Shown here: positions 1 through 64,000 of the stretch, in pieces
Numbering within the stretch: position 1 is the stretch's first letter
Layout of the letters: each line of letters begins with the position of its first letter
NCBI GenBank assembly: GCA_036654455.1
Contig: JAVVRZ010000001.1
Location: 124,001-188,000, forward strand
From: Clostridia bacterium
GTDB lineage: Bacteria > Bacillota > Clostridia > Christensenellales > CAG-314
DNA length: 64,000 bases
Direction: 5' to 3'
Program-made: the position numbers and the translations under genes
Notes under the pieces: model-generated
The model's database searches: none
What the model saw: only the letters and a program-made list of their open reading frames with translations
What the model was told of the DNA's origin: nothing

Positions 1-266
1 CTGGGTTTGACGCTAAAAATACTCTTAAATCTAAGCCCAACGCCTTCTTTAATGAAAAAGTTGTTACAAACGCAGATAATGCCTCGCCCTCGACAAAAGA
101 TTTATACGGGACAAAGCTTACAAGCGTATACAACACAACCGAGGGCGATAAAGAACAACCGTTAACTCCCAAAGCCAAAGCTGTGGCAACTACCGTTCCC
201 GAAGGAATTATTAGGGTTGAAGACGATAGTAGCATACCGGCATTTTTAAGAAAATTAAAGAGGTAA
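1..266 (+). CDS. ftsZ: cell division protein FtsZ, C-terminal fragment (5' end outside window)
   Basis: An open frame enters from the left edge with its first full codon at 3 and stops with TAA at 264-266. The visible part begins GFDA, like the end of the FtsZ globular domain (VIATGFD). It continues through a polar, low-complexity linker of about 60 residues and ends in [10 protein letters not shown]. That ending matches the conserved FtsZ C-terminal peptide (D/E-IPxFLR-basic), which tethers the filament to membrane anchors such as FtsA or SepF. The call rests on this tail and on the linker architecture, because the GTP-binding part lies outside the window. The asnS Shine-Dalgarno sequence lies inside the last ftsZ codons, which suggests translational coupling. 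Confidence 0.82.
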
Positions 267-271
267 CAACT

Positions 272-1663
272 ATGAGAACATTTATTTCACAAATATATCA
301 AGACTTTTCTAAATTTGACAATAAGCAGGTAACCGTTTGCGGTTGGGCTAGAACAATTCGTGACCTTAAAGCGTTTGGTTTTATTGAGCTTAACGACGGT
401 ACTTGTTTAAAAAGCGTACAAATAGTATTTGAAAAAGATATCTTAACAAACTTTGACGAGATTACTAGCCAAAACGTTGGTTGTGCGCTAGCCATTGACG
501 GCATTGTTGTATTAACTCCCGATAAGCCTCAACCTTTTGAAATAAAGGCTAATGAGATTAGCGTAGAAGGCAAATCTTGCCCAGAATATCCTATGCAAAA
601 AAAGAGACACAGCATTGAATTTTTGCGTGAAGTTGCGCATTTAAGACCACGCACAAACTTATTTAACGCCATTATGAGAGTTCGCTCTAAGGCAGCGTTT
701 GCCATTCACTCTTTCTTTGACAGCAGACAATTTGTATATGTTCATACGCCCATTGTAACGTGTAGCGATTGCGAAGGCGCAGGCGAGATGTTCCAAATTA
801 CTACGCTAGATATAGACAATCCGCCAAAACTTGCAAACGGCAAAACCGATTACACCCAAGACTTCTTTGGCAAAAAGGCAAGCTTGACCGTATCGGGACA
901 ACTTAACGTAGAAACTTACGCTATGGCGTTTTCTAATGTTTACACTTTTGGACCAACGTTTAGAGCCGAACACAGTAATACTCAACGTCACTCCGCCGAA
1001 TTTTGGCAGATTGAACCCGAGATTGCTTTTGCCGACCTTAACGACGATATGCAACTTGCCGAAGATATGATTAAATATGTTATTAAGTATGTTCTTACAA
1101 ATTGCAAACAAGAGATGGACTTTTTCAACAGCTTTGTAGATAATACCTTACTAGCAAGACTAACTACGCTTGCTGACAGCGCATTTAAGCGTATGACTTA
1201 CGACCAAGCGATAGAGATGTTACAACCTCATAACAGCGAATTTGATATGCCTATTAAGTGGGGCGTAGATATCGGCACAGAGCACGAAAGATACTTGACC
1301 GAGAAGATTATTAAAGGGCCAGTGTTTGTTACAAACTATCCTAAGGAAATTAAATCTTTCTATATGCGTCAAAACGACGACGGCAAGACCGTTGCGGCTA
1401 TGGATATGTTAGTTCCCGGCGTAGGCGAGATGATAGGCGGTAGTCAACGAGAAGAACGCTTAGACAAGCTTCTTGAAAGAATGAAAGAACTTAATCTTAA
1501 AGAAGAAGACTATTGGTGGTATCTTGATTTAAGGAAATACGGCGGAAACAAACACGCAGGCTTTGGACTAGGTTTTGAAAGGCTTGTAATGTATCTAACG
1601 GCAACAAGCAATATTAGAGATGTTTTGCCTTTCCCACGCACAGTTAACAACGCTGAATTTTAA
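272..1663 (+). CDS. asnS: asparaginyl-tRNA synthetase
   Basis: This class IIb synthetase charges tRNA-Asn in the cytosol. Residues 15-105 form the OB-fold anticodon-binding domain ([12 protein letters not shown]). Residues 120-463 form the catalytic core. Motif 2 is [16 protein letters not shown] from about residue 230 and motif 3 is GFGLGFERL from about 429. The C-terminal IRDVLPFPR is characteristic of AsnRS. At 463 residues it is full length. The start is ATG 272, five bases after the ftsZ stop, and its AAGAGG ribosome site lies inside ftsZ. A direct AsnRS should mean that the organism does not depend only on Asp-tRNA(Asn) amidation. The ftsZ-asnS pairing is not the usual division-cluster order. 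Confidence 0.96.
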
Positions 1664-1680
1664 TAAAAATGTAAATATAC

Positions 1681-1709
1681 TTGTTTTAGTCAACAAAGTA
1701 TATTATAAT
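1681..1709 (+). promoter_or_regulatory. sigma-A promoter of acpP
   Basis: TTGTTT (1681-1686), a 17-nt spacer and TATAAT (1704-1709) lie 30 bases upstream of the acpP start. The CGGAGG ribosome site is at 1725-1730. Confidence 0.75.
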
Positions 1710-1738
1710 AAATACAAACATCAACGGAGGAATTAGAT

Positions 1739-1969
1739 ATGGTTTTTGAAAAAATTAAAAATTTGCTTGCTCAACAATTAAACATACCCGCCGAGAAGAT
1801 TACTATGGAAAGCGATATTATTGCCGACTTAGGCGCAGATTCGCTTGACGTAGTCGAACTGCTTATGGCGCTTGAAGAAACATACAATATAGTAGTTCCG
1901 GACGAACTAGCTAATCAACTAAAAACAATTAGTTCGATTGTAGACTTTATCGAAAAGAATAAGAAATAA
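1739..1969 (+). CDS. acpP: acyl carrier protein
   Basis: This is a 76-residue acidic protein with the usual four-helix ACP sequence. It carries the growing acyl chain in fatty-acid synthesis on a 4'-phosphopantetheine arm. The attachment site DLGADSLDVVEL is present, with the modified serine at residue 35. ATG 1739 follows a strong CGGAGG site. The gene has its own promoter and terminator, so it is probably monocistronic. No other fatty-acid synthesis gene is in the window, which differs from the common fab-acpP clustering. Confidence 0.96.
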   Translation: MVFEKIKNLLAQQLNIPAEKITMESDIIADLGADSLDVVELLMALEETYNIVVPDELANQLKTISSIVDFIEKNKK

Positions 1970-2012
1970 ATCTTATTTATTTTTAAAACATAATTGTATT
2001 TTATCTTTACTC

Positions 2013-2041
2013 AAAAAGAACGTTTTAAAGCGTTCTTTTTT
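2013..2041 (+). terminator. rho-independent terminator after acpP
   Basis: AAAAAGAACG (2013-2022) pairs with CGTTCTTTTT (2031-2040) around an 8-nt loop, and the T-run is part of the right arm. It isolates acpP from ytxC. The following ~220 bases up to ytxC are very AT-rich, and I see no further feature there. Confidence 0.85.
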
Positions 2042-2262
2042 ATTTAATTGTTAAGCGATAAAAATTAAAGACGATATACTATAAATTTATAAAAATATGT
2101 TTAAACTAGTAATCATACTTACAAAAAAGTAATGTCAAACTTAACCTTATAATATTTTTTAGCTATAAATAAAATATTTAGTTAAAATAAAATTGTTATT
2201 TTACCCTTTTCAATTAAAAAAATTATAGTTGCATATAATAGTTGTACGGGGGAAAATATATA

Positions 2263-3012
2263 ATGTTTGAAGCGACAATTAACGCCACATACGCAAATAA
2301 AAATTATCTTGCATATATTAAAAGTCAATTAAAAGACAAAATAATAGCCGTAGAGGGTTTGCTTGAACAACAAGATATGCTTACAAGAAGTTATTTAAGC
2401 GTAGCGTGTAACGACGCTTTTGCTACGCAAATTAAAGATATTCTAAAAGATAGCGTTGCCGAAGCATTATCGCTAGGGTACAAAAATGAGTTTTTTAAAG
2501 AACAACTTAACATTAAAAAAAATACCTTTTTAACTAATACGCTTGTTAATATTATGAGCATATTTGACAATAATTTAGATAAAAAGGCTATTAAGCAAAG
2601 TATCAATTCGTTAAATAATTTGTCGCTTGAAGGTCTTTGCGATTTTAGACTTCAAAAGCTTAAAGGTAAGTGGGAAGAAATTATTAAACTAACTAACGCT
2701 TACGATATTATTCTTAATGACAAGGGCATTCTAACCGAATTTATTCTTTATTTAGCCCAAGCAGTGCCAACAACAAATAATAGTTTAACCTTAACTTTTA
2801 CCCACGACGATTATTTGTTATTTTCGGATAAAAATAAATTGCTAGATAAACTTACCCTTTTTACTCAATGTACGCTTGAAGAAAGCATTATGTATAATAT
2901 AATTTGCAACAAACCAAAAAGCGTAGTTGTCGTAGGTCAAATTGACAACCTAGACGCCGACTTTGTAATGTTGCTAAATTCGCTATGTATTGTTAAAAAA
3001 GTTGGCAGTTAG
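2263..3012 (+). CDS. ytxC: putative sporulation protein YtxC
   Basis: The product is a 249-residue soluble protein. The sequence resembles the YtxC family (putative sporulation protein, PF08812): an alpha-helical N-terminal half with LxEYLAYIK-like elements, a central FTEFI-type helix (LTEFILYLAQ), and a C-terminal pair of beta-strands (KSVVVVGQIDN). Function is unknown. Position supports the call, because ytxC lies directly upstream of thrS in Bacillus and many clostridia, as here. I chose ATG 2263 over TTG 2242 because GGGGGAA at 2248-2254 is the ribosome site and would otherwise be coding. It lies alone between a terminator and the thrS promoter. The family assignment leans on synteny as much as on sequence. 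Confidence 0.72.
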   Translation: MFEATINATYANKNYLAYIKSQLKDKIIAVEGLLEQQDMLTRSYLSVACNDAFATQIKDILKDSVAEALSLGYKNEFFKEQLNIKKNTFLTNTLVNIMSIFDNNLDKKAIKQSINSLNNLSLEGLCDFRLQKLKGKWEEIIKLTNAYDIILNDKGILTEFILYLAQAVPTTNNSLTLTFTHDDYLLFSDKNKLLDKLTLFTQCTLEESIMYNIICNKPKSVVVVGQIDNLDADFVMLLNSLCIVKKVGS

Positions 3013-3038
3013 AATTTGCCTTTTAAGGTTAAAAACAT

Positions 3039-3067
3039 TTGACAATCTAATATGTTTAGATTAAAAT
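3039..3067 (+). promoter_or_regulatory. promoter of the thrS T-box transcript
   Basis: TTGACA (3039-3044), a 17-nt spacer and TAAAAT (3062-3067). The T-box stem I begins about 30 bases downstream. Confidence 0.8.
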
Positions 3068-3093
3068 GTAATTAATTAATAACGTTATTAATT

Positions 3094-3297
3094 AAGACAA
3101 GTAAATAGAAATTGTTTTTGCAGAGAGTCAAACAATGGTGTGAGTTTGATAAAATTATTCTATTTGTACCACTTATTTAGACGTCGCTAACAGCCTAGCG
3201 TAAAAGGCTAATTGAGGTTAGTAACACTAACAAATTAAGGTGGAACCACGGCAATATGTCGTCCTTATTGAGATAACACTCGGTAAGGACTTTTTTT
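3094..3297 (+). promoter_or_regulatory. T-box leader (Thr) controlling thrS
   Basis: This tRNA-sensing leader has a stem I containing AGAGAGTC (3122-3129). The likely specifier codon is ACC (Thr) at 3168-3170. The conserved T-box is AAGGTGGAACCACGG (3237-3251). The attenuator is GTCCTTA (3261-3267) pairing with TAAGGAC (3284-3290), followed by seven T. Uncharged tRNA-Thr should stabilise the antiterminator and raise thrS expression. The 190 bases between the attenuator and thrS are AT-rich and show nothing else. Confidence 0.92.
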
Positions 3298-3490
3298 ATC
3301 GGGTTAAGCGACATTTTTAAAACTTGCTATTACTTATTACTTTAACTAAGTTTTATTAAAGACAAATAGCCAAATTATTTTAAATAACAAATTTGATAAA
3401 ATAAATAAATACCGTAATATTTTTAGCATAAATAAAATTAAGACAATCATAGCTAAATAAATTTAAAAATAAATATATTGGAGGATAAAA

Positions 3491-5392
3491 ATGATTAAAA
3501 TAACTTTTCCCGACGGAAAAAGTAGGGAATACGACGCTTGTAAGGCTGGCGAAATTGTAAAAAGTCTTAGTCAAGGTTTATACAAAAATGCTGTTTGCGT
3601 AGAACACAATGGTAAGTTGCTTGACCTTGAAAGTATAATAGACACCGACGGCAATTTTAAGGTTTATACTTTTGAAGACGACATAGGCAAAGACGTTTAT
3701 CACCACACTACTTCTCATATTATGGCGCAAGCTGTAAAAAGGCTGTATCCTACGGCAAAGGTTGCAATCGGCCCTTCGATTAAGAATGGTTTTTATTACG
3801 ATATTGAGTTTGACCACGAGATAACGCAAGAAGATTTACCAAAAATCGAGGCGGAAATGGCAAAGATTGTAAAAGAAGACCTACCTCTTGTTAGACACGA
3901 GGTTAGCAAGCCTGACGCAATCGAAATGTTTGGCAAAGAACACGAAGATTACAAAGTATTGTTACTTAACGACCTTGATGTTGCTAGCGTTTCAACTTAT
4001 ACGCAGGGCGAATATACCGATATGTGTAGAGGACCGCATTTGTCAAGTACCGGAAAGGTAAAAGCTTTTAAATTACTTTCTCTTGCCGGCGCTTACTGGC
4101 GTGGAAACGTCAACAATAAAATGCTTAGCCGTATCTATGGCACGTCTTTTGACAAAAAAGCCGACCTAGATAGTTATATTAATATGCTTGAAGAAGCAAA
4201 AAAGAGAGACCACCGCAAACTCGGCAAAGAACTTGAATTGTACGATATTTACGAAGAAGGTCCGGGTTTTCCGTTCTTCTTACCTAAGGGTATGCTTCTT
4301 AGAAATCTACTTGTAGACTTTTGGCGTCAAGAGCACCGAAAAGCAGGCTACAAAGAGATAAGCACTCCGTTAATTCTTAATAAAGAGTTGTGGCTAAGGT
4401 CGGGGCACTGGGACCATTACAAAGACAATATGTACACTCTAAAAATTGACGAACAAGATTATGCGGTTAAGCCTATGAACTGTCCGGGTTGTATGTTGGT
4501 TTATAAACATAAACCTCGTTCTTATAGAGATTTGCCCGAAAGAATAGCCGAAATGGGCGTCGTTCACCGTCACGAATTGTCAGGCGCATTACACGGACTT
4601 ATGAGGGTAAGATGCTTTACGCAAGACGATGCGCACTTATTTATGACAGAGGAACAAATTGTTGACGAGCTTATGGGCGTAGTCAACCTAATTGACCGCA
4701 TTTATGGCGTATTTGGTTTCCATTATAAAATGGAAGTTTCGACAAAACCCGAAAATTCTATGGGTACTGACGAACAATGGGAAACAGCTACAAATATGTT
4801 AATCGAAGCGCTAAATAGACTTGGCAAGGGTTACAAAATTAACGAAGGCGACGGCGCATTCTATGGCCCGAAGATTGACTTTCACCTTGAAGATAGTCTT
4901 GGGCGTACTTGGCAATGCGGTACGGTTCAACTCGACTTTCAAATGCCAGAAAGATTTGACCTAACTTATATTGGCGCAGACGGCGAAAAGCACCGTCCGG
5001 TTATGATTCACCGCACAGCCTTAGGCAGTATCGAAAGATTTATAGCCATTATAACCGAACACTTTGCCGGCGCATTTCCAACTTGGCTAGCGCCTACGCA
5101 AGTAATAGTTTTACCAATAAGCGAAAACACCGTAGAATATGCAAAGCAAGTTGCAAAACAGCTTGAAGAAGCCGACATTCGAGTAGAAACAGACCTACGC
5201 AACGAAAAGATAGGCTATCGTATTCGTGAAGCTCAACTTCAAAAAGTTCCATATATGCTAGTAGTTGGCGACAAGGAGTCGCAAGATGGCGTTGTTGCAG
5301 TTAGACAAAGAAAGAAAGGCGACCTCGGCGTAAGCTCGATAAGCGACTTTATTAAACTTATCAAAGAAGAAGTAGCTAGCAAAATAATGTAG
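3491..5392 (+). CDS. thrS: threonyl-tRNA synthetase
   Basis: This class II synthetase has 633 residues and is full length. Domains in order: TGS (1-61); the editing/SAD domain with HHTTSHIMAQAVKRLYP from about residue 71; the catalytic core (about 270-530) with the zinc-site region MNCPGCM, motif 2 (VVHRHELSGALHG) and motif 3 (IHRTALGSIERF); and the anticodon-binding domain (535-633, ending near VPYMLVVGDKE). The editing histidines that clear Ser-tRNA(Thr) are present. ATG 3491 follows GGAGG at 3480-3484. Expression is expected to respond to uncharged tRNA-Thr through the upstream T-box. Confidence 0.97.
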   Translation: MIKITFPDGKSREYDACKAGEIVKSLSQGLYKNAVCVEHNGKLLDLESIIDTDGNFKVYTFEDDIGKDVYHHTTSHIMAQAVKRLYPTAKVAIGPSIKNGFYYDIEFDHEITQEDLPKIEAEMAKIVKEDLPLVRHEVSKPDAIEMFGKEHEDYKVLLLNDLDVASVSTYTQGEYTDMCRGPHLSSTGKVKAFKLLSLAGAYWRGNVNNKMLSRIYGTSFDKKADLDSYINMLEEAKKRDHRKLGKELELYDIYEEGPGFPFFLPKGMLLRNLLVDFWRQEHRKAGYKEISTPLILNKELWLRSGHWDHYKDNMYTLKIDEQDYAVKPMNCPGCMLVYKHKPRSYRDLPERIAEMGVVHRHELSGALHGLMRVRCFTQDDAHLFMTEEQIVDELMGVVNLIDRIYGVFGFHYKMEVSTKPENSMGTDEQWETATNMLIEALNRLGKGYKINEGDGAFYGPKIDFHLEDSLGRTWQCGTVQLDFQMPERFDLTYIGADGEKHRPVMIHRTALGSIERFIAIITEHFAGAFPTWLAPTQVIVLPISENTVEYAKQVAKQLEEADIRVETDLRNEKIGYRIREAQLQKVPYMLVVGDKESQDGVVAVRQRKKGDLGVSSISDFIKLIKEEVASKIM

Positions 5393-5428
5393 CAACCTTA
5401 AAATAATTATTATTTTTAACTTATGTAG

Positions 5429-5458
5429 CAAAACGGTTGACAATAATCAGCCGTTTTG
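5429..5458 (+). terminator. hairpin after thrS, overlapping the infC promoter
   Basis: CAAAACGG (5429-5436) pairs with CCGTTTTG (5451-5458). The T-run is poor, so it may be a weak terminator. Its loop contains the TTGACA of the next promoter. Confidence 0.45.
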
Positions 5459-5465
5459 TTATATT
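5437..5465 (+). promoter_or_regulatory. promoter of infC-rpmI-rplT
   Basis: TTGACA (5437-5442), a 17-nt spacer and TATATT (5460-5465). TATTAT at 5462-5467 is a second possible -10. About 140 bases of structured leader follow before infC. Confidence 0.7.
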
Positions 5466-5469
5466 ATAC

Positions 5470-5592
5470 GAACAAAGAAGAAATACCATTTCTCACCAAC
5501 CGACAAACGTTGTTTGGTTATTCAATAAGACTTTTACAAGAGATTATTCTTGTATGACTTATAAGATGTGGTATTTTGCCACATTTTTTTTA
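5470..5592 (+). promoter_or_regulatory. infC operon leader, probably L20-type autoregulatory attenuator
   Basis: The leader contains a conserved-looking TTTCTCACC segment (5490-5498). A nested arrangement follows: ACAAG (5536-5540) pairs with CTTGT (5549-5553) inside ATAAG (5525-5529) and CTTAT (5558-5562). A terminator follows: ATGTGG (5566-5571) pairs with CCACAT (5579-5584) and runs into seven T. In low-GC Gram-positives this operon is repressed by its own L20 through leader attenuation. The position fits that system. The L20 contact site itself was not verified. Confidence 0.65.
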
Positions 5593-5607
5593 TGGAGGTT
5601 TACCACT

Positions 5608-6120
5608 ATTAACGAACTTCAAATTAATGACCAAATTAGAGAAAAAGAAGTACGCCTTATCGCTTCAAACGGAGCGCAACTTGGCATTGTGACACGCTTT
5701 AAAGCGCAACAGCTCGCCGAAGAAGAAGGGCTAGACTTGGTTATGATTTCACCCAAAGCAGTTCCGCCTGTTTGTAAAATTTTAGATTACAGCAAATACA
5801 AATACGAACAATCTAAAAAAGACAAAGAGATGCGTAAGAATCAAAAAGTCACAGAATTAAAAATAATCTGGCTGTCAATGACCATTAGCGAAGCAGATAT
5901 GCAAACTAAGGCAAAAGCGGCGCAAAGGTGGCTAGTAGAGGGCGACAAGGTTAAAGTTTCGCTTAAAATGATAGGCAGACAGCAAGCCTACACGCTTCGT
6001 GCAATAGAAGTAGTTAAAAAGTTTTACCAAATTCTTTCACCGGTATCTAAGATTGAGAAAATCCCGCTTGCCGAAGGTAGAAACGTAACTATGGTATTAG
6101 CCCCGCTTACAAGTAAATAA
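5608..6120 (+). CDS. infC: translation initiation factor IF-3 (ATT start)
   Basis: The 170-residue product prevents subunit joining and checks the start codon on the 30S subunit. The N-domain begins INELQINDQIREKEVRLI and the C-domain includes the KxTELKIIWL-type strand. The frame is open further upstream, but the only good ribosome site is GGAGG at 5594-5598, nine bases before ATT 5608. That ATT opens the conserved INEQI-like N-terminus. A rare AUU start is the known autoregulatory device of infC, because IF-3 itself discriminates against it. No ATG or GTG in frame fits the ribosome site. rpmI follows after 25 bases. Confidence 0.93.
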   Translation: MNELQINDQIREKEVRLIASNGAQLGIVTRFKAQQLAEEEGLDLVMISPKAVPPVCKILDYSKYKYEQSKKDKEMRKNQKVTELKIIWLSMTISEADMQTKAKAAQRWLVEGDKVKVSLKMIGRQQAYTLRAIEVVKKFYQILSPVSKIEKIPLAEGRNVTMVLAPLTSK

Positions 6121-6145
6121 TAGAACAATATGGAGGAAATAAATA

Positions 6146-6340
6146 ATGCCTAAACAAAAAACACACAGCGCATCTAAAAAAAGATTTAAAGTACTTAAAT
6201 CCGGCAAAGTCAAGAGAGCGCAATGTAACAAAAACCACAAATTAACCAAAAAGACAACCAAAAGAACTCGTAATCTTCGTGGAACGGCTTATGTAGATAA
6301 GATTCAAGCTAATACCATCAAGAAAATGATGCCGTACTAA
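6146..6340 (+). CDS. rpmI: 50S ribosomal protein L35
   Basis: This is a 64-residue, very basic protein with the L35 signature (MPKQKTHSASKKRFK and the KTTKRTRNLRG region). It is a late-assembling large-subunit protein. ATG 6146 follows GGAGG. It lies in the canonical infC-rpmI-rplT operon, so it shares leader control. Confidence 0.97.
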   Translation: MPKQKTHSASKKRFKVLKSGKVKRAQCNKNHKLTKKTTKRTRNLRGTAYVDKIQANTIKKMMPY

Positions 6341-6357
6341 TAGGGAGGTAACACAAA

Positions 6358-6717
6358 ATGAGAATTAAACGCGCAGTTAATGCGGTTAAGAAACGTAGAA
6401 AAATATTAAAATTAACAAAAGGTTATTTTGGCGCTAAGTCCAAAAATTATAGAGTAGCTCGTCAAGCCTTTATGAAGTCAGGTAACTATGCATATATTGG
6501 TAGAAGACTTCGCAAAAGAGATATGCGAGGACTATGGATTGCTCGTATTAACGCCGGCGCAAGAGTAAACGGACTGTCTTACAGCAAGTTTATGCACGGT
6601 CTTAAAGTAGCTAACATTGACCTCAACCGCAAAGTACTTTCCGATATGGCGATAAGCGACGCAAAAGCTTTTAGTGCGCTTGCAGAAATTGTTAAGACTT
6701 CACTTACTAGTAAATAA
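6358..6717 (+). CDS. rplT: 50S ribosomal protein L20
   Basis: The 119-residue basic protein starts [18 protein letters not shown] and contains the [18 protein letters not shown] signature. L20 is an early 23S-binding assembly protein and, in Firmicutes, the autogenous repressor of this operon through the leader. ATG 6358 follows GGGAGG. A strong terminator begins 11 bases after the stop. Confidence 0.97.
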
Positions 6718-6727
6718 CAAGAAAATC

Positions 6728-6758
6728 AAGCCTTGTCGTATATCGATAAGGCTTTTTT
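6728..6758 (+). terminator. terminator after rplT
   Basis: AAGCCTTGTCG (6728-6738) pairs with CGATAAGGCTT (6744-6754, one G-T pair) and runs into six T. It ends only six bases before the next start codon. Confidence 0.9.
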
Positions 6759-6764
6759 ATTAAA

Positions 6765-7487
6765 ATGATAGAGTCAAAGAACAACCAAATAATTAGCTTT
6801 ACACGCAAATTATTGCAAAAAAAATATCGCAAAGAAAGCGGTCTTTATCTTGTCGAAGGGCGTAAACTTGTAGAAGAAGCTATTAGACTTAATCTTGTCG
6901 AATATATCGTAACGTCTAGCCAAACTCAAATACAGTTTGACAAGGTCTATACCGTAGCCGACAATGTTTTTTCAACGCTTACCGATACAATTAACAGTCA
7001 AGGCGTAATCGCCGTTGTTAAAATGCCCACAAACGACTTATGCGTTCCGCAAAGCAGTTGCCTTATACTTGAAAAAATTCAAGATGCGGGCAATCTCGGG
7101 ACTATTATGCGTACGGCGGTAGCTACCGGCTACAATGATATTTTTTTAATAGATTGCGTTGACGCATATAGCCCTAAGGTAATACGTTCGGCGAGTTCGG
7201 CGCATTTCTTCACGCATATTTATTCTGTCGACTTAGAAACAGTATATTCCTTATTACATTCGACGCACAAATTTATTTGCGCAGATATGAAAGGGGAGAA
7301 TATCTTTAACTATACGCAAAGTATACCGCTTCACGCTCTTATTATAGGCAATGAAGGCAACGGAATAAGCGATAAAGCTAGACAACTTAGCGATTTGACA
7401 CTGTCGCTACCTATGAAAAATAATCTCGAATCTCTCAATGCCGGAGTATCGGCAGGAGTTTTGATGTATATATTAAGTAATAAATAA
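6765..7487 (+). CDS. TrmH/SpoU-family RNA 2'-O-methyltransferase
   Basis: The product has 240 residues. The N-terminal part is a substrate-binding domain (YLVEGRKLVEEAIR, about 26-40). The SPOUT catalytic domain carries motif 1 (EKIQDAGNLGTIMRTA, about 105-120), motif 2 (IIGNEGNGIS) and motif 3 (SLNAGVSAGVLMY). It should methylate a ribose in rRNA or tRNA using S-adenosylmethionine; the closest named relatives by layout are YsgA/RlmB-type enzymes. The start at ATG 6765 lies just after the rplT terminator, with no room for a promoter and no clear Shine-Dalgarno site. Expression must therefore come by readthrough or by an unusual route. yebC follows 12 bases downstream. Confidence 0.9.
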   Translation: MIESKNNQIISFTRKLLQKKYRKESGLYLVEGRKLVEEAIRLNLVEYIVTSSQTQIQFDKVYTVADNVFSTLTDTINSQGVIAVVKMPTNDLCVPQSSCLILEKIQDAGNLGTIMRTAVATGYNDIFLIDCVDAYSPKVIRSASSAHFFTHIYSVDLETVYSLLHSTHKFICADMKGENIFNYTQSIPLHALIIGNEGNGISDKARQLSDLTLSLPMKNNLESLNAGVSAGVLMYILSNK

Positions 7488-7499
7488 TGGAGGTAAAAT

Positions 7500-8240
7500 A
7501 TGTCAGGACATAGTAAATGGAATAATATCAAAGGCAAAAAAGGCAAGAGCGACGCCGCAAGGTCTAAAATTTTTACAAAAATCGGTAGAGAAATAGCCGT
7601 AGCTGTCCGCAGTGGCGGTAGCGACCCCGATACAAACAGTTCGTTATACAACATAATCGCTAAGGCGAAAATGTCTAATATGCCTAACGACAATATATCT
7701 CGCAGTATCAAAAAAGCCTCGGGAGAACTCGGTAACGTGGTTTACGAATCAATTATCTACGAAGGTTATGGTATCGGTGGAAGCGCAGTGATATTAGAGT
7801 GCTTAACCGACAATAAAAATCGTACGGCAGGCGATATTCGTTCGCATTTTGAAAAATATGGCGGTTCGCTAGGCACAAGCAACTGCGTATCTTTTATGTT
7901 TGAACGCAAAGGCGTAATCGTAGTCGAAAGGCTTGAAGGGCAAACCGAAGATAGTTGGTTTGAGCTTGCCTTAGAATGTGGCGCAGACGATGTTATGGTA
8001 GAGGACGAAGAAGTTTTAATGTATACTACTCCGCAAGCGTTTGATAACGTTCGCAACAATTTAACCGATAAAAAAGTTGTATTAATTTCAGCTTCGGTTG
8101 ATTGGATACCTAACAATACAATAATTCTTGCTCCCGACCAGCTTGTAAGATTTAACAAAATGATTGATATAATGGAAGACAACGACGACGTACAGAATGT
8201 TTACCACAACGTCGAATTGCCGGAAGTTGAAGAAGAATAG
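7500..8240 (+). CDS. yebC: YebC/TACO1-family protein
   Basis: The protein has 246 residues with the invariant N-terminus MSGHSKWNNIKGKKGK and three domains typical of YebC/TACO1. Family members have been described both as DNA-binding regulators and as translation factors that relieve stalling at proline stretches. Its position directly upstream of ruvC is the classical arrangement. ATG 7500 follows GGAGG. It forms a short operon with the methyltransferase and ends at a terminator. Confidence 0.94.
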   Translation: MSGHSKWNNIKGKKGKSDAARSKIFTKIGREIAVAVRSGGSDPDTNSSLYNIIAKAKMSNMPNDNISRSIKKASGELGNVVYESIIYEGYGIGGSAVILECLTDNKNRTAGDIRSHFEKYGGSLGTSNCVSFMFERKGVIVVERLEGQTEDSWFELALECGADDVMVEDEEVLMYTTPQAFDNVRNNLTDKKVVLISASVDWIPNNTIILAPDQLVRFNKMIDIMEDNDDVQNVYHNVELPEVEEE

Positions 8241-8253
8241 ATTAGTCTTTTTT

Positions 8254-8279
8254 AAACTGCCTATAAAGGCAGTTTTTTT
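8254..8279 (+). terminator. terminator after yebC
   Basis: AAACTGCC (8254-8261) pairs with GGCAGTTT (8268-8275), followed by a T-run to 8279. Confidence 0.9.
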
Positions 8280-8296
8280 GTTTCAAACATTTTTTG

Positions 8297-8325
8297 TTGA
8301 CTATTTTGCTTAATACATTTATTAT
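8297..8325 (+). promoter_or_regulatory. promoter of the ruvC operon
   Basis: TTGACT (8297-8302), a 17-nt spacer and TATTAT (8320-8325). The AGGAGA ribosome site is at 8335-8340. Confidence 0.75.
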
Positions 8326-8344
8326 ATAGGTACTAGGAGAATAA

Positions 8345-8839
8345 ATGAAAATACTTGGTATTGACCCCGGTCTAGCTACGATAGGCTATGGAGTAATTGA
8401 AAGGCTTGATAAAATTGATAAAGTTTTAGATTATGGCGTTATTCTTACGCCCAAAGAAGAAACTTTGCCCGTTAGACTTGCTATGATTTACGATAATGTA
8501 ACTAAATTAATTATAACTCACAAGCCCGATTGCGTAGCCGTTGAAGAATTGTTTTTTTATAAGAATATTACAACCGGTATTAGCGTCGCCGAAGCTAGGG
8601 GCGCTATACTTACCGCTGTCGTAAGAGAATGTGGCAAATTGTACGAATACACGCCTCTACAAATTAAAATGGCTCTAACCGGATACGGACGAGCCGACAA
8701 AAATCAAATTCAACAAATGGTTAAGCTAATACTTAAATTAGACAAAATTCCTAAGCCCGACGACGCCGCAGACGCTCTTGCCGTTGCGCTTACCCACCTT
8801 AATTCGGGTAGACTAGGCGAAGAAAGTTACATAAAATAG
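8345..8839 (+). CDS. ruvC: Holliday junction endonuclease RuvC
   Basis: This is a 164-residue RNase-H-fold resolvase that cuts Holliday junctions symmetrically as a dimer. Acidic catalytic residues are visible: D7 in LGIDPGLATIG, E67/E68 in VAVEELFF, and the C-terminal pair in PDDAADALAVALTH. The length is normal. It opens the ruvC-ruvA-ruvB-queA-tgt series. The 134 bases to ruvA are AT-rich and hold only a 12-nt palindrome, ATATAGCTATAT, at 8919-8930. Confidence 0.95.
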   Translation: MKILGIDPGLATIGYGVIERLDKIDKVLDYGVILTPKEETLPVRLAMIYDNVTKLIITHKPDCVAVEELFFYKNITTGISVAEARGAILTAVVRECGKLYEYTPLQIKMALTGYGRADKNQIQQMVKLILKLDKIPKPDDAADALAVALTHLNSGRLGEESYIK

Positions 8840-8973
8840 TAAAATCAAGTATTTAATTATAAAAATAGTAAAATTAGAAACTAAATTTGGAAAAATTAAT
8901 CGGCTAGATTTATTAATAATATAGCTATATGATAAATTAAATACTAAATGTTTAATTAAAATAATGAGGTAAT

Positions 8974-9543
8974 ATGTTATATTTTATTTGTGGTAAAATT
9001 GTAGAAATTGAAGATACCGCCGTAATTATCGAGAATAACGGCATAGGGTATCGACTATTAGTTTCAAAAAACACTACACGCAAACTCAGCGTCGGTAAAG
9101 AAACGCAATTATATTGCCATCTTCAAGTTAGGGAAGATTGCCTTGTTTTATATGGTTTTAGCGATTTAGCCGAAAAGAATTTATTTAGTCAATTAACCAG
9201 CGTTTCGGGCATAGGCCCTAAAAATGCTCTTAATATTTTAAGCGGTATGCCACTTAACAAAATTATGGTAGCTATTGTTACTAGCGACACTTCAACTTTG
9301 TGTTCGATTAAAGGCCTAGGCAAAAAAACCGCTGAAAGAGTTATACTCGAACTAAGAGAAAAATTACAAATCGACAAACCTTTGCTTAAAGAACTACATT
9401 CAAATGAGGAAGAAGAAGTAATAAGCGTGTTGAAATCTTTGGGAATAAGCAAAAATGACGCTAGCGAAAGAATTAGATTAGCCAAAGAGAATGGCTTTGT
9501 GACAACCGAAGAAATTTTAAATTACTGTCTAAAAAATTCTTAA
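8974..9543 (+). CDS. ruvA: Holliday junction branch-migration protein RuvA
   Basis: The 189-residue protein has three domains: an N-terminal OB fold (MLYFICGKIVEIEDTAVIIENNGIGYRL), tandem helix-hairpin-helix motifs (LTSVSGIGPKNALNIL and CSIKGLGKKTAERVILEL), and a C-terminal three-helix domain that regulates RuvB. It binds the four-way junction as a tetramer. ATG 8974 follows TGAGGT. Confidence 0.96.
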   Translation: MLYFICGKIVEIEDTAVIIENNGIGYRLLVSKNTTRKLSVGKETQLYCHLQVREDCLVLYGFSDLAEKNLFSQLTSVSGIGPKNALNILSGMPLNKIMVAIVTSDTSTLCSIKGLGKKTAERVILELREKLQIDKPLLKELHSNEEEEVISVLKSLGISKNDASERIRLAKENGFVTTEEILNYCLKNS

Positions 9544-9600
9544 TTTTCAATAATAAGTTATTATTGAGATTAGAACAAAAAATTTGTTAAAGGAAAAAAT

Positions 9601-10677
9601 ATGGACGAACTGATTAAAAGCACAATAGATGTTCAAGAAATTGAGAGCGAGAATGTTTTAAGACCCAAAAGTATGACAAATTATATTGGGCAAGACTCGC
9701 TCAAAGAGAAATTATCTATCTATATCGAGGCGGCAAAAAGTCGTAACGAACAGCTCGACCATTGTCTTTTCTATGGTCCTGCGGGGCTAGGCAAGACTAC
9801 GCTAGCCCACATAATTGCCGGCCTTATAAATACTCGAATTACTATTACAAGCGGTCCTGCTATCGAAAGACCGGCTGATTTAGCCGCTCTACTTACTAAC
9901 CTATCGCAAAATGAAGTTTTATTTATAGATGAAATACATCGGCTCAACCATTCGGTAGAAGAAATTCTTTATCCCGCTATGGAAGACTATGCGCTAGATT
10001 TTATGATTGGAAAAGGTCCAAGCGCAAGAAGCGTAAGGCTTCCATTATCCAAATTTACTTTAATTGGCGCTACTACAAAAGTTGGTATGCTTTCTCAACC
10101 GCTTAGAGATAGGTTTGGCATAAGAGCTAAACTTGAAATGTATTCGGTCGAACAATTACAGCAAATTGTAGAGAACTCGGCAAAAATTTTAAATATCAAT
10201 ATTGATAAAAATGCAGCTTGTCAAATAGCTTTGCGTAGTCGTGGAACGCCTAGAATAGCTAATAGACTGCTTAAAAGAGTGCGTGATTACGCCCAAGTTA
10301 AAGGCAACGGCTCGATTGACAATGTAATTACAAATTACGCTTTTTCTCAACTAGAAATAGACTCTTTGGGGCTTGATAATGTTGACAAATGCGTGCTTGA
10401 AACCATTATTGACAAATTTAACGGCGGTCCTGTTGGCATTGAAGCGTTAGCTTCGGCGTCAAACGAAGATATTACAACAATAGAGGACGTTTACGAACCC
10501 TATTTAATGCAGTTAGGTTTTATCGTTCGCACGCCAAGAGGCAGAATTTGTATGCCTAGCGCCTATGCTCATATTGGAAGGGCGCTCGACGCAAATGTAA
10601 ATAAATTTATAAATTCGCAAATTGACCAAAAAGTTGAAGAAAATATTGATACAATAAAGAGTGATATAAATGAATAA
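9601..10677 (+). CDS. ruvB: Holliday junction branch-migration ATPase RuvB
   Basis: The 358-residue AAA+ motor is full length. Walker A is GPAGLGKTT (59-67), Walker B is LFIDEIHRL, sensor 1 follows in FTLIGATTK, and the arginine-finger region is LRDRFGI. The C-terminal winged helix ends the protein ([10 protein letters not shown]). It pumps DNA through the RuvA-bound junction. ATG 9601 follows AAAGGA. The last eight bases overlap queA. Confidence 0.97.
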
Positions 10678-11692
10678 ATCTGATTTTTATTTTGATTTGC
10701 CCAAAGAATTAATAGCGCAAACGCCGATAGAACCTCGTGACCATTCTAGACTGCTTGTTTACGATAGGCAAACTAAGCAAATAGAGCATAAGCATTTTTA
10801 CGACCTACCAAATTATTTGCGTAGCGGAGATGTTCTTGTAATAAATAATACTAAGGTTTTGCCTGCAAGAATTTATGGCAAACGCAAATTTAGCGAGGGC
10901 AAAGTTGAGTTTTTGCTACTCAAAAGACTAGATTATACGCATTATCAAGTGCTGACAAAACCCGGTAGAAGCACCAAAGTTGGCGACGAAGTAGTGTTTA
11001 GCGACGAACTTAGCGCTGTTGTAACCGACATTATCGAAGACGGAGTTCGCATAGTAGAATTTTCTTTTACAGGCGTATTTGAAGATATAATCGATAGGTT
11101 AGGACAAATGCCACTTCCGCCTTATATTACTGAAACGCTTAAAGACAATACTCGCTATAATACAGTTTACTCAAAATTGCTTGGTTCTTCGGCTGCGCCT
11201 ACGGCTGGATTGCATTTTACTAACGAATTATTACAAAAAATTAAAGATTTAGGAGTAATTGTAGCCGAAGTATTACTTCACGTTGGGCTAGGCACATTTA
11301 GACCGCTTAAAGAAGAAAAAATTGAAGACCATTTAATGCACACCGAACATTATGAGATTACTCAGCAAACCGCCGATATAATCAATCTTGCAAAGGTTCA
11401 AGGGAGAAGGATTGTTTCCGTTGGCACTACTAGCACAAGAGTACTTGAAACGGTAGCCGACGAAAATGGTTTTGTAAAGGCAAGCAAAGGCGAAACAAGC
11501 ATATTTATTTATCCGCCTTACAAATTTAAAGCTGTTTCGGCGCAAATTACAAATTTCCATTTACCCGAAAGCACGCTTATTATGTTAGTTTCGGCGCTAT
11601 GCAGTAGAGAAGAAGTTTTAAATATTTACAAGGTTGCAATAGAAAATAAATATAGATTTTTTAGTTTCGGCGACGCTATGCTATTTATCTAA
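10670..11692 (+). CDS. queA: S-adenosylmethionine:tRNA ribosyltransferase-isomerase
   Basis: The 340-residue enzyme transfers the ribosyl group of S-adenosylmethionine to preQ1-modified tRNA to make epoxyqueuosine. Family landmarks are the N-terminal [35 protein letters not shown], and the C-terminal [17 protein letters not shown]. It overlaps ruvB by eight bases, so the two are translationally coupled. tgt, which inserts preQ1, follows, so the two modification steps are adjacent. Confidence 0.96.
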
Positions 11693-11749
11693 CATTATAA
11701 TTTTACAGTTTAGTTAGATAAGTTGAAGCAATACTCTAAGTTATTATAG

Positions 11750-12889
<1,140 letters not shown>

Positions 12890-12918
12890 TTGCCAAATCA
12901 TATTTCTTAGTATATACT
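12890..12918 (+). promoter_or_regulatory. promoter of yajC
   Basis: TTGCCA (12890-12895), a 17-nt spacer and TATACT (12913-12918). The AAAGGAG ribosome site lies just before ATG 12952. Confidence 0.65.
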
Positions 12919-12951
12919 AATAGAAATTGATTTATATTAAAGGAGTATATT

Positions 12952-13338
12952 ATGTTATTAAATTTATTATCATTCTTAGCCGAAACTAAGCCCGAAAATA
13001 AAAATGGCTGGGTGACTTGGGTATTTCTAGGCGTTGTTGTTGTGTTAATGGTGGTTTTACTTATCGTTCCGCAACGCAAGCAAAAGAAACAACGTGAACA
13101 AATGGTAGCTAAGCTTAAAGTTGGTTCGTCAATTACAACTATCGGCGGTATTATTGGCACAGTGCTTGATATCAATGAAACAAATGGCGATATGGTAATT
13201 GAAACAGGTATTGACGGTTCTAAAACTACAATGAAAGTTGTAAAAGGCGCTCTTTACCAAGTTAATCCCGACGTAAGCGAAATCAACAAAGAGGGAGAAC
13301 TTCCCAAGCAAGAAGACACAGTTGACGAGATAAAATAA
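12952..13338 (+). CDS. yajC: preprotein translocase subunit YajC
   Basis: The 128-residue protein has one membrane helix at about residues 22-42 (WVFLGVVVVLMVVLLIV). A basic turn follows (PQRKQKKQREQM), then the YajC domain with SITTIGGIIGTVLDI. YajC joins SecD and SecF in the auxiliary Sec complex. Its place between tgt and secD is the standard arrangement. Confidence 0.93.
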   Translation: MLLNLLSFLAETKPENKNGWVTWVFLGVVVVLMVVLLIVPQRKQKKQREQMVAKLKVGSSITTIGGIIGTVLDINETNGDMVIETGIDGSKTTMKVVKGALYQVNPDVSEINKEGELPKQEDTVDEIK

Positions 13339-13366
13339 TTTAATTAGTTTTATTCATAAACAATCG

Positions 13367-13403
13367 AACCTCCACATAGTATTTACTATACTGTTTGGAG
13401 GTT
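13367..13403 (+). promoter_or_regulatory. hairpin that sequesters a ribosome site
   Basis: AACCTCCA (13367-13374) pairs exactly with TGGAGGTT (13396-13403). The right arm contains the GGAGG that serves ATG 13409. The T-run is short (TTTTC), so this could be a weak terminator, a translational control element, or both. Confidence 0.55.
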
Positions 13404-13408
13404 TTCTT

Positions 13409-13798
13409 ATGTCGCAGAATGTTATAAGTTGCAAACGCAATCTACTTAGCGAATCGTTAAAAGCAGGGTTGTTCTCCTTTATTATATGTACTTTTTTAGT
13501 ATTGTTACTGGCTTTAATAGTTAAGTTAACACAAATGTCCTCAAACGCTTTGCCTATTATCAATCAAGTTATCAAAGGCGTAAGCGTAATAGCGGGTACT
13601 ATTATTGGAATACGAGGTAGCAAAGGACTATATAAAGGGGCGCTTGGCGCAATTCTTTTCGTAATATTTACCACAATTATTTTTGCTTTACTAGGCGGTA
13701 AATTTGACTGGAAACAAATTGGGCTTGATGTAATTATGTGCGTGCTACTTGGCGGAGTCGTAGGCGCTATTCGTTCAAATAAGACAAGTAAAGAATAA
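13409..13798 (+). CDS. small four-helix membrane protein, TIGR04086-like
   Basis: The 129-residue protein has four predicted membrane helices, at about 18-40, 49-70, 76-92 and 99-118. It is glycine-rich and has a basic N-terminus and C-terminus. Size, topology and the slot between yajC and secD agree with the clostridial TIGR04086 family of unknown function. That assignment is by layout; no catalytic motif is visible. The start is ATG 13409 with GGAGG at 13397-13401, inside the hairpin described above. A role connected to Sec export is only an inference from position. Confidence 0.6.
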   Translation: MSQNVISCKRNLLSESLKAGLFSFIICTFLVLLLALIVKLTQMSSNALPIINQVIKGVSVIAGTIIGIRGSKGLYKGALGAILFVIFTTIIFALLGGKFDWKQIGLDVIMCVLLGGVVGAIRSNKTSKE

Positions 13799-13845
13799 TA
13801 TATCATAGGCGATTTACCCATTTAAATTTAATTTGTAGCAAGTTT

Positions 13846-13879
13846 ACAAGGAAGATAAGCTTATCTTCCTTGTTTTTTT
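13846..13879 (+). terminator. strong terminator before secD
   Basis: The perfect palindrome has arms ACAAGGAAGATAAG (13846-13859) and CTTATCTTCCTTGT (13860-13873), followed by a T-run to 13879. In a real hairpin the central few bases form the loop. Confidence 0.9.
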
Positions 13880-13932
13880 ATGATAAATTTACCTAAAAAA
13901 GCTAGAAGAACGCAACAAAATCTTAAAATCAA

Positions 13933-13961
13933 TTGACTTAATTGACATTTGATATTATACT
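13933..13961 (+). promoter_or_regulatory. promoter of secD-secF
   Basis: TTGACT (13933-13938), a 17-nt spacer and TATACT (13956-13961). A second TTGACA at 13942 has no -10 at a usable distance. Confidence 0.7.
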
Positions 13962-14001
13962 TTACAAGTTAGTTATTTTATAAGCATTAAGGAGTAAACT
14001 T

Positions 14002-15306
14002 ATGTCAAAAACAAAATCTGTTGTTCTTTTTACAATCATAATTGCAGTAATGTTGTTTTTAACTGTTTTTGCCGTGATACCCGAATTTCATATTGGCAGA
14101 AATATTTATCAATCGCCGATTACCGTACTTCCCAAAGGTCAAGATATTTACAAAGGTCTATACACCGATTTCAAAATCACTAGACCGGGTGGAATGACCG
14201 ACGAAGCTTTCAATGAGTCAAAAGATAAGACTATATCTATACTTAGAAAAAGACTGGGAGATTATAACCTTAGCGACGCAATAATCTTGTCAAACGACGA
14301 TGTTTATGCGATAAGACTGCCTACTTCGTTAAACGCTAAAATGGCAACCGGCGTTTTTGCGCAAAGAGGTTTGTTTGCTATTTCTACTACTGATAATCTT
14401 AACGACCCATCTAAAATAATAATATCTAATGCGCATTTATCTTCGATTGATACTGGGTTTTCCCAACAAGCAAATAAATTCTACATTTCCCTTAACCTTA
14501 CAAAAGCAGGTAAAGCGGCAGTCGAGAGCGCCACAATGTTTGCTTCTTCGTCAAACAAAATTAATTTGACGCTTTTCCTTGATGGCGAGAAATTATATTC
14601 TGTGCCGGTCGAAGCGCCAATGTCGTATGATGTTTTAACTATTCCCTCAGATAACGAAGAGAATACCAAACTAATTAAGGCAGTATTGTCTTATGGAATT
14701 CTTCCTATAAGTTTGACTGTTGAAGAAGGCACGTTTATTGCTCCTGCGTTTGATACTGACGTTGTTATGTGGCTTATGATATCACTGGTTGTATTTATTG
14801 TTGCAATCTTTGTTTCACTATCCATCGTTTATGGCGTAGTCGGGCTAGCTAGCGCTTTATCCTTGGTAGTTTCTCTCTTAGCTACGCTTGCCTTATTAAC
14901 TTTTGCTTACACTCCCGAATTTACTATAAGCGGAATTTTTGCCGTAGTATTTGGAATAGCCTTATTTACAGTTTGTTCGGTCAACTTCTTGCAAAAGACT
15001 AAGTCAATCGCTTTAACAATCGACGAACCCAATATGCAAAAGAGAATGTTTATCGCAACCGGTAGGGCAAGAAAACTTACCGATATGACAACGGTTAAAA
15101 TTTGCAGTTTATGCGTTCTTTCCGCCGTTGTTTTAGCTTTCTTTGGTTACGGCACGTTTAGAATATTTGGCGTAGTCCTAGCCTATATGTCGCTTGCAAC
15201 TTTGTTATGCAATTTGTTTGTAACAAGACCTCTTGCATACTTGCTTATCAATATTACAAACTGTCGCAAATGTCTGGCTCTACCTAAAAGCGAGGAGGTA
15301 AAATAA
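14002..15306 (+). CDS. secD: SecD-like export protein, degenerate
   Basis: The 434-residue membrane protein has one N-terminal helix (about 7-28), a large extracytoplasmic region (30-250) and five C-terminal helices. That is SecD topology, and it sits between yajC and secF. SecD normally uses proton flow to pull preproteins across the membrane. Two hallmarks are missing. The LGLDLxGG motif after helix 1 is replaced by a diverged PKGQDIYKGLY segment. The helix-4 motif GMAVDANVL is ISGIFAVVFGIALFTVCSVN here, with V325 where the conserved aspartate should be. The protein is intact and coupled to secF (one base apart). Either the clade uses a modified mechanism or this is a structural relic. Confidence 0.82.
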   Translation: MSKTKSVVLFTIIIAVMLFLTVFAVIPEFHIGRNIYQSPITVLPKGQDIYKGLYTDFKITRPGGMTDEAFNESKDKTISILRKRLGDYNLSDAIILSNDDVYAIRLPTSLNAKMATGVFAQRGLFAISTTDNLNDPSKIIISNAHLSSIDTGFSQQANKFYISLNLTKAGKAAVESATMFASSSNKINLTLFLDGEKLYSVPVEAPMSYDVLTIPSDNEENTKLIKAVLSYGILPISLTVEEGTFIAPAFDTDVVMWLMISLVVFIVAIFVSLSIVYGVVGLASALSLVVSLLATLALLTFAYTPEFTISGIFAVVFGIALFTVCSVNFLQKTKSIALTIDEPNMQKRMFIATGRARKLTDMTTVKICSLCVLSAVVLAFFGYGTFRIFGVVLAYMSLATLLCNLFVTRPLAYLLINITNCRKCLALPKSEEVK

Positions 15307-15307
15307 T

Positions 15308-16195
15308 ATGAAAAACAAATTAATTATCATTTCGGTTATATTTGCGCTTGTTATCATACTCGGCGTTGTTAGTATTTTTGTAACTGATATCGGCGGTATC
15401 GATTTTAGCAAAGGGAATAGCCTTGTTATTACAAATAAGCTATATAACGAACAAGGATTTGAAGATTATATCAAAAAATTAGACGCCGAATTTGCAACTT
15501 TGGGCGTAAAACCTCAATCTAAGCAATTATTAAACAACGCTTACGATGAAGTTTTGGGTGTTTCTTACGAATTCTACGCATTAAATCAAGAACAACTTAA
15601 AGCTATCGGTACTTCGGCTACTAACGACAACGTAATAGTTAAATCACTAGCTATTGACGGTAGCGCTAGCAAACAAAAATTAGTAATGGCTTCAATAGGC
15701 GTTGGCGTGTTATTAGTTATACAATTTTTATATTACCTAATATTTAATAAATCTACTAATGGCGTAAGAAGCGGACTTGTAGCTACTTGTTTAACTTTAC
15801 TTGCTGTTATTTTTGCTTGCGGAATTGCCCTTACCCTTTGTCTAATCGGTATTAAATTTGCAGTTTTAACAGCTATGGGTATTTTTGGCGTAGCTTTTGT
15901 TAGCATTTTTACAAATGCCTACATTTTTTCAAAACTTAATATTATTGCAAAACAAAATGTAAAGAATGTTAGAGAGCATAAAGACCTTGTTTCTTATTCG
16001 CAGGCTATTGCAGAGAGCAGAACGCCTCTTACGGCTGTTTATATGTTCTTATCGGTTGCCTTAGTAATATTAGGCGCTATCGGTATGTTCTCGCTACTAA
16101 GCGTTGTTGTTACCGCTCTACTAGGAATTTATTTTGCCGGCGCAACAAGCTATATGTTTTTATTACCTCTTTGGGAAAAAAACCAAGCTAAATAA
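15308..16195 (+). CDS. secF: SecF-like export protein, degenerate
   Basis: The 295-residue protein has the six-helix SecF plan. IGGIDFSKGNSLVI at about 28-41 matches the GxDFxGGT motif after helix 1, although GG is reduced to KG. The conserved helix-4 sequence SLNDTIVVFDR is SIFTNAYIFSK here, so the membrane aspartate is T202. The stop of secD and the ATG of secF are one base apart, and GGAGG lies in the secD end, so they are cotranslated. The loss parallels that in SecD. Confidence 0.82.
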   Translation: MKNKLIIISVIFALVIILGVVSIFVTDIGGIDFSKGNSLVITNKLYNEQGFEDYIKKLDAEFATLGVKPQSKQLLNNAYDEVLGVSYEFYALNQEQLKAIGTSATNDNVIVKSLAIDGSASKQKLVMASIGVGVLLVIQFLYYLIFNKSTNGVRSGLVATCLTLLAVIFACGIALTLCLIGIKFAVLTAMGIFGVAFVSIFTNAYIFSKLNIIAKQNVKNVREHKDLVSYSQAIAESRTPLTAVYMFLSVALVILGAIGMFSLLSVVVTALLGIYFAGATSYMFLLPLWEKNQAK

Positions 16196-16210
16196 AACCT
16201 AACAATTATT

Positions 16211-16242
16211 ACAGCCTACCTGCAACGGTTAGGCTGTTTTTT
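16211..16242 (+). terminator. terminator after secF
   Basis: ACAGCCTA (16211-16218) pairs with TAGGCTGT (16230-16237), extended by an inner CC/GG pair, and runs into six T. It ends about ten bases before the recJ start. Confidence 0.88.
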
Positions 16243-16251
16243 GGTATTTAA

Positions 16252-18507
16252 ATGAAAAATAATTTTTGTCAAAAATGTGAATATAATCAACAAGATGTCG
16301 AATTCTTTTGTCAAAGGGGCGTAGATACAGCCTTTGCTAAGATTTTGTCATCTCGTGGCGTCGATTGCAAAAATTTTGACAAATTTTTTAATTTCGATTT
16401 TTCCAACTTTTACAATCCTTTTTTAATGAATAATATGGATAAAGCCGTCGAGCAAATCAAAGAGGTTATGCTTAACAACCAATCTATATTAATTTATGGC
16501 GATTATGACGCTGACGGAATTACCGCAAGTAGTATTTTAAAGTTATTTTTTGAAGATAATGGCGTTTATTGCAAGTGCATTATTCCTAGCAGAGCCGATG
16601 GATACGGACTTCACGTTGAAAATATTAGAGAGGCATTTGAAAAAACTCGTTATAATCTTGTAATCACGGTTGACTGTGGTATATCTAATAAGATTGAGGC
16701 AGGGCAAATACTTAGCGAATTTAATACAAAATTAATCATAACCGACCACCACGAATTGCCCGCTGAACTACCCGATTGTCTTTGTGTTAATCCAAAGATG
16801 GGCTATCCTTTCGCTAATCTATCCGGCGCAGGCGTTGCCTTTAAAATTGTTCAAGCCATAGCGGGAATTGAGGTCGCATCAACTTACGCCGACCTTGCCT
16901 GCGTAGGAACAATAGCCGATATGATGCCTCTTGTAGACGAGAATAGAGATATTGTAAAATTAGGACTTGCTAATTTTAATCACAAAGGATTAGTTATTCT
17001 ATCTGCAAATTCTCAAAACAACAAAAATCAAGTGACCGCAAGCGATATCGCATTGAGAATTGCGCCAAAAATTAACGCTGCCGGTAGACTTGGCAATGTC
17101 GAACTTGCCTTAAATTTACTTTCAGACCGTCACTATATGAATAAAAATACGGCTGAAATGCTTACCGACCTTAACCAACAACGCAAAGATTTGTTAGAAC
17201 AACTTTTGCAAAGCGCCGAAAGTAAAATAATTAAAGATGATTTTTTACAAGATAAACTAATATATATCTACGACGACAACTGGTGTAGCGGAATTCTTGG
17301 AATTGCCGCAAACAGATTTAAAGAACAATATAATATGCCTGCCGTCGTGCTTACAAAAGACGGCGACAACTACGTAGGCTCGGCTAGGGGAATTGACGGA
17401 GTCGATTTATTTGAGCTTTTTAATGCTAACAACAATTTATTGGTTAAATTTGGGGGACACAAGGCCTCAGTAGGTTTTACGGTAGCAAAAGAGAACTTAT
17501 TTGCTTTACAAGATGCGCTTTCAACTGATTTGAATAAACTTAACGGCGAATTATTTAATCCTGTTTATTACTACGATTTGCCATTTGAGGATAGGTTTTT
17601 AAATAAAGATTTTATTGCCTTGCTCGACAGTATGCAACCTGTTTTTCCACGTGCAAACCCGGTATTTTGCTACACCGGTTACTGTAAATCAGCATCGTTA
17701 TTTGGGCAAGATAAAAATCATTTAAAAATTACGCTTGACAACGGACTAGAACTTAAAGGTTTCTATAAATTTGCAAAGTTTTATACTCAACTTAACACTT
17801 CTTGTCAATGCGAAGTACTATTTTCGCTTGAAGAAGACAAATATAGCAAAACAACTTGCGGTATAATTATACAAATTAAGGTTAATAATTCACTATATTT
17901 TGACGATTTGTATGCTCAAAATTATATAATGCGTCTTGGTAATTCTAATAGTTTGCAATTAATTGATAAATCGCAAGTTGAAGAATTACTTAATGAAAAT
18001 ACAATAGCGGTTTTCAATTCTTATGTAGAATTTGAAGAGTATGCCAAAGAATTCGATTTTTCTAACTATTATTTAGATATTTTTGAACAAACTAATTTTT
18101 TTACTAAGTGCGTAATGATTTCGCCCGTAAACAACAACGTGCTTAAATATTATAAAAATGTTATTTGTTTTGGCAATTACAGTCAACTTTTCGCCAATTA
18201 CGGTCAGGGCTACCTATATCAAAAAGTTACCCAAACTCCGCAATTTATTTCTCAAAAAATAGATAGGGATATATGTTTAGCAGTATTTAAAGCCTTAACA
18301 AAGGGCAGTAGGGCAAATTCTCTTAAAGAATACTATGATATTTCTCAATTTAGCGATATAACATATACGCAATTTTTGCTTGCGATAAAAGTTTTTTGCG
18401 AACTTGGACTAATTGATATTTTCCAACCTTTCAAAATAGCAATAGACAATGATAAAAAAGTAAACCTAACTAATTCTCAACTATACAACCATTTTAACCT
18501 AGTTTGA
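16252..18507 (+). CDS. recJ: single-stranded-DNA-specific exonuclease RecJ
   Basis: The 751-residue DHH-family 5'-3' exonuclease works in recombination and mismatch repair. The DHH core carries DYDADGITAS (about 84), VDCGIS, and DHHELP (about 164). DHHA1 follows with SARGIDGVDLFELF and FGGHKASVGFTV. An OB-like domain and the Firmicute-type C-terminal extension (to 751) complete it. The ATG lies ten bases after a terminator with no recognisable Shine-Dalgarno site. No in-frame alternative start before the conserved N-terminus has a better site. Confidence 0.94.
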   Translation: MKNNFCQKCEYNQQDVEFFCQRGVDTAFAKILSSRGVDCKNFDKFFNFDFSNFYNPFLMNNMDKAVEQIKEVMLNNQSILIYGDYDADGITASSILKLFFEDNGVYCKCIIPSRADGYGLHVENIREAFEKTRYNLVITVDCGISNKIEAGQILSEFNTKLIITDHHELPAELPDCLCVNPKMGYPFANLSGAGVAFKIVQAIAGIEVASTYADLACVGTIADMMPLVDENRDIVKLGLANFNHKGLVILSANSQNNKNQVTASDIALRIAPKINAAGRLGNVELALNLLSDRHYMNKNTAEMLTDLNQQRKDLLEQLLQSAESKIIKDDFLQDKLIYIYDDNWCSGILGIAANRFKEQYNMPAVVLTKDGDNYVGSARGIDGVDLFELFNANNNLLVKFGGHKASVGFTVAKENLFALQDALSTDLNKLNGELFNPVYYYDLPFEDRFLNKDFIALLDSMQPVFPRANPVFCYTGYCKSASLFGQDKNHLKITLDNGLELKGFYKFAKFYTQLNTSCQCEVLFSLEEDKYSKTTCGIIIQIKVNNSLYFDDLYAQNYIMRLGNSNSLQLIDKSQVEELLNENTIAVFNSYVEFEEYAKEFDFSNYYLDIFEQTNFFTKCVMISPVNNNVLKYYKNVICFGNYSQLFANYGQGYLYQKVTQTPQFISQKIDRDICLAVFKALTKGSRANSLKEYYDISQFSDITYTQFLLAIKVFCELGLIDIFQPFKIAIDNDKKVNLTNSQLYNHFNLV

Positions 18508-18513
18508 TTTTTG

Positions 18514-18542
18514 TTGTATTTTTAGCTTTTTAGTGGTAAAAT
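18514..18542 (+). promoter_or_regulatory. relA promoter with leaderless geometry
   Basis: TTGTAT (18514-18519), a 17-nt spacer and TAAAAT (18537-18542). The relA ATG is at 18549, six bases after the -10, where transcription would normally begin. No Shine-Dalgarno site fits before it. Confidence 0.65.
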
Positions 18543-18548
18543 ATTATT

Positions 18549-20708
18549 ATGGACGATTTAAGAACAAAAGAATTAACTGAAAATTTAATTAGTAAGATAA
18601 ATTACTACTATCCTAAGGACGAACAAACTATTATTGAGGCGCTTAAATTTGCTTCTGCGGCTCACGAAGGTCAGTTGAGAGCTAGCGGTTCTCCTTATAT
18701 TAGTCACCCCATACAAGTTGCCGATATTTTAATCGATTTAGGGTTAGATTCGGCTACTATTTGCGCTGCGCTTCTTCACGATACGCTTGAAGACACCGAA
18801 GTAACCGACGCAATGTTGCGTGAAAAATTCGGCGACACAATAGGCGACCTTGTGCAAGGGTTGACCAAACTTGCAAAAATTCACTTTGACACAATCGAGC
18901 AAGAACAAGCTGAAAATATTCGCAAAATGTTTTTCGCTATGGCAAAAGATATAAGAGTGCTTATAATTAAGCTTGCCGATAGATTGCATAATATGCGTTC
19001 GCTAAGTTACCTTTCAAAAGACCGTCAGCTTGCAATGGCGAGAGAAACTATCGAGCTTTACGCTCCGCTTGCTGGTCGTCTTGGTATTTCTCCAATTAAG
19101 TGTGAGTTAGAAGACTTGTGCTTGAAATATCTTGACAACCCAATGTATGAGTATTTGTCAAAAAATATTGCGCAAACCAAAGTCGAAAGGCAAGAAATGG
19201 TTGATGCAATATTAATTGAGCTTAGAGAAATTGTAAAAGACGCTGAAATTCCCGACGCTGAAATATCGGGTCGCACAAAGCACTTTTATAGCATATACAA
19301 AAAAATGAAAAATCAACATAAGACGTTAGACCAAATTTACGACCTAACTGCCGTACGTATTATTGTTGATTCGGTTAAAGACTGTTTTACCGTACTAGGT
19401 TCTATCCACGCTAAGTGGAAACCTATTCCCGGTCGCTTTAAAGACTATATTGCCGTTCCAAAGCCTAACAGATATCAATCTTTGCACACAACAGTTATAA
19501 CTAATTTTGGCGTGCCTATCGAAATTCAAATTCGTACTTACGAGATGCATAAAATTGCCGAATATGGTATTGCTGCGCACTGGAAATATAAAGAGGGTGT
19601 AACTGGGGACACTCCGCTAGACGACAAACTTCAATGGATAAAAGAATTTTTGGCTTACGAACCCGATGTAAATAGTCACGAATTTCTTGATATTATTAAA
19701 AAAGATATTTCAATTAGCAACGAAATATATGTCTTTACCCCTAAGGGTGACGTACGAGCCTTAAAAGCAGGTTCTTCTGCGCTTGACTTTGCCTACGCTA
19801 TTCACAGCGAAGTCGGCAATCATTGTGTTGGCGTTAAGGTCAACTCTAAAATTGTTCCGCTTGCAACAACATTAATAACCGGCGACGTTGTCGAAGTATT
19901 AATCAATCAATCTAGCAAAGGGCCGTCAAGAGATTGGCTAAAAATTGTAAAAACGTCTTCGGCAAAAGTTAAGATAAGACAATTTTTCAAACGAGAACTT
20001 AAAGACGAATATATCAAAGCCGGCAAGCAAATGCTTGAAAAAGAGGCTAAACATAAAAATTTAACGCTTTCGCAACTTCTTACCGACGAAGCGGTCAAGG
20101 CCGTTTGCGACCGATATATGTACAATAATCTTGAAGAAATGTACGCTTCGGTAGGCTATGGGGGTATTCTTGTCAGCCAAATTATGCTTAAACTCATATC
20201 GGCAAATAAGCAATTAGGCAAAATTGAAGAAGCCGTAACCAAATCAAAGTCTACGCCGTCAAAAGATAACGCAATTACTATTAAAGGTCACGATGACTTG
20301 CTTGTTAGATTCTCCGGCTGTTGTTCTCCCGTACCGGGCGACGAAATTATCGGGTATATTTCTAGGGGTAGGGGGGTTTGTATTCACCGCAAGGACTGCG
20401 TTTCCCTTAAAAGCTTAGAGCAAGTTCGTTTAATAGAAGCGGAATGGACATCGCTAAGCGCAAACGCAACTTTTTCTGTTGATATTCAAATAGTTGCCGA
20501 GAGCCGTAGTGAAATTTTTGCCGACATAACAAAAATGGTTTCCGCCGAACAACTACCGCTACTTGCAATCAATGCAAGACGGGACAAGAACCATAACGCT
20601 ATCGCTATAATTACAGTTGAAGTAACTAATCAACAACAAATCGCTCATTTAATAGAAAGGCTTAAATCTTTGCCTAGTATTATAAATGTGTTTAGAACTA
20701 CTAAATAA
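18549..20708 (+). CDS. relA: bifunctional (p)ppGpp synthetase/hydrolase
   Basis: The 719-residue Rel/SpoT protein makes and degrades the stringent-response alarmone. Domains in order: HD hydrolase (HAAHEG-type region, HDTLEDTEVTD about 77-87, and ADRLHNMRSL), synthetase (GRTKHFYSIYKKM, DLTAVRIIV, GRFKDYIAVPKPNRYQSLHT), TGS (VFTPKGDVRAL), a Zn-finger/helical region (RFSGCCSPVPGD, CIHRKDC) and ACT. Both active sites look intact. The transcript is probably leaderless. The MBL-fold gene follows after 14 bases. Confidence 0.96.
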   Translation: MDDLRTKELTENLISKINYYYPKDEQTIIEALKFASAAHEGQLRASGSPYISHPIQVADILIDLGLDSATICAALLHDTLEDTEVTDAMLREKFGDTIGDLVQGLTKLAKIHFDTIEQEQAENIRKMFFAMAKDIRVLIIKLADRLHNMRSLSYLSKDRQLAMARETIELYAPLAGRLGISPIKCELEDLCLKYLDNPMYEYLSKNIAQTKVERQEMVDAILIELREIVKDAEIPDAEISGRTKHFYSIYKKMKNQHKTLDQIYDLTAVRIIVDSVKDCFTVLGSIHAKWKPIPGRFKDYIAVPKPNRYQSLHTTVITNFGVPIEIQIRTYEMHKIAEYGIAAHWKYKEGVTGDTPLDDKLQWIKEFLAYEPDVNSHEFLDIIKKDISISNEIYVFTPKGDVRALKAGSSALDFAYAIHSEVGNHCVGVKVNSKIVPLATTLITGDVVEVLINQSSKGPSRDWLKIVKTSSAKVKIRQFFKRELKDEYIKAGKQMLEKEAKHKNLTLSQLLTDEAVKAVCDRYMYNNLEEMYASVGYGGILVSQIMLKLISANKQLGKIEEAVTKSKSTPSKDNAITIKGHDDLLVRFSGCCSPVPGDEIIGYISRGRGVCIHRKDCVSLKSLEQVRLIEAEWTSLSANATFSVDIQIVAESRSEIFADITKMVSAEQLPLLAINARRDKNHNAIAIITVEVTNQQQIAHLIERLKSLPSIINVFRTTK

Positions 20709-20722
20709 TTTGGAGAAAAACT

Positions 20723-21334
20723 ATGCTGACTATTTGTAAACAAATCGGCGTTATAGGCACAAATTGCTACGTTGTAGTCGACCAAGAAACTAAAACTTGC
20801 TTGATTATTGATTGCGCTTATGATGGTAAAGAGATTGAAAATTACATACTGCAAAATAATCTTATTCCGCTTGCTTTTTTGCTCACTCACGGACACTTTG
20901 ACCATTGTGGCGGAGTAGAAAATATCTTAAAAGAATTTAAACTTCCCGTATATTGTCATATAGAAGACGCCGAAATTGCTCGCAAGGCAGGGTCTAATCG
21001 TTGGGGCGCTCCAAGCTGTGATTGCTATGTTACTAACCCGATAAGCGACCAAACAAGCCTTAAAATAGGGTGTTTTGACATTAAAATTTTGCATACTCCG
21101 GGTCATACGCAAGGCAGTGTTTGTTATTTTATAGAAGACGGTATGTTTTCGGGCGATACTCTTTTTGCAGGCGACGTTGGTAGAACCGACCTTGCCGGCG
21201 GTAGCGGTATCGAGCAACATAAATCTATGCAAAAAATTAAACAAATTAAGCAAGACTATAAACTTTTTCCCGGACACGAAGAAAGTTCGACTCTTAGTTA
21301 CGAACAAACGCATAACGAATATTTGTTGAGGTAA
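20723..21334 (+). CDS. metallo-beta-lactamase-fold hydrolase (glyoxalase II-like)
   Basis: The 203-residue protein has the binuclear metal motif THGHFDHCGG (HxHxDH), then HTPGHTQGSVCYF, SGDTLF and a final FPGHEESST. It belongs to the YcbL/GloB-like single-domain group, which hydrolyses thioesters, classically S-lactoylglutathione. It lacks the C-terminal substrate domain of true glyoxalase II, so the substrate is uncertain. ATG 20723 follows GGAGA. The order relA-MBL-hemZ is common in clostridia. Confidence 0.9.
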   Translation: MLTICKQIGVIGTNCYVVVDQETKTCLIIDCAYDGKEIENYILQNNLIPLAFLLTHGHFDHCGGVENILKEFKLPVYCHIEDAEIARKAGSNRWGAPSCDCYVTNPISDQTSLKIGCFDIKILHTPGHTQGSVCYFIEDGMFSGDTLFAGDVGRTDLAGGSGIEQHKSMQKIKQIKQDYKLFPGHEESSTLSYEQTHNEYLLR

Positions 21335-21335
21335 A

Positions 21336-22742
21336 ATGGAACTTTATACAACTAACTTAGGCTTTGCAAGCGACTTAATTGATGTTGCAAAGCTTTTTAT
21401 TATTAATACTGAAATTAAAAATACCGACAATTTGTCGGCGGACATTGTTCATAAGTCGAATATATCCAATTTTATTTTAACTAATCAATGTTTTTATAAG
21501 CAATTTAGTTTTTCTAATACCATAGCGATTGATAAAAAATGGAACTTACTCGAACAAAAGCGTTACGCAAAGCGTTATGCCAAACTTTCGGTATATTTTT
21601 GTCTTAAACAAGCCTATGATAAATCTTTGCCGTGGGGGAGTTTGACGGGAATTCGTCCTTCTAAACTTGCCCAAGAAATTATTGATAGAGAAGAAGGCGA
21701 CTTCGCCAAACTTTTTGGCAATCTTTTTGATGTTTCTCAACCAAAAATTCAATTAATTAGCGATATTTTAGCTAATCAAAATGGTTTAAAACAGCTAGAC
21801 GACAACGTCGTTGACTTCTATGTAAATATTCCTTTTTGTACAAGTCGTTGTAGCTATTGTTCATTTACTAGCGGAGTAATTAGTTCGTTACGCCAATTTG
21901 TCGAACCTTATGTCGATAAATTGTGTACTGAAATTGCTATTTTTATAGAAATGTGTAAACAAAAAGGCAAAAAAATTAAAAATATCTATTTTGGAGGCGG
22001 AACGCCGACTTCTTTAAGTTGCGCCGAATTAGAAAAAATTATAAAGCTGTTTAAACCTAACGGAGAATTTACCGTCGAAGCTGGACGACCTGACACAATA
22101 GATAACGATAAACTGGCTATGCTAGCAAATTATGGAGTTAATAGAATATCAATTAATCCGCAAACTTTTAACCAATCAACGCTTGATTTGGTTGGTCGTA
22201 GGCATAGCGTATTAGACATTTATCAAAAATATAATCTTGCAAGCAAATATAATTTTATTATTAATATGGACTTAATCGCCGGACTTCCGCAAGAAAATCT
22301 TATAATGTTTGAAAATTCTATAAAACAAACCTTAAACCTTTCTCCGCACAATATAACCGTACATAGTCTAGCGCTTAAAAAAGGTAGCGAACTTAAAAAC
22401 AATGCCCAAGTTAGCGACCAAAAAGTTGTAGCCGATATGGTAGATTATTCTCAAAGTCAATTGTATAAGGCTAATTATTCGCCTTATTATATGTACCGAC
22501 AAAAATACGTAAGCGAAAGTCTAGAAAACGTTGGGTTTTGCAAAAATAACACCCAATGTCTATATAATATTGATATTATGGAAGAAACAACCTCGATTGT
22601 AGCTTGCGGTTGTAACGCTATAAGCAAACGAGTTTTCGTTGGTCAAAACCGCATTGAAAGACAGGCAAACGCCAAAGATATCGTCACTTATTTAAATGAT
22701 TTTGATAGATTTATTTCACAAAAACAAAAATTATTTGATTAA
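21336..22742 (+). CDS. hemZ: HemZ-like radical SAM coproporphyrinogen dehydrogenase family protein
   Basis: The 468-residue radical SAM enzyme has CTSRCSYC at residues 168-175 (CxxxCxxC, 4Fe-4S ligands). The motif IYFGGGTPTSL and a HemN-type C-terminal half follow. The ~150-residue N-terminal extension (LPWGSLTGIRPSKL) is specific to HemZ rather than HemN or HemW. The family name implies oxygen-independent coproporphyrinogen oxidation, but no other heme gene is in the window. The real substrate in anaerobic clostridia is unclear. The start lies one base after the preceding stop, with TTGAGG inside that gene. Confidence 0.88.
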   Translation: MELYTTNLGFASDLIDVAKLFIINTEIKNTDNLSADIVHKSNISNFILTNQCFYKQFSFSNTIAIDKKWNLLEQKRYAKRYAKLSVYFCLKQAYDKSLPWGSLTGIRPSKLAQEIIDREEGDFAKLFGNLFDVSQPKIQLISDILANQNGLKQLDDNVVDFYVNIPFCTSRCSYCSFTSGVISSLRQFVEPYVDKLCTEIAIFIEMCKQKGKKIKNIYFGGGTPTSLSCAELEKIIKLFKPNGEFTVEAGRPDTIDNDKLAMLANYGVNRISINPQTFNQSTLDLVGRRHSVLDIYQKYNLASKYNFIINMDLIAGLPQENLIMFENSIKQTLNLSPHNITVHSLALKKGSELKNNAQVSDQKVVADMVDYSQSQLYKANYSPYYMYRQKYVSESLENVGFCKNNTQCLYNIDIMEETTSIVACGCNAISKRVFVGQNRIERQANAKDIVTYLNDFDRFISQKQKLFD

Positions 22743-23055
22743 ATTTTCATAAATTAAATGTAATTAGCAAAAATAAATATTATTCATAACTATTAAAATG
22801 CGTCTCATTAATTTAACATATTTTTCAATATGTATAACTTCTTGGGGCGCATTTCGAATATAGTCATTTACATTAAATTAACAATTAAATTATCAAAAGA
22901 TTTAATCTTACCAAATTGAACAATATAAATAATGCAATAGGGGTATCAAAATTTTAAACATATAACTTATTAATAAAATATTAAATATAACAAGAGCAAA
23001 TATTGTAAATAAATACGCTAAAATACAATATTTAAAATATACAATATATTTACAA
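22743..23055. other. gene-free AT-rich gap between hemZ and the tRNA operon
   Basis: There is no supported gene here. The one structured element is a long hairpin at 22796-22854. The rest is A/T runs and partial repeats of TTAAATAT-like sequence, with no promoter of convincing form. Confidence 0.6.
22796..22854. repeat. two-part hairpin (12-bp outer stem, 7-bp inner stem)
   Basis: AAATGCGTCTCA (22796-22807) pairs with TGGGGCGCATTT (22843-22854) using two G-T pairs. Inside it, ACATATT (22816-22822) pairs with AATATGT (22827-22833). It lies between convergent transcription units. The T-run is weak, so it is either a bidirectional terminator or a small structured RNA. Confidence 0.55.
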
Positions 23056-23087
23056 AATAAAAAAACACAAGAAATGCTCTTGTGTTT
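23056..23087 (-). terminator. terminator of the tRNA operon
   Basis: On the minus strand AAAACACAAG (23088-23079) pairs with CTTGTGTTTT (23071-23062), followed by T residues. The stem begins at the terminal CCA of tRNA-Tyr. Confidence 0.88.
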
Positions 23088-23173
23088 TGGTGGGAAGAGG
23101 TGGATTCGAACCACCGTAGCAACTTGCAACAGATTTACAGTCTGCCCCCTTTGGCCGCTCGGGAATCTTCCCA
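23088..23173 (-). tRNA. tRNA-Tyr (GTA)
   Basis: Acceptor arms TGGGAAG and CTTCCCA, a long class II variable arm, anticodon loop CTGTAAA with GTA, T-loop GGTTCGAATCC, and encoded CCA. It is the last gene of the six-tRNA operon. GTA is a queuosine target of the Tgt/QueA pathway in this window. Confidence 0.96.
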
Positions 23174-23212
23174 AATTGTAAAATATTTGTGTGTAGTTTG
23201 ATTATAAAAAAA

Positions 23213-23289
23213 TGGAGCTGGTGATGGGAATCGAACCCGCAACCTATTGATTACAAATCAATCGCTCTGCCTAGTTGAGCTACACCAGC
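23213..23289 (-). tRNA. tRNA-Thr (TGT)
   Basis: Acceptor GCTGGTG/CACCAGC, anticodon loop TTTGTAA with TGT, T-loop GGTTCGATTCC, CCA encoded. It can read ACA and, by wobble, ACG. The thrS T-box specifier ACC points to a different isoacceptor. Confidence 0.96.
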
Positions 23290-23295
23290 GTAAGT

Positions 23296-23371
23296 TGGTG
23301 CCTCGGGGCGGACTTGAACCACCGACACGGGGATTTTCAGTCCCCTGCTCTACCACCTGAGCTACCGAGGC
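23296..23371 (-). tRNA. tRNA-Phe (GAA)
   Basis: Acceptor GCCTCGG/CCGAGGC, anticodon loop CTGAAAA with GAA, T-loop GGTTCAAGTCC, CCA encoded. It is the cognate ligand of the pheS T-box at 28.3 kb, whose specifier is TTC. Confidence 0.96.
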
Positions 23372-23380
23372 ATTTGCTTG

Positions 23381-23457
23381 TGGCGACCTGGATGGGACTC
23401 GAACCCACGACCTCTAGCGTGACAGGCTAGCGTTCTAACCAACTGAACTACCAGGCC
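23381..23457 (-). tRNA. tRNA-Asp (GTC)
   Basis: Acceptor GGCCTGG/CCAGGTC with one G-T pair, discriminator G, anticodon loop CTGTCAC with GTC, T-loop GGTTCGAGTCC, CCA encoded. Confidence 0.95.
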
Positions 23458-23490
23458 AAAAGACAAAGCAAACACTTGTTAAAATATACT

Positions 23491-23567
23491 TGGTGGGGCT
23501 TCAGGGACTCGAACCCCGGACCAATCGGTTATGAGCCGACCGCTCTGACCAACTGAGCTAAAGCCCC
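23491..23567 (-). tRNA. tRNA with CAT anticodon (elongator Met, or Ile2)
   Basis: Acceptor GGGGCTT/AAGCCCC, anticodon loop CTCATAA, T-loop GGTTCGAGTCC, CCA encoded. The paired first acceptor bases and the absence of three G-C pairs at the anticodon stem base exclude initiator tRNA. CAT could be elongator methionine or lysidine-modified isoleucine; the sequence by eye does not decide. Confidence 0.9.
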
Positions 23568-23583
23568 AAAAAGGATTGTTATA

Positions 23584-23660
23584 TGGTCGGGGTGAAGAGA
23601 TTTGAACTCCCGGCCCCATGGTCCCAAACCATGTGCGCTACCAAACTGCGCTACACCCCG
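23584..23660 (-). tRNA. tRNA-Pro (TGG)
   Basis: Acceptor CGGGGTG/CACCCCG, anticodon loop TTTGGGA with TGG, T-loop AGTTCAAATCT, CCA encoded. It is the first gene of the operon, about 26 bases downstream of the -10 hexamer. Confidence 0.95.
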
Positions 23661-23685
23661 TTGTATTACCTACAACAGCCCTACT

Positions 23686-23714
23686 AATTTACAATATTTT
23701 TAGCTAATTGTCAA
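23686..23714 (-). promoter_or_regulatory. promoter of the six-tRNA operon
   Basis: On the minus strand TTGACA (23714-23709), a 17-nt spacer and TAAATT (23691-23686), just upstream of tRNA-Pro. Confidence 0.75.
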
Positions 23715-23838
23715 TACTTTATCGGTATTTTTTTTATTTTTCTTTTTTTTAATTTAAACTCATAATTTGTCATATTTAGGCAATGTTTTCTAATTTTGTG
23801 GGAATACTCTAAGTTAGAATATTTAAGGAGGGCAAAGT

Positions 23839-24141
23839 ATGGAAGTAATCTCGAAACGTGAGGCAGACAAAACTGTAATTTATCTTTTAGGGGAGCTAGA
23901 TAATCATAATTCTGCTTATGCCCGTAGCAAAATGGACGCTTTATTAGAGGACGTAGGCACAAATATAGTTATTTTTGATTTAAAACTGCTTTCTTTTATG
24001 GATAGTACGGGTATAGGCGTGCTAATAGGTAGGTATAAGAAGATGAAAGACACTTTACAAATGTTTGTGCGCAATCCTAATAAAACAATCGATAAAATAT
24101 TTCAAATGGCAGGGCTGTACCAAGTATTTTCAAAAGTGTAA
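23839..24141 (+). CDS. spoIIAA: anti-sigma-F factor antagonist SpoIIAA
   Basis: The 100-residue STAS-domain protein displaces SpoIIAB from sigma-F in the forespore. The phosphorylatable serine is S56 in FMDSTGIGVLIGRY. The ATG follows GGAGG. It opens the canonical spoIIAA-spoIIAB-sigF operon. Dephosphorylation by SpoIIE is expected to trigger it; spoIIE is not in the window. I could not define the promoter with confidence. Confidence 0.95.
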   Translation: MEVISKREADKTVIYLLGELDNHNSAYARSKMDALLEDVGTNIVIFDLKLLSFMDSTGIGVLIGRYKKMKDTLQMFVRNPNKTIDKIFQMAGLYQVFSKV

Positions 24142-24154
24142 GGAGAGAAAAATT

Positions 24155-24589
24155 ATGACAGAAAACAAAATGACATTGACTGTTGACGCTATTTCAATCA
24201 ACGTTGGTTTTACCCGTAGCGTAGTAGCTGCCTTTGTCAGCCAACTTAACCCAACGGTAGAGGAAGTCGGGGATATAAAAACCGCTGTTTCCGAAGCGAT
24301 AACAAATTGTGTCGTACACGCTTATTCCAACAACGGCGGACAAGCTCAAATAAAAGTTGCTGTAAAAGGCAAAATAGTAGAAATAGAAATTGTCGACTAC
24401 GGACAAGGTATTGACGACGTAGCCAAAGCTATGCAACCATTCTTCACCTCTTCTTACTGCGAAGAACGCTCTGGTATGGGCTTTACCGTAATGCAAGCTA
24501 TGATGGATACTCTTGACGTTACTTCCTCCTTAGGCGTTGGCACAACAGTAAAAATGACTAAAAAAATCACCTCGTCAGTCGAGGTGTAA
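24155..24589 (+). CDS. spoIIAB: anti-sigma-F factor / serine kinase SpoIIAB
   Basis: The 144-residue GHKL-fold protein binds sigma-F and phosphorylates SpoIIAA. The N-box is EAITNCVVHAY, G1 is VDYGQGIDD and G2 is SGMGFTVMQ. The open frame extends upstream, but AAGGAGAG at 24140-24147 and the conserved MTENKMTL start mark ATG 24155. It begins 13 bases after the spoIIAA stop and ends two bases before sigF. Confidence 0.95.
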   Translation: MTENKMTLTVDAISINVGFTRSVVAAFVSQLNPTVEEVGDIKTAVSEAITNCVVHAYSNNGGQAQIKVAVKGKIVEIEIVDYGQGIDDVAKAMQPFFTSSYCEERSGMGFTVMQAMMDTLDVTSSLGVGTTVKMTKKITSSVEV

Positions 24590-24591
24590 CT

Positions 24592-25314
24592 ATGCTTAAT
24601 CACCAAGAAACAATGCGTCTTATTGTGCTTGCGCAAAAGGGCGACGAAACGGCGAAAACCGAGCTTATCGTACAAAACACTCCTCTTCTTAAAAGCATAA
24701 TTAAGCGTTATATGGGAAAAAATGTCGAGTACGACGACCTTTTTCAAATCAGTAGCATTGGGTTACTTAAAGCAATTAATAATTTTTCGCTCGAATATAA
24801 TGTTAGATTCTCTACTTACGCCGTGCCTATGATACTGGGGGAGATTAAGCGATTTTTAAGAGATGACGGTTATATTAAAGTGTCTCGCTCGGTAAAGTCG
24901 CTTTCTAACAAAATTAATAAATATATCGAAGCTTTTGGCAAAGAAAACAACGCCTCGCCTAGCGTAGAACAAATAGCGCAATATTTTGCGGTTGAACCGA
25001 CAGAAATTGTATTTGCAATGGATAGCTCAAAAATGCCCGTATCGCTCTATGAACAAAGCGATAACGGCGACGACAAAAATCCGTGTTTGCTCGACAAATT
25101 AGTAAGCGACAAAAAAGACGACGACTTAATTGATAGGGTAATTCTCAAATCCGTCATAAACGAGTTGACCCCAAGGGAAAGAAAAATAATTTTGCTTAGA
25201 TATTTTAGAGATTTAACGCAAGGAGAAATAGCTATTCAGTTAGGAGTTTCGCAAGTTCAAGTGTCAAGGTTAGAAAATAAAATTTTAGAAAAAATTAAAG
25301 ATAAATTTAATTAA
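24592..25314 (+). CDS. sigF: RNA polymerase sigma-F factor
   Basis: This 240-residue sigma-70-type factor drives the first forespore-specific transcription. Region 2 includes NVEYDDLFQISSIGLLKAINNF and VRFSTYAVPMILGEIKRFLRDDG. Region 4 is the helix-turn-helix LTQGEIAIQLGVSQVQVSRLE. Translational coupling to spoIIAB is likely, because the GAGGTG ribosome site lies in the spoIIAB end. It ends at a clear terminator. The downstream spoVA genes are typical late-forespore targets. Confidence 0.95.
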   Translation: MLNHQETMRLIVLAQKGDETAKTELIVQNTPLLKSIIKRYMGKNVEYDDLFQISSIGLLKAINNFSLEYNVRFSTYAVPMILGEIKRFLRDDGYIKVSRSVKSLSNKINKYIEAFGKENNASPSVEQIAQYFAVEPTEIVFAMDSSKMPVSLYEQSDNGDDKNPCLLDKLVSDKKDDDLIDRVILKSVINELTPRERKIILLRYFRDLTQGEIAIQLGVSQVQVSRLENKILEKIKDKFN

Positions 25315-25349
25315 AAGTCCAACCTAAATAAATATCTTTTAAATTTTAC

Positions 25350-25378
25350 AAGTCTTAAATTAATTTTAAGACTTTTTT
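25350..25378 (+). terminator. terminator after sigF
   Basis: AAGTCTTAAA (25350-25359) pairs with TTTAAGACTT (25365-25374) and runs into six T. Confidence 0.88.
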
Positions 25379-25423
25379 GTTTATATTTTTTGTTTTGGTT
25401 AAAAATATCTATGAGGTATGAAA

Positions 25424-25555
25424 ATGAAAACAAAAAAAGTTAGGGAGTTTGGTCAAAACATTGATGAAAAAGAAACATATTACAAACAGCCAAAAGATTT
25501 CGAAAGTAAAAACAGCCAACAAGGTGGGCAAAACAAAGAGTTTTACAGAAATTAA
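25424..25555 (+). CDS. possible 43-residue ORF overlapping the spoVAC start
   Basis: ATG 25424 has a better ribosome site (TGAGG at 25412-25416, seven-base spacing) than any candidate spoVAC start. It opens a 43-codon frame, different from that of spoVAC, which runs to TAA 25553-25555. The peptide is hydrophilic and rich in Lys, Gln and Asn, and I do not recognise it. It could be a leader peptide coupled to spoVAC, or the relic of a frameshifted N-terminus. It could also be chance. Confidence 0.3.
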   Translation: MKTKKVREFGQNIDEKETYYKQPKDFESKNSQQGGQNKEFYRN

Positions 25556-25985
25556 TAAAGAAAATTATAAGGAATATGTCTTTAATAAAGCTCCGCATTC
25601 TAGCCATCTTAAAAATTTGGTCTACGCCTATATTGTCGGCGGACTTATTTGTACGCTTGGACAAATTTTTATCGAAGGCTTTGTGTTGCTCAAATTTTCT
25701 CGTGAAATCAGCACGGGACTTGCTTCTAGCTGTTTAATCGCTCTTGCCGCATTAACTACCGGCATAGGCGTTTATGACCGCCTAGGTAGGTTTGCCGGCG
25801 CTGGTTCGACTATACCTATTACCGGGTTTTCTAACGCTATGGTTTCGCCTGCGTTAGAATTTAGAGCCGAAGGACTAATATATGGATTAGGAGCAAAGAT
25901 GTTTGTAGTTGCAGGACCAGTTGTGGTAAACGGCGTATTATTTTCAGTTTTAATCGCCTTAATTACGCTCATTTTTGAGGGCTAA
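25464..25985 (+). CDS. spoVAC: stage V sporulation protein AC
   Basis: SpoVAC is part of the SpoVA channel in the spore inner membrane that moves dipicolinic acid. The conserved part starts at INKENYKEYV and continues through the helix LVYAYIVGGLICTLGQ, then TGIGVYDRLGRFAGAGSTIPITGF, ending near LITLIFEG. ATG 25464 gives 173 residues, about 20 longer at the N-terminus than usual. TTG 25461 and TTG 25449 are alternatives, and none has an ideally spaced ribosome site. spoVAD begins one base after the stop. Confidence 0.88.
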   Translation: MKKKHITNSQKISKVKTANKVGKTKSFTEINKENYKEYVFNKAPHSSHLKNLVYAYIVGGLICTLGQIFIEGFVLLKFSREISTGLASSCLIALAALTTGIGVYDRLGRFAGAGSTIPITGFSNAMVSPALEFRAEGLIYGLGAKMFVVAGPVVVNGVLFSVLIALITLIFEG

Positions 25986-25986
25986 T

Positions 25987-26991
25987 ATGGACGAATATTA
26001 TAATTGTCGAACTATTGAGTTCAAAAATTCCTATTTTTCGCAAGGTTTTACCTTTGTTGGACCAAAAGAAGCTGAGGGTAAATTAGGCAAGTTTTTCGAT
26101 TTGACTACCTTAGACGACAAATTAGGCCAAAAAACTTTTGAAAAAGCCGAAAGAAAGTTCTTTGAAAATGCAATTTATGGCTTAGTTAATAAGTGCGGAA
26201 TAGAGCTTAGTCAAGTTGACGCTATTGTCGGTGGAGATTTGCTCAATCAAATTGTTTCGGTTGCTTTTGGCGTAAGGGATACTTTAAGACCTTTTTTGGG
26301 ATTATATAACGCTTGCGGAACTTATGTAGAAAGTTTAATTGTCGGTTCTATTCTTGTAGACAACTACTACGATAGAGTTATTTGCCTAAGCGGTAGTCAT
26401 TTTTCTACCGCCGAGAGGCAATATCGTTATCCGCTTGAACTTGGAGTGTTTCGTTCTCCCGTATCTCAATGGACTGCAACCGGGGTTGGTTGTACCTTAC
26501 TTGCTAACAATAGCCTAAATAATATTCGCATAGTTAGAGCAACAATAGGCAGAGTAGTTGACTATGGTATTTTAGACTTAAACAATATGGGCGCAGCTAT
26601 GGCTCCTTCGGCGTATGATACCTTGCTTAATCATTTTACAAACACAAACACAACGGCAAAAGATTACGATTTAATTTTAACCGGCGATTTAGGCAAGCTC
26701 GGCAAGTCAATTTTAATAGATTTGGCGCATTGCAAAGGTATTGATTTATCTAAAAATTTAGCCGACTGCGGAGCTAGTCTGTATCACCCCAGCCAAAAAA
26801 CTTATATGGGCGGAAGCGGGGCGGCCTGCTCGGCAATAGTTGTCAATAGTTTAATTTATCAAAATTTAGTAAGCAAACGCATTAAAAGAATGTTGGTAAT
26901 AGGAACAGGCGCTTTAATGAGTCCAACAACGTCTTTTCAGGGTGAAAGCATACCGGCGATTGCCCATTGCGTAGAGATAACAAGTGATTAG
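25987..26991 (+). CDS. spoVAD: stage V sporulation protein AD
   Basis: The 334-residue thiolase/KAS-III-fold protein is the soluble dipicolinic-acid-binding component of the SpoVA complex. Landmarks are FTFVGPKEAEGKLG, VGGDLLNQI, YNACGTYVESL and the C-terminal MLVIGTGALMSPTT. I chose ATG 25987 over TTG 25975 because TTGAGGG in the spoVAC end serves it. It lies between spoVAC and spoVAE in the standard order. Confidence 0.95.
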   Translation: MDEYYNCRTIEFKNSYFSQGFTFVGPKEAEGKLGKFFDLTTLDDKLGQKTFEKAERKFFENAIYGLVNKCGIELSQVDAIVGGDLLNQIVSVAFGVRDTLRPFLGLYNACGTYVESLIVGSILVDNYYDRVICLSGSHFSTAERQYRYPLELGVFRSPVSQWTATGVGCTLLANNSLNNIRIVRATIGRVVDYGILDLNNMGAAMAPSAYDTLLNHFTNTNTTAKDYDLILTGDLGKLGKSILIDLAHCKGIDLSKNLADCGASLYHPSQKTYMGGSGAACSAIVVNSLIYQNLVSKRIKRMLVIGTGALMSPTTSFQGESIPAIAHCVEITSD

Positions 26992-27003
26992 AGGAGGCAA
27001 ATT

Positions 27004-27369
27004 ATGGCGTTACTATTATTAAAAGCTTTTTTAGTTGGCGGAGCGATATGTCTTTTAGGACAAATAGTGCTTAATTTTACGCATATAACAAATGGAAAAA
27101 TTCTTGTTTTATTTTTAATTCTTGGAGCTTTGCTTCAAGCGTTTGGACTATATGAAAAATTAATTCTTTGGGCTGGCGCCGGCGCAAGCGTGCCTATAAG
27201 CGGTTTCGGTTGCGCTCTCGTCAAAGGCGCAGTTGAAATGGCAAGAGAAAAAGGCGTAATGGGAGCTTTTATGGGCGGGTTATCGGCTACTTCGCTAGGA
27301 CTTGCAACCGCTATTGTTTCGGGCTATATCGTAGCGATAATTTTTAAACCGCATACTAAAAAGAATTAA
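27004..27369 (+). CDS. spoVAE: stage V sporulation protein AE (SpoVAEb type)
   Basis: The 121-residue membrane protein has four helices and the motif LWAGAGASVPISGFGCALVKG, shared with SpoVAC-like proteins. ATG 27004 follows GAGGAGG. It is the last gene of the three-gene set. spoVAA, AB, AEa and AF are absent, as usual in clostridia. The 144 bases to yunB show no clear terminator. Confidence 0.92.
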   Translation: MALLLLKAFLVGGAICLLGQIVLNFTHITNGKILVLFLILGALLQAFGLYEKLILWAGAGASVPISGFGCALVKGAVEMAREKGVMGAFMGGLSATSLGLATAIVSGYIVAIIFKPHTKKN

Positions 27370-27513
27370 TAGCGCCTCGCTTTCTTACACTGCGTAACAA
27401 AAAAGATACTTTTTAAAATGTCATTTTTATTTACGTATCATATTTATTGCAAAAGAAAAATAGAATTTAACATTTTTGTATCAAATGAGTAGTTAAATTA
27501 ATATACTATACAA

Positions 27514-28194
27514 ATGAAGTATTATAACACTAACTATTGCGAGCATTACTATAAAATTAAGAAAAAAAGACGATTTAAAAGATTATGGCCGATTATATTT
27601 CCTATAATTGCCCTAATAACTTTCTATTTATATAGATATATTTTTCCCGAAACGTCTAAAACGATAGTCGCATACTGCGATGCGCAAATGGGTTCGCTTT
27701 CGGCGATTGCAATCAATGACGCTATGATGTCTTTGTTTGAGCAATCGGTAAAATTTAGCGATTTTGTCACTATTGAAAAAGATAATAATGGTAAAATTAC
27801 CTTAGTTCAAGCAAACACTACGGCTATAAATGTTCTGGCACGAAAAGTTACTAAACAAATTGAAAAAAATCTTGAATTTTTAGCTAGCGGTGGCATAGAT
27901 ATTCCCTTAGGCACGTTGACAAATTGGCCTATGTTTACAGGAGCGGGTCCCAATTTTAAGGTTGAAATTATGCCTAACGAATCGGTAATATGCAATTTTG
28001 TTTCAGTTTTTGAGCAGGCTGGCATTAATCAAACTCTACATAAAATTTATCTTTCAATAGAAACAAACATAATTATAATTATGCCTACGAGTAACCAAGA
28101 AGTTAATAATACAAGTCAAGTGCTTATTTGCGAAACAATTATTCTAGGCGATGTGCCGGAAGTATATTTAGGTAGTATCAAGTTAGGTAATTAG
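27514..28194 (+). CDS. yunB: sporulation protein YunB
   Basis: The 226-residue protein has a basic N-terminus and one membrane helix at about 29-46 (IIFPIIALITFYLYRY). The YunB domain follows, with GTLTNWPMFTGAGPNFKVEI, FVSVFEQAGINQTLHKIYL and a final GDVPEVYLG. In Bacillus it is a mother-cell sporulation protein of unclear biochemical role. TATACT (27502-27507) ends six bases before the ATG, and there is no Shine-Dalgarno site. No sigma-A -35 is found at 17 nt, so a sporulation sigma factor may read it. Confidence 0.9.
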   Translation: MKYYNTNYCEHYYKIKKKRRFKRLWPIIFPIIALITFYLYRYIFPETSKTIVAYCDAQMGSLSAIAINDAMMSLFEQSVKFSDFVTIEKDNNGKITLVQANTTAINVLARKVTKQIEKNLEFLASGGIDIPLGTLTNWPMFTGAGPNFKVEIMPNESVICNFVSVFEQAGINQTLHKIYLSIETNIIIIMPTSNQEVNNTSQVLICETIILGDVPEVYLGSIKLGN

Positions 28195-28204
28195 TAAAAA
28201 ATAG

Positions 28205-28233
28205 TTGATTTTATCTCTAATCAATGCTATTAT
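28205..28233 (+). promoter_or_regulatory. promoter of the pheS T-box transcript
   Basis: TTGATT (28205-28210), a 17-nt spacer and TATTAT (28228-28233). Confidence 0.72.
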
Positions 28234-28239
28234 ACAATA

Positions 28240-28486
28240 AGTAAGCGTTGACGAGGCATAAGATGTCGCCATAATATGTTTATAGAGAGCGTTTGTTTGG
28301 TGTAAAAACGTAGCATAGGCGAAATGATATTCACCTTCTAGCTCAAAAAGTGAACGGTAATTTTACTAATTAGCTCTTTGCGGGTAATTCCGTTATAGAT
28401 TATGAGGTTTTTTTAAAAAACGAACTTAGGTGGTACAGTGATTAATAATCACCCTAACGGCATTATTTGCTTGTTAGGGTTTTTTA
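28240..28486 (+). promoter_or_regulatory. T-box leader (Phe) controlling pheS-pheT
   Basis: Stem I includes AGAGAGCG (28284-28291). The likely specifier is TTC (Phe) at 28336-28338. The T-box sequence is TTAGGTGGTACAGTG at 28426-28440. The attenuator pairs ACCCTAAC (28451-28458) with GTTAGGGT (28473-28480) before six T. The T-box core departs from the usual AAGGGTGGTACCGCG but keeps GGTGGTAC. Uncharged tRNA-Phe should raise expression. Confidence 0.88.
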
Positions 28487-28500
28487 ATAAGGAGAAGTAT

Positions 28501-29520
28501 ATGAAAGAAAAAATTGAAGCGCTTGTAGAAAGTTGTATTCAACAAATTAATGAGGCAAATTCTTCAACGCTTAAAGACATTAAGGTACTTTTTTTAGGTA
28601 AAAACGGTCAACTTACGACTATCTTACGTGGAATGAAAGACATTTCGCAAGAGGAACGACCTCAAATAGGTTCTCTTGTCAATCTTGCTAGGGTTAAACT
28701 AGAACAATTATTTAACGATAAGGAACAAGAACTTAAACAAGCCGAATTGCAACAAGCCATTGCGAACAATTCTTGTGATATAACGCTAACAAAAAATATT
28801 TCTAGATTAGGCACGCTTCACCCTATAAACAAGGTTGAAAATGAGATTATTGATTTGTTTACAGGACTAGGGTTTAAAGTTTTAGAAGGTCCTGAGATAG
28901 AAACCGATTATTATAATTTCCTAGCATTAAATGTTCCTGCCGACCACCCTGCTCGTGATATGCAAGATACGTTTTACTTTACTGCTAATTATCTCTTGCG
29001 CACGCATACTTCGCCTAACCAAGTACGTGTTATGGAAGTAACCAAACCGCCTATTAAGATGCTTTGCCCGGGTAAGACTTATCGTGCGGACTCAGATTCT
29101 TCGCATTCCCCGATGTTTCACCAAATAGAGGGACTTGTAGTTGACGAACATCTAACTCTTAGCGACTTGCTAGGCACTTTGGAATATGTCGCCAAAAAAC
29201 TATTTAGCAAGGACACTAAGGTGCGTTTTCGCCCGTCGTACTTTCCTTTTACCGAGCCAAGCGTAGAAGTCGATTTATCTTGTTCGTCTTGTAATGGCAA
29301 GGGTTGTAGTCTTTGCAAGGGGACTGGCTGGGTAGAAGTGCTTGGCGCAGGTATGGTTCACCCAAACGTACTTGAAAATTGCGGAATAGATTCTACCAAA
29401 TACTCGGCTTACGCTTTTGGGCTAGGTATTGAAAGAATGGCTATTATAAAATACGGTGTTACCGATATTAGACTGTTTTTTGAAAATGATATTAGATTTT
29501 TGAAACAGTTTAAGGGTTAA
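28501..29520 (+). CDS. pheS: phenylalanyl-tRNA synthetase alpha subunit
   Basis: The 339-residue subunit has an N-terminal coiled coil (about 1-80), then the class II core with GPEIETDYYNF, LLRTHTSPNQVRVM and HQIEGLVVDE. A cysteine cluster CSSCNGKGCSLC follows, then the FGLGIERMAIIKYG motif 3. The open frame reaches up into the attenuator, but GGAG at 28491-28494 fixes ATG 28501. It forms the alpha2-beta2 enzyme with PheT, 14 bases downstream. Confidence 0.97.
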   Translation: MKEKIEALVESCIQQINEANSSTLKDIKVLFLGKNGQLTTILRGMKDISQEERPQIGSLVNLARVKLEQLFNDKEQELKQAELQQAIANNSCDITLTKNISRLGTLHPINKVENEIIDLFTGLGFKVLEGPEIETDYYNFLALNVPADHPARDMQDTFYFTANYLLRTHTSPNQVRVMEVTKPPIKMLCPGKTYRADSDSSHSPMFHQIEGLVVDEHLTLSDLLGTLEYVAKKLFSKDTKVRFRPSYFPFTEPSVEVDLSCSSCNGKGCSLCKGTGWVEVLGAGMVHPNVLENCGIDSTKYSAYAFGLGIERMAIIKYGVTDIRLFFENDIRFLKQFKG

Positions 29521-29534
29521 AGGGAGGAAAATTT

Positions 29535-31922
29535 ATGAAAACAACGCTTAATTGGTTAAGAGATTACTGCGATATAGATGTTTCGGTAGAAGAACTTTGC
29601 GCTCGCCTTGTAAACGCAGGTTTTGAAGTCGAAGAAGTTAAATATTTAGGCGAAGGATTTAGTAATGTTGTAGTAGGTAAAATTACTAAAATTAGCAAGC
29701 ACCCCGACGCCGATAAACTACAAATTTGCGAGTTAGACGTAGGGGACGAAATTCTTCAAATAGTAACTGGCGCAACTAACGTTCAAGTTGGCGACGTTGT
29801 TCCGGTTGCAAAACATAACTCGACTTTGCCTTGTGGCAAGCATATTACTAAGGGTAAACTTCGTGGAGTCGAATCTTGCGGTATGCTTTGTGGTGGGGAA
29901 GAAATGTGTATAAACAATTCTGTCTATCCTAACGCTGAGTTTGACGGCATAGCTCAACTAAATAAAGACGAGCAAATAGGTCAAGACATTGTAAAAGTCT
30001 TGGGACTTGACGACTACTTATTAGACATTTCCATAACGCCTAACAGACCCGATTGCGGTTCTATTTATGGCATTGCAAGAGAAATCGCTGTTATATTAAA
30101 TAAGCCTTTAAAACCTATTGATGTTTCGTTTACTCCCTCAATTGATAAATGCGCTTGCGAATACGTCGATGTAAAAGTTCAAAGCCCCGAATTATGTCCA
30201 AATTATACATTGTCGGTTGTGGATAACTGCATAATTGAGCCTTCTCCAATGTGGCTTACACGTAGATTATTTGCGCTTGGACTTAGAAGTATAAACAATT
30301 ATGTTGACATTACCAACTATGTTTTAATGGAATTAGGTCAGCCTATGCACGCATTTGACTATGCCGACTTGACCGACCACACAATTATAGTAAGAAGGGC
30401 AAACGAAGGCGAAAAGATAATTCCGCTAGATAATAAAGAATATGCATTGACAAAAGAATGTTTGGTAATCGCCGACAAAAATCGAGCAATAGGACTTGCC
30501 GGTATTATGGGCGGAGCAAATAGCGGTATTAAACCTACAACTGCCAGGGTTGCATTTGAGTCAGTCGTTTTTTCTAAGGAAAACATAAGAAAAAATAGTA
30601 AGATGTTAGGTATTCACTCTGATTCTTCGGCAAGATATGAAAAAGGCATTGACGACTTTACCTCATTACTTGCGACTAATCGAGCGCTACATTTAATAGA
30701 ACAGCTTAACTGCGGTAAAATTGTAAAAGGGCAAGTTCACATTGGTAATTATTCTACTAAACGCAAATTAACCTTTAATTATGACGAATTTGAACGCATA
30801 CTTGGTATTATTATTCCGCAAGAAGCAATTATTGATATTCTCAATAGATTAAATATTTCTACCACTATCGTAAATGGCGTTGTAGACTGTTTAATTCCCG
30901 AGTATAGGCAAGACGTTTCTTTGCCTTGCGATATTATCGAGGACGTAATTAGACTCTATGGTTACGACAAACTTACCTCAACTTTGCTCAACGGCACAAA
31001 TATTACTTTTGGGGGCAAAACCACCGATAGAGTAGTAGCTGACAAAATTAAAAATATTCTCATAGGATTAGGGTTTAACGAAACTATAACTTATTCTTTT
31101 GGCGGTAAACAGCTGTTTGACAAGTTGTCGCTTACCAAAAATGCAGATTTAACCAAGAATATCCGTATAATAAATCCCTTAGGCGAGGAGTTTAGCATTA
31201 TGCGGTCAACATTAGACGCTAATATGTTAGATATTTTTTCTACCAACGCTTTAAAGGGCAACTTTGATTTGTCGTTATTTGAGTATGGCAAAGTTTATAT
31301 TCCAAAGTCGTTGCCACTTGAAGAATTGCCTTACGAGATTAAACAACTTTGTTTTGCGGTAACTGCAAATGACGGTTTTTATGTTGTTAAAGATATTTGC
31401 TTAGAAATACTAGCAAGTCTAGGCGTAGATATCGACAAGCTTGTATTAAAAGCTAGTAAAGTCGAACACTTGCACCCTAATATTTCTTGCGAAGTTTATT
31501 ATGACGACATATTGCTTGCTTATTGCGGGCAAGTTCACCCAACAGTGCTAGATAATTTTGATTTAAAAGAAGTAGCGATAGCAAATTTAAATATTACTAA
31601 TATTTTAAACTTTTACTCAACTGCTATAAAATATCGCACTATTTCAAAATTTCCTGCCATAGATAGAGATTTTGCTCTTGTTGTCGAAGAAAAAGTTACT
31701 GCAAAAGAAATTATTGACATAATTAAAAATAGTTGTAAACATTGCGAAAGCGTAAATGTTTTTGACGTATACAAGGGCGCTCAAATTGAGAAAGGAAAAA
31801 AGAGCGTGGCTTTATCGGTTAAATTTAGGGGCGAAAAGACCTTGCAAGAGAGCGATATAGAACACGAAATAAACAAATGTCTGTCTATCTTAAAAGATAA
31901 GGTAGGCGCGACGCTAAGGTAG
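29535..31922 (+). CDS. pheT: phenylalanyl-tRNA synthetase beta subunit
   Basis: The 795-residue subunit is full length. Domains: EMAP-type tRNA-binding domain (about 40-150, GKITKISKHPDADKLQICE), B3/B4 editing domain (about 210-385, with GLAGIMGG), B5, a catalytic-like core, and the C-terminal anticodon-binding FDX-ACB domain (KFPAIDRDFALVV). ATG follows GGGAGG. It is cotranscribed with pheS under T-box control, and mutS2 starts two bases after its stop. Confidence 0.97.
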   Translation: MKTTLNWLRDYCDIDVSVEELCARLVNAGFEVEEVKYLGEGFSNVVVGKITKISKHPDADKLQICELDVGDEILQIVTGATNVQVGDVVPVAKHNSTLPCGKHITKGKLRGVESCGMLCGGEEMCINNSVYPNAEFDGIAQLNKDEQIGQDIVKVLGLDDYLLDISITPNRPDCGSIYGIAREIAVILNKPLKPIDVSFTPSIDKCACEYVDVKVQSPELCPNYTLSVVDNCIIEPSPMWLTRRLFALGLRSINNYVDITNYVLMELGQPMHAFDYADLTDHTIIVRRANEGEKIIPLDNKEYALTKECLVIADKNRAIGLAGIMGGANSGIKPTTARVAFESVVFSKENIRKNSKMLGIHSDSSARYEKGIDDFTSLLATNRALHLIEQLNCGKIVKGQVHIGNYSTKRKLTFNYDEFERILGIIIPQEAIIDILNRLNISTTIVNGVVDCLIPEYRQDVSLPCDIIEDVIRLYGYDKLTSTLLNGTNITFGGKTTDRVVADKIKNILIGLGFNETITYSFGGKQLFDKLSLTKNADLTKNIRIINPLGEEFSIMRSTLDANMLDIFSTNALKGNFDLSLFEYGKVYIPKSLPLEELPYEIKQLCFAVTANDGFYVVKDICLEILASLGVDIDKLVLKASKVEHLHPNISCEVYYDDILLAYCGQVHPTVLDNFDLKEVAIANLNITNILNFYSTAIKYRTISKFPAIDRDFALVVEEKVTAKEIIDIIKNSCKHCESVNVFDVYKGAQIEKGKKSVALSVKFRGEKTLQESDIEHEINKCLSILKDKVGATLR

Positions 31923-31924
31923 TA

Positions 31925-34285
31925 ATGATTAATAATAAAACTTTAATAAAACTAGAATATCAAACAATAATGTCGCAGGTTGCGCTCAAAACACGTAGCG
32001 AACTTGCAAAACAAAAGTTAAGTCAGTTTTTGCCGACTTGTGATATATCTACCGTCAACTTGTTGCTTACACAAACCCAAGAAGCCGTAGAATATGTTAA
32101 TTCTGCAATTTCTCCCGACTTTACTTTTGACATTGTCACGCCTGCGCTTGAACGGGCAAGAATTTGTTCAACTCTATCTATAAGAGAAATTCTTTCAATA
32201 GGTAGGTTGCTACGCATTTCAAGGTTGCTTCGTGAAAGCATTACAAACTATGCAAGTCCTAAGGTACAACTTCTTGTAGATATGGCAACTAGACTATACT
32301 TTAATAAGGGGCTTGAAGAATTAATAGAAACTTGTTTTATTTCCGCCGAAGAAGTTGCCGACCAAGCAAGCTTGTTGCTTGCGACTATTCGCCGTAAAAT
32401 GAAACGAGTAAATATTGAAATTCGTGAAAAACTTAATAGTTACACACGTTCCAAAGATTTATCGGTATATATGCAGGACACAATAGTTACTCAGCGTTCG
32501 GGTAGATATGTAATACCAATTAAACAAGAATATAAAGGCTTTGTAAAAGGACTAATTCACGACCAATCCGCATCGGGTTCGACGGTATTTATTGAACCTC
32601 TTGCGATTGTAAACTTAAATAATGATTTAAAGCAATTAGAAATGGAAGAAAGCGCCGAAATTGAACGTATTCTTATCGAATTTACTCACACGATTTGCGA
32701 CATTGTTTCCGGGCTTGCAAGCAACCAAGAAATTATATCTAATCTTGATATAATATTTGCAAGAGCAAATTATTCGGTAGACAATAAGTCTACTCTACCT
32801 AAAATAAATAATAGGGGATATATTAATTTAATTAAGGCTCGTCACCCGCTATTAGATGGTAATGCCGTTCCCATAACCATAAACTTAGGCGACAAATTTA
32901 ATGTAGTAGTAATCACCGGGCCTAATACCGGAGGTAAAACAGTTACGCTAAAAACCGTAGGGTTGATGTGTTTGATGGCTTATAGCGGACTATTTATTCC
33001 CACCCAAGAGGACAGCGAAATCGCTTGTTTTGACGATATATTTTGCGATATCGGCGACGAGCAAAGTATTGAACAAAGTCTTAGCACTTTTTCAAGCCAC
33101 ATTGCAAATATCAAATATATAACCGAAAATATGACTTCAAATTGTCTTGTTTTACTTGACGAACTAGGCGCAGGAACTGAGCCAAACGAGGGGGCGGCAT
33201 TAGCCTTAGCTATTACGCAATTCCTCTTACAAGTCAAATGCAAGGCTGTGCTGACCACGCACTATGGGCAGTTAAAAGAATTTTCATTAATTACGCAGGG
33301 CATTGAGAACGCTTGTATGGAATTTAACCCCGAAACTTTTGCTCCCACCTATAAACTTGTGCTAGGACTTCCCGGCAGTTCAAACGCTATTGAAATAGCA
33401 AGTAGATTAGGTTTAAGTCAAGAAATAATTACAAATGCAAAGAGTAAATTATCCAAAGAAAAAGTCACGTTCGAACAAGTTTTGAGACGAGCCGAAGAAG
33501 TTAGACAAGCAAACGAAACTGACCGAGAAGATATTTTATCAACTAAAAAAGAACTTTCGGTTCAACTTAAAAAGGCGCAAAGTCAAAATCAAATTTTGCT
33601 TGAAGAGCGTGATAAACTACTTAAAAAAACGCAGTTAGATATTAGACAAGCCGTTAGAGAGGCGCAAGAACAAGCTAACGAGTTGATAGAACAGCTCAAA
33701 GGCATAATTAATTCTGCCGAGTATGACGAAGCGACTTTGTTTAAGGCTCGTTCGGTCGCAAAACAAATAGGTAGCATTTCTTATCAAACAAGCGAACAAG
33801 AGCAAGACTTTTTCGTAGGCGACAAAATTAATCCTAATCAATTAACGCTGGGGCTTGAAGTGTTTGTAAAGCAACTTAATTCTGTCGGCAAAGTTATTTC
33901 TATTGAAAAGAAAGGCAAAGTTATGGTGCGTTGCGGTAGTTTCTCTACAAAAGTAGACGTGGGCGATTTGTACGAAAACCATTCTGTAAAGACAAAACGT
34001 GAAATAAATACTTCTTTTCACACTCAAATTAGAGCTGAAAGCGGAAAAAGCGAGATAAATTTGTTGGGGCAAACCGTAGCCGAAGCCATAGAAAACGTAG
34101 ACGCATTTTTAGACCAAGCTGCGCTTTCGGGGCTTAGCGAAGTAAGAGTTGTTCACGGCAAAGGCACAGGCAGGCTAAGAAGCGGACTACACACGCATTT
34201 AGCTAAACATCACCTAGTTAAAGAATTTAGGCTAGGGGTATATGGCGAAGGAGAAGACGGCGTAACAATCGTCAAACTTAAATAA
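31925..34285 (+). CDS. mutS2: MutS2 family ATPase/nuclease
   Basis: The 786-residue protein has helical lever and clamp regions, Walker A GPNTGGKTVTLKT (about 332-344), Walker B LVLLDELGAGTEP, a charged coiled coil (510-590), a KOW-like domain, and a C-terminal Smr domain (VRVVHGKGTGRLR). MutS2 lacks the mismatch-binding domain. It has been linked to suppression of recombination and, more recently in Bacillus, to splitting of collided ribosomes. Its stop overlaps the next start by one base. Confidence 0.95.
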   Translation: MINNKTLIKLEYQTIMSQVALKTRSELAKQKLSQFLPTCDISTVNLLLTQTQEAVEYVNSAISPDFTFDIVTPALERARICSTLSIREILSIGRLLRISRLLRESITNYASPKVQLLVDMATRLYFNKGLEELIETCFISAEEVADQASLLLATIRRKMKRVNIEIREKLNSYTRSKDLSVYMQDTIVTQRSGRYVIPIKQEYKGFVKGLIHDQSASGSTVFIEPLAIVNLNNDLKQLEMEESAEIERILIEFTHTICDIVSGLASNQEIISNLDIIFARANYSVDNKSTLPKINNRGYINLIKARHPLLDGNAVPITINLGDKFNVVVITGPNTGGKTVTLKTVGLMCLMAYSGLFIPTQEDSEIACFDDIFCDIGDEQSIEQSLSTFSSHIANIKYITENMTSNCLVLLDELGAGTEPNEGAALALAITQFLLQVKCKAVLTTHYGQLKEFSLITQGIENACMEFNPETFAPTYKLVLGLPGSSNAIEIASRLGLSQEIITNAKSKLSKEKVTFEQVLRRAEEVRQANETDREDILSTKKELSVQLKKAQSQNQILLEERDKLLKKTQLDIRQAVREAQEQANELIEQLKGIINSAEYDEATLFKARSVAKQIGSISYQTSEQEQDFFVGDKINPNQLTLGLEVFVKQLNSVGKVISIEKKGKVMVRCGSFSTKVDVGDLYENHSVKTKREINTSFHTQIRAESGKSEINLLGQTVAEAIENVDAFLDQAALSGLSEVRVVHGKGTGRLRSGLHTHLAKHHLVKEFRLGVYGEGEDGVTIVKLK

Positions 34286-35421
34286 TGTATTATTTTGATA
34301 ATTCTGCAACCACAGCGGTATCCCAAGAAGTTCAAGAAATAATAGAAAAATATAATAAAGAGCTGTATTTCAACCCTTCCTCGCTTCATAAGTTTTCGCT
34401 AGATATTACTAAACAAATCGAACAAGCCAAAGTTCGTATTTGTTCTTGTCTTGACGCCACAAGTTGCAAGGTTATATTTACTTCCGGCGGTACGGAAGCT
34501 GATAACCTTGCAATTTTTGGGTGTTTACATCAAAAAAAAGGCAACGTAGTTGTTTCTTTGGGGGAACATTCGGCAGTTTTTAACTGTTTTAACGTTCTTG
34601 CGAGCAAGGGTTACGAAATAAGAACGTGCAACCTTAATGCCGACGGTAGCGTAGACGCCAAACATCTTGCAAGTTTAATCGACCAACAAACCTTGCTTGT
34701 AAGCGTTATGCAGGTAAATAATGAAACTGGGGCGATAAATGATGTCGCAACTATTAGCAAAATTGCCAAAGGCATTAATCCTAGTGTTATTGTTATGAGC
34801 GACGGAATACAAGCCGTTGGCAAAGTAAAAGTTAGTTTATCGAATTTAAACGTTGACTTATATACAATTTCCGGACACAAAATTCACGCCCCAAAAGGTA
34901 TAGGCGTGTTATTATACAAAAATGTTAGCCTTAACCCGACTATTTTTGGAGGCGGTCAACAAGACAATTTACGTTCGGGTACGGAAAATGTTTCGGGAAT
35001 AATGGCGATAACTAAGGCAATAGAACTTGCAACTTCTAATTTAGAAGAAACAATTAATAAATATAAGCTATTTAATCAAGTTTTGGACGATGCTCTACAA
35101 GAGGTGGGCGATTGCAAACGTTTTTGCCTTAATAATTGTTTTGGTATATATTCTTTTGCCGTTAAAAATTTGCAATCTCAAATTTTGCTTAATATGCTTG
35201 AACAATTTGACATCATTGTCGGGTTAGGCTCGGCTTGCAACTCTAAAAAGAAAAGTCGTGTTATGCAATCAATAGGGTTAGAAAAAGAATATTTAAGCGG
35301 AGTAGTTAGAATTAGCTTTTCTGCCGAAAACACCTTAAACGAGGTAAAATTTTTAGCAAACAAATTGCAAGAAAGTATAATCTTGCTAAGAAAAATGAAG
35401 GGGATAAAAATATGCAAGTAA
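34285..35421 (+). CDS. NifS/IscS-type cysteine desulfurase (ThiI partner)
   Basis: The 378-residue PLP enzyme carries TSGGTEADNLAIFG, the Schiff-base lysine in SGHKIHAPKG (about K200), and the persulfide cysteine in GLGSACNSKKKS (about C318). It overlaps mutS2 by one base and thiI by ten. This matches the Bacillus nifZ-thiI pair, in which a dedicated desulfurase feeds sulfur to ThiI for 4-thiouridine in tRNA. ThiI here has no rhodanese domain, which fits. No iscU or suf gene is adjacent. Confidence 0.92.
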   Translation: MYYFDNSATTAVSQEVQEIIEKYNKELYFNPSSLHKFSLDITKQIEQAKVRICSCLDATSCKVIFTSGGTEADNLAIFGCLHQKKGNVVVSLGEHSAVFNCFNVLASKGYEIRTCNLNADGSVDAKHLASLIDQQTLLVSVMQVNNETGAINDVATISKIAKGINPSVIVMSDGIQAVGKVKVSLSNLNVDLYTISGHKIHAPKGIGVLLYKNVSLNPTIFGGGQQDNLRSGTENVSGIMAITKAIELATSNLEETINKYKLFNQVLDDALQEVGDCKRFCLNNCFGIYSFAVKNLQSQILLNMLEQFDIIVGLGSACNSKKKSRVMQSIGLEKEYLSGVVRISFSAENTLNEVKFLANKLQESIILLRKMKGIKICK

Positions 35422-36560
35422 TTGTAATTAGATATTCGGAAATTCACTTAAAGGGTAGAAATCGAGGATATTTTGAAAATGCGTTAGTTCGCAATATCAA
35501 AGTTGCGTTACAAGACTTTAATTGTCAGCTATCAAGGCTTTCAACACGCTACATTGTTTCGGGTTTCGAATCAACTAAGCAAGAGCAAATCGTTGCAAGA
35601 CTTAAAAATGTATTTGGTATCAACTCGTTAAGCGTAGCTAACGTTACGCCAACTAATCTTGACGATATAACTAAGGCTTGTATGCAAGTCGCAAAGTCAA
35701 GCGGAACATTTAAAATTATAACTAATCGAGCCGACAAAACTTTTCCATTAAATTCAATGGAAATTAGTTGCGAAATAGGCGGACGATTGTTAGACGCAAA
35801 TCCAAACATTAGCGTCGATATCCACGCTCCCGATTGGTCTATTAACATTGACGTTAGGGAAGGCGGGCAAACCTTAGTTTATTCAAATACCATGCGTTGC
35901 GTCAATGGAATGCCCGTAGGTACGAGCGGTAAGGGAATTCTATTGCTTTCTGGGGGCATAGATAGCCCCGTGGCAGGTTTTATGATGGCTAAGAGGGGAA
36001 TGAGCATACGAGCTTTACACTTCCACAGCTATCCGTTTACAAGCCTACAAGCCAAAGAAAAAGTCTATGAACTTGCAAAAATTTTAAAAGAATATACGAT
36101 TAATTTAACCATAGACGTAGTAAACGTTGCAGAAATTCAAACCAAAATACACGAGCTTTGCCCCGAAGAATTTATGATAACTTTGCTTAGACGTTTTATG
36201 ATGCGTATAGCCGAAAGACTTGTCAAACAGCATAATGCGCAAGCCATAATTACTGGCGAGAGTCTAGGTCAAGTGGCTAGCCAAACAATCGAAGGGCTTA
36301 CAAGCACTAGCTCAGTCACCACTATCCCAATACTTAGACCTTTAATAGGCTTTGATAAAGACGAAATTGTAGAAATAGCCAAAAAAATTAATACTTTTGA
36401 AACTTCAATTAAGCCTTTTGAAGATTGTTGCACTGCATTTTTACCAAAAAGTCCAAGTATCCACCCTAAATTAAAGATGGTTGAACATTTCGAAGAAGCC
36501 TTAGATATAGAAACTCTTGTAAATTCTGCTTTAACTACGATAGAGACAATTACCTTCTAA
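35412..36560 (+). CDS. thiI: tRNA 4-thiouridine synthase ThiI
   Basis: The 382-residue protein has a ferredoxin-like N-terminal domain, THUMP (about 60-165), and a PP-loop ATP-pyrophosphatase domain with LLSGGIDSPVAGFMM (about 178-192) and CTAFLPKSPSIHP near the end. The rhodanese extension of enterobacterial ThiI is absent, as in other Firmicutes. Sulfur should come directly from the overlapping desulfurase. ATG 35412 follows AGGGGA. Confidence 0.95.
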   Translation: MQVIVIRYSEIHLKGRNRGYFENALVRNIKVALQDFNCQLSRLSTRYIVSGFESTKQEQIVARLKNVFGINSLSVANVTPTNLDDITKACMQVAKSSGTFKIITNRADKTFPLNSMEISCEIGGRLLDANPNISVDIHAPDWSINIDVREGGQTLVYSNTMRCVNGMPVGTSGKGILLLSGGIDSPVAGFMMAKRGMSIRALHFHSYPFTSLQAKEKVYELAKILKEYTINLTIDVVNVAEIQTKIHELCPEEFMITLLRRFMMRIAERLVKQHNAQAIITGESLGQVASQTIEGLTSTSSVTTIPILRPLIGFDKDEIVEIAKKINTFETSIKPFEDCCTAFLPKSPSIHPKLKMVEHFEEALDIETLVNSALTTIETITF

Positions 36561-36610
36561 AACCTTTAATCTATGTAATATTTACTACTTTTACTCTATA
36601 AAATAGCATT

Positions 36611-36645
36611 TTATAGCATACTATTTGTGTAATAGTATGCTATAA
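36611..36645. terminator. bidirectional hairpin between thiI and the penicillin-binding protein
   Basis: TTATAGCATACTATT (36611-36625) pairs with AATAGTATGCTATAA (36631-36645), with a TGTGT loop. It covers the stop codon of the minus-strand gene. It includes one copy (36619-36637) of the dispersed 19-nt palindrome. Only short A/T tracts flank it. Confidence 0.7.
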
Positions 36646-38883
36646 ATACCAACTATTTAGAATTTTGTCTAAGACTTTATTCTTTTCTTGTTTTTGTTTT
36701 TGGTTTGCCGGTATGCTTATTGTCACGTTTGCCTTTTGGCAATCGAATACGTCGCACAGTATATAGGTATATGTTTTGTTACATTCGATATTTCTGTCAA
36801 CGAACGTTCTACCGCAATCTTGGCTCAATAGCTCTTTGTTTTCTTCGCAAACTCTATATAAGTAACAATTTTCGCTTTCGGTAGTTATTGTAACATTTTT
36901 ACCATCGTATACAGCTTTAATCAAATTTTTCTTTTCTTGCAAGTAGTTGGGTTTATCCGGCAAATTCTTATTTGAGAAAAATACTTTAACAGTCTTTTTT
37001 GGGTCTAATAAATTGTGAGCTTGAATTAGCCTGTGTTTTTTATATAATTCGTCAAGGTCGATTGTTACTTCCTGAATATTTTGAGGAATTTCAAAATTTT
37101 GCGGAGCGTCATTGTATATTTTATTTAGAATTTTTTTAGCGATTAAGGTGGGCTGATTACTGCCCATTGTTTGATTTGTCAGCAAATTTTCCTTGCTAAG
37201 CCAAACCGTAAAAGTATGTTGTGTCGTATATCCGCAAAGGATAGCTTGACTATTTGCGTTGTCGTTTCCGCTTACCGTGCCTGTCTTGCAAGCTACTTGA
37301 TAAGGTTGATTTATTTTTTTTGCCGTTCCATATTTTGCAACGTCGCATAGCATATTTGTCATAAGAAAAGCTGTTTCGGCATTAAATACTTTTTTTACGC
37401 TTGGAGTATGCGTATAAATTATACCTTGTTTATTGCTGATTGACTTAATAAAACTGGCGTTACTAAATTCGCCATCGTTAGCAAAAGTTGCATAAGATTG
37501 CGTAAGTTCTATAATATTTACGCCTTGACTTATACAGCCTAACGCAAGAGTTAAATTATCATCTTGCTTAGTAGTTTTAATGCCGTTTTTACGTAGATAT
37601 TCTCGACTTTTTTGAGTGCCTATTGTGTTTAATATTTTTATTGCTGGTATATTAAGACTTTTTTCTATTGCTTTGTCAACAGTTGTCCAGCCGTAATACA
37701 TATTTGCGTAGTTGTTTGGTTTGTAACCGTTAAAATTGGTAGGTTCGTCAAGAATTGGCGACTTTGGGCTAATTTCATTTAAGTCTAGCGCCGGAGCGTA
37801 TACAGCAAGCGGTTTTGCTACCGAGCCGATTTGTTTACGAGCATATAGAAAGTCTTCGTTATTTGAAAAATATCCTATTATTCCTCTTGTTTTATTGTCA
37901 AGTAACATTGCTGACTTAGATATTTCTTGTCCGTGAATATCTTTTTCTTCATCTTTTTCTATCGTATCGGCAAGGTCTTTACTAATTTTTTCGTCAAGAT
38001 AAGTTTGTATTAAAAGTTCGGAGTTTTCTAACTGAGTCGGCGTCATATTGAGTAAATCGCAAGCTTGTTTGATTACTCCGTCAACATAACAATCATAGCA
38101 ATCATTATTTGTAATGGTAGCGACTTCGATGTTTTCTTCTAATGCGTTTTGATACTGTTCTTTGTCGATATATTTGTTTTCTAGCATAGTCGCAAGGACT
38201 GTGTTTCTTCTATTAATACATTTCTCTTTGTCAACTAGGGGAGAATATTGGTTTGGCGCTTTAATAATTCCCGCAAGCGTTGCGCTTTGCGACAATGTTA
38301 GTTTATTAGACGGAACATTAAAATATAATTTGCTAGCTCGTTCAATACCATAGGCGTTTTTACCGAAATATATTGAATTTAAATACAGTTCAAGGATTTC
38401 ATTCTTCGAATAATGCTTTTCAAGTTGTAGCGACAACAGAACTTCATTAATTTTTCGCTTTATAGTTTTAGTATTTGACAAATGGCTATTTTTAATAAGT
38501 TGTTGGCTTATTGTCGAACCGCCTTCTTTGAATGAAAATGAAATAAGATTATTTAAAAAAGCTCTTAAAATACTTTTTGTATCAATTCCATTATGGGAAT
38601 AAAATCGTTTATCTTCGATACTGATAAAAGCATTTTTTGTATAATCTTCAAGTTCGGTTAATACCACATACTTTTTACCCGAATTTGTAGGATTGTTAAT
38701 TTTACTATTTGAATTATCGACAATAACCAAACTTTTTGATGCGTTTATTAATTTGTTTTCATCAAATTTGACATATTCTTTATTGCCCACAACACAAATA
38801 ATGCTTACAACTATTGCAAGTAAACATACAATTAGTATTGCCGATAGGGTAATTAAAATTATTTTTGCTTTTTTCTTCTTCAT
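36640..38883 (-). CDS. class A penicillin-binding protein (PBP1a-like)
   Basis: The 747-residue bifunctional peptidoglycan synthase has an N-terminal membrane anchor at about 8-32. The GT51 glycosyltransferase follows, with EDKRFYSHNGID (catalytic E90), GGSTISQQLIKN and KNEILELYLN. The transpeptidase domain carries SVAK (catalytic serine), an SxN-type YATFANDG region and CKTGTVSG. A C-terminal fibronectin-like tail ends in SWYL. It is a single-gene unit convergent with thiI. No good Shine-Dalgarno site precedes the ATG. Confidence 0.93.
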   Translation of the reverse strand: MKKKKAKIILITLSAILIVCLLAIVVSIICVVGNKEYVKFDENKLINASKSLVIVDNSNSKINNPTNSGKKYVVLTELEDYTKNAFISIEDKRFYSHNGIDTKSILRAFLNNLISFSFKEGGSTISQQLIKNSHLSNTKTIKRKINEVLLSLQLEKHYSKNEILELYLNSIYFGKNAYGIERASKLYFNVPSNKLTLSQSATLAGIIKAPNQYSPLVDKEKCINRRNTVLATMLENKYIDKEQYQNALEENIEVATITNNDCYDCYVDGVIKQACDLLNMTPTQLENSELLIQTYLDEKISKDLADTIEKDEEKDIHGQEISKSAMLLDNKTRGIIGYFSNNEDFLYARKQIGSVAKPLAVYAPALDLNEISPKSPILDEPTNFNGYKPNNYANMYYGWTTVDKAIEKSLNIPAIKILNTIGTQKSREYLRKNGIKTTKQDDNLTLALGCISQGVNIIELTQSYATFANDGEFSNASFIKSISNKQGIIYTHTPSVKKVFNAETAFLMTNMLCDVAKYGTAKKINQPYQVACKTGTVSGNDNANSQAILCGYTTQHTFTVWLSKENLLTNQTMGSNQPTLIAKKILNKIYNDAPQNFEIPQNIQEVTIDLDELYKKHRLIQAHNLLDPKKTVKVFFSNKNLPDKPNYLQEKKNLIKAVYDGKNVTITTESENCYLYRVCEENKELLSQDCGRTFVDRNIECNKTYTYILCDVFDCQKANVTISIPANQKQKQEKNKVLDKILNSWYL

Positions 38884-38928
38884 ATCAAATTTATTATCTA
38901 CTTTTAAGCGTAAATTATTTGTTTTCTC

Positions 38929-38957
38929 TTGTAAAAAATGACAAATAAAGTTATAAT
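38929..38957 (+). promoter_or_regulatory. promoter of miaB
   Basis: TTGTAA (38929-38934), a 17-nt spacer and TATAAT (38952-38957). It is divergent from the penicillin-binding protein gene. Confidence 0.75.
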
Positions 38958-38986
38958 CTTTAAAAGACTTGCAAAGGACGTTATTT

Positions 38987-40288
38987 ATGAACTATTTTAT
39001 CAAAACTTATGGCTGTCAAATGAATATACACGAATCCGAAAAGGTTGCGAAAATATTAGAAGATTTGGGATATATTTCAACTAATGATATCGAACTAGCC
39101 GATATTATTGCCTTTAATACTTGTTGCATTAGGGAAACGGCTGAATCAAAAATAAAGGGTCACATAGGCGAACTCAAACGACTTAAACAGCTCAATCCCA
39201 AATTAATTATAGTTATTTTTGGTTGTATGACACAACAAACCAGCGTAGCTAGTTTAGTTGCAAAGAGATTTTCTTATGTTGATATAGTAATAGGCACAAC
39301 AAATTTGCACTTGCTTAAAGATAAGATACTAGCTATAAAACCAAAAAAACAAATTATTGACGTTGACGAATGTTCGGCTCACCCAGAATTGAATTCCTCT
39401 CGCACAAGTTATCCTAACGCTTGGGTAAACATAATTTATGGTTGCAATAATTTTTGTTCGTATTGTATCGTGCCTTATGTTCGTGGCAGAGAACATAGCC
39501 GAAATAAATTAGATATTATAAATGAAGTTAAACAATTAATTGACGAAGGGTATAAAGAAATAACTTTGCTAGGTCAAAATGTCAATTCCTATGGCAATGA
39601 TTTGCAAGACGGTTCTAATTTTGCTGATTTACTTGCAGAAATTGCAACCCTAGACGGACATTTCCGTTTAAGATTTATGACTTCCCACCCAAAAGATTTA
39701 TCACAAAAGGTAATCGATACAATAGCTAAATATCCAAAAATTTGTCATTCTGTGCATTTGCCCGTCCAAAGTGGCAGTGACGAAGTTTTACGTAAAATGA
39801 ACCGTCGTTACACAAGACAGCATTATATAGACTTAGTAAATTCTATTAAGTCTACTATTTCTAACGTGGGCTTGTCTAGCGATATTATGGTGGGCTTTCC
39901 GGGCGAAACCGAACAAGACTTCCTCGACACCTTAGACCTTGTAAGACAAGTTAGATTGACTTCTTGTTTTTGTTTTGTTTATTCTAGGCGTAAAGGTACT
40001 TTGGCAAACGATATGGTTCAAGTTCCGCAAGCAATTAAGACCGACCGCATTAAGCGATTAATCGAAACTCAAAATCAAATTACCAAAGAGATTAGCAAAA
40101 CGTATGAGGGAAACACCTATGAAGTTCTAATCGAAGACACTAACACTAGGTTTGTAGATACTTATTGTGGGCGTACCGATTGTGGAAAACTTGTAAACGT
40201 CAAAAGCAAGGTCAATTTAATAGGGGAGTTTATAAAAGTCAAAATTAAAAAATCTCAATCTGCAACGCTTTGGGGAGAAATATTATAG
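38987..40288 (+). CDS. miaB: tRNA 2-methylthio-N6-isopentenyladenosine methylthiotransferase
   Basis: The 433-residue radical SAM enzyme adds the 2-methylthio group to i6A37. The N-terminal UPF0004 domain begins YFIKTYGCQMNIHESE and has further cluster cysteines (FNTCCIRE, FGCMTQ). The SAM cluster is CNNFCSYC. A C-terminal TRAM domain ends the protein. I chose ATG 38987 with AAAGGA over TTG 38969. The miaA product makes its substrate, and the order miaB-mutS-mutL-miaA resembles Bacillus. Confidence 0.96.
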   Translation: MNYFIKTYGCQMNIHESEKVAKILEDLGYISTNDIELADIIAFNTCCIRETAESKIKGHIGELKRLKQLNPKLIIVIFGCMTQQTSVASLVAKRFSYVDIVIGTTNLHLLKDKILAIKPKKQIIDVDECSAHPELNSSRTSYPNAWVNIIYGCNNFCSYCIVPYVRGREHSRNKLDIINEVKQLIDEGYKEITLLGQNVNSYGNDLQDGSNFADLLAEIATLDGHFRLRFMTSHPKDLSQKVIDTIAKYPKICHSVHLPVQSGSDEVLRKMNRRYTRQHYIDLVNSIKSTISNVGLSSDIMVGFPGETEQDFLDTLDLVRQVRLTSCFCFVYSRRKGTLANDMVQVPQAIKTDRIKRLIETQNQITKEISKTYEGNTYEVLIEDTNTRFVDTYCGRTDCGKLVNVKSKVNLIGEFIKVKIKKSQSATLWGEIL

Positions 40289-40477
40289 TTATGTTAATAT
40301 TTCAATAATGTTTTGCTCAAATATTATTGACATATCGTTTAATTTTATTTCACCGAAATATAAACACGTTATTTAACTATTATTGTATTAACCTTAGACT
40401 AAAAATTTCTTGATATAGTAGGGAAGTTTTATAAATACTTGTAATTTTAACACCATCAAAGCTTTATTAAAAAGAGC

Positions 40478-40506
40478 TTGAAAGTAATAATATATTTAGA
40501 TACTAA
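40478..40506 (+). promoter_or_regulatory. probable promoter of mutS-mutL-miaA
   Basis: TTGAAA (40478-40483), a 17-nt spacer and TACTAA (40501-40506). The -10 is weak. The preceding 190 bases after miaB are AT-rich and hold no feature I can support. Confidence 0.5.
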
Positions 40507-40568
40507 AAAACAATACTTTAAGTTGTATATTAATGTTGTGGCATCAAAAGTTTAAAAGGAGCAAGCCA

Positions 40569-42923
40569 ATGGGGACAGCCGTTTTTGAGCAATATTTAAG
40601 CATTAAAGGTCAATATCCTGACTGTATTTTATTTTTTAGATTAGGCGACTTTTATGAAATGTATAGGGAAGACGCTGAGATTGCTAGCAATTTGCTAGAT
40701 TTAACTCTAACCGCTCGTAGTTTAGGCGAAGAAACTCGCACTATTATGTGTGGAATTCCATTTCATTCGGCTCAAAAATATATAAACAAACTAGTTAGTT
40801 GCGGATATAAAGTCGCTATATGCGAACAAACACCTTCTATAAATGACAAACTAGCGTGCCGAGAAGTTGTAAAAGTTGTTACAAAAGGCACAAACATCAA
40901 CGACCTTGTTGAAGATAGAAATAATTTTATTGCTTCGATATATCTATATGACAATAATTTGGGTTGCGCAATTTGCGACGTTTCAACTGGCGAATTTAAT
41001 GCTTACGAACTTAATGATTTAGATAGTCTTGACAATCTTTTAGTAAGTTTTGCCCCAAATGAAATTATTAGCAATAGCTATTCTTTACGGCTAAACGATT
41101 GTTTGTCTTGTATTCTATCCAAGCAAATTTGTAAAATTACTCCGTATTACGACTACGCTTATAACTATAAAACGGCAAAAGAAATTGTTGATAAAAATTA
41201 CAATAGCGATAGATTTAATTTTTCGATAAATGGACGCAAATTTGCCTTTATTGCCTGTGGTTCGCTATTAAGTTATTTAATAAATAGTCATAAATGCAAT
41301 TTAAACCATATTACTAAGGTAAACTTCAAATCAAATTCGACATATATGTCCCTTGACAGCGTGACAAGACGCAATCTAGAAATATCTCTAACGCTTAGAG
41401 ATGGTAGACGGAAAGGTAGTTTGATTGATTGTTTAGATATGACCTGCACTAATGCCGGCGCAAGAATGCTTGTTGACTGGATTGAACGCCCGCTACAAAA
41501 TATTGAACAAATAAATTATCGCCTTTTTGGCGTAGAAGAATTAGTTAAACTAAAATTGCAAGAGCAACTAAAACAAACCTTAACGCAAACAACGGATATT
41601 CAAAGGGCGATTGCAAAAATTTCTTGCAATTCTTTTAGTGTTGACGACTGTCTGTCTATTAAAAATTCATTAAAATGTTTGCCTAGTTTGTTAATGCATA
41701 TTAATCATTGCAATTCTAACATTATAAAAGATATTATTACTACTTTGCATGGTTACGAGGAAGTAGACAAATTCTTTTCACTTATTTTTGGCAGTGAGAA
41801 TACTTTTGCAAAAGGATATAATGTAGATATCGACCAAGCCTACGACGAACTTAGCCTCGCAAATAAACAGCTACACGAGTATGAAGACGAACTTAAAACT
41901 TCGCTTCAAATTAAGACGTTGAAAGTTTGCGACAACAAAAATTATGGTATCTATATTGAAATTCCCAAAAAACAAAGCAATATTCCGGAAGATTTTTCAT
42001 TAAAAAGCTCTACGACAGCCGTCAATCGATACGTAACGCAGTATACAATTAATCTAGAACATAACTTGCGCTATTTAACTCAAAAGGTAAGCGATTTAGA
42101 ACAAAAATTATTCGCTCAATTTAGAGCGGAATTTGAATCTCGCATACCAATATTACAGCAAATTGCAATTAGCGTAGCGACAATAGACTGCCTTAATAGT
42201 TTTGCGTTTGTTGCGGTTATATATAACTACGTCTTACCTAATATTGTTGAACCTAATCAACCCTTAATAATTGTAGATGGAAGGCACGCAGTAGTTGAAA
42301 GGAATATAGAAAAATTTGTACCAAACAGCTTAATTATCAATCAAGCTCGCACAATTATAGTAACAGGTCCAAATATGGCGGGTAAAAGCACATTTCTTCG
42401 ACAAAATGCAATAATTGTTTTGCTCGCACATATCGGTAGTTTTGTTCCTTGCACAAAAGCGCAAATTCCATTAACCGATAAAATTTTTACACGGGTAGGG
42501 GCAATAGACGACATCTCGCTTAACAAAAGTACTTTTATGGTAGAGATGCTTGAAGTTAAGAATATTCTCTCTCTCACTACAAATAACAGTTTGATATTGT
42601 TAGACGAGATAGGCAAAGAAACTTCAACGCAAGACGGTTTAAGTATTAGCGACGCAATTTTAGAACATATTACTTACTCGATTAAAGCCAAGACTATTTT
42701 TTCTACTCATTTTCATAAACTTGTCGAACGTTATAAAACTAATGAGTTAGTAAAATGTTATCAAAGCAAAATAGAGATTAAGGACGAACATATTAAATTT
42801 TTATACCATATAGCAGAAGGCATTTCTAACAAAAGTTACGGCATTGAGATTGCTTCGCAAGCTGGTATTGCTAAGGATATTATTTTAAGGGCAAAGGAGC
42901 TGACAAGGTTTTATGAAAATTAA
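40569..42923 (+). CDS. mutS: DNA mismatch repair protein MutS, without C-terminal tail
   Basis: The product has 784 residues from ATG 40569, which follows AAAGGAG; the upstream in-frame ATG 40533 has no ribosome site. The mismatch-reading FYE motif is in FFRLGDFYEMY. Connector, lever and clamp domains follow, then Walker A GPNMAGKSTFLRQ (about 600) and LILLDEIGKETSTQDG. The protein stops just after the ATPase helix-turn-helix (AKELTRFYEN). It lacks the ~60-residue tail that in Bacillus and E. coli MutS carries the clamp-binding and tetramer elements. It overlaps mutL by 11 bases. Confidence 0.95.
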   Translation: MGTAVFEQYLSIKGQYPDCILFFRLGDFYEMYREDAEIASNLLDLTLTARSLGEETRTIMCGIPFHSAQKYINKLVSCGYKVAICEQTPSINDKLACREVVKVVTKGTNINDLVEDRNNFIASIYLYDNNLGCAICDVSTGEFNAYELNDLDSLDNLLVSFAPNEIISNSYSLRLNDCLSCILSKQICKITPYYDYAYNYKTAKEIVDKNYNSDRFNFSINGRKFAFIACGSLLSYLINSHKCNLNHITKVNFKSNSTYMSLDSVTRRNLEISLTLRDGRRKGSLIDCLDMTCTNAGARMLVDWIERPLQNIEQINYRLFGVEELVKLKLQEQLKQTLTQTTDIQRAIAKISCNSFSVDDCLSIKNSLKCLPSLLMHINHCNSNIIKDIITTLHGYEEVDKFFSLIFGSENTFAKGYNVDIDQAYDELSLANKQLHEYEDELKTSLQIKTLKVCDNKNYGIYIEIPKKQSNIPEDFSLKSSTTAVNRYVTQYTINLEHNLRYLTQKVSDLEQKLFAQFRAEFESRIPILQQIAISVATIDCLNSFAFVAVIYNYVLPNIVEPNQPLIIVDGRHAVVERNIEKFVPNSLIINQARTIIVTGPNMAGKSTFLRQNAIIVLLAHIGSFVPCTKAQIPLTDKIFTRVGAIDDISLNKSTFMVEMLEVKNILSLTTNNSLILLDEIGKETSTQDGLSISDAILEHITYSIKAKTIFSTHFHKLVERYKTNELVKCYQSKIEIKDEHIKFLYHIAEGISNKSYGIEIASQAGIAKDIILRAKELTRFYEN

Positions 42924-44712
42924 GCAATTAAAAGAGTCTATATTCCTTGATACCAATAATATAGTTAGAGATATTCCTTCGGTAATTAGAGAACTAATTG
43001 AAAATAGTATTGATGCTTCGGCGACTGAAATTACTATAACTATACCCGAAGATTATAGTAGCGTTACCGTTGCCGACAATGGTTGTGGAATAGAAGCTGA
43101 GGACGTTGATTTACTTATTAAGTCAAATTGCACAAGTAAACTTGACCGTAGTGATAAGTTGTTGGGATTTAGGGGTTTATCTCTTTTTTGTATCGGCGAA
43201 TTTGCAAGTATGGATATTACTACAAAAATATCTACTATGAAACCAATAGTATTTAAATATTATAAGGGTTTACGAAATACTATTAAAGACATAGTAACTG
43301 ATGAAATTAAATATGACAGTGGAACAACCATAAAAGTATATGGATTTTATGAAATTGATACGACTTCGCAAACTTTAATTAATGACATTGTTAAAATCGT
43401 TGGTAATATTATTCTTTCAAAACCAAATATTACCTTTTCTCTCACGATAGGAAACTATAATTTGCATCATAAAGCAAGCGAAATGCTTGACGCCGTTGGC
43501 GATGTTTGGGGAGAAAAAGCCAAAAATGATTGTTTCTATGCAACATGGTATTATACTGGTATTACAGTTGAAGGCTGTTTTGGCAAACCTAATTGTTCAA
43601 TCGATACCAAGGTATTACAAACAACGTCCATTAATGGTAGGGTAAGCGTAAACGCAGTTGTACAAAGCGCTATTGAAAACATATATAATCACTATTATAT
43701 GATTTCTAGATTTCCAATTTATTCTCTAAACATTACAATTCCATACAAAGATGTCAACTTCAATCTTGTTGGAGATAAGTCGCAAATTGAATTTAGCGAT
43801 GACGATTATGTCTACAAAGCTGTTAGAGCCTGTGTGTCAAAGTGTCTTCAATACTACTACTTGCATCAAAAATTGAACCAACGAGTAGATTACGTAGCTT
43901 GCTATATCAATAAACACTATCAACTATATACTAATAGTTTAAAGAAATCTAAGATAGCAACTCTTCCTAAAATTAAAGGGTATGACGGGCAAACATTCTA
44001 TGACAACGGCGGAGATATACTTGAACATACAAGTAACTCGTGGTTTTTGCGTGACCATACAATATTCGAATTAAACGAAGCTCTTAGCGACCTATACAAG
44101 AGGGAAACTTGCAAAAAATCCTACTATACTTATGCAAATGCAAAAGTTCTAGGTATGGTCTTTGACCGCTTTATTCTTATGCAGAGAGATGATTTTTTCT
44201 ATTGTTTAGATTATATAGGCATGAGAGCAAAATATTATTTTGATACCTACCTGCTTTCATTTGAAAAGAACATAATCGCAACAACCACAATGGTTGAACC
44301 TTACGTATTTAGACTTGACAAAGTTGATATGCATAACTTAGATTTTCGTATGCCTTTACTTGCGAAGTTAGGCTTTGTTTTTGCGCCATTAACCGACTAC
44401 TATTATAGATTAAATAAGATACCCGACATTTTTGCCGGTTCGCTTGATTATAAAAAATTTGTCACCGAATTATTAGTATTATTACAGCGTCGTGAAGAAC
44501 TTAATGATGAGGAATTTGCCAATTTTATTGATGCATTAGCTTGCAAACATCTTCAAATATGTACCCAAAACATTACGCTTAGCGAACTAAAATCTTTTGT
44601 CAAAAATTTAGACCGTGATAAACTAACAATATCCTACGATGGTAAACCATTAATCGTTGTTCTAACCATTTTTGATTTTCAACGTAAGTTTTTGGGGGAT
44701 AAATGCTTATGA
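42913..44712 (+). CDS. mutL: MutL homologue with degenerate endonuclease site
   Basis: The 599-residue protein sits in the mutS-mutL-miaA position. The GHKL ATPase region keeps IRELIENSIDASATEI (about 26-41), DNGCGIEAED and LGFRGLSLFCIGEF. The usual IAAGEVVERPASV start is changed to FLDTNNIVRDIPSV. In the C-terminal domain the metal-binding motif DQHAxxE is LDYIGMRAKYYFD (about 433-445). The ACxxAI motif is ACKHLQI, and CPHGRP is SYDGKPL. In organisms without MutH, MutL is the strand-nicking enzyme, so this protein looks nicking-deficient. No frameshift is visible. Confidence 0.88.
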   Translation: MKIKQLKESIFLDTNNIVRDIPSVIRELIENSIDASATEITITIPEDYSSVTVADNGCGIEAEDVDLLIKSNCTSKLDRSDKLLGFRGLSLFCIGEFASMDITTKISTMKPIVFKYYKGLRNTIKDIVTDEIKYDSGTTIKVYGFYEIDTTSQTLINDIVKIVGNIILSKPNITFSLTIGNYNLHHKASEMLDAVGDVWGEKAKNDCFYATWYYTGITVEGCFGKPNCSIDTKVLQTTSINGRVSVNAVVQSAIENIYNHYYMISRFPIYSLNITIPYKDVNFNLVGDKSQIEFSDDDYVYKAVRACVSKCLQYYYLHQKLNQRVDYVACYINKHYQLYTNSLKKSKIATLPKIKGYDGQTFYDNGGDILEHTSNSWFLRDHTIFELNEALSDLYKRETCKKSYYTYANAKVLGMVFDRFILMQRDDFFYCLDYIGMRAKYYFDTYLLSFEKNIIATTTMVEPYVFRLDKVDMHNLDFRMPLLAKLGFVFAPLTDYYYRLNKIPDIFAGSLDYKKFVTELLVLLQRREELNDEEFANFIDALACKHLQICTQNITLSELKSFVKNLDRDKLTISYDGKPLIVVLTIFDFQRKFLGDKCL

Positions 44713-45623
44713 AACCTTTACTTATTATTGCCGGCGCAACGGCTGTTGGCAAAAGTTCCCTTGCCTTAGAACTGGCAAAAACTCTAAATAGCGACATTGT
44801 TTCTGCCGACTCTATGCAAATATATAGAGGGCTAGATATAGGAACGGCAAAGCCTAGCAAAGAGGAGCAAAGAGCGGTAAAACACCACTTAATCGATATT
44901 GTAAATCCAGATGAAACATTTAACAGTTTTTTATATAAAGAAAAGGTTGAAGAGCTGTTTAAATCTAACGCTTATGGCGAAGTGCCTTTATTTGTTGGCG
45001 GTACTGGATTTTACTACGATTGTCTATTGCGCTCGCTTGATTTTAAGTTTGATGAGAGTTCCTCGCAAATTAGAGAAGAGCTTCTTGAATATTATAATAA
45101 TTTTGGTAAAGATGCCTTGTTTGCTAAATTAGAAGAAGTTGACCCCGAGTCGGCAAAACTAATACACAAAAACAATATTGTTAGGGTTATTCGAGCTATT
45201 GAAATCGCAAGTAGTGGGGTAAGGCTGTCTTCAAGAACACGCAATAAAAATACAAATTATCCCTATATTATGTTTACGCTTGATATGGATAGAGCAAAAC
45301 TTTATGATAGAATTAATAGTAGAGTTGATAATATGATTGCGAACGGCTTAGTTGAAGAAGTGGAAAGCATCTATAATTATTACAATAGAAATAAAGAATT
45401 GCAAGCGCTACAAGCTATTGGATATAAAGAAATTATTGAATATATAGAGGGGGCTATATCAAAGAAGGATACAATCGAACTTATCAAACAGCGTACTCGC
45501 AACTATGCTAAACGACAAATAACTTTTTTTAAACGGTTTGATAACGTTATAACGTTAGATGCAAACCTAGATATTACAATTTTGATTGATAAAATATACT
45601 CTTACTATAATAGTATTATATAA
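44703..45623 (+). CDS. miaA: tRNA dimethylallyltransferase
   Basis: The 306-residue enzyme adds isopentenyl to A37 of UNN-reading tRNAs. Walker A-like GATAVGKSSLALELA is followed by DIVSADSMQIYRGLDIGTAKP and the downstream YDRINSRVDNMIANGLVEEV. It overlaps mutL by ten bases. ATG 44703 and ATG 44709 are both possible with GGGGG at 44694-44698. It supplies the substrate for MiaB. Confidence 0.96.
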   Translation: MLMKPLLIIAGATAVGKSSLALELAKTLNSDIVSADSMQIYRGLDIGTAKPSKEEQRAVKHHLIDIVNPDETFNSFLYKEKVEELFKSNAYGEVPLFVGGTGFYYDCLLRSLDFKFDESSSQIREELLEYYNNFGKDALFAKLEEVDPESAKLIHKNNIVRVIRAIEIASSGVRLSSRTRNKNTNYPYIMFTLDMDRAKLYDRINSRVDNMIANGLVEEVESIYNYYNRNKELQALQAIGYKEIIEYIEGAISKKDTIELIKQRTRNYAKRQITFFKRFDNVITLDANLDITILIDKIYSYYNSII

Positions 45624-45640
45624 AATTCGATATTGTAAGA

Positions 45641-45659
45641 TACTATTACTGTAATAATA
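45641..45659. repeat. dispersed 19-nt palindrome, diverged copy
   Basis: TACTATTACTGTAATAATA, 16 of 19 positions as in the copy at 36619-36637. It lies in the 54-base gap before the next gene. Confidence 0.45.
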
Positions 45660-45677
45660 CTATATAAAGGATAAAAT

Positions 45678-46886
45678 ATGAATAAACTAATTAAAAATGC
45701 GTTAGAAAAACTAAGCGACAAATTTGCTAAAATTGACGAAATAGCATTAAACAATCAAGCAAAGGTGCTTAGAGCTTTTAGCCAAAATAAAGTTGCGCTA
45801 AGACATTTCTCGGGAACTAGCGGTTACGGATATGATGATGCGGGTAGGGATACTTTGAGTAATCTTGTTGCAAGTATTTTTAATGCTGAAAGCGCAATAG
45901 CTAGTCCGTTGCTTGCTTCCGGAACTCACGCAATCACAGTTGCTCTATTTGGCTTGTTAAGACAAAATGATGTTATGTTAAGTATTACCGGTGAAGTCTA
46001 TGATACTTTACAAGAAGTTGTTTTAGGTAAAGACGTCAATTCTCTTGCTGATATCGGCGTAAAGTACGAAGTAATTTCGTTGTTAAATGACTCTTTTGAC
46101 AGCGATAAAATTCTTAATTATATCTCTACGTCTGTGCCCCGAATTATTTATATTCAACGTTCTCGTGGCTACGAAATGCGTTCGGCAATTTCAAACGATA
46201 AAATAAAAGATATTGTTAATAAAGTTAGAAAGGTTGCGCCAAATATTATCGTAATGGTTGACAACTGTTATGGCGAATTTGTCGAGGAACTCGAACCTAC
46301 CGATGTCGGCGCAGATATAGTTGTTGGCTCTTTTATCAAGAACTTTGGCGGTGGGCTAGCCCCAAGCGGAGGATATATTGCAGGCAAAAACGAACTGATT
46401 AAACGAATATCATATCGCCTAACGTCTTCCGGAATAGGGCAGGAAGTCGGTAGCTATGCCTATGGCTATAAAGATTTCTATCAAGGTATTTTTCTTGCTC
46501 CACACGTCGTTGCGCAAGCAGTGAAAATAACTCAGTTGTTTAGTTATGTTTTATCAAATTTGGGTTATGAGGTTTTGCCTAGCCCAAATCAAATAAATTA
46601 TGATATAGTTTGTTCAATTAAATTTAATAATAAAGATAAATTAATTTCTTTTTGTCAAGCTATCCAACGCATTTCGCCTATCGATAGTTTTGTTACTCCA
46701 ATGCCGTGGGCAATGCCGGGTTACGCCGACCAAGTAATTATGTCGGCTGGTTGTTTTATTCAAGGCGCATCAATTGAGCTAAGTTGCGACGCTCCAATTA
46801 AACCGCCTTATGTGGTTTATATGCAGGGCGGACTTACCCTCGAACACGGTATACTTGCGCTAGAAGAAGTCCTCAAAACTTTATAA
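45678..46886 (+). CDS. ynbB: methionine gamma-lyase family protein (YnbB-like)
   Basis: The 402-residue PLP-dependent enzyme belongs to the PF06838 group (YnbB, once called aluminium-resistance protein). Landmarks are RHFSGTSGYGYDDAGRDTL, ASPLLASGTHAITVALFG, and the PLP lysine region VGSFIKNFGGGLAPSGGYIAGK near 218-239 (lysine in FIKNF). Its physiological substrate is not established. The neighbourhood with miaA and hflX is conserved in Bacillus. ATG follows AAAGGA. Confidence 0.92.
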   Translation: MNKLIKNALEKLSDKFAKIDEIALNNQAKVLRAFSQNKVALRHFSGTSGYGYDDAGRDTLSNLVASIFNAESAIASPLLASGTHAITVALFGLLRQNDVMLSITGEVYDTLQEVVLGKDVNSLADIGVKYEVISLLNDSFDSDKILNYISTSVPRIIYIQRSRGYEMRSAISNDKIKDIVNKVRKVAPNIIVMVDNCYGEFVEELEPTDVGADIVVGSFIKNFGGGLAPSGGYIAGKNELIKRISYRLTSSGIGQEVGSYAYGYKDFYQGIFLAPHVVAQAVKITQLFSYVLSNLGYEVLPSPNQINYDIVCSIKFNNKDKLISFCQAIQRISPIDSFVTPMPWAMPGYADQVIMSAGCFIQGASIELSCDAPIKPPYVVYMQGGLTLEHGILALEEVLKTL

Positions 46887-47159
46887 TCAAAATGATATAT
46901 TTTAGATAAATTACATTAAGTAGGTGAGTTATATTAAATATATAAGTTATATTAATTATTTAAGTTGTATTTAATATGTAAACTTTAATATTACAAAAAG
47001 ATAATGACTAACGATTATTTATAAATTAAAAGGACTTTTGTAATTAAACAAAAGTCCTTTTTTAAAAAATTTGATTAAATTTCTAAAAGTGATAAGCATC
47101 ATTTTAAATTAGATAAAGTTAAAAATATAATTATTTAAAATATATATCAATATCCTAGC
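46887..47159. other. gap between convergent ynbB and lexA
   Basis: The gap contains imperfect TTAAATATATAAGTTATATTAA-like tandem AT repeats (about 46910-46975; similar units vary) and the bidirectional terminator. There is no gene. Confidence 0.5.
47028..47063. terminator. bidirectional terminator between ynbB and lexA
   Basis: AAAAGGACTTTTGT (47028-47041) pairs perfectly with ACAAAAGTCCTTTT (47048-47061). A and T tracts on the two sides allow function on both strands. Confidence 0.88.
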
Positions 47160-47762
47160 TCAAAACTTCTTAATACAGCCTACGACAATCCCTAGAATTT
47201 GCACATCGCTGTTGTGATAATCAAGGACGATATCTTTAAGATTAGAGTTCTCCGGGTGGAGATACAACTTGTCGCCACGCCTAATAAATCTTTTAATCGT
47301 AGCTACGTCATCAAACATCGCAAGCACAATTTGATTGTTGTCGGCGTTGTTTTGCTGTTTAATAACTACTAAATCTCCGTCAAAAATACCTACCTCAATC
47401 ATACTGTTGCCAGTTACTCTCAATAAAAATAAATCATTTTGATTAAATAACTGTTTGGGAAGATTGTAGTAACCTTCAATGTTTTCGACCGCTAGTATTC
47501 CTGCTCCGGCGCTTACTGTGCCAACAAGGGGTAAAAATAGACCATCGGCTTTGTTTGCTAACCCGATAGAACGGTTCTTGTTATTTTGTTTTTCTAGCTT
47601 GCCAAGTTTAACTAATTTGTCGATATAAGAATAAACCATCGACGTAGAGCTAATGTCAAGGCCGGCGCAAATTTCTCTTACGGTGGGGGGATAACTGTTT
47701 GTCTGTATAAAATCACGCACGTAATTAAAGACAGAATTTAACTTTTGTTCAACTTTACTCAT
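47160..47762 (-). CDS. lexA: LexA repressor
   Basis: The 200-residue SOS repressor has an N-terminal winged helix-turn-helix (YPPTVREICAGLDISSTSMVYSYIDKL, about 24-50). The self-cleavage site is A85-G86 in TVSAGAG. The catalytic serine is S120 in TGNSM and the lysine is K157 in VATIKRF. recA, its coprotease partner, is at 56-57 kb. The ATG lies six bases after a -10 hexamer with no Shine-Dalgarno site. A near-consensus LexA operator sits just upstream of the -35. Confidence 0.95.
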   Translation of the reverse strand: MSKVEQKLNSVFNYVRDFIQTNSYPPTVREICAGLDISSTSMVYSYIDKLVKLGKLEKQNNKNRSIGLANKADGLFLPLVGTVSAGAGILAVENIEGYYNLPKQLFNQNDLFLLRVTGNSMIEVGIFDGDLVVIKQQNNADNNQIVLAMFDDVATIKRFIRRGDKLYLHPENSNLKDIVLDYHNSDVQILGIVVGCIKKF

Positions 47763-47768
47763 ATTTAG

Positions 47769-47797
47769 ATATTAGCACATATAGTATCATTTTGCAA
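47769..47797 (-). promoter_or_regulatory. lexA promoter with leaderless geometry
   Basis: On the minus strand TTGCAA (47797-47792), a 17-nt spacer and TAATAT (47774-47769). ATG begins at 47762, six bases after the -10. Confidence 0.62.
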
Positions 47798-47804
47798 GCA
47801 AAAA

Positions 47805-47818
47805 AGAACATTTGTTTT
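47805..47818. promoter_or_regulatory. candidate LexA operator
   Basis: AGAACATTTGTTTT on the plus strand. Its core GAACATTTGTTT fits the Gram-positive SOS box GAAC-N4-GTTC except for the last base. It is adjacent to the lexA -35. Confidence 0.45.
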
Positions 47819-47852
47819 GATTATTTGATACTTTTAATTAAACTTAGGTTAT

Positions 47853-47905
47853 TTACACGCATAGTATAACAGCTTATGGCTAATCGTACTATACTATGCG
47901 TGTAA
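47853..47905. repeat. perfect 16-bp inverted repeat between lexA and hflX
   Basis: TTACACGCATAGTATA (47853-47868) and TATACTATGCGTGTAA (47890-47905) are separated by 21 bases. It lies eight bases beyond the hflX stop, so it may end hflX transcription, but there is no T-run. It overlaps the dispersed palindrome copy at 47892-47910 (TACTATGCGTGTAATAGTA). Confidence 0.75.
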
Positions 47906-47912
47906 TAGTACA

Positions 47913-49133
47913 CTATTTAATGTATTGTTCGAACTTACTTAAATAAATACGCTCGATAGTCGTTTTAATAATAACGTTTTCTTCGGTATAGTCCATTGTA
48001 GTTTTAGTACCAAATTTTTGTATTAATCCCAAAATATCAAGCTTGTCACAGGGGACTGTTAAAACAATGTCGATATATTTTTGATTGATATGCTCTTCAA
48101 TTTTTTTCAACAATTCTTCTACGCCAATATTTTTCAACGCCGAAATGTAAACGCAATCATTAGTATTTTCAAATCGTTCCATAAGCAAATCGCATTTATT
48201 ATATACGGTGATTATCCTTGAAGTTATACCTAATTCGGCTAGTAATTCCTCAGTCACTTTTTGGTGCAAAGTATGTTGCGAAGAAGATATGTCTACTATA
48301 TCAAGTATTAAATCGGCATAAGTAATTTCTTCCAACGTTGATTTAAAAGACTCAATTAAACCGTGCGGTAGGTTGTTAATAAAGCCAACTGTATCAGTAA
48401 ATATTACGTTTACTCCGTTTAAAGACATTTTGCGGGCTGTGGTATCAAGAGTTGCAAAAAGTTTATTTTCGGCAAGAACATTCGCTTGTGTTAGAAAATT
48501 AAAAAGGGTTGATTTTCCTGCGTTTGTGTATCCGGTTAGCGCAACAATAGGCACATTATTTTGCATTCTATTATTACGAGATACGCCACGTTGTTTTGTA
48601 ATTTCTCTAAGTTTTTCATTAAGGAAGGTTATTCTGTCTTTAATTTTACGTTTGTTAACTTCAAGCTTTGTTTCGCCGGGACCACGTGTGCCAATACCGC
48701 CACCTTGACGTGTAAGTTCGCCAAGCTCCGACCTAAGGCGTGGTAAGTTGTATTTTAACTGAGCAAGCTCGACTTGAATTTTTCCTTGCGCCGAACTAGC
48801 GTGCATAGCAAAAATATCTAGAATTAGATTAGTTCTGTCAATTACAAGACAAGGTATTTTTTCTTGAATATTTCTAAGTTGTATAGGGGATAAAGTTTCT
48901 TCAAATACAACTAAATCGATGTCGTTTGCCTCAACTTGACTTGCAATTTCCAGTAATTTTCCACTGCCAACAACAGTCGCCTTATCTAAATATTCTTTAT
49001 TTTGATTAACTGTAAGAACAACTTCGCCATCGGCAGTTTTTACCAATTCGGTTAATTCGTCAATATCGTATTGACTTTGATTGTTTATAAAAACGAGTAG
49101 CACTCGTTGTTTTTTTATTATATTATCTTCCAT
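47913..49133 (-). CDS. hflX: GTPase HflX
   Basis: The 406-residue protein has the HflX N-terminal domain (ATVVGSGKLLEI, VFEETLSPIQLRNI), a glycine-rich linker (RQGGGIGTRGPGETKLE), and the G domain with GYTNAGKSTLFNFLT, DTVGFI and a variant NKCD. HflX splits stalled or vacant ribosomes under stress. The open frame extends to 49202, but GAAGGA before ATG 49133 and the conserved start favour that position. It pairs with ynbB in Bacillus. Confidence 0.94.
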   Translation of the reverse strand: MEDNIIKKQRVLLVFINNQSQYDIDELTELVKTADGEVVLTVNQNKEYLDKATVVGSGKLLEIASQVEANDIDLVVFEETLSPIQLRNIQEKIPCLVIDRTNLILDIFAMHASSAQGKIQVELAQLKYNLPRLRSELGELTRQGGGIGTRGPGETKLEVNKRKIKDRITFLNEKLREITKQRGVSRNNRMQNNVPIVALTGYTNAGKSTLFNFLTQANVLAENKLFATLDTTARKMSLNGVNVIFTDTVGFINNLPHGLIESFKSTLEEITYADLILDIVDISSSQHTLHQKVTEELLAELGITSRIITVYNKCDLLMERFENTNDCVYISALKNIGVEELLKKIEEHINQKYIDIVLTVPCDKLDILGLIQKFGTKTTMDYTEENVIIKTTIERIYLSKFEQYIK

Positions 49134-49447
49134 AATTTTTCCTTCATATATTTTATAGTTGCGCCATAAGGCAATTAGATATACCAAAAAAGCATTACAC
49201 AAAAAATAAACATCAAAAAAACTTTTAAATCAATTTTAATGTCTTTGCGCTATTTTGGTACTTTTAGTTTTATTTTTTTTAAATCTTTACTTGCTCATTT
49301 GAGTTATTCCTTTATAGTATAATTCCAATATTTATTATTGGTTGATTGTTTTTTATTAGTTTCTTTGTAATTCGCTACGTTAAAAATTACTTATGATATT
49401 TATCAAAATCTCGTCTAATATTAAAGTATTTACTAATATTATTAAGG
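49134..49447. other. gap upstream of hflX
   Basis: The gap is AT-rich and has no gene. A small hairpin, CCAATA (49327-49332) with TATTGG (49338-49343), may end the recombinase transcript on the minus strand. I found no hflX promoter with good spacing. Confidence 0.4.
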
Positions 49448-50515
49448 TTAGTCGTCTTTTTTGGAGTTAGGTTTTCTTAAAACAACTTGCTTAGAAGCTT
49501 TACGCCTAACGTCGTCGCTAATTGCTGCGTAATGTTTTTTTGTTGTGTTAACGTCTTTATGACCAAGAACGTCGGCAACTATATAAATATCGCCAGTTTG
49601 CCTATATAATTCTGTTCCGTAAGTGCTACGAAGCTTATGCGGAGATATTTTTTTAAGCGGACTAGCAATTTGACTATACTTTTTAACGATATTTTCAACT
49701 GAACGAGTAGAAATGCGCTTGTTTTGTAGCGATAAAAAGAATGCGTCTTGGTTAATTTCTTTTTGATTTTTGCGTAGCTGAGAATAATCGGCTAAAATTC
49801 CGCCAATTTCTTGACTGAAATATAAAACTACACGATTTCCGCCCTTGCGAGTTATTATAAAGCTAGCGTTATCAAAGTCGATGTCCTTGACATCTAGTCC
49901 AACAAGCTCGCTTATTCTTATGCCAGTGCCAAGCAAAAGCGCTACTATTGCAACGTCTCTTACGCTAGTGTTTTTGTGATAACTAAGTTGATGGGCGCTA
50001 AGTCCAATGCCTGTTTCGGCGCTTTCTAGGATACTTACAATCTCTTCGCCTTCAAGTCTAACAATTTCTTTTTCGTGAATTTTAGGAAGTCTTACGGGCG
50101 CAGTAGGGTCTTTTGACATCATTTCTTTGCGTATAAAGAATTTGATTAGCGCTCGAATAGAAGAAAGTTTTCTAGCTTTGCCTTTTTCTCCGTTGCTTAT
50201 AGATTTTCCCTCAGCATTTTCGTAATAAGATAAGTAGCTAAGATATTTTTCGATATCGTAACTGCTTAAACCTTCAATGTCGCTTAAAGTAATTTGCTTG
50301 ACGGCTTTGCCAACAAATTTGGTTTCGCTAGTGATGTATTTTAAAAATAACTTAATGTCATACATATAATTAAGCCGAGTTAGCGCCGTAGTGTTGTTTT
50401 CAATACCTATGCAGTATTCTCTACAAAACTCTGGCAGTTCTAAATCTAACATCTCATATATTTTATTAGAATTTTTATAATCTCTTTGAGCAAAATACGT
50501 CTTTTGTTTTTTCAT
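49448..50515 (-). CDS. tyrosine recombinase (XerC/D-like)
   Basis: The 355-residue site-specific recombinase has an N-terminal SAM-like core-binding domain (about 25-135) and a catalytic domain with R200 (GTGIRISEL), K224 (RKGGNR), H293-R296 (SPHKLRSTYG), H319 (LGHKDVNTTKKHY) and nucleophile Y329. The catalytic set is complete. It could be the chromosomal Xer enzyme that resolves dimers, or a stand-alone integrase. There are no phage or plasmid genes nearby, and the lexA/hflX neighbourhood favours a resident role. The ATG is six bases after a strong -10, with no Shine-Dalgarno site. Confidence 0.9.
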   Translation of the reverse strand: MKKQKTYFAQRDYKNSNKIYEMLDLELPEFCREYCIGIENNTTALTRLNYMYDIKLFLKYITSETKFVGKAVKQITLSDIEGLSSYDIEKYLSYLSYYENAEGKSISNGEKGKARKLSSIRALIKFFIRKEMMSKDPTAPVRLPKIHEKEIVRLEGEEIVSILESAETGIGLSAHQLSYHKNTSVRDVAIVALLLGTGIRISELVGLDVKDIDFDNASFIITRKGGNRVVLYFSQEIGGILADYSQLRKNQKEINQDAFFLSLQNKRISTRSVENIVKKYSQIASPLKKISPHKLRSTYGTELYRQTGDIYIVADVLGHKDVNTTKKHYAAISDDVRRKASKQVVLRKPNSKKDD

Positions 50516-50521
50516 ATTATA

Positions 50522-50550
50522 ATTATACCAAATTTACTCAAATATGTAAA
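50522..50550 (-). promoter_or_regulatory. recombinase promoter with leaderless geometry
   Basis: On the minus strand TTTACA (50550-50545), a 17-nt spacer and TATAAT (50527-50522). ATG starts at 50515, six bases later. Confidence 0.68.
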
Positions 50551-50735
50551 TGCTTATTTATTTATATTTTTTTGCTTGGTTTGATATTTGAGAAATATGC
50601 GATAGTTTTTAGCTATCGTAATTAAACATAAATTCTAAGAGGCTAGCGTAGCGTAAATCAAAATTCGCTGTTGCTTAATATAATATTAAAAATTAAATAT
50701 AGTTAAAAGTTCAGTTAAAGAGATACAAAATATAA

Positions 50736-50754
50736 TATTATTTGTGTAATAGTA
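50736..50754. repeat. dispersed 19-nt palindrome, copy
   Basis: TATTATTTGTGTAATAGTA, 18 of 19 positions as in the copy at 36619-36637. The arms can pair around TGTGT. Confidence 0.65.
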
Positions 50755-50831
50755 TATAGTAATTTAATTACGAAATTGGTAAGAATTTTAATTTATAAAG
50801 GCTAAATGGTACTAATTGACAAAATTGCTTG

Positions 50832-50869
50832 TATCTATGCGTAAAATTCGTGTTTTACGCATAGATACT
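50832..50869. repeat. perfect 16-bp inverted repeat
   Basis: GTATCTATGCGTAAAA (50832-50847) and TTTTACGCATAGATAC (50854-50869) around TTCGTG. It is 56 bases beyond the stop of the minus-strand YgjP-like gene and has no T-run. It shares the ACGCATAG core with the inverted repeat at 47853. Confidence 0.75.
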
Positions 50870-50924
50870 TACCCCATAGACAACCCTCCCGATAGTCCTT
50901 TTGTTAAGCCACATATAATAAAAA

Positions 50925-51656
50925 TTAAAAAATATCCATAAGAAAAGTATAATGTTCAATCAGCTGTATGTTCTTTTTGTAATTTGGTAAAACTTTTTCA
51001 ATTAAATTTATATACAAATTTGTATTTTCACTTGCTATCAATTTATATAATTGACCTACTACTATGCACAGTTGTAGATTTGGTGGTAACTGTATTACGT
51101 TACTTCGTAATTTTAGCAAATTATCCTTGCACTCTCCCCAACAATTAAGGTTGTCGCATATTTCTATGCCCGACGGGCAAAGGCTTAATCTCGAACCGAT
51201 TGCTGAAACATAATTTGGCAATTTTTGGCTTGCGGACTTCTTAATTATACCGCATAAAGCGTGTCGTCTCTTGTCGTAGCTATCAAACGATGCTTGGCTA
51301 AGCAGAATATCTTGTCTAGAAACGCTTGTATTTTTTTGTTTCGACGGCAGAACGTTATAAACGTAGCCATATAGAATTGTCTTTTTACAGGCGTAGAATT
51401 CTCGTAACATTTCTTGGTCAAATTCCACGCTAGGCTTTGTGTCAATAGACTTATTGGGTTTTAAGCTCCCACAACGTTCCCTTTCAGCGCCTTCTTTTTC
51501 CGGCGTAATAATAGTAATCGGCGCATATACACTCTCTACAAGCTTCTTTTCTAATTCTACAAGTGTCATATTCTTGGGAATTTGCGCAATTAAAGTGTCA
51601 CTTTTAGTAGACAATTTAATCGAATTATACTTATGCCTCAATACTACTACGTCCAT
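50925..51656 (-). CDS. YgjP/DUF45-like protein without the zinc motif
   Basis: The 243-residue protein aligns by eye with YgjP-like (DUF45, SprT/M48-type) metallopeptidases at both ends. The N-terminal strand region is LRHKYNSIKLSTKSDTLIAQ (residues 6-25). The C-terminal block CWGECKDNLLKL...VIQLPPNLQLCIVV matches the family's RWGSC...LxLPPEVIDYVVVHELAH. At the catalytic position the protein reads VVGQLYK (199-205): both His and the Glu of HExxH are gone (G201, Q202, K205). The third ligand position is N211. The ending VLPNYKKNIQLI matches the family's LPDYKERRKWL. It is probably a pseudoenzyme. The ATG follows GGAG. The middle (45-150) is unlike the family. Confidence 0.68.
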   Translation of the reverse strand: MDVVVLRHKYNSIKLSTKSDTLIAQIPKNMTLVELEKKLVESVYAPITIITPEKEGAERERCGSLKPNKSIDTKPSVEFDQEMLREFYACKKTILYGYVYNVLPSKQKNTSVSRQDILLSQASFDSYDKRRHALCGIIKKSASQKLPNYVSAIGSRLSLCPSGIEICDNLNCWGECKDNLLKLRSNVIQLPPNLQLCIVVGQLYKLIASENTNLYINLIEKVLPNYKKNIQLIEHYTFLMDIF

Positions 51657-51765
51657 TCTCTTTCTCCAACTTAATTATAATACAGTCAAAATCTAGTATT
51701 TTAGATTAAAATTAAAGATTATGTAAAATTTTGTAATAATATGATAGGCATAGTATTATATATTC

Positions 51766-51794
51766 TTGACAAAGCTGTTATACTGTATTAAAAT
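51766..51794 (+). promoter_or_regulatory. promoter of the PadR-like gene
   Basis: TTGACA (51766-51771), a 17-nt spacer and TAAAAT (51789-51794). It is divergent from the YgjP-like gene. Confidence 0.8.
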
Positions 51795-51825
51795 TAATAT
51801 AGAATTACAAAGGATGGTTAAAAAT

Positions 51826-53265
51826 ATGGCAAATTTTGACTTTTTAAAAGGCAATATTGAAATAATCATTTTAAACGCCCTATCGTTACAAGATGGTTAT
51901 GGATATGATATTGCAAAAGAAATTAAAGACAAAACGCAAAATTCCTATGAGATAAAACAGCCTACCCTTTACGCATATTTAAAAAGGTTAGAATTGCAAG
52001 AATTAATAACCTCTTATTGGGGTAGCGAATCTAGCGGCGGCAGAAGGCGCTATTATAAAATTACCGAAAAAGGTCGGCAATTTTGTCAAAATTTTAATCT
52101 AGAATGGAAATATCAAAAAACAGTTCTTGACACCCTTGTCCCCGACGACGATAGTTTGCCGATAACTCAAAAAGACACTACTTTGATGTTTGGCAAAAAA
52201 GTTAAAAAGCCCGTTCAAAAGATAACTCAAATCGAACAAGAAGAAATTGCTAAACAGCTTGATTTGCTAAAAGATGTTACTGCTTCTACACAATCAAAAC
52301 CCTTGGCAAAAGCCGACGTTACTGCTTCTACGCAATCAAAGCCTTTGGCAAAAAATAATGATTTATTAATAGAAGAAGAAGTAACCGCCCCAGCGCCCAC
52401 CACTTTCCTATCTTACAAGAAATCAAGTCTTGAACATAAGCCGATTGCTACAACTTCACAAATTGAAGATGTTTCTAATCCTGATATAGACTTGCAACCT
52501 TACGCTCCAAATAAAGAAGAATTTTTAGAAAAATTTAATAAAAAAGCGCAAGAAATTATTGATAAAAATATCCAAACGGCTCAACCTGATGTTAAAGAAG
52601 TTTTAACCGAAACAAGTTATGATGATGTTTCAACTAATTCGACAGCTCAACAGACTAATTATAAACACGTATTTAATACTCTACTTAAAACTCAGTTAGA
52701 CGACTCGGCGTTACATAGCGCCGACGTAGACATTCAACCCGAGATAAAGAGTTCGCAAACGTCTTCCCTAGACGAACTTGCAGACTCACTAGCAAAAGTT
52801 GGTATTAAGCTTAAAGTTTACAATAATCAAATATCTAACTATGCTCCCCAAGCTATGCTGTACAAAAATAAAATTATTTTTGTTTCAATTTGGCTAACGT
52901 ATTTTGCGACCGCTATTGAAATGCTTTTTGTTTGGCTTGCAGGCATTAATGTTTTACCTATCAACACATTAATTATTTATTGGTTATGCCTAGCTACCCT
53001 ACCTATTGCGTTAACGATACTTTACATAATCAACCCAAATAAAAAGACTAAACCGATATTTAATTTTAAGTACCATATAGTTAATGCGCTTATTGGCGCA
53101 GGACTTATAATTATTTTAGTATTTTCATTGTTTGTACTATTTGGTTGTTTGTTTAGCGACACTGTCCAGCTATTAACCTATGTAATCTTACCTTTGATTG
53201 TCGCTATAAACGTACCGATGTATCCAGTATTCTATAAACTTATATTCAAAAAAATGTTGATATAA
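51826..53265 (+). CDS. PadR-family winged-helix protein fused to a four-helix membrane domain
   Basis: The product has 479 residues from ATG 51826 (AAAGGATGG upstream; ATG 51814 would overlap the ribosome site). Residues 5-90 form a PadR winged helix (ILNALSLQDGYGYDIAKEI, QPTLYAYLKRLELQELI, GGRRRYYKITEKGRQF). Residues 110-340 are an acidic, low-complexity linker with a tandem 14-residue repeat (150-177). Residues 350-372, 380-403, 417-443 and 447-471 are predicted membrane helices. Normal PadR proteins are about 110-180 residues and soluble. This one should be a membrane-tethered DNA-binding protein. The ligand and target are unknown; its own divergent intergenic region is a candidate. Confidence 0.85.
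   Translation: MANFDFLKGNIEIIILNALSLQDGYGYDIAKEIKDKTQNSYEIKQPTLYAYLKRLELQELITSYWGSESSGGRRRYYKITEKGRQFCQNFNLEWKYQKTVLDTLVPDDDSLPITQKDTTLMFGKKVKKPVQKITQIEQEEIAKQLDLLKDVTASTQSKPLAKADVTASTQSKPLAKNNDLLIEEEVTAPAPTTFLSYKKSSLEHKPIATTSQIEDVSNPDIDLQPYAPNKEEFLEKFNKKAQEIIDKNIQTAQPDVKEVLTETSYDDVSTNSTAQQTNYKHVFNTLLKTQLDDSALHSADVDIQPEIKSSQTSSLDELADSLAKVGIKLKVYNNQISNYAPQAMLYKNKIIFVSIWLTYFATAIEMLFVWLAGINVLPINTLIIYWLCLATLPIALTILYIINPNKKTKPIFNFKYHIVNALIGAGLIIILVFSLFVLFGCLFSDTVQLLTYVILPLIVAINVPMYPVFYKLIFKKMLI
52273..52356 (+). repeat. tandem 42-bp repeat inside the PadR-like gene
   Basis: Two adjacent 42-base units (52273-52314 and 52315-52356) encode DVTASTQSKPLAK followed by A or N. DNA differences are mostly at third codon positions, so the duplication is old enough to have drifted while the peptide was kept. 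Confidence 0.9.
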
Positions 53266-53306
53266 CTAATACAATTTTAAGTTAAAAATAATAAAAGTCA
53301 TTTTTT

Positions 53307-53337
53307 AAAAAAAGTATCTCCAAAGAGATACTTTTTT
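53307..53337. terminator. bidirectional terminator between the PadR-like gene and rnhA
   Basis: AAAAAAGTATCTC (53308-53320) pairs with GAGATACTTTTTT (53325-53337) around CAAA, with A and T tracts for both strands. Confidence 0.88.
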
Positions 53338-53409
53338 GTTTATAAAACTAGGTAAAATGTGTTTTGTTATAATATTTGTAGTCAACGATTAAAAAAGTGA
53401 TAGAGTCAA

Positions 53410-53856
53410 TTATAGGTCGGTTTTATGAGCTTTAATCTCTTGCGTAGCTAAATCATCGCAAATTTGATTATATTTATCTCCGGAATGTCCCTTAACCTTT
53501 ACAAAAATTAAGGTATGAATTTCTATAAGTTCCAGCAATTCTTCCCATAGGTCTTTATTCTTAACATCTTGTTTTGAGGAATTAATCCAACCGTTGCTAG
53601 ACCACTTTCTTAACCAGTTGTTGTTAATAGCGTTTACAACATAAGAAGAATCAAGATTTATTTCAACTTCGCAAGGCTCTTTAAGCTGTTTGAGCGCATT
53701 AATTACAGCTTTAAGTTCCATTCTATTGTTAGTGGTTGCCACTTGGTAGCCACTAAGTTGTTTAACATTGTTATTATAAATTAGCACAGCTCCCCAACCG
53801 CCGTTACCGGGATTGCCCGAGCAAGCTCCATCGGTATAAATAATTACTTTTTTCAT
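53410..53856 (-). CDS. rnhA: ribonuclease HI
   Basis: The 148-residue enzyme degrades RNA in RNA-DNA hybrids. The catalytic acids sit in YTDGACSGNPGNGGWG, NRMELKAVINAL and LDSSYV, with the final site in GHSGDKYNQICDDLA. The open frame extends further upstream, but AGGA eight bases before ATG 53856 and the conserved MKKVIIYTDG start decide it. It is a single gene convergent with the PadR-like gene. Confidence 0.95.
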   Translation of the reverse strand: MKKVIIYTDGACSGNPGNGGWGAVLIYNNNVKQLSGYQVATTNNRMELKAVINALKQLKEPCEVEINLDSSYVVNAINNNWLRKWSSNGWINSSKQDVKNKDLWEELLELIEIHTLIFVKVKGHSGDKYNQICDDLATQEIKAHKTDL

Positions 53857-53885
53857 AATTTTCCTACTTATTGACAGATTTCTTA

Positions 53886-53914
53886 TTGACACAACGACAA
53901 AAATATTTTATAAT
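53886..53914 (+). promoter_or_regulatory. promoter of tRNA-Trp
   Basis: TTGACA (53886-53891), a 17-nt spacer and TATAAT (53909-53914). This is a full-consensus sigma-A promoter ten bases before the mature tRNA. Confidence 0.88.
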
Positions 53915-53924
53915 ACTCTTACTT

Positions 53925-53999
53925 AGGGGAGTGGCTCAACGGTAGAGTAGTGGTCTCCAAAACCATTGGTTGCGTGTTCGAATCGCGTCTCCCCTGCCA
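53925..53999 (+). tRNA. tRNA-Trp (CCA)
   Basis: Acceptor AGGGGAG/CTCCCCT, discriminator G, anticodon loop CTCCAAA with CCA, T-loop TGTTCGAATCG, and encoded CCA at 53997-53999. Confidence 0.95.
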
Positions 54000-54001
54000 G
54001 C

Positions 54002-54041
54002 AGTCCAAAATCACAATATATAGTGGTTTTGGGCTATTTTT
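54002..54041 (+). terminator. terminator after tRNA-Trp
   Basis: AGTCCAAAATCAC (54002-54014) pairs with GTGGTTTTGGGCT (54023-54035) using two G-T pairs, followed by ATTTTT. Confidence 0.8.
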
Positions 54042-54184
54042 ATGCCTACATCTTGTATTGTTTGAGAATGTTGGCGCAAAAATGGCGTAAAAATTTATTT
54101 AGACATAGATTGATGTACTTACATTATACGTATTTTAATGTATATAGTCAAATAAATTGACAAATGAAAAGTTTAAGTATTAAA
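54042..54184. other. gap between tRNA-Trp and rny, with a tandem 11-mer
   Basis: There is no gene. TGGCGCAAAAA (54072-54082) is followed directly by TGGCGTAAAAA (54083-54093). A weak inverted repeat TACATTA / TAATGTA lies near 54119-54140. Confidence 0.5.
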
Positions 54185-54217
54185 ACAAAAAATAACTCTC
54201 TACCTAAGTAGAGAGTT
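54185..54217 (-). terminator. terminator after rny
   Basis: On the minus strand AACTCTCTAC (54217-54208) pairs with GTAGAGAGTT (54203-54194), followed by ATTTTTTG. Confidence 0.88.
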
Positions 54218-54229
54218 AAAATTTGATTG

Positions 54230-55825
54230 TTATTTAGCTATGTCAACGCTACGTGTTTCTCTAATAACGTTAACTTTAATTTGACCTGGATATTCAAGCT
54301 CTTGCTCGATTTTTCTTGCTATGTCCTTAGCTAGCAATATTGTCGATTCGTCGTTGACAACTTCGGGTTTAACGATAATACGTATTTCCCTACCTGCTTG
54401 AACAGCAAAACACTTTTGAACGCCGTCAAATTGATTGGCAATTTCTTCAAGTTTTTCAAGTCGTTTAACATAGTTTTCAAGTGTTTCACGCCTTGCGCCC
54501 GGTCTAGCAGCTGAGATAGAGTCTGCCGCAGCTACAAGCACAGCTTCAACGCAAGTTGGTTCTACGTCGCCGTGATGAGCTTCAATACAATTAATGACTT
54601 CTTTACTCTCTTTGAATTTTTTAGCGATGTCTGCGCCGATTTCAATGTGAGTGCCTTCGGTTTCGTGGTCGACTGCTTTGCCTATATCGTGTAACAGTCC
54701 GCCTCTTTTTGCAAGTTGTATGTCAACGCCTAATTCCGCCGCCATAAGTCCTGCAAGATAAGATACTTCCATTGAGTGTTTTAAGACGTTTTGCCCGTAA
54801 CTTGTGCGGTATTTAAGCCTGCCTAATAATTTGATAATTTCGGGGTGTAGATTAAATACGCCGGTATCAAATGAAGCTGACTCGCCGTCTTCTTTAATAG
54901 TGATATCCATTTCTTTGCGAACTTTTTCGACTGTTTCTTCGATTCTTGCCGGATGAATACGCCCGTCGGTAATTAATTTTTCAACCGTTATACGAGCAAT
55001 TTGTCTACGAACAGGGTCAAAACCTGACAAAATTACTACTTCGGGAGTGTCGTCTATTATTAGTTCGACGCCGGTAGCATTTTCAAGCGAACGAATATTG
55101 CGACCTTCTCTGCCGATTAGTCTACCCTTCATTTCGTCGTTAGGTAGTGAAACAGTGGTGATTGTGATTTCGGCTACTTGATCCGAAGCGCATCTTTGTA
55201 TTGCGCCACAAATAATTTCTTTTGCCTTTTTTTCGCCGTTTTCTTTTGCCTCAGCCTCAATGTCACGAACAAGACTTGCCGCATCTTTGCGAGCGTCTGC
55301 AAGCATAATGTCAACCAACTCTTGTTTTGCATCTTCTTTGGTCATCTTGGACACCGCTTCAAGCTCGGCTAAAAGTTTATCGTTAAATTTGTCAATTTCG
55401 TTTTGCTTTTTAGCTAATTCGCTTTGTTGGGCGCTTAGATTTTTTTGAATTTGTTCGGTTTGTTCAACTTTTTTGGATAAATTTTCTTCTTTACGGTCTA
55501 AATTTTCTTCTTTAAGAAGTAGCCTAGCTTCTTGTTTTTTTGCTTCGGCGCTTCTTTCTTTGAGTTGTTTGTCCAACTCGGTTTTGAGTTTAAGGGCCTC
55601 TTCCTTCGCTTCTAGTATTGTTTCCTTTTTAATAGTTTTTGCTTCTGCTGTCGCATCGTCTATTATAGATTTAACATAATTTTGCGCATTGCCAATTTTG
55701 CCTTTAATAATTTGTTTATATATGACAAAGCCTAACGGACCGCCTACCAGAATACCAATAATTGGTAAAATAATGTACCAAACTACATCGGTTGCAAAGA
55801 AGAAACCTAGCAAATTGTGAATCAT
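54230..55825 (-). CDS. rny: ribonuclease Y
   Basis: The 531-residue membrane-anchored endoribonuclease starts mRNA decay in Firmicutes. It has an N-terminal helix (about 15-38), a long coiled coil (40-200, alternating Glu/Lys), a KH domain ([17 protein letters not shown], about 225-241), and an HD domain ([24 protein letters not shown]). Its position downstream of recA is the standard Bacillus/Clostridium order. A GGAGG site precedes the ATG. Confidence 0.97.
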
Positions 55826-55973
55826 AGTTCCTCCTAGATTGTTGTATTAAGTTTTCAATTTTCAAAAGTAGCAATATATGCAATTACAGCTTATTGTTAA
55901 AATCAAACTACATATAATATAACCTTATTTAAATCAAAAGTCAAGGTTATTATAAAACTATATGGTTATTTTT

Positions 55974-56008
55974 AGCAAAAATAAAAGACCTATACTAAGG
56001 TCTTTTAT
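55974..56008 (-). terminator. terminator after recA
   Basis: On the minus strand ATAAAAGACC (56008-55999) pairs with GGTCTTTTAT (55990-55981), followed by a T tract. The ~150 bases before rny also hold a weaker TAACCTT/AAGGTTA hairpin (55920-55947). Confidence 0.85.
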
Positions 56009-56017
56009 CAATTAAAA

Positions 56018-57028
56018 TTATTCGTTAATTTCTTCGGCGGGTTTCAAATAAGTAGCACGAATTTTTGTTTCTAACTCTTTCATAAGCTTAGGATTAGCTT
56101 CTAGATAAGCTTTTACATTTTCTTTGCCCTGACCTATCTTGTCGCCGTTGTAAGAAAACCAGCTACCGCTCTTTTCGATTAAACCGCTATCGGTTGCTAA
56201 ATCTAGAATACAACCCGATTGCGAAATGCCTTTTCCGTACATAATATCAAATTCGGCAGTTTTAAAAGGTGGCGCAAGCTTGTTTTTAACAACTTTAATT
56301 TTTGTGCGGTTACCCATCATATCCGCTCCGTCTTTGATTTGGTCGGTTTTTCTAACGTCAAGTCTTACGCTTGAATAGAATTTTAATGCCTTGCCACCCG
56401 TTGTTGTTTCGGGGGAACCAAACATAACGCCAATTTTATCTCTAAGTTGGTTGATAAATATTATGCAAGTATTAGATTTATTGATTATTGCAGTTAATTT
56501 GCGTAGAGCTTGCGACATTAACCTAGCTTGTAGTCCTAAGTGATTATCTCCCATATCGCCTTCAATCTCGGCTTTTGGAGTAAGCGCAGCGACCGAGTCA
56601 ACTACGATTAAGTCGATTGCGCTACTGCGTACAAGATATTCGGTAATATCTAAGGCTTGTTCGCCGTTGTCGGGCTGTGAAATATATAAATTCTCTAAAT
56701 CTACGCCTAAATTAGAAGCGTAAACTGGGTCTAATGCGTGTTCTGCGTCGATAAAGGCAGCCGTACCGCCTAGTTTTTGCACTTCGGCAATAATATGTAG
56801 CGAAACGGTAGTTTTGCCCGAAGACTCAGGCCCGTAAATCTCAACAACTCTACCCTTAGGAACTCCGCCAATGCCAAGAGCAATATCGAGAGTCAAACAG
56901 CCTGTGGGAATAACGTCAATACTGCGTGTTGCAGCGCCTTGTCCTAATTTCATAATAGCGCCTTTGCCAAATTGTTTCTCTATTTGCAATATTGCTTGGT
57001 CTAAGGCTTTCTTTTTGTCGTCCGTCAT
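56018..57028 (-). CDS. recA: recombinase A
   Basis: The 336-residue protein is the strand-exchange recombinase and LexA coprotease. Walker A is GPESSGKTT (about 64-72), and Walker B is [12 protein letters not shown]. The L1 and L2 loop regions are intact, as is the C-terminal domain, which ends near AEEINE. GGAG lies before the ATG, and cinA ends 12 bases upstream. No SOS box is visible directly before it, because it is transcribed from further up the operon. Confidence 0.97.
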
Positions 57029-57040
57029 TATAAACTCCTT

Positions 57041-58126
57041 TTAGAATATTTTAATATATTTAATTAGCAAAAACAACGCCGTATTCGCCATTTTTTTGCG
57101 TATAGTGTTGCGGTCGCCATTGTGAGTAATATTATATACTTGTTTTTTACCGCTTTTATTAGTAATACAAATATAACACAAACCTTGTAATAAATCAATA
57201 TTATTTTGCATTTCTGCATAACCAGTTATTGAAAGAGCGTAGTCGCAATTAGAATTTGTCATAAGTCCGCTTGCCATTTGTTCGGCAACCTGAGTAGAAA
57301 CTGCCGAATATGTCAATAGGTCTCGGTTGGAAACGTCGAGCCTATCGTGTTTAGCCTTGTTTGAATAAGTAACAAGACCTTCGGTAAGAACTTTACTTGC
57401 GCCCGAAATTTCTACAATGCTTGAAGCGATTAATCCGCCGGTCACAGATTCGGCAAGCGAAAGTAGTTTGCCTTTAAGCGTAAGTAAATTTACAGCCACG
57501 CTTTGTAAACTGCGATTTTCAAGACAATATATTTCTTCAAATTGTTTTACTACCTTAGAGATAATTACATCTTTGGTTGAAGTTGTAATTTTAAAGGTAA
57601 AGGCAATAGAGAGCAAAGTATCTAGATAATTTGTATAAGTGTTTATGATTACGTCTTTGCAAGCAAGTCCGCTAAGCTTACTCTCTACTTCTTGTTTAGT
57701 TAATCCAAAAAGTTTAAAATAAGAAATTTCAGCTATACCATATCTTGGCAACAATATTTTTTTAATAAAAGTTTGGTAAAAATATTCCTGCGCTTTAACA
57801 TTTTGCGGTAAAGTAATAATAAGACGACCGTCAACATCGCCTATAAGCATAACGTCCTCGTTATATGTTTCAAAAGAAAAGTTCAAAGGTAATTTAGAAT
57901 TTGCCGTTGCGACAAATTCGTTAACGCCTGTCGAAATGTAAAAATTAGCTAATTTATCGTTTGTTTTGGCGGACAAATTGAGCTGTTTTAAACCCTCGCC
58001 AACTATAATTAAGCAGTCGCTATTTGTTATTTCTCCGCCACATTGATAGTTTGCATCTAAACAGTCACAGCGAAGAATGTTAAATAGCTTGTCGCAAACG
58101 GTATTTGCGGAATAGATTAAAATCAT
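57041..58126 (-). CDS. cinA: CinA-like protein with degenerate MoCF domain
   Basis: The 361-residue protein is shorter than typical CinA (about 410). The N-terminal MoCF half should start with GTELLLGxxxNTN and contain GGLGPTxDD; neither is present (residues 1-75 read MILIYSANTVCDKLF onward). The later part of that domain (GRLIITLPQNVKAQEYF, 100-116) and the middle domain (FKLFGLTKQEVESKL) remain. The C-terminal PncC-type domain keeps S227 in ESVTGGLIASS, VTYSNKAK (about 252-259) and T301-G302, but the GPGG loop is lost. Nicotinamide-nucleotide deamidation may survive; ADP-ribose pyrophosphatase activity is unlikely. Confidence 0.85.
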   Translation of the reverse strand: MILIYSANTVCDKLFNILRCDCLDANYQCGGEITNSDCLIIVGEGLKQLNLSAKTNDKLANFYISTGVNEFVATANSKLPLNFSFETYNEDVMLIGDVDGRLIITLPQNVKAQEYFYQTFIKKILLPRYGIAEISYFKLFGLTKQEVESKLSGLACKDVIINTYTNYLDTLLSIAFTFKITTSTKDVIISKVVKQFEEIYCLENRSLQSVAVNLLTLKGKLLSLAESVTGGLIASSIVEISGASKVLTEGLVTYSNKAKHDRLDVSNRDLLTYSAVSTQVAEQMASGLMTNSNCDYALSITGYAEMQNNIDLLQGLCYICITNKSGKKQVYNITHNGDRNTIRKKMANTALFLLIKYIKIF

Positions 58127-58128
58127 TT

Positions 58129-58710
58129 TTATGCCTCGGCAAAAACGTTTTTATTTTGAATTAGATATACTATGCCAGAAATAATAGTTAATAAAACGGC
58201 TAAACCGAGAGTACTATACGCTAATATGTATATAACATCGTAAAAAACTTGGGAAACAGCAACTAGTTGAGTCTTCATATTGAGTAACATTGTAATCGGT
58301 AAAGCTATGGTTTGCATAACGGTTTTTAGTTTGCCGTATATGTTAGCTTGAACAATTACTCCCTTACTTGCCGCAACTTGACGAACCATACTTATGAGCA
58401 GTTCTCTTGCAATTATGACTGCGCCAAAAATTGTGCAAATCCATTTAGGTTCAAGCATTTGACTGTACGCTATTAAAAATAAAGCAAATCCTACAAGTAG
58501 TTTATCGGCGATTGGGTCAAGTAATTTACCTAAATTAGTGACCATATTATATTTACGAGCAATATGACCATCTAGTAAATCGGTAAGAGCGGCAATAATA
58601 AATATGCCTATTGCAACAAGCGGAGCGTAAGCAAAGTCTAATAAATAGACTACTGCAAATACTGGAATTAGGGCAATTCTTAGTAGAGATAATTTGTTAG
58701 GTAAGTTCAT
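58129..58710 (-). CDS. pgsA: CDP-diacylglycerol--glycerol-3-phosphate 3-phosphatidyltransferase
   Basis: The 193-residue membrane enzyme makes phosphatidylglycerol phosphate. The CDP-alcohol transferase signature is complete in DLLDGHIARKYN...GKLLDPIADK (D-G-x2-A-R-x8-G-x3-D-x3-D). About five membrane helices are predicted. It overlaps rimO by four bases. The rimO-pgsA-cinA-recA order is conserved across Firmicutes. Confidence 0.95.
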   Translation of the reverse strand: MNLPNKLSLLRIALIPVFAVVYLLDFAYAPLVAIGIFIIAALTDLLDGHIARKYNMVTNLGKLLDPIADKLLVGFALFLIAYSQMLEPKWICTIFGAVIIARELLISMVRQVAASKGVIVQANIYGKLKTVMQTIALPITMLLNMKTQLVAVSQVFYDVIYILAYSTLGLAVLLTIISGIVYLIQNKNVFAEA

Positions 58711-60023
58711 AGTATTTCTCCTATTAAATCGTAGTCGGTATTTTGTGTAATATTTGCGTTATAAAATTGACCGATAGTCAATTCTTTGTCACTATAAATA
58801 TAAACAATCCCGTCGATATCGGGGGCTTGATACATACTCCTTGCTATGTAACAATCGTCTAATTTTTCTTCTACAACCACTTCTAACTGTCTGCCAACAT
58901 ATTTATGTAAATTTTGACAAGAAATCTTTTGTTGAAGTTGATATAATTTTTTAACCCGAGTTTCTTTTGTGCGCTTATCTATTTGTTCAAACTTTGCAGC
59001 AGGCGTGCCTTCCTCTATCGAATACGCAAAAAAACCTACGTTATCAAGTTTGTATTTTTTTAAAAAGGTAGCGACTTTATTAAATTTTGTTTGGTCTTCA
59101 TAAGGAAAACCGCATATAAAGGTTGTTCGTAGCGCAATATCGGGATAATTTGCGGTAAGATTGTCGAATAAGTCGTAGACTTGTTGTTCGTTAGTTTTGC
59201 GATTCATTTTAGCGAGAATGAAGTCGTCTACGTGTTGTAGCGGTATGTCTATGTATTTAGCAATTTTGTTTGAGGCGGTTATTAGTTTTAGCAAACTATC
59301 GTCGACGAGTTCGGGGTAACAATATAAAATACGTATCCAATGTAAATTTTGTATAGCCGTAAGCTGAGTTAGAAGTTCGACTAAACTAGGTTTGCCATAT
59401 AAGTCGAAACCGTACTTAGTTGTATCCTGAGCGACTAAAATGACTTCTCTTACGCCCCCATTTACCAAGTCGACTACTTCATCGATTATATTTTTAATCG
59501 GCCTTGACCTAAATCTACCCCTTATATAAGGTATTGAGCAGTAAGAACAAAAATTATTACAGCCATCGGCAATTTTTACATAAGCATAATGACTTGGAGT
59601 AGATACAATTCTTTTGCCTTGCGAAACTGTGTCTAATTTAGAAATAGGACAAATAAAGCGTTGGGTCGAGTTAAAACAGCTGTCTACAACTTTAACTATG
59701 TCTTCATAATTTGCTCCGCAAATACAATCTGCCTCTGTCAAATCTTTGTAAAGTTCCTGACCATAAATTTGTGGCAAACAGCCGGTAAGAATTATTTTTT
59801 TACATAAATTATTTTTATATTGTGACAACTCAATAACTTTATTGATTGACTCTTGTCGTGCCGACTCAATAAAACCGCAAGAATTTACTATAATAATTTG
59901 GGCGTCTTCTTTTTGACTGAGCGTATATCCGCTTTCGACAAGTTTGTAGGCCATTATCTCGCTGTCAATTCTATTTTTATCGCAACCCAAAGACTCAATG
60001 TAAAAGGTTTGCTTATTCTCCAT
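58707..60023 (-). CDS. rimO: ribosomal protein S12 methylthiotransferase RimO
   Basis: The 438-residue radical SAM enzyme methylthiolates an aspartate of S12. The N-terminal UPF0004 domain begins FYIESLGCDKNRIDSE (the LGCxKNxVDSE signature separates it from MiaB). Further cysteines are in VNSCGFIESA and LTGCLPQ. The SAM cluster is CNNFCSYC, and a TRAM domain ends the protein. It overlaps ftsK by 11 bases and pgsA by four, so it is tightly coupled. Confidence 0.95.
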   Translation of the reverse strand: MENKQTFYIESLGCDKNRIDSEIMAYKLVESGYTLSQKEDAQIIIVNSCGFIESARQESINKVIELSQYKNNLCKKIILTGCLPQIYGQELYKDLTEADCICGANYEDIVKVVDSCFNSTQRFICPISKLDTVSQGKRIVSTPSHYAYVKIADGCNNFCSYCSIPYIRGRFRSRPIKNIIDEVVDLVNGGVREVILVAQDTTKYGFDLYGKPSLVELLTQLTAIQNLHWIRILYCYPELVDDSLLKLITASNKIAKYIDIPLQHVDDFILAKMNRKTNEQQVYDLFDNLTANYPDIALRTTFICGFPYEDQTKFNKVATFLKKYKLDNVGFFAYSIEEGTPAAKFEQIDKRTKETRVKKLYQLQQKISCQNLHKYVGRQLEVVVEEKLDDCYIARSMYQAPDIDGIVYIYSDKELTIGQFYNANITQNTDYDLIGEIL

Positions 60024-62757
60024 ACAATTCGTTAAACTCCTCCATTGTGATTAGAACTTTGCGAGATTTGCTACCGTCAAAATTGCTAATATATTTTCTA
60101 CGGTCAAATTCTTCGATAAGTCGTCCGGCTCTACTATATCCAATGGAAAAACGGCGTTGCAACATAGATATCGAGGCATTATTTGACTCTACGCAAAATC
60201 TCAACGCTTCGATAAAATATGGGTCTAATTCTTCTTCAAGCTCTTCAACGCTCTTAGTCTTTTTAACCTTTAAAATTTTGTTAGAAATTTCTTCGTCGAA
60301 ATAAGCGGTATTGTTGCGAGCAATAAAAGTAAGTACTTTTTCGACTTCGCCCATTGTGACAAGCGCGCCTTGAAGTCTTACGGGCTTAGGCGTCATTGAG
60401 GACATATAGAGCATATCACCCTTGCCCAAAAGTTTTTCTGGCCCGCCTTGATCAAGAATTGTTTTACTGTCGCCACCCGAAACAACTCTTAAAGCCACTC
60501 TACAAGGGAAGTTGGCCTTAATTGTGCCTGTAAGTACGTCTACGCTAGGTCTTTGCGTCGCAAATACAAGGTGAATACCGGCAGCTCTTGCTTTTTGAGC
60601 CAAACTCTTAATACGACCTTCCAAATCTTGCTTGTGATAAGTCATAAGGTCGTTAAGCTCGTCGATTACAAGGACTATTCGAGGTAGAAGTTGTGTCGTT
60701 TCTTTATCAATCATATTATTGTATTGAAGCACGTCCTTTGCGCCTAACTCTTTAAATAAAGTATACCTACGTTCCATTTCGTCTATTAAATAGCTTAGCG
60801 AAGAAATGCACTGCTCGGGGTCGGTAACAACTTGATTAACCAATAAGTGAGGCGAACTTGCAAAAATAAAGAATTCGACTTGTTTAGGGTCTACGAGTAT
60901 AAATCTTAATTCTTCGGGAGAATATTTATACATTAGACTTATAATTAATGAATTTAAAAGTACGCTTTTTCCCGTGCCGGTCGAACCTGCAATGAGTAAG
61001 TGTGGCATATCCGCAAGGTCGGGAACAATTTGTTTGCCACCAATATCTGTGCCAAGAGCAAAAGTAAGGTTACCCTTTGCTCTATAAAAGTCGGGCGTAT
61101 CAATAACTGTTTTGAGCGCAACTGTTTCTTTAATGCGGTTAGGAACTTCTATGCCAAATAAATCTTTACCGAATATTTGCGGTTCTATTCTAACCATACC
61201 AACAGCCGAAAGATTAATACCTATGTCGTCTGCAAGCGCCATAACACGCTTGATAGAAATACCCGGCGCCATTCGCAATTCGTACCTTGTTACGGTAGGA
61301 CCGGGAACGATATTTTCGACTTTTGCCTCAATGCGGAAGGAAGTTAGAATATCTTCAAGCAATTTTGCTGTTTCGTTATAATTTTCGTCTTCCTTAGATA
61401 TTTTTATCGGCGAATCGTTTAATAAATCAATAGGAGGCGAAATATAAGGTTTGTAATGATAAAGTTGTTCGGCTACGTTATCTTTAATATTTAATGCAAT
61501 TTGATATGCTTGTTTGCCTTGCTCGGTTTCAATAGGTTTTTCAGTATAAGAAATTACCTGTTTAGGCTTGCTAACTTCTTTTGTTACAAATAATTCTTCA
61601 ACTTCGTCAATTCCCTCGTCGTCAAGCTCAACTGGTTCGGCTTGCTTTGCGTATATTTCAGCAGGAGAAACGGCTTCGGTAGGTTTAACGTTGTAAATCG
61701 GGCTTGGCTGAGGCGATATCGGTTTTGTTTCGACTTGTTTAAAAGTAGTTTCTTCAACGTAAAAAGGGTTTATTTGTGGTTTTGTATCTACTTGTGTTTC
61801 TAGACTAACTTTTGACAAATCGAGTATTTGCGAGCTGTCAAAGTTAGCGTTTGCCGAAGAATTGTTAATATGTTCGTTAATCTTTTCTTTTTCTTTGTTC
61901 TTTTTCTCTCTAATAGCCTTAGTGACAGCGTCGGCGTCAACAGGCTCGACCATATCAAAAGGACGAGTCGGTTTGATAAACTCTCTATCGGTGCTTGACA
62001 TAGAGGGTTTTTCTTCAATAGGCTTATCGAATACGCTTATTGGGGCTTCGGGATAAGTAGTAGGCTTAGTTAGAGGAATAATATCGGTTGTTGAATATTC
62101 CTTTTGTGGAGTTTGTTTATCCGGTACGGTGTTTCCATATAGAATTTTTAAGGAATTTTCTAAATTATCAATGGTAGTTTTTTGCTTTTCCGCTGGTTTT
62201 TGGTCTATGTCTTTTGTCGGTTGTTGAGCGACAGGCTTAGGAGTTTTAACTAAATCATTTGCAAATACCGATAAAAATAACATTAAAAGCATGCAAACAA
62301 TAAACAAAAAGTATGCGAGAAGCATTGATGTCTTTGCGACAGGATAAACTACTGCGCCGGCGATTACTCCGCCAAAACTTGGATAATTATTAAAATTGTA
62401 ACACTGCTTAATATAATCGACATAGCTTACTTCAACGCCTAGATAGATGGAAGAAGTAGCTAAATGTACAAACAAAACTATGGTGTAATATAGTAATATG
62501 AAACAAATAATTTGTTTAGCGGTAACCTGTATTTTTTTGTCGGCAAGGACAAAAGCGCATACGGCAATTATGCTAATTAATATTCCAAAAGAAGAAAGTC
62601 CAAAGCAACCAAAAAAGAATTCGGCGATTACTCTACCAAATTTAAACATATATTTGCCTGTTATTAGACATATAAAGATTATTGCAGAAAGAATTACAAA
62701 TATTAGACTAACAATCTTTCTTGCTGGAAATTTTTTGGAGTTTTGAACAGTTGTCAT
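60013..62757 (-). CDS. ftsK: DNA translocase FtsK/SpoIIIE
   Basis: The 914-residue protein has an N-terminal block of four or five membrane helices (about 15-170), a Pro/Glu/Lys-rich linker (175-430), and a RecA-like motor with GSTGTGKSVLLNSLI (about 590) and RIVLVIDELNDLM. A C-terminal gamma winged helix (ISMLQRRFSIGYSRAGRLIEE) ends it. It pumps DNA into the forespore or clears the division septum. In an endospore former with one such gene it may do both jobs. The gene order matches that of spoIIIE. Confidence 0.95.
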   Translation of the reverse strand: MTTVQNSKKFPARKIVSLIFVILSAIIFICLITGKYMFKFGRVIAEFFFGCFGLSSFGILISIIAVCAFVLADKKIQVTAKQIICFILLYYTIVLFVHLATSSIYLGVEVSYVDYIKQCYNFNNYPSFGGVIAGAVVYPVAKTSMLLAYFLFIVCMLLMLFLSVFANDLVKTPKPVAQQPTKDIDQKPAEKQKTTIDNLENSLKILYGNTVPDKQTPQKEYSTTDIIPLTKPTTYPEAPISVFDKPIEEKPSMSSTDREFIKPTRPFDMVEPVDADAVTKAIREKKNKEKEKINEHINNSSANANFDSSQILDLSKVSLETQVDTKPQINPFYVEETTFKQVETKPISPQPSPIYNVKPTEAVSPAEIYAKQAEPVELDDEGIDEVEELFVTKEVSKPKQVISYTEKPIETEQGKQAYQIALNIKDNVAEQLYHYKPYISPPIDLLNDSPIKISKEDENYNETAKLLEDILTSFRIEAKVENIVPGPTVTRYELRMAPGISIKRVMALADDIGINLSAVGMVRIEPQIFGKDLFGIEVPNRIKETVALKTVIDTPDFYRAKGNLTFALGTDIGGKQIVPDLADMPHLLIAGSTGTGKSVLLNSLIISLMYKYSPEELRFILVDPKQVEFFIFASSPHLLVNQVVTDPEQCISSLSYLIDEMERRYTLFKELGAKDVLQYNNMIDKETTQLLPRIVLVIDELNDLMTYHKQDLEGRIKSLAQKARAAGIHLVFATQRPSVDVLTGTIKANFPCRVALRVVSGGDSKTILDQGGPEKLLGKGDMLYMSSMTPKPVRLQGALVTMGEVEKVLTFIARNNTAYFDEEISNKILKVKKTKSVEELEEELDPYFIEALRFCVESNNASISMLQRRFSIGYSRAGRLIEEFDRRKYISNFDGSKSRKVLITMEEFNELYGE

Positions 62758-62788
62758 TTAATACCTTTCTCCCCTTTGTAGTGTTGAC

Positions 62789-62817
62789 ATTATAGCACTC
62801 TTTGCCGTACAAAGCAA
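62789..62817 (-). promoter_or_regulatory. promoter of ftsK-rimO-pgsA-cinA-recA
   Basis: On the minus strand TTGCTT (62817-62812), a 17-nt spacer and TATAAT (62794-62789). A GGGGAG ribosome site follows. All five genes run to the recA terminator without another clear promoter. Confidence 0.75.
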
Positions 62818-62850
62818 GCCCCAAATTTAAAACTAAAAGAAATAATGTGT

Positions 62851-64000
62851 CTATTTTTTAACTTTTATTAAATTGTAGTTTGGCGCTTTAACTCCTACGT
62901 ATACGCTAGCAGGAACACAACTAAATATTTTTTGAGTAGCGTTTGCGATATCTTTTATAGTTACTCTTTCAATTTCGGCAAGTTGTTCTTCAATGCCTTT
63001 AATCTTGTCGGTACGTAATAGTTGCGAACCGTTAGAACGCATAACGGACATTGTATTTTCCTGAGATAATTTAATGCTACCTAATATTTGTGACTTACTG
63101 CGTAAAAACTCTTGTTCGGTAATGCCTTTTGCCACTAATATATCAATTTGTTTATGCAAAATATCTACGACTTTACTAAGCTTGTTTGGATTTGTTCCAC
63201 AATAAAGTTCTAAATAACCGCAATCGCTGTAAGCCGAATTATATGCGTATACCGAATAAGCTAAACCGTTCTTCTCCCTTATTGCTTGGAAAAGTCTGCT
63301 TGAAACGCCTCCTCCAAAAGCTATCGCAAGAAGTACGGTAGCTGGAAAAAGACTGTCGTTGTAGCTAAAAGAAGGATATGCAAGCGCTATATGAGATTGT
63401 TCGGTATCTTTGAATGCGTGAGAAAAGTCGCTTTTAAATTCGGGCAAAACCTCGATAGTGTTTGTGTTTCTTTTATTAAGTTGTGACTCAAAATATTTTT
63501 GCGTAAGTTCGATAGCTTCTTCGAAAGTTGTATTGCCGGCAACCGAAATAACTATGTTGTTAGGCGTGTACCTTAAACGCATAAAAGCTTGCAAACTCTC
63601 TCTGGTTGCTTGATTGATGTTTTTAGGCGTGCCTAGTATTGTTTGACCCAAACTTGTTTTTCCAAACAAATTTTGAGCAAGCATATCGTGGCAAACTTCG
63701 TCGGGGGTATCTTTATCAACCGAAATTTCTTCTTTAATTACTCTTTTTTCTAAATTAAGTTCTTTTTCGGCAAAAGTAGAATTTAGAAAAATATCCGCAA
63801 GTAAATCAAAACTATCTACGAGATTATCTTTACCTGTTTTTGTATAAAAACAAGTCGTGTCTTTGCTTGTGAAAGCGTTAATTGTACCGCCTAAGCTATC
63901 TATCTCATTAGAAATTTGCGTCGCAGAGCGTCTGCTAGTGCCTTTAAATAGCAAGTGTTCTATAAAATGAGAGTAGCCGTTGTTAGTTTCGTCCTCGTAT
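62851..64000 (-). CDS. M16-family zinc peptidase, 5' end outside window
   Basis: The visible 382 residues run from the window edge. The first bases on the minus strand encode YEDETNNGYSHFIEHLLFKG, which contains the inverted zinc motif HFIEH (HxxEH). The third ligand region is VIKEEISVDKDTPDEV. The second half has the M16 C-terminal domain (AIREKNGLAYSVYAYNSAY). It resembles the processing-peptidase-like YmxG/PqqL group. In this neighbourhood Bacillus has two M16 genes upstream of pgsA. Only the N-terminal ~40 residues are missing. Confidence 0.93.
   Translation of the reverse strand, partial: YEDETNNGYSHFIEHLLFKGTSRRSATQISNEIDSLGGTINAFTSKDTTCFYTKTGKDNLVDSFDLLADIFLNSTFAEKELNLEKRVIKEEISVDKDTPDEVCHDMLAQNLFGKTSLGQTILGTPKNINQATRESLQAFMRLRYTPNNIVISVAGNTTFEEAIELTQKYFESQLNKRNTNTIEVLPEFKSDFSHAFKDTEQSHIALAYPSFSYNDSLFPATVLLAIAFGGGVSSRLFQAIREKNGLAYSVYAYNSAYSDCGYLELYCGTNPNKLSKVVDILHKQIDILVAKGITEQEFLRSKSQILGSIKLSQENTMSVMRSNGSQLLRTDKIKGIEEQLAEIERVTIKDIANATQKIFSCVPASVYVGVKAPNYNLIKVKK

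Follow-up and report, generated by a model that had tools for sequence, protein, structure and literature searches.

A PadR domain fused to four membrane helices

The analysed window, 64,000 nucleotides from the genome of a Clostridia bacterium (G000), carries on its plus strand a gene of 479 codons (51826–53265; hereafter the focal gene) whose product combines a PadR winged helix, a linker, and four membrane helices. The frame runs from ATG to stop with no internal stop. The gene is embedded in a housekeeping block comprising mutS-mutL-miaA-lyase, lexA-hflX-recombinase, a divergent YgjP-like gene, rnhA, rny, recA, cinA, pgsA, and miaB, and at this locus the neighbouring genes suggest no signalling system. 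The divergent gene (50925–51656, minus strand), which encodes a YgjP-like metallopeptidase domain, adjoins the focal gene in most loci of the family. The gene, its architecture, and its conservation were established by computation, as were its position at the skew switch, the site array, and the site polarity in relatives described below.

The PadR DNA-binding and dimerization domain occupies residues 1–108 (51826–52149, plus strand). A Pfam scan of the focal protein returned PadR (PF03551) as the sole match over the cut-off, at residues 15–87 (E 2.5e-19, 69.5 bits vs. a cut-off of 27), in agreement with a preliminary description of this DNA that had placed a PadR winged helix at residues 5–90. 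The same scan, on which alone the absence of MatP and Tus was judged, gave no match to HAAS/DUF1700, MatP, Tus, or RTP. Solved PadR structures were matched by phmmer over residues 4–105. Single-sequence structure models were too weak for a fold search (pLDDT of 49 for the PadR part and 63 for the membrane part), and the resemblance to RTP considered below therefore rests on the published structures of PadR-s2 proteins.

The linker between the PadR domain and the membrane helices (52150–52872, plus strand; ~235 residues) varies outside a few conserved boxes, and in homologs it is about 117 to over 400 residues long, with a few still longer. It had been characterized as a low-complexity segment with a tandem 14-residue repeat. 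The repeat was confirmed, with copies of DVTASTQSKPLAK beginning at residues 150 and 164 (52273–52356, plus strand); it is found in this species only and forms an unmatched insert in the family alignment. The linker is not merely of low complexity, however, as the same alignment contains the conserved short boxes ATPLFG, DEQDEIARRL, QDNAEEF, ENYQHVL, and LEDVADSLAKEGIRLRIYN, with conservation peaking in the last two, immediately before the membrane part. In alignment A1, the window protein has the box NYKHVFNTLLKTQLDD (52651–52701, plus strand; family form ENYQHVL..LG.QLD) and the juxtamembrane box SLDELADSLAKVGIKLKVYNN (52768–52830, plus strand).

The membrane part (52873–53220, plus strand) consists of hydrophobic helices near residues 350–368, 383–401, 421–439, and 447–465 by hydropathy, which bears out the four helices previously proposed at residues 350–471. 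An N-in/C-in topology is predicted by the positive-inside count: among 34 homologs, Lys and Arg amount to 0.198 per residue on the predicted inside faces vs. 0.054 in the outer loops. The two outer loops of the window protein are only about 7–14 residues each, and the protein therefore lacks an external sensing domain. Of the one-component membrane sensor suggested in the preliminary description, the combination of DNA-binding domain and membrane anchor is supported, whereas sensing of the ToxR/CadC type is unsupported because of these short loops.

The full-length architecture is kept in ~40 homologs of the bacterial order, present in the majority of genomes of the focal gene's own family and also in several further families. 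The fusion is a single open frame in these homologs, as it is in the window; a stop or frameshift in the linker is excluded. In a class-wide sample of 245 genomes, long PadR-membrane frames were seen only within the order, and among the matches listed those from outside the order were almost all PadR proteins of about 110–150 aa. In a search for named relatives, a scan of genome contigs gave one locus with a PadR-only match, and a viral scan gave none. Two order-level homologs are divergent: one (G044, L050:8313–9416) has the linker and membrane part without the PadR domain, and in the other (G052, L049:7947–10931; 994 aa) the winged helix is degenerate and the linker acidic and very long.

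Palindromic sites and the inferred replication terminus

Comparison of upstream regions identified a palindrome, TACTAT[GT]N5[AC]ATAGTA (consensus about TACTATGTCANAAATAGTA), in the promoter of the focal gene. It lies ~10 nt upstream of the TTGACA −35 element in about 27 of 29 family members; the window copy (51737–51755, minus strand; TAATATGATAGGCATAGTA on the plus strand) precedes TTGACA at 51766–51771 by the same distance. The divergent region 51657–51825, singled out earlier as the first place to look for binding, does contain the palindrome, but it is only one location among several, since the region of the terminus holds further copies, some of them within genes or in gaps where convergent genes meet.

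The window contains 11 occurrences of the palindrome at up to 3 mismatches, compared with 3.7 expected, and the whole genome contains 27 sites at up to 2 mismatches, compared with 2 for a reversed control. Besides promoters, the window sites fall within the coding sequences of mutL and pgsA and in a gap where genes converge. Those of the terminus class are located between convergent genes (36619–36637, plus strand), inside mutL (43233–43251, no strand assigned, and 43278–43296, minus strand), at the end of miaA (45597–45615, a weak site with no strand assigned), upstream of a methionine gamma-lyase-like gene (45641–45659, minus strand), between hflX and lexA (47892–47910, plus strand), between the tyrosine recombinase and YgjP-like genes (50736–50754, plus strand), and inside pgsA (58168–58186, plus strand). 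In most of 12 loci of the family, a terminus-class site is conserved 20–80 nt upstream of the methionine gamma-lyase-like start (45597–45678 in the window); it may be a regulatory target, which would leave room for a regulatory side role, or a conserved terminus site.

A mobile repeat was rejected as the source of the sites, as information content is ~0.25–0.4 bits outside the core, except for AT-rich flanks in genus g3. In that genus (G036, G025, and G016), AT tracts flank the palindrome to either side and lengthen the sites to ~59 bp, the tract facing the origin being the better conserved; such extended sites may reflect bent DNA or a second dimer. A soluble PadR paralog of ~110–140 aa adjoins a palindrome of its own, TACTATGCAATGTATAGTA or close to it, with the same half-site and a different centre (G036, C1:945838; G025, C1:420692; G016, C8:88687; G020, C1:205078).

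The proximity of sites to lexA in some genomes, together with the site inside pgsA, upstream of cinA-recA, raises the question of whether the palindrome is a LexA/SOS box and the focal gene encodes a membrane protein induced by DNA damage. We regard this as extremely improbable: the motif occurs in only 37% of lexA upstream regions and in none of the upstream regions of recA/ftsK clusters, and the identity was rejected on the grounds that the conserved element in lexA promoters is a different one, a GAAC-type box resembling GAACAAAAGTTT. This element, a probable LexA box, lies upstream of lexA at about 47762–47900 in the window and recurs in relatives.

The approximate GC-skew switch, taken as the inferred replication terminus, was placed at 41000–52000 (no strand) from the skew of the window's own contig and its cumulative maximum. 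The skew switches near C1:165 kb, corresponding to 41 kb in the window, and the cumulative maximum within the window is about 4.7 kb upstream of the focal gene. On the 1.1-Mb main contig of G036, dnaA (832.7 kb) coincides with the cumulative GC-skew minimum, and the focal gene (207.5 kb) is near the maximum (about 200 kb). A skew switch near the focal gene was also observed in the window's own genome, in G016, and at most order-level loci, while in two test genomes it occurs at 0.4–2% of random positions. A search for a canonical dif site near the focal gene gave no match better than 8 mismatches.

The sites are concentrated in the same region. In the window's genome, all eight exact TACTATKN5MATAGTA sites lie within the first 273 kb of the gene-bearing contig (chance 2.5e-6). 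In G036, 18 of 20 motif sites lie between 56.7 and 377 kb (~320 kb), and exactly these 18 were returned when the 59-bp model was run on that genome; among 150 column-permuted motifs, the best clustering was 11/18, vs. 17 for the real motif. Two-thirds of the clustered G036 sites (12/18) are intergenic or at gene edges, though ~91% of the DNA is in open reading frames. The focal contig holds six of seven sites in G012 and seven of eight in G003. Beyond family f1, family f15 shows enrichment of the motif as well (18 sites vs. 4 for the control in G293; 9 vs. 2 in G050), and no clear enrichment was found beyond these two families in the genomes scanned. Gene and motif are both missing from G017, and G002 has the motif with neither the focal gene nor its neighbour detected; most of the genomes compared are fragmented assemblies, and the G036 and G016 sequences contain stretches of N.

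Polarity of the sites

Sites were oriented with a motif built from G036, G025, G016, and the promoter sites, using the G-containing half and blind to genome position; those with an asymmetry of at least 3 bits were counted, with the focal gene as the switch point. In G036, the 18 clustered sites to the left of the gene are all on the minus strand, and those from its own promoter rightward are all on the plus strand. Across ten genomes of four related genera, 79 of 84 sites follow this minus-left, plus-right arrangement (p 1.7e-18, an overstatement because the test takes each site as independent and disregards the common ancestry of related species). The TAYTATG half, which is strongly conserved, is oriented toward the terminus, and the AT-rich extension faces the origin. 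In most of the related genera, the asymmetric sites thus share one direction relative to the terminus, and any machinery moving along the DNA would encounter one face on its way into the region and the other on its way out. Base-composition skew is disfavoured as the cause of the polarity: the best of 150 column-permuted motifs reached 14/18 in G036, while the real motif reached 17, and the GC skew is opposite in direction to the G-richer strand of the sites.

The window's own genome is a clear exception. Unlike the ten relatives, it keeps the terminus cluster and lacks the polarity, which was not found there with the core, the flanks, or the 59-bp model (4/12). In family f15, the sites are nearly perfect palindromes with no inherent direction.

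Candidate roles of the focal protein

The sites were assigned to the focal protein on the basis of the promoter copy, the PadR-type half-site (compare the related palindrome at the soluble paralog), and co-location. They might instead be owned by another protein, be it a soluble paralog of the PadR family, a DNA translocase, or a recombinase, leaving the focal protein in control of its own gene alone through a similar operator. Soluble paralogs do have the related upstream palindrome, and in G054 the operator upstream of the gene is accompanied by no clear genome-wide enrichment. This assignment is nevertheless quite unlikely, given that the paralog palindrome has a different centre, the copy in the focal promoter belongs to the terminus class, the gene is located at the polarity switch, and G017 is devoid of both gene and motif.

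An improbable alternative, too, is a membrane-bound one-component transcription regulator whose targets lie near the terminus by chance. PadR proteins are mostly regulators (PMC3506622), and the palindrome in the gene's own promoter, the preference of the G036 sites for intergenic regions and gene edges, and the site conserved ahead of the methionine gamma-lyase-like gene are all compatible with such a role. A conventional regulon is disfavoured, however, because sites lie in coding sequence and in convergent gaps and follow the polarity of the terminus rather than gene direction; moreover, the protein has no external sensor domain, and neighbouring genes yield few conserved targets. The distribution of the palindrome is more readily explained by a protein that binds the terminus than by a regulator that responds to a signal. 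Because the promoter site recurs around the terminus, with opposed orientations in relatives, the probable task of the protein is to hold or police the endpoint of replication at the cell membrane, not to sense a signal.

We therefore consider it probable that the focal protein binds the terminus at the membrane, a core that is shared with a purely anchoring role of the MatP/ZapT kind. In such a role, the protein would tie the terminus to the membrane or septum without arresting forks, and the polarity would be a secondary trait of some genera. The membrane helices and long linker, the terminus clustering in polar and non-polar genomes alike, the absence of polarity in the window's own genome, and the precedent of ZapT (PMC7188993) are all consistent with an anchor, which we nonetheless rate as rather unlikely, as it leaves the 79 of 84 one-directional sites in four genera unexplained.

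Since the terminus features are those common to Tus and RTP and the helices would provide a link to the envelope that RTP lacks, a membrane-anchored directional terminus protein is favoured, although that the protein acts as a directional barrier has somewhat less than an even chance in our estimation. A PadR dimer would bind TACTAT[GT]N5[AC]ATAGTA through its winged helices; the copy just upstream of its promoter would confer autoregulation, and further copies would be arrayed to either side of the terminus. The four membrane helices and the long flexible linker would hold the bound DNA at the cytoplasmic membrane. The most likely use of this arrangement would be an RTP-like directional barrier that admits forks to the terminus and hinders their exit, in addition to membrane tethering. 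We infer each of its elements, namely binding of the protein to the sites, anchoring of DNA to the membrane, and fork arrest.

More tentative is the complete proposal of an integral-membrane fork trap, PadR-based and convergent with Tus/RTP, that would block outgoing forks while itself fixed in the membrane and so couple termination, terminus positioning, and possibly division in a single protein. The lack of polarity in the window's genome, the directionless sites of family f15, and the occurrence of the motif in G002 all weigh against the favoured directional barrier. All fork traps known to us, moreover, are soluble proteins.

Comparison with known systems and implications

RTP blocks forks when the strong half-site faces them. 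By analogy, the strongly conserved half of the sites studied here would face forks leaving the terminus, the same geometry as in RTP. In Tus and RTP systems, the gene is at the terminus, has a site in its own promoter, and is flanked by two opposed groups of polar sites (PMC10331603, PMC13220808); a ter site in the own promoter is known for both rtp and tus (PMC10331603). The focal gene and, in relatives, its sites share all these features with the RTP/Ter system of Bacillus subtilis, and PadR-s2 proteins have the overall topology and winged-helix dimer of RTP (PMC3506622). The focal protein differs from RTP in its added linker and four membrane helices, and its sites differ in their spread over about 320 kb in G036 and in their lack of polarity in the window's genome. 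Homologs of RTP (PF02334) were found in none of seven genomes, with a positive B. subtilis control, and the focal protein gave no match to this family.

The confinement of many sites to the terminus region, inside and between genes, is shared with MatP/matS and ZapT, as is the route from terminus DNA to the cell periphery that is predicted here by analogy (PMC7188993). ZapT belongs to the MerR proteins and carries a regulator annotation, yet its binding sites are near the terminus, which it connects with the Z-ring (PMC7188993). The present protein is unrelated, with no MatP match in its Pfam scan, has its anchor in the same chain and polar sites, and belongs to a different bacterial lineage. 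As for nucleoid occlusion, Noc and SlmA sites are depleted from the terminus, whereas the focal palindrome is concentrated there.

With ToxR, CadC, and TcpP, in which a cytoplasmic DNA-binding domain is tethered to the membrane within one chain (PMC10269533), the focal protein shares this joining of DNA-binding and membrane parts, but it has four helices and no external sensor domain, and the palindromic sites form an array at the terminus instead of being limited to promoters. The PSP-associated HAAS-PadR dyad likewise pairs a PadR winged helix with a membrane part; there, however, a standalone PadR works with a separate membrane protein (PMC11237479), whereas here the two are fused and HAAS/DUF1700 is unmatched.

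Beyond enterics, Caulobacter, and B. subtilis, little is established about how bacteria manage the chromosome terminus: reports of MatP and ZapB are confined to enterics (PMC7188993), and fork traps are known from a small group of bacteria only (PMC10331603, PMC13220808). In the literature searched, we found no link between PadR proteins and the chromosome terminus. If the proposed role is correct, the terminus system of these bacteria would have evolved independently and, in the literature searched, would be the first whose membrane anchor is built in; direct tethering of terminus DNA to the membrane would become testable. Annotation as a PadR transcriptional regulator could mask a protein of chromosome structure.
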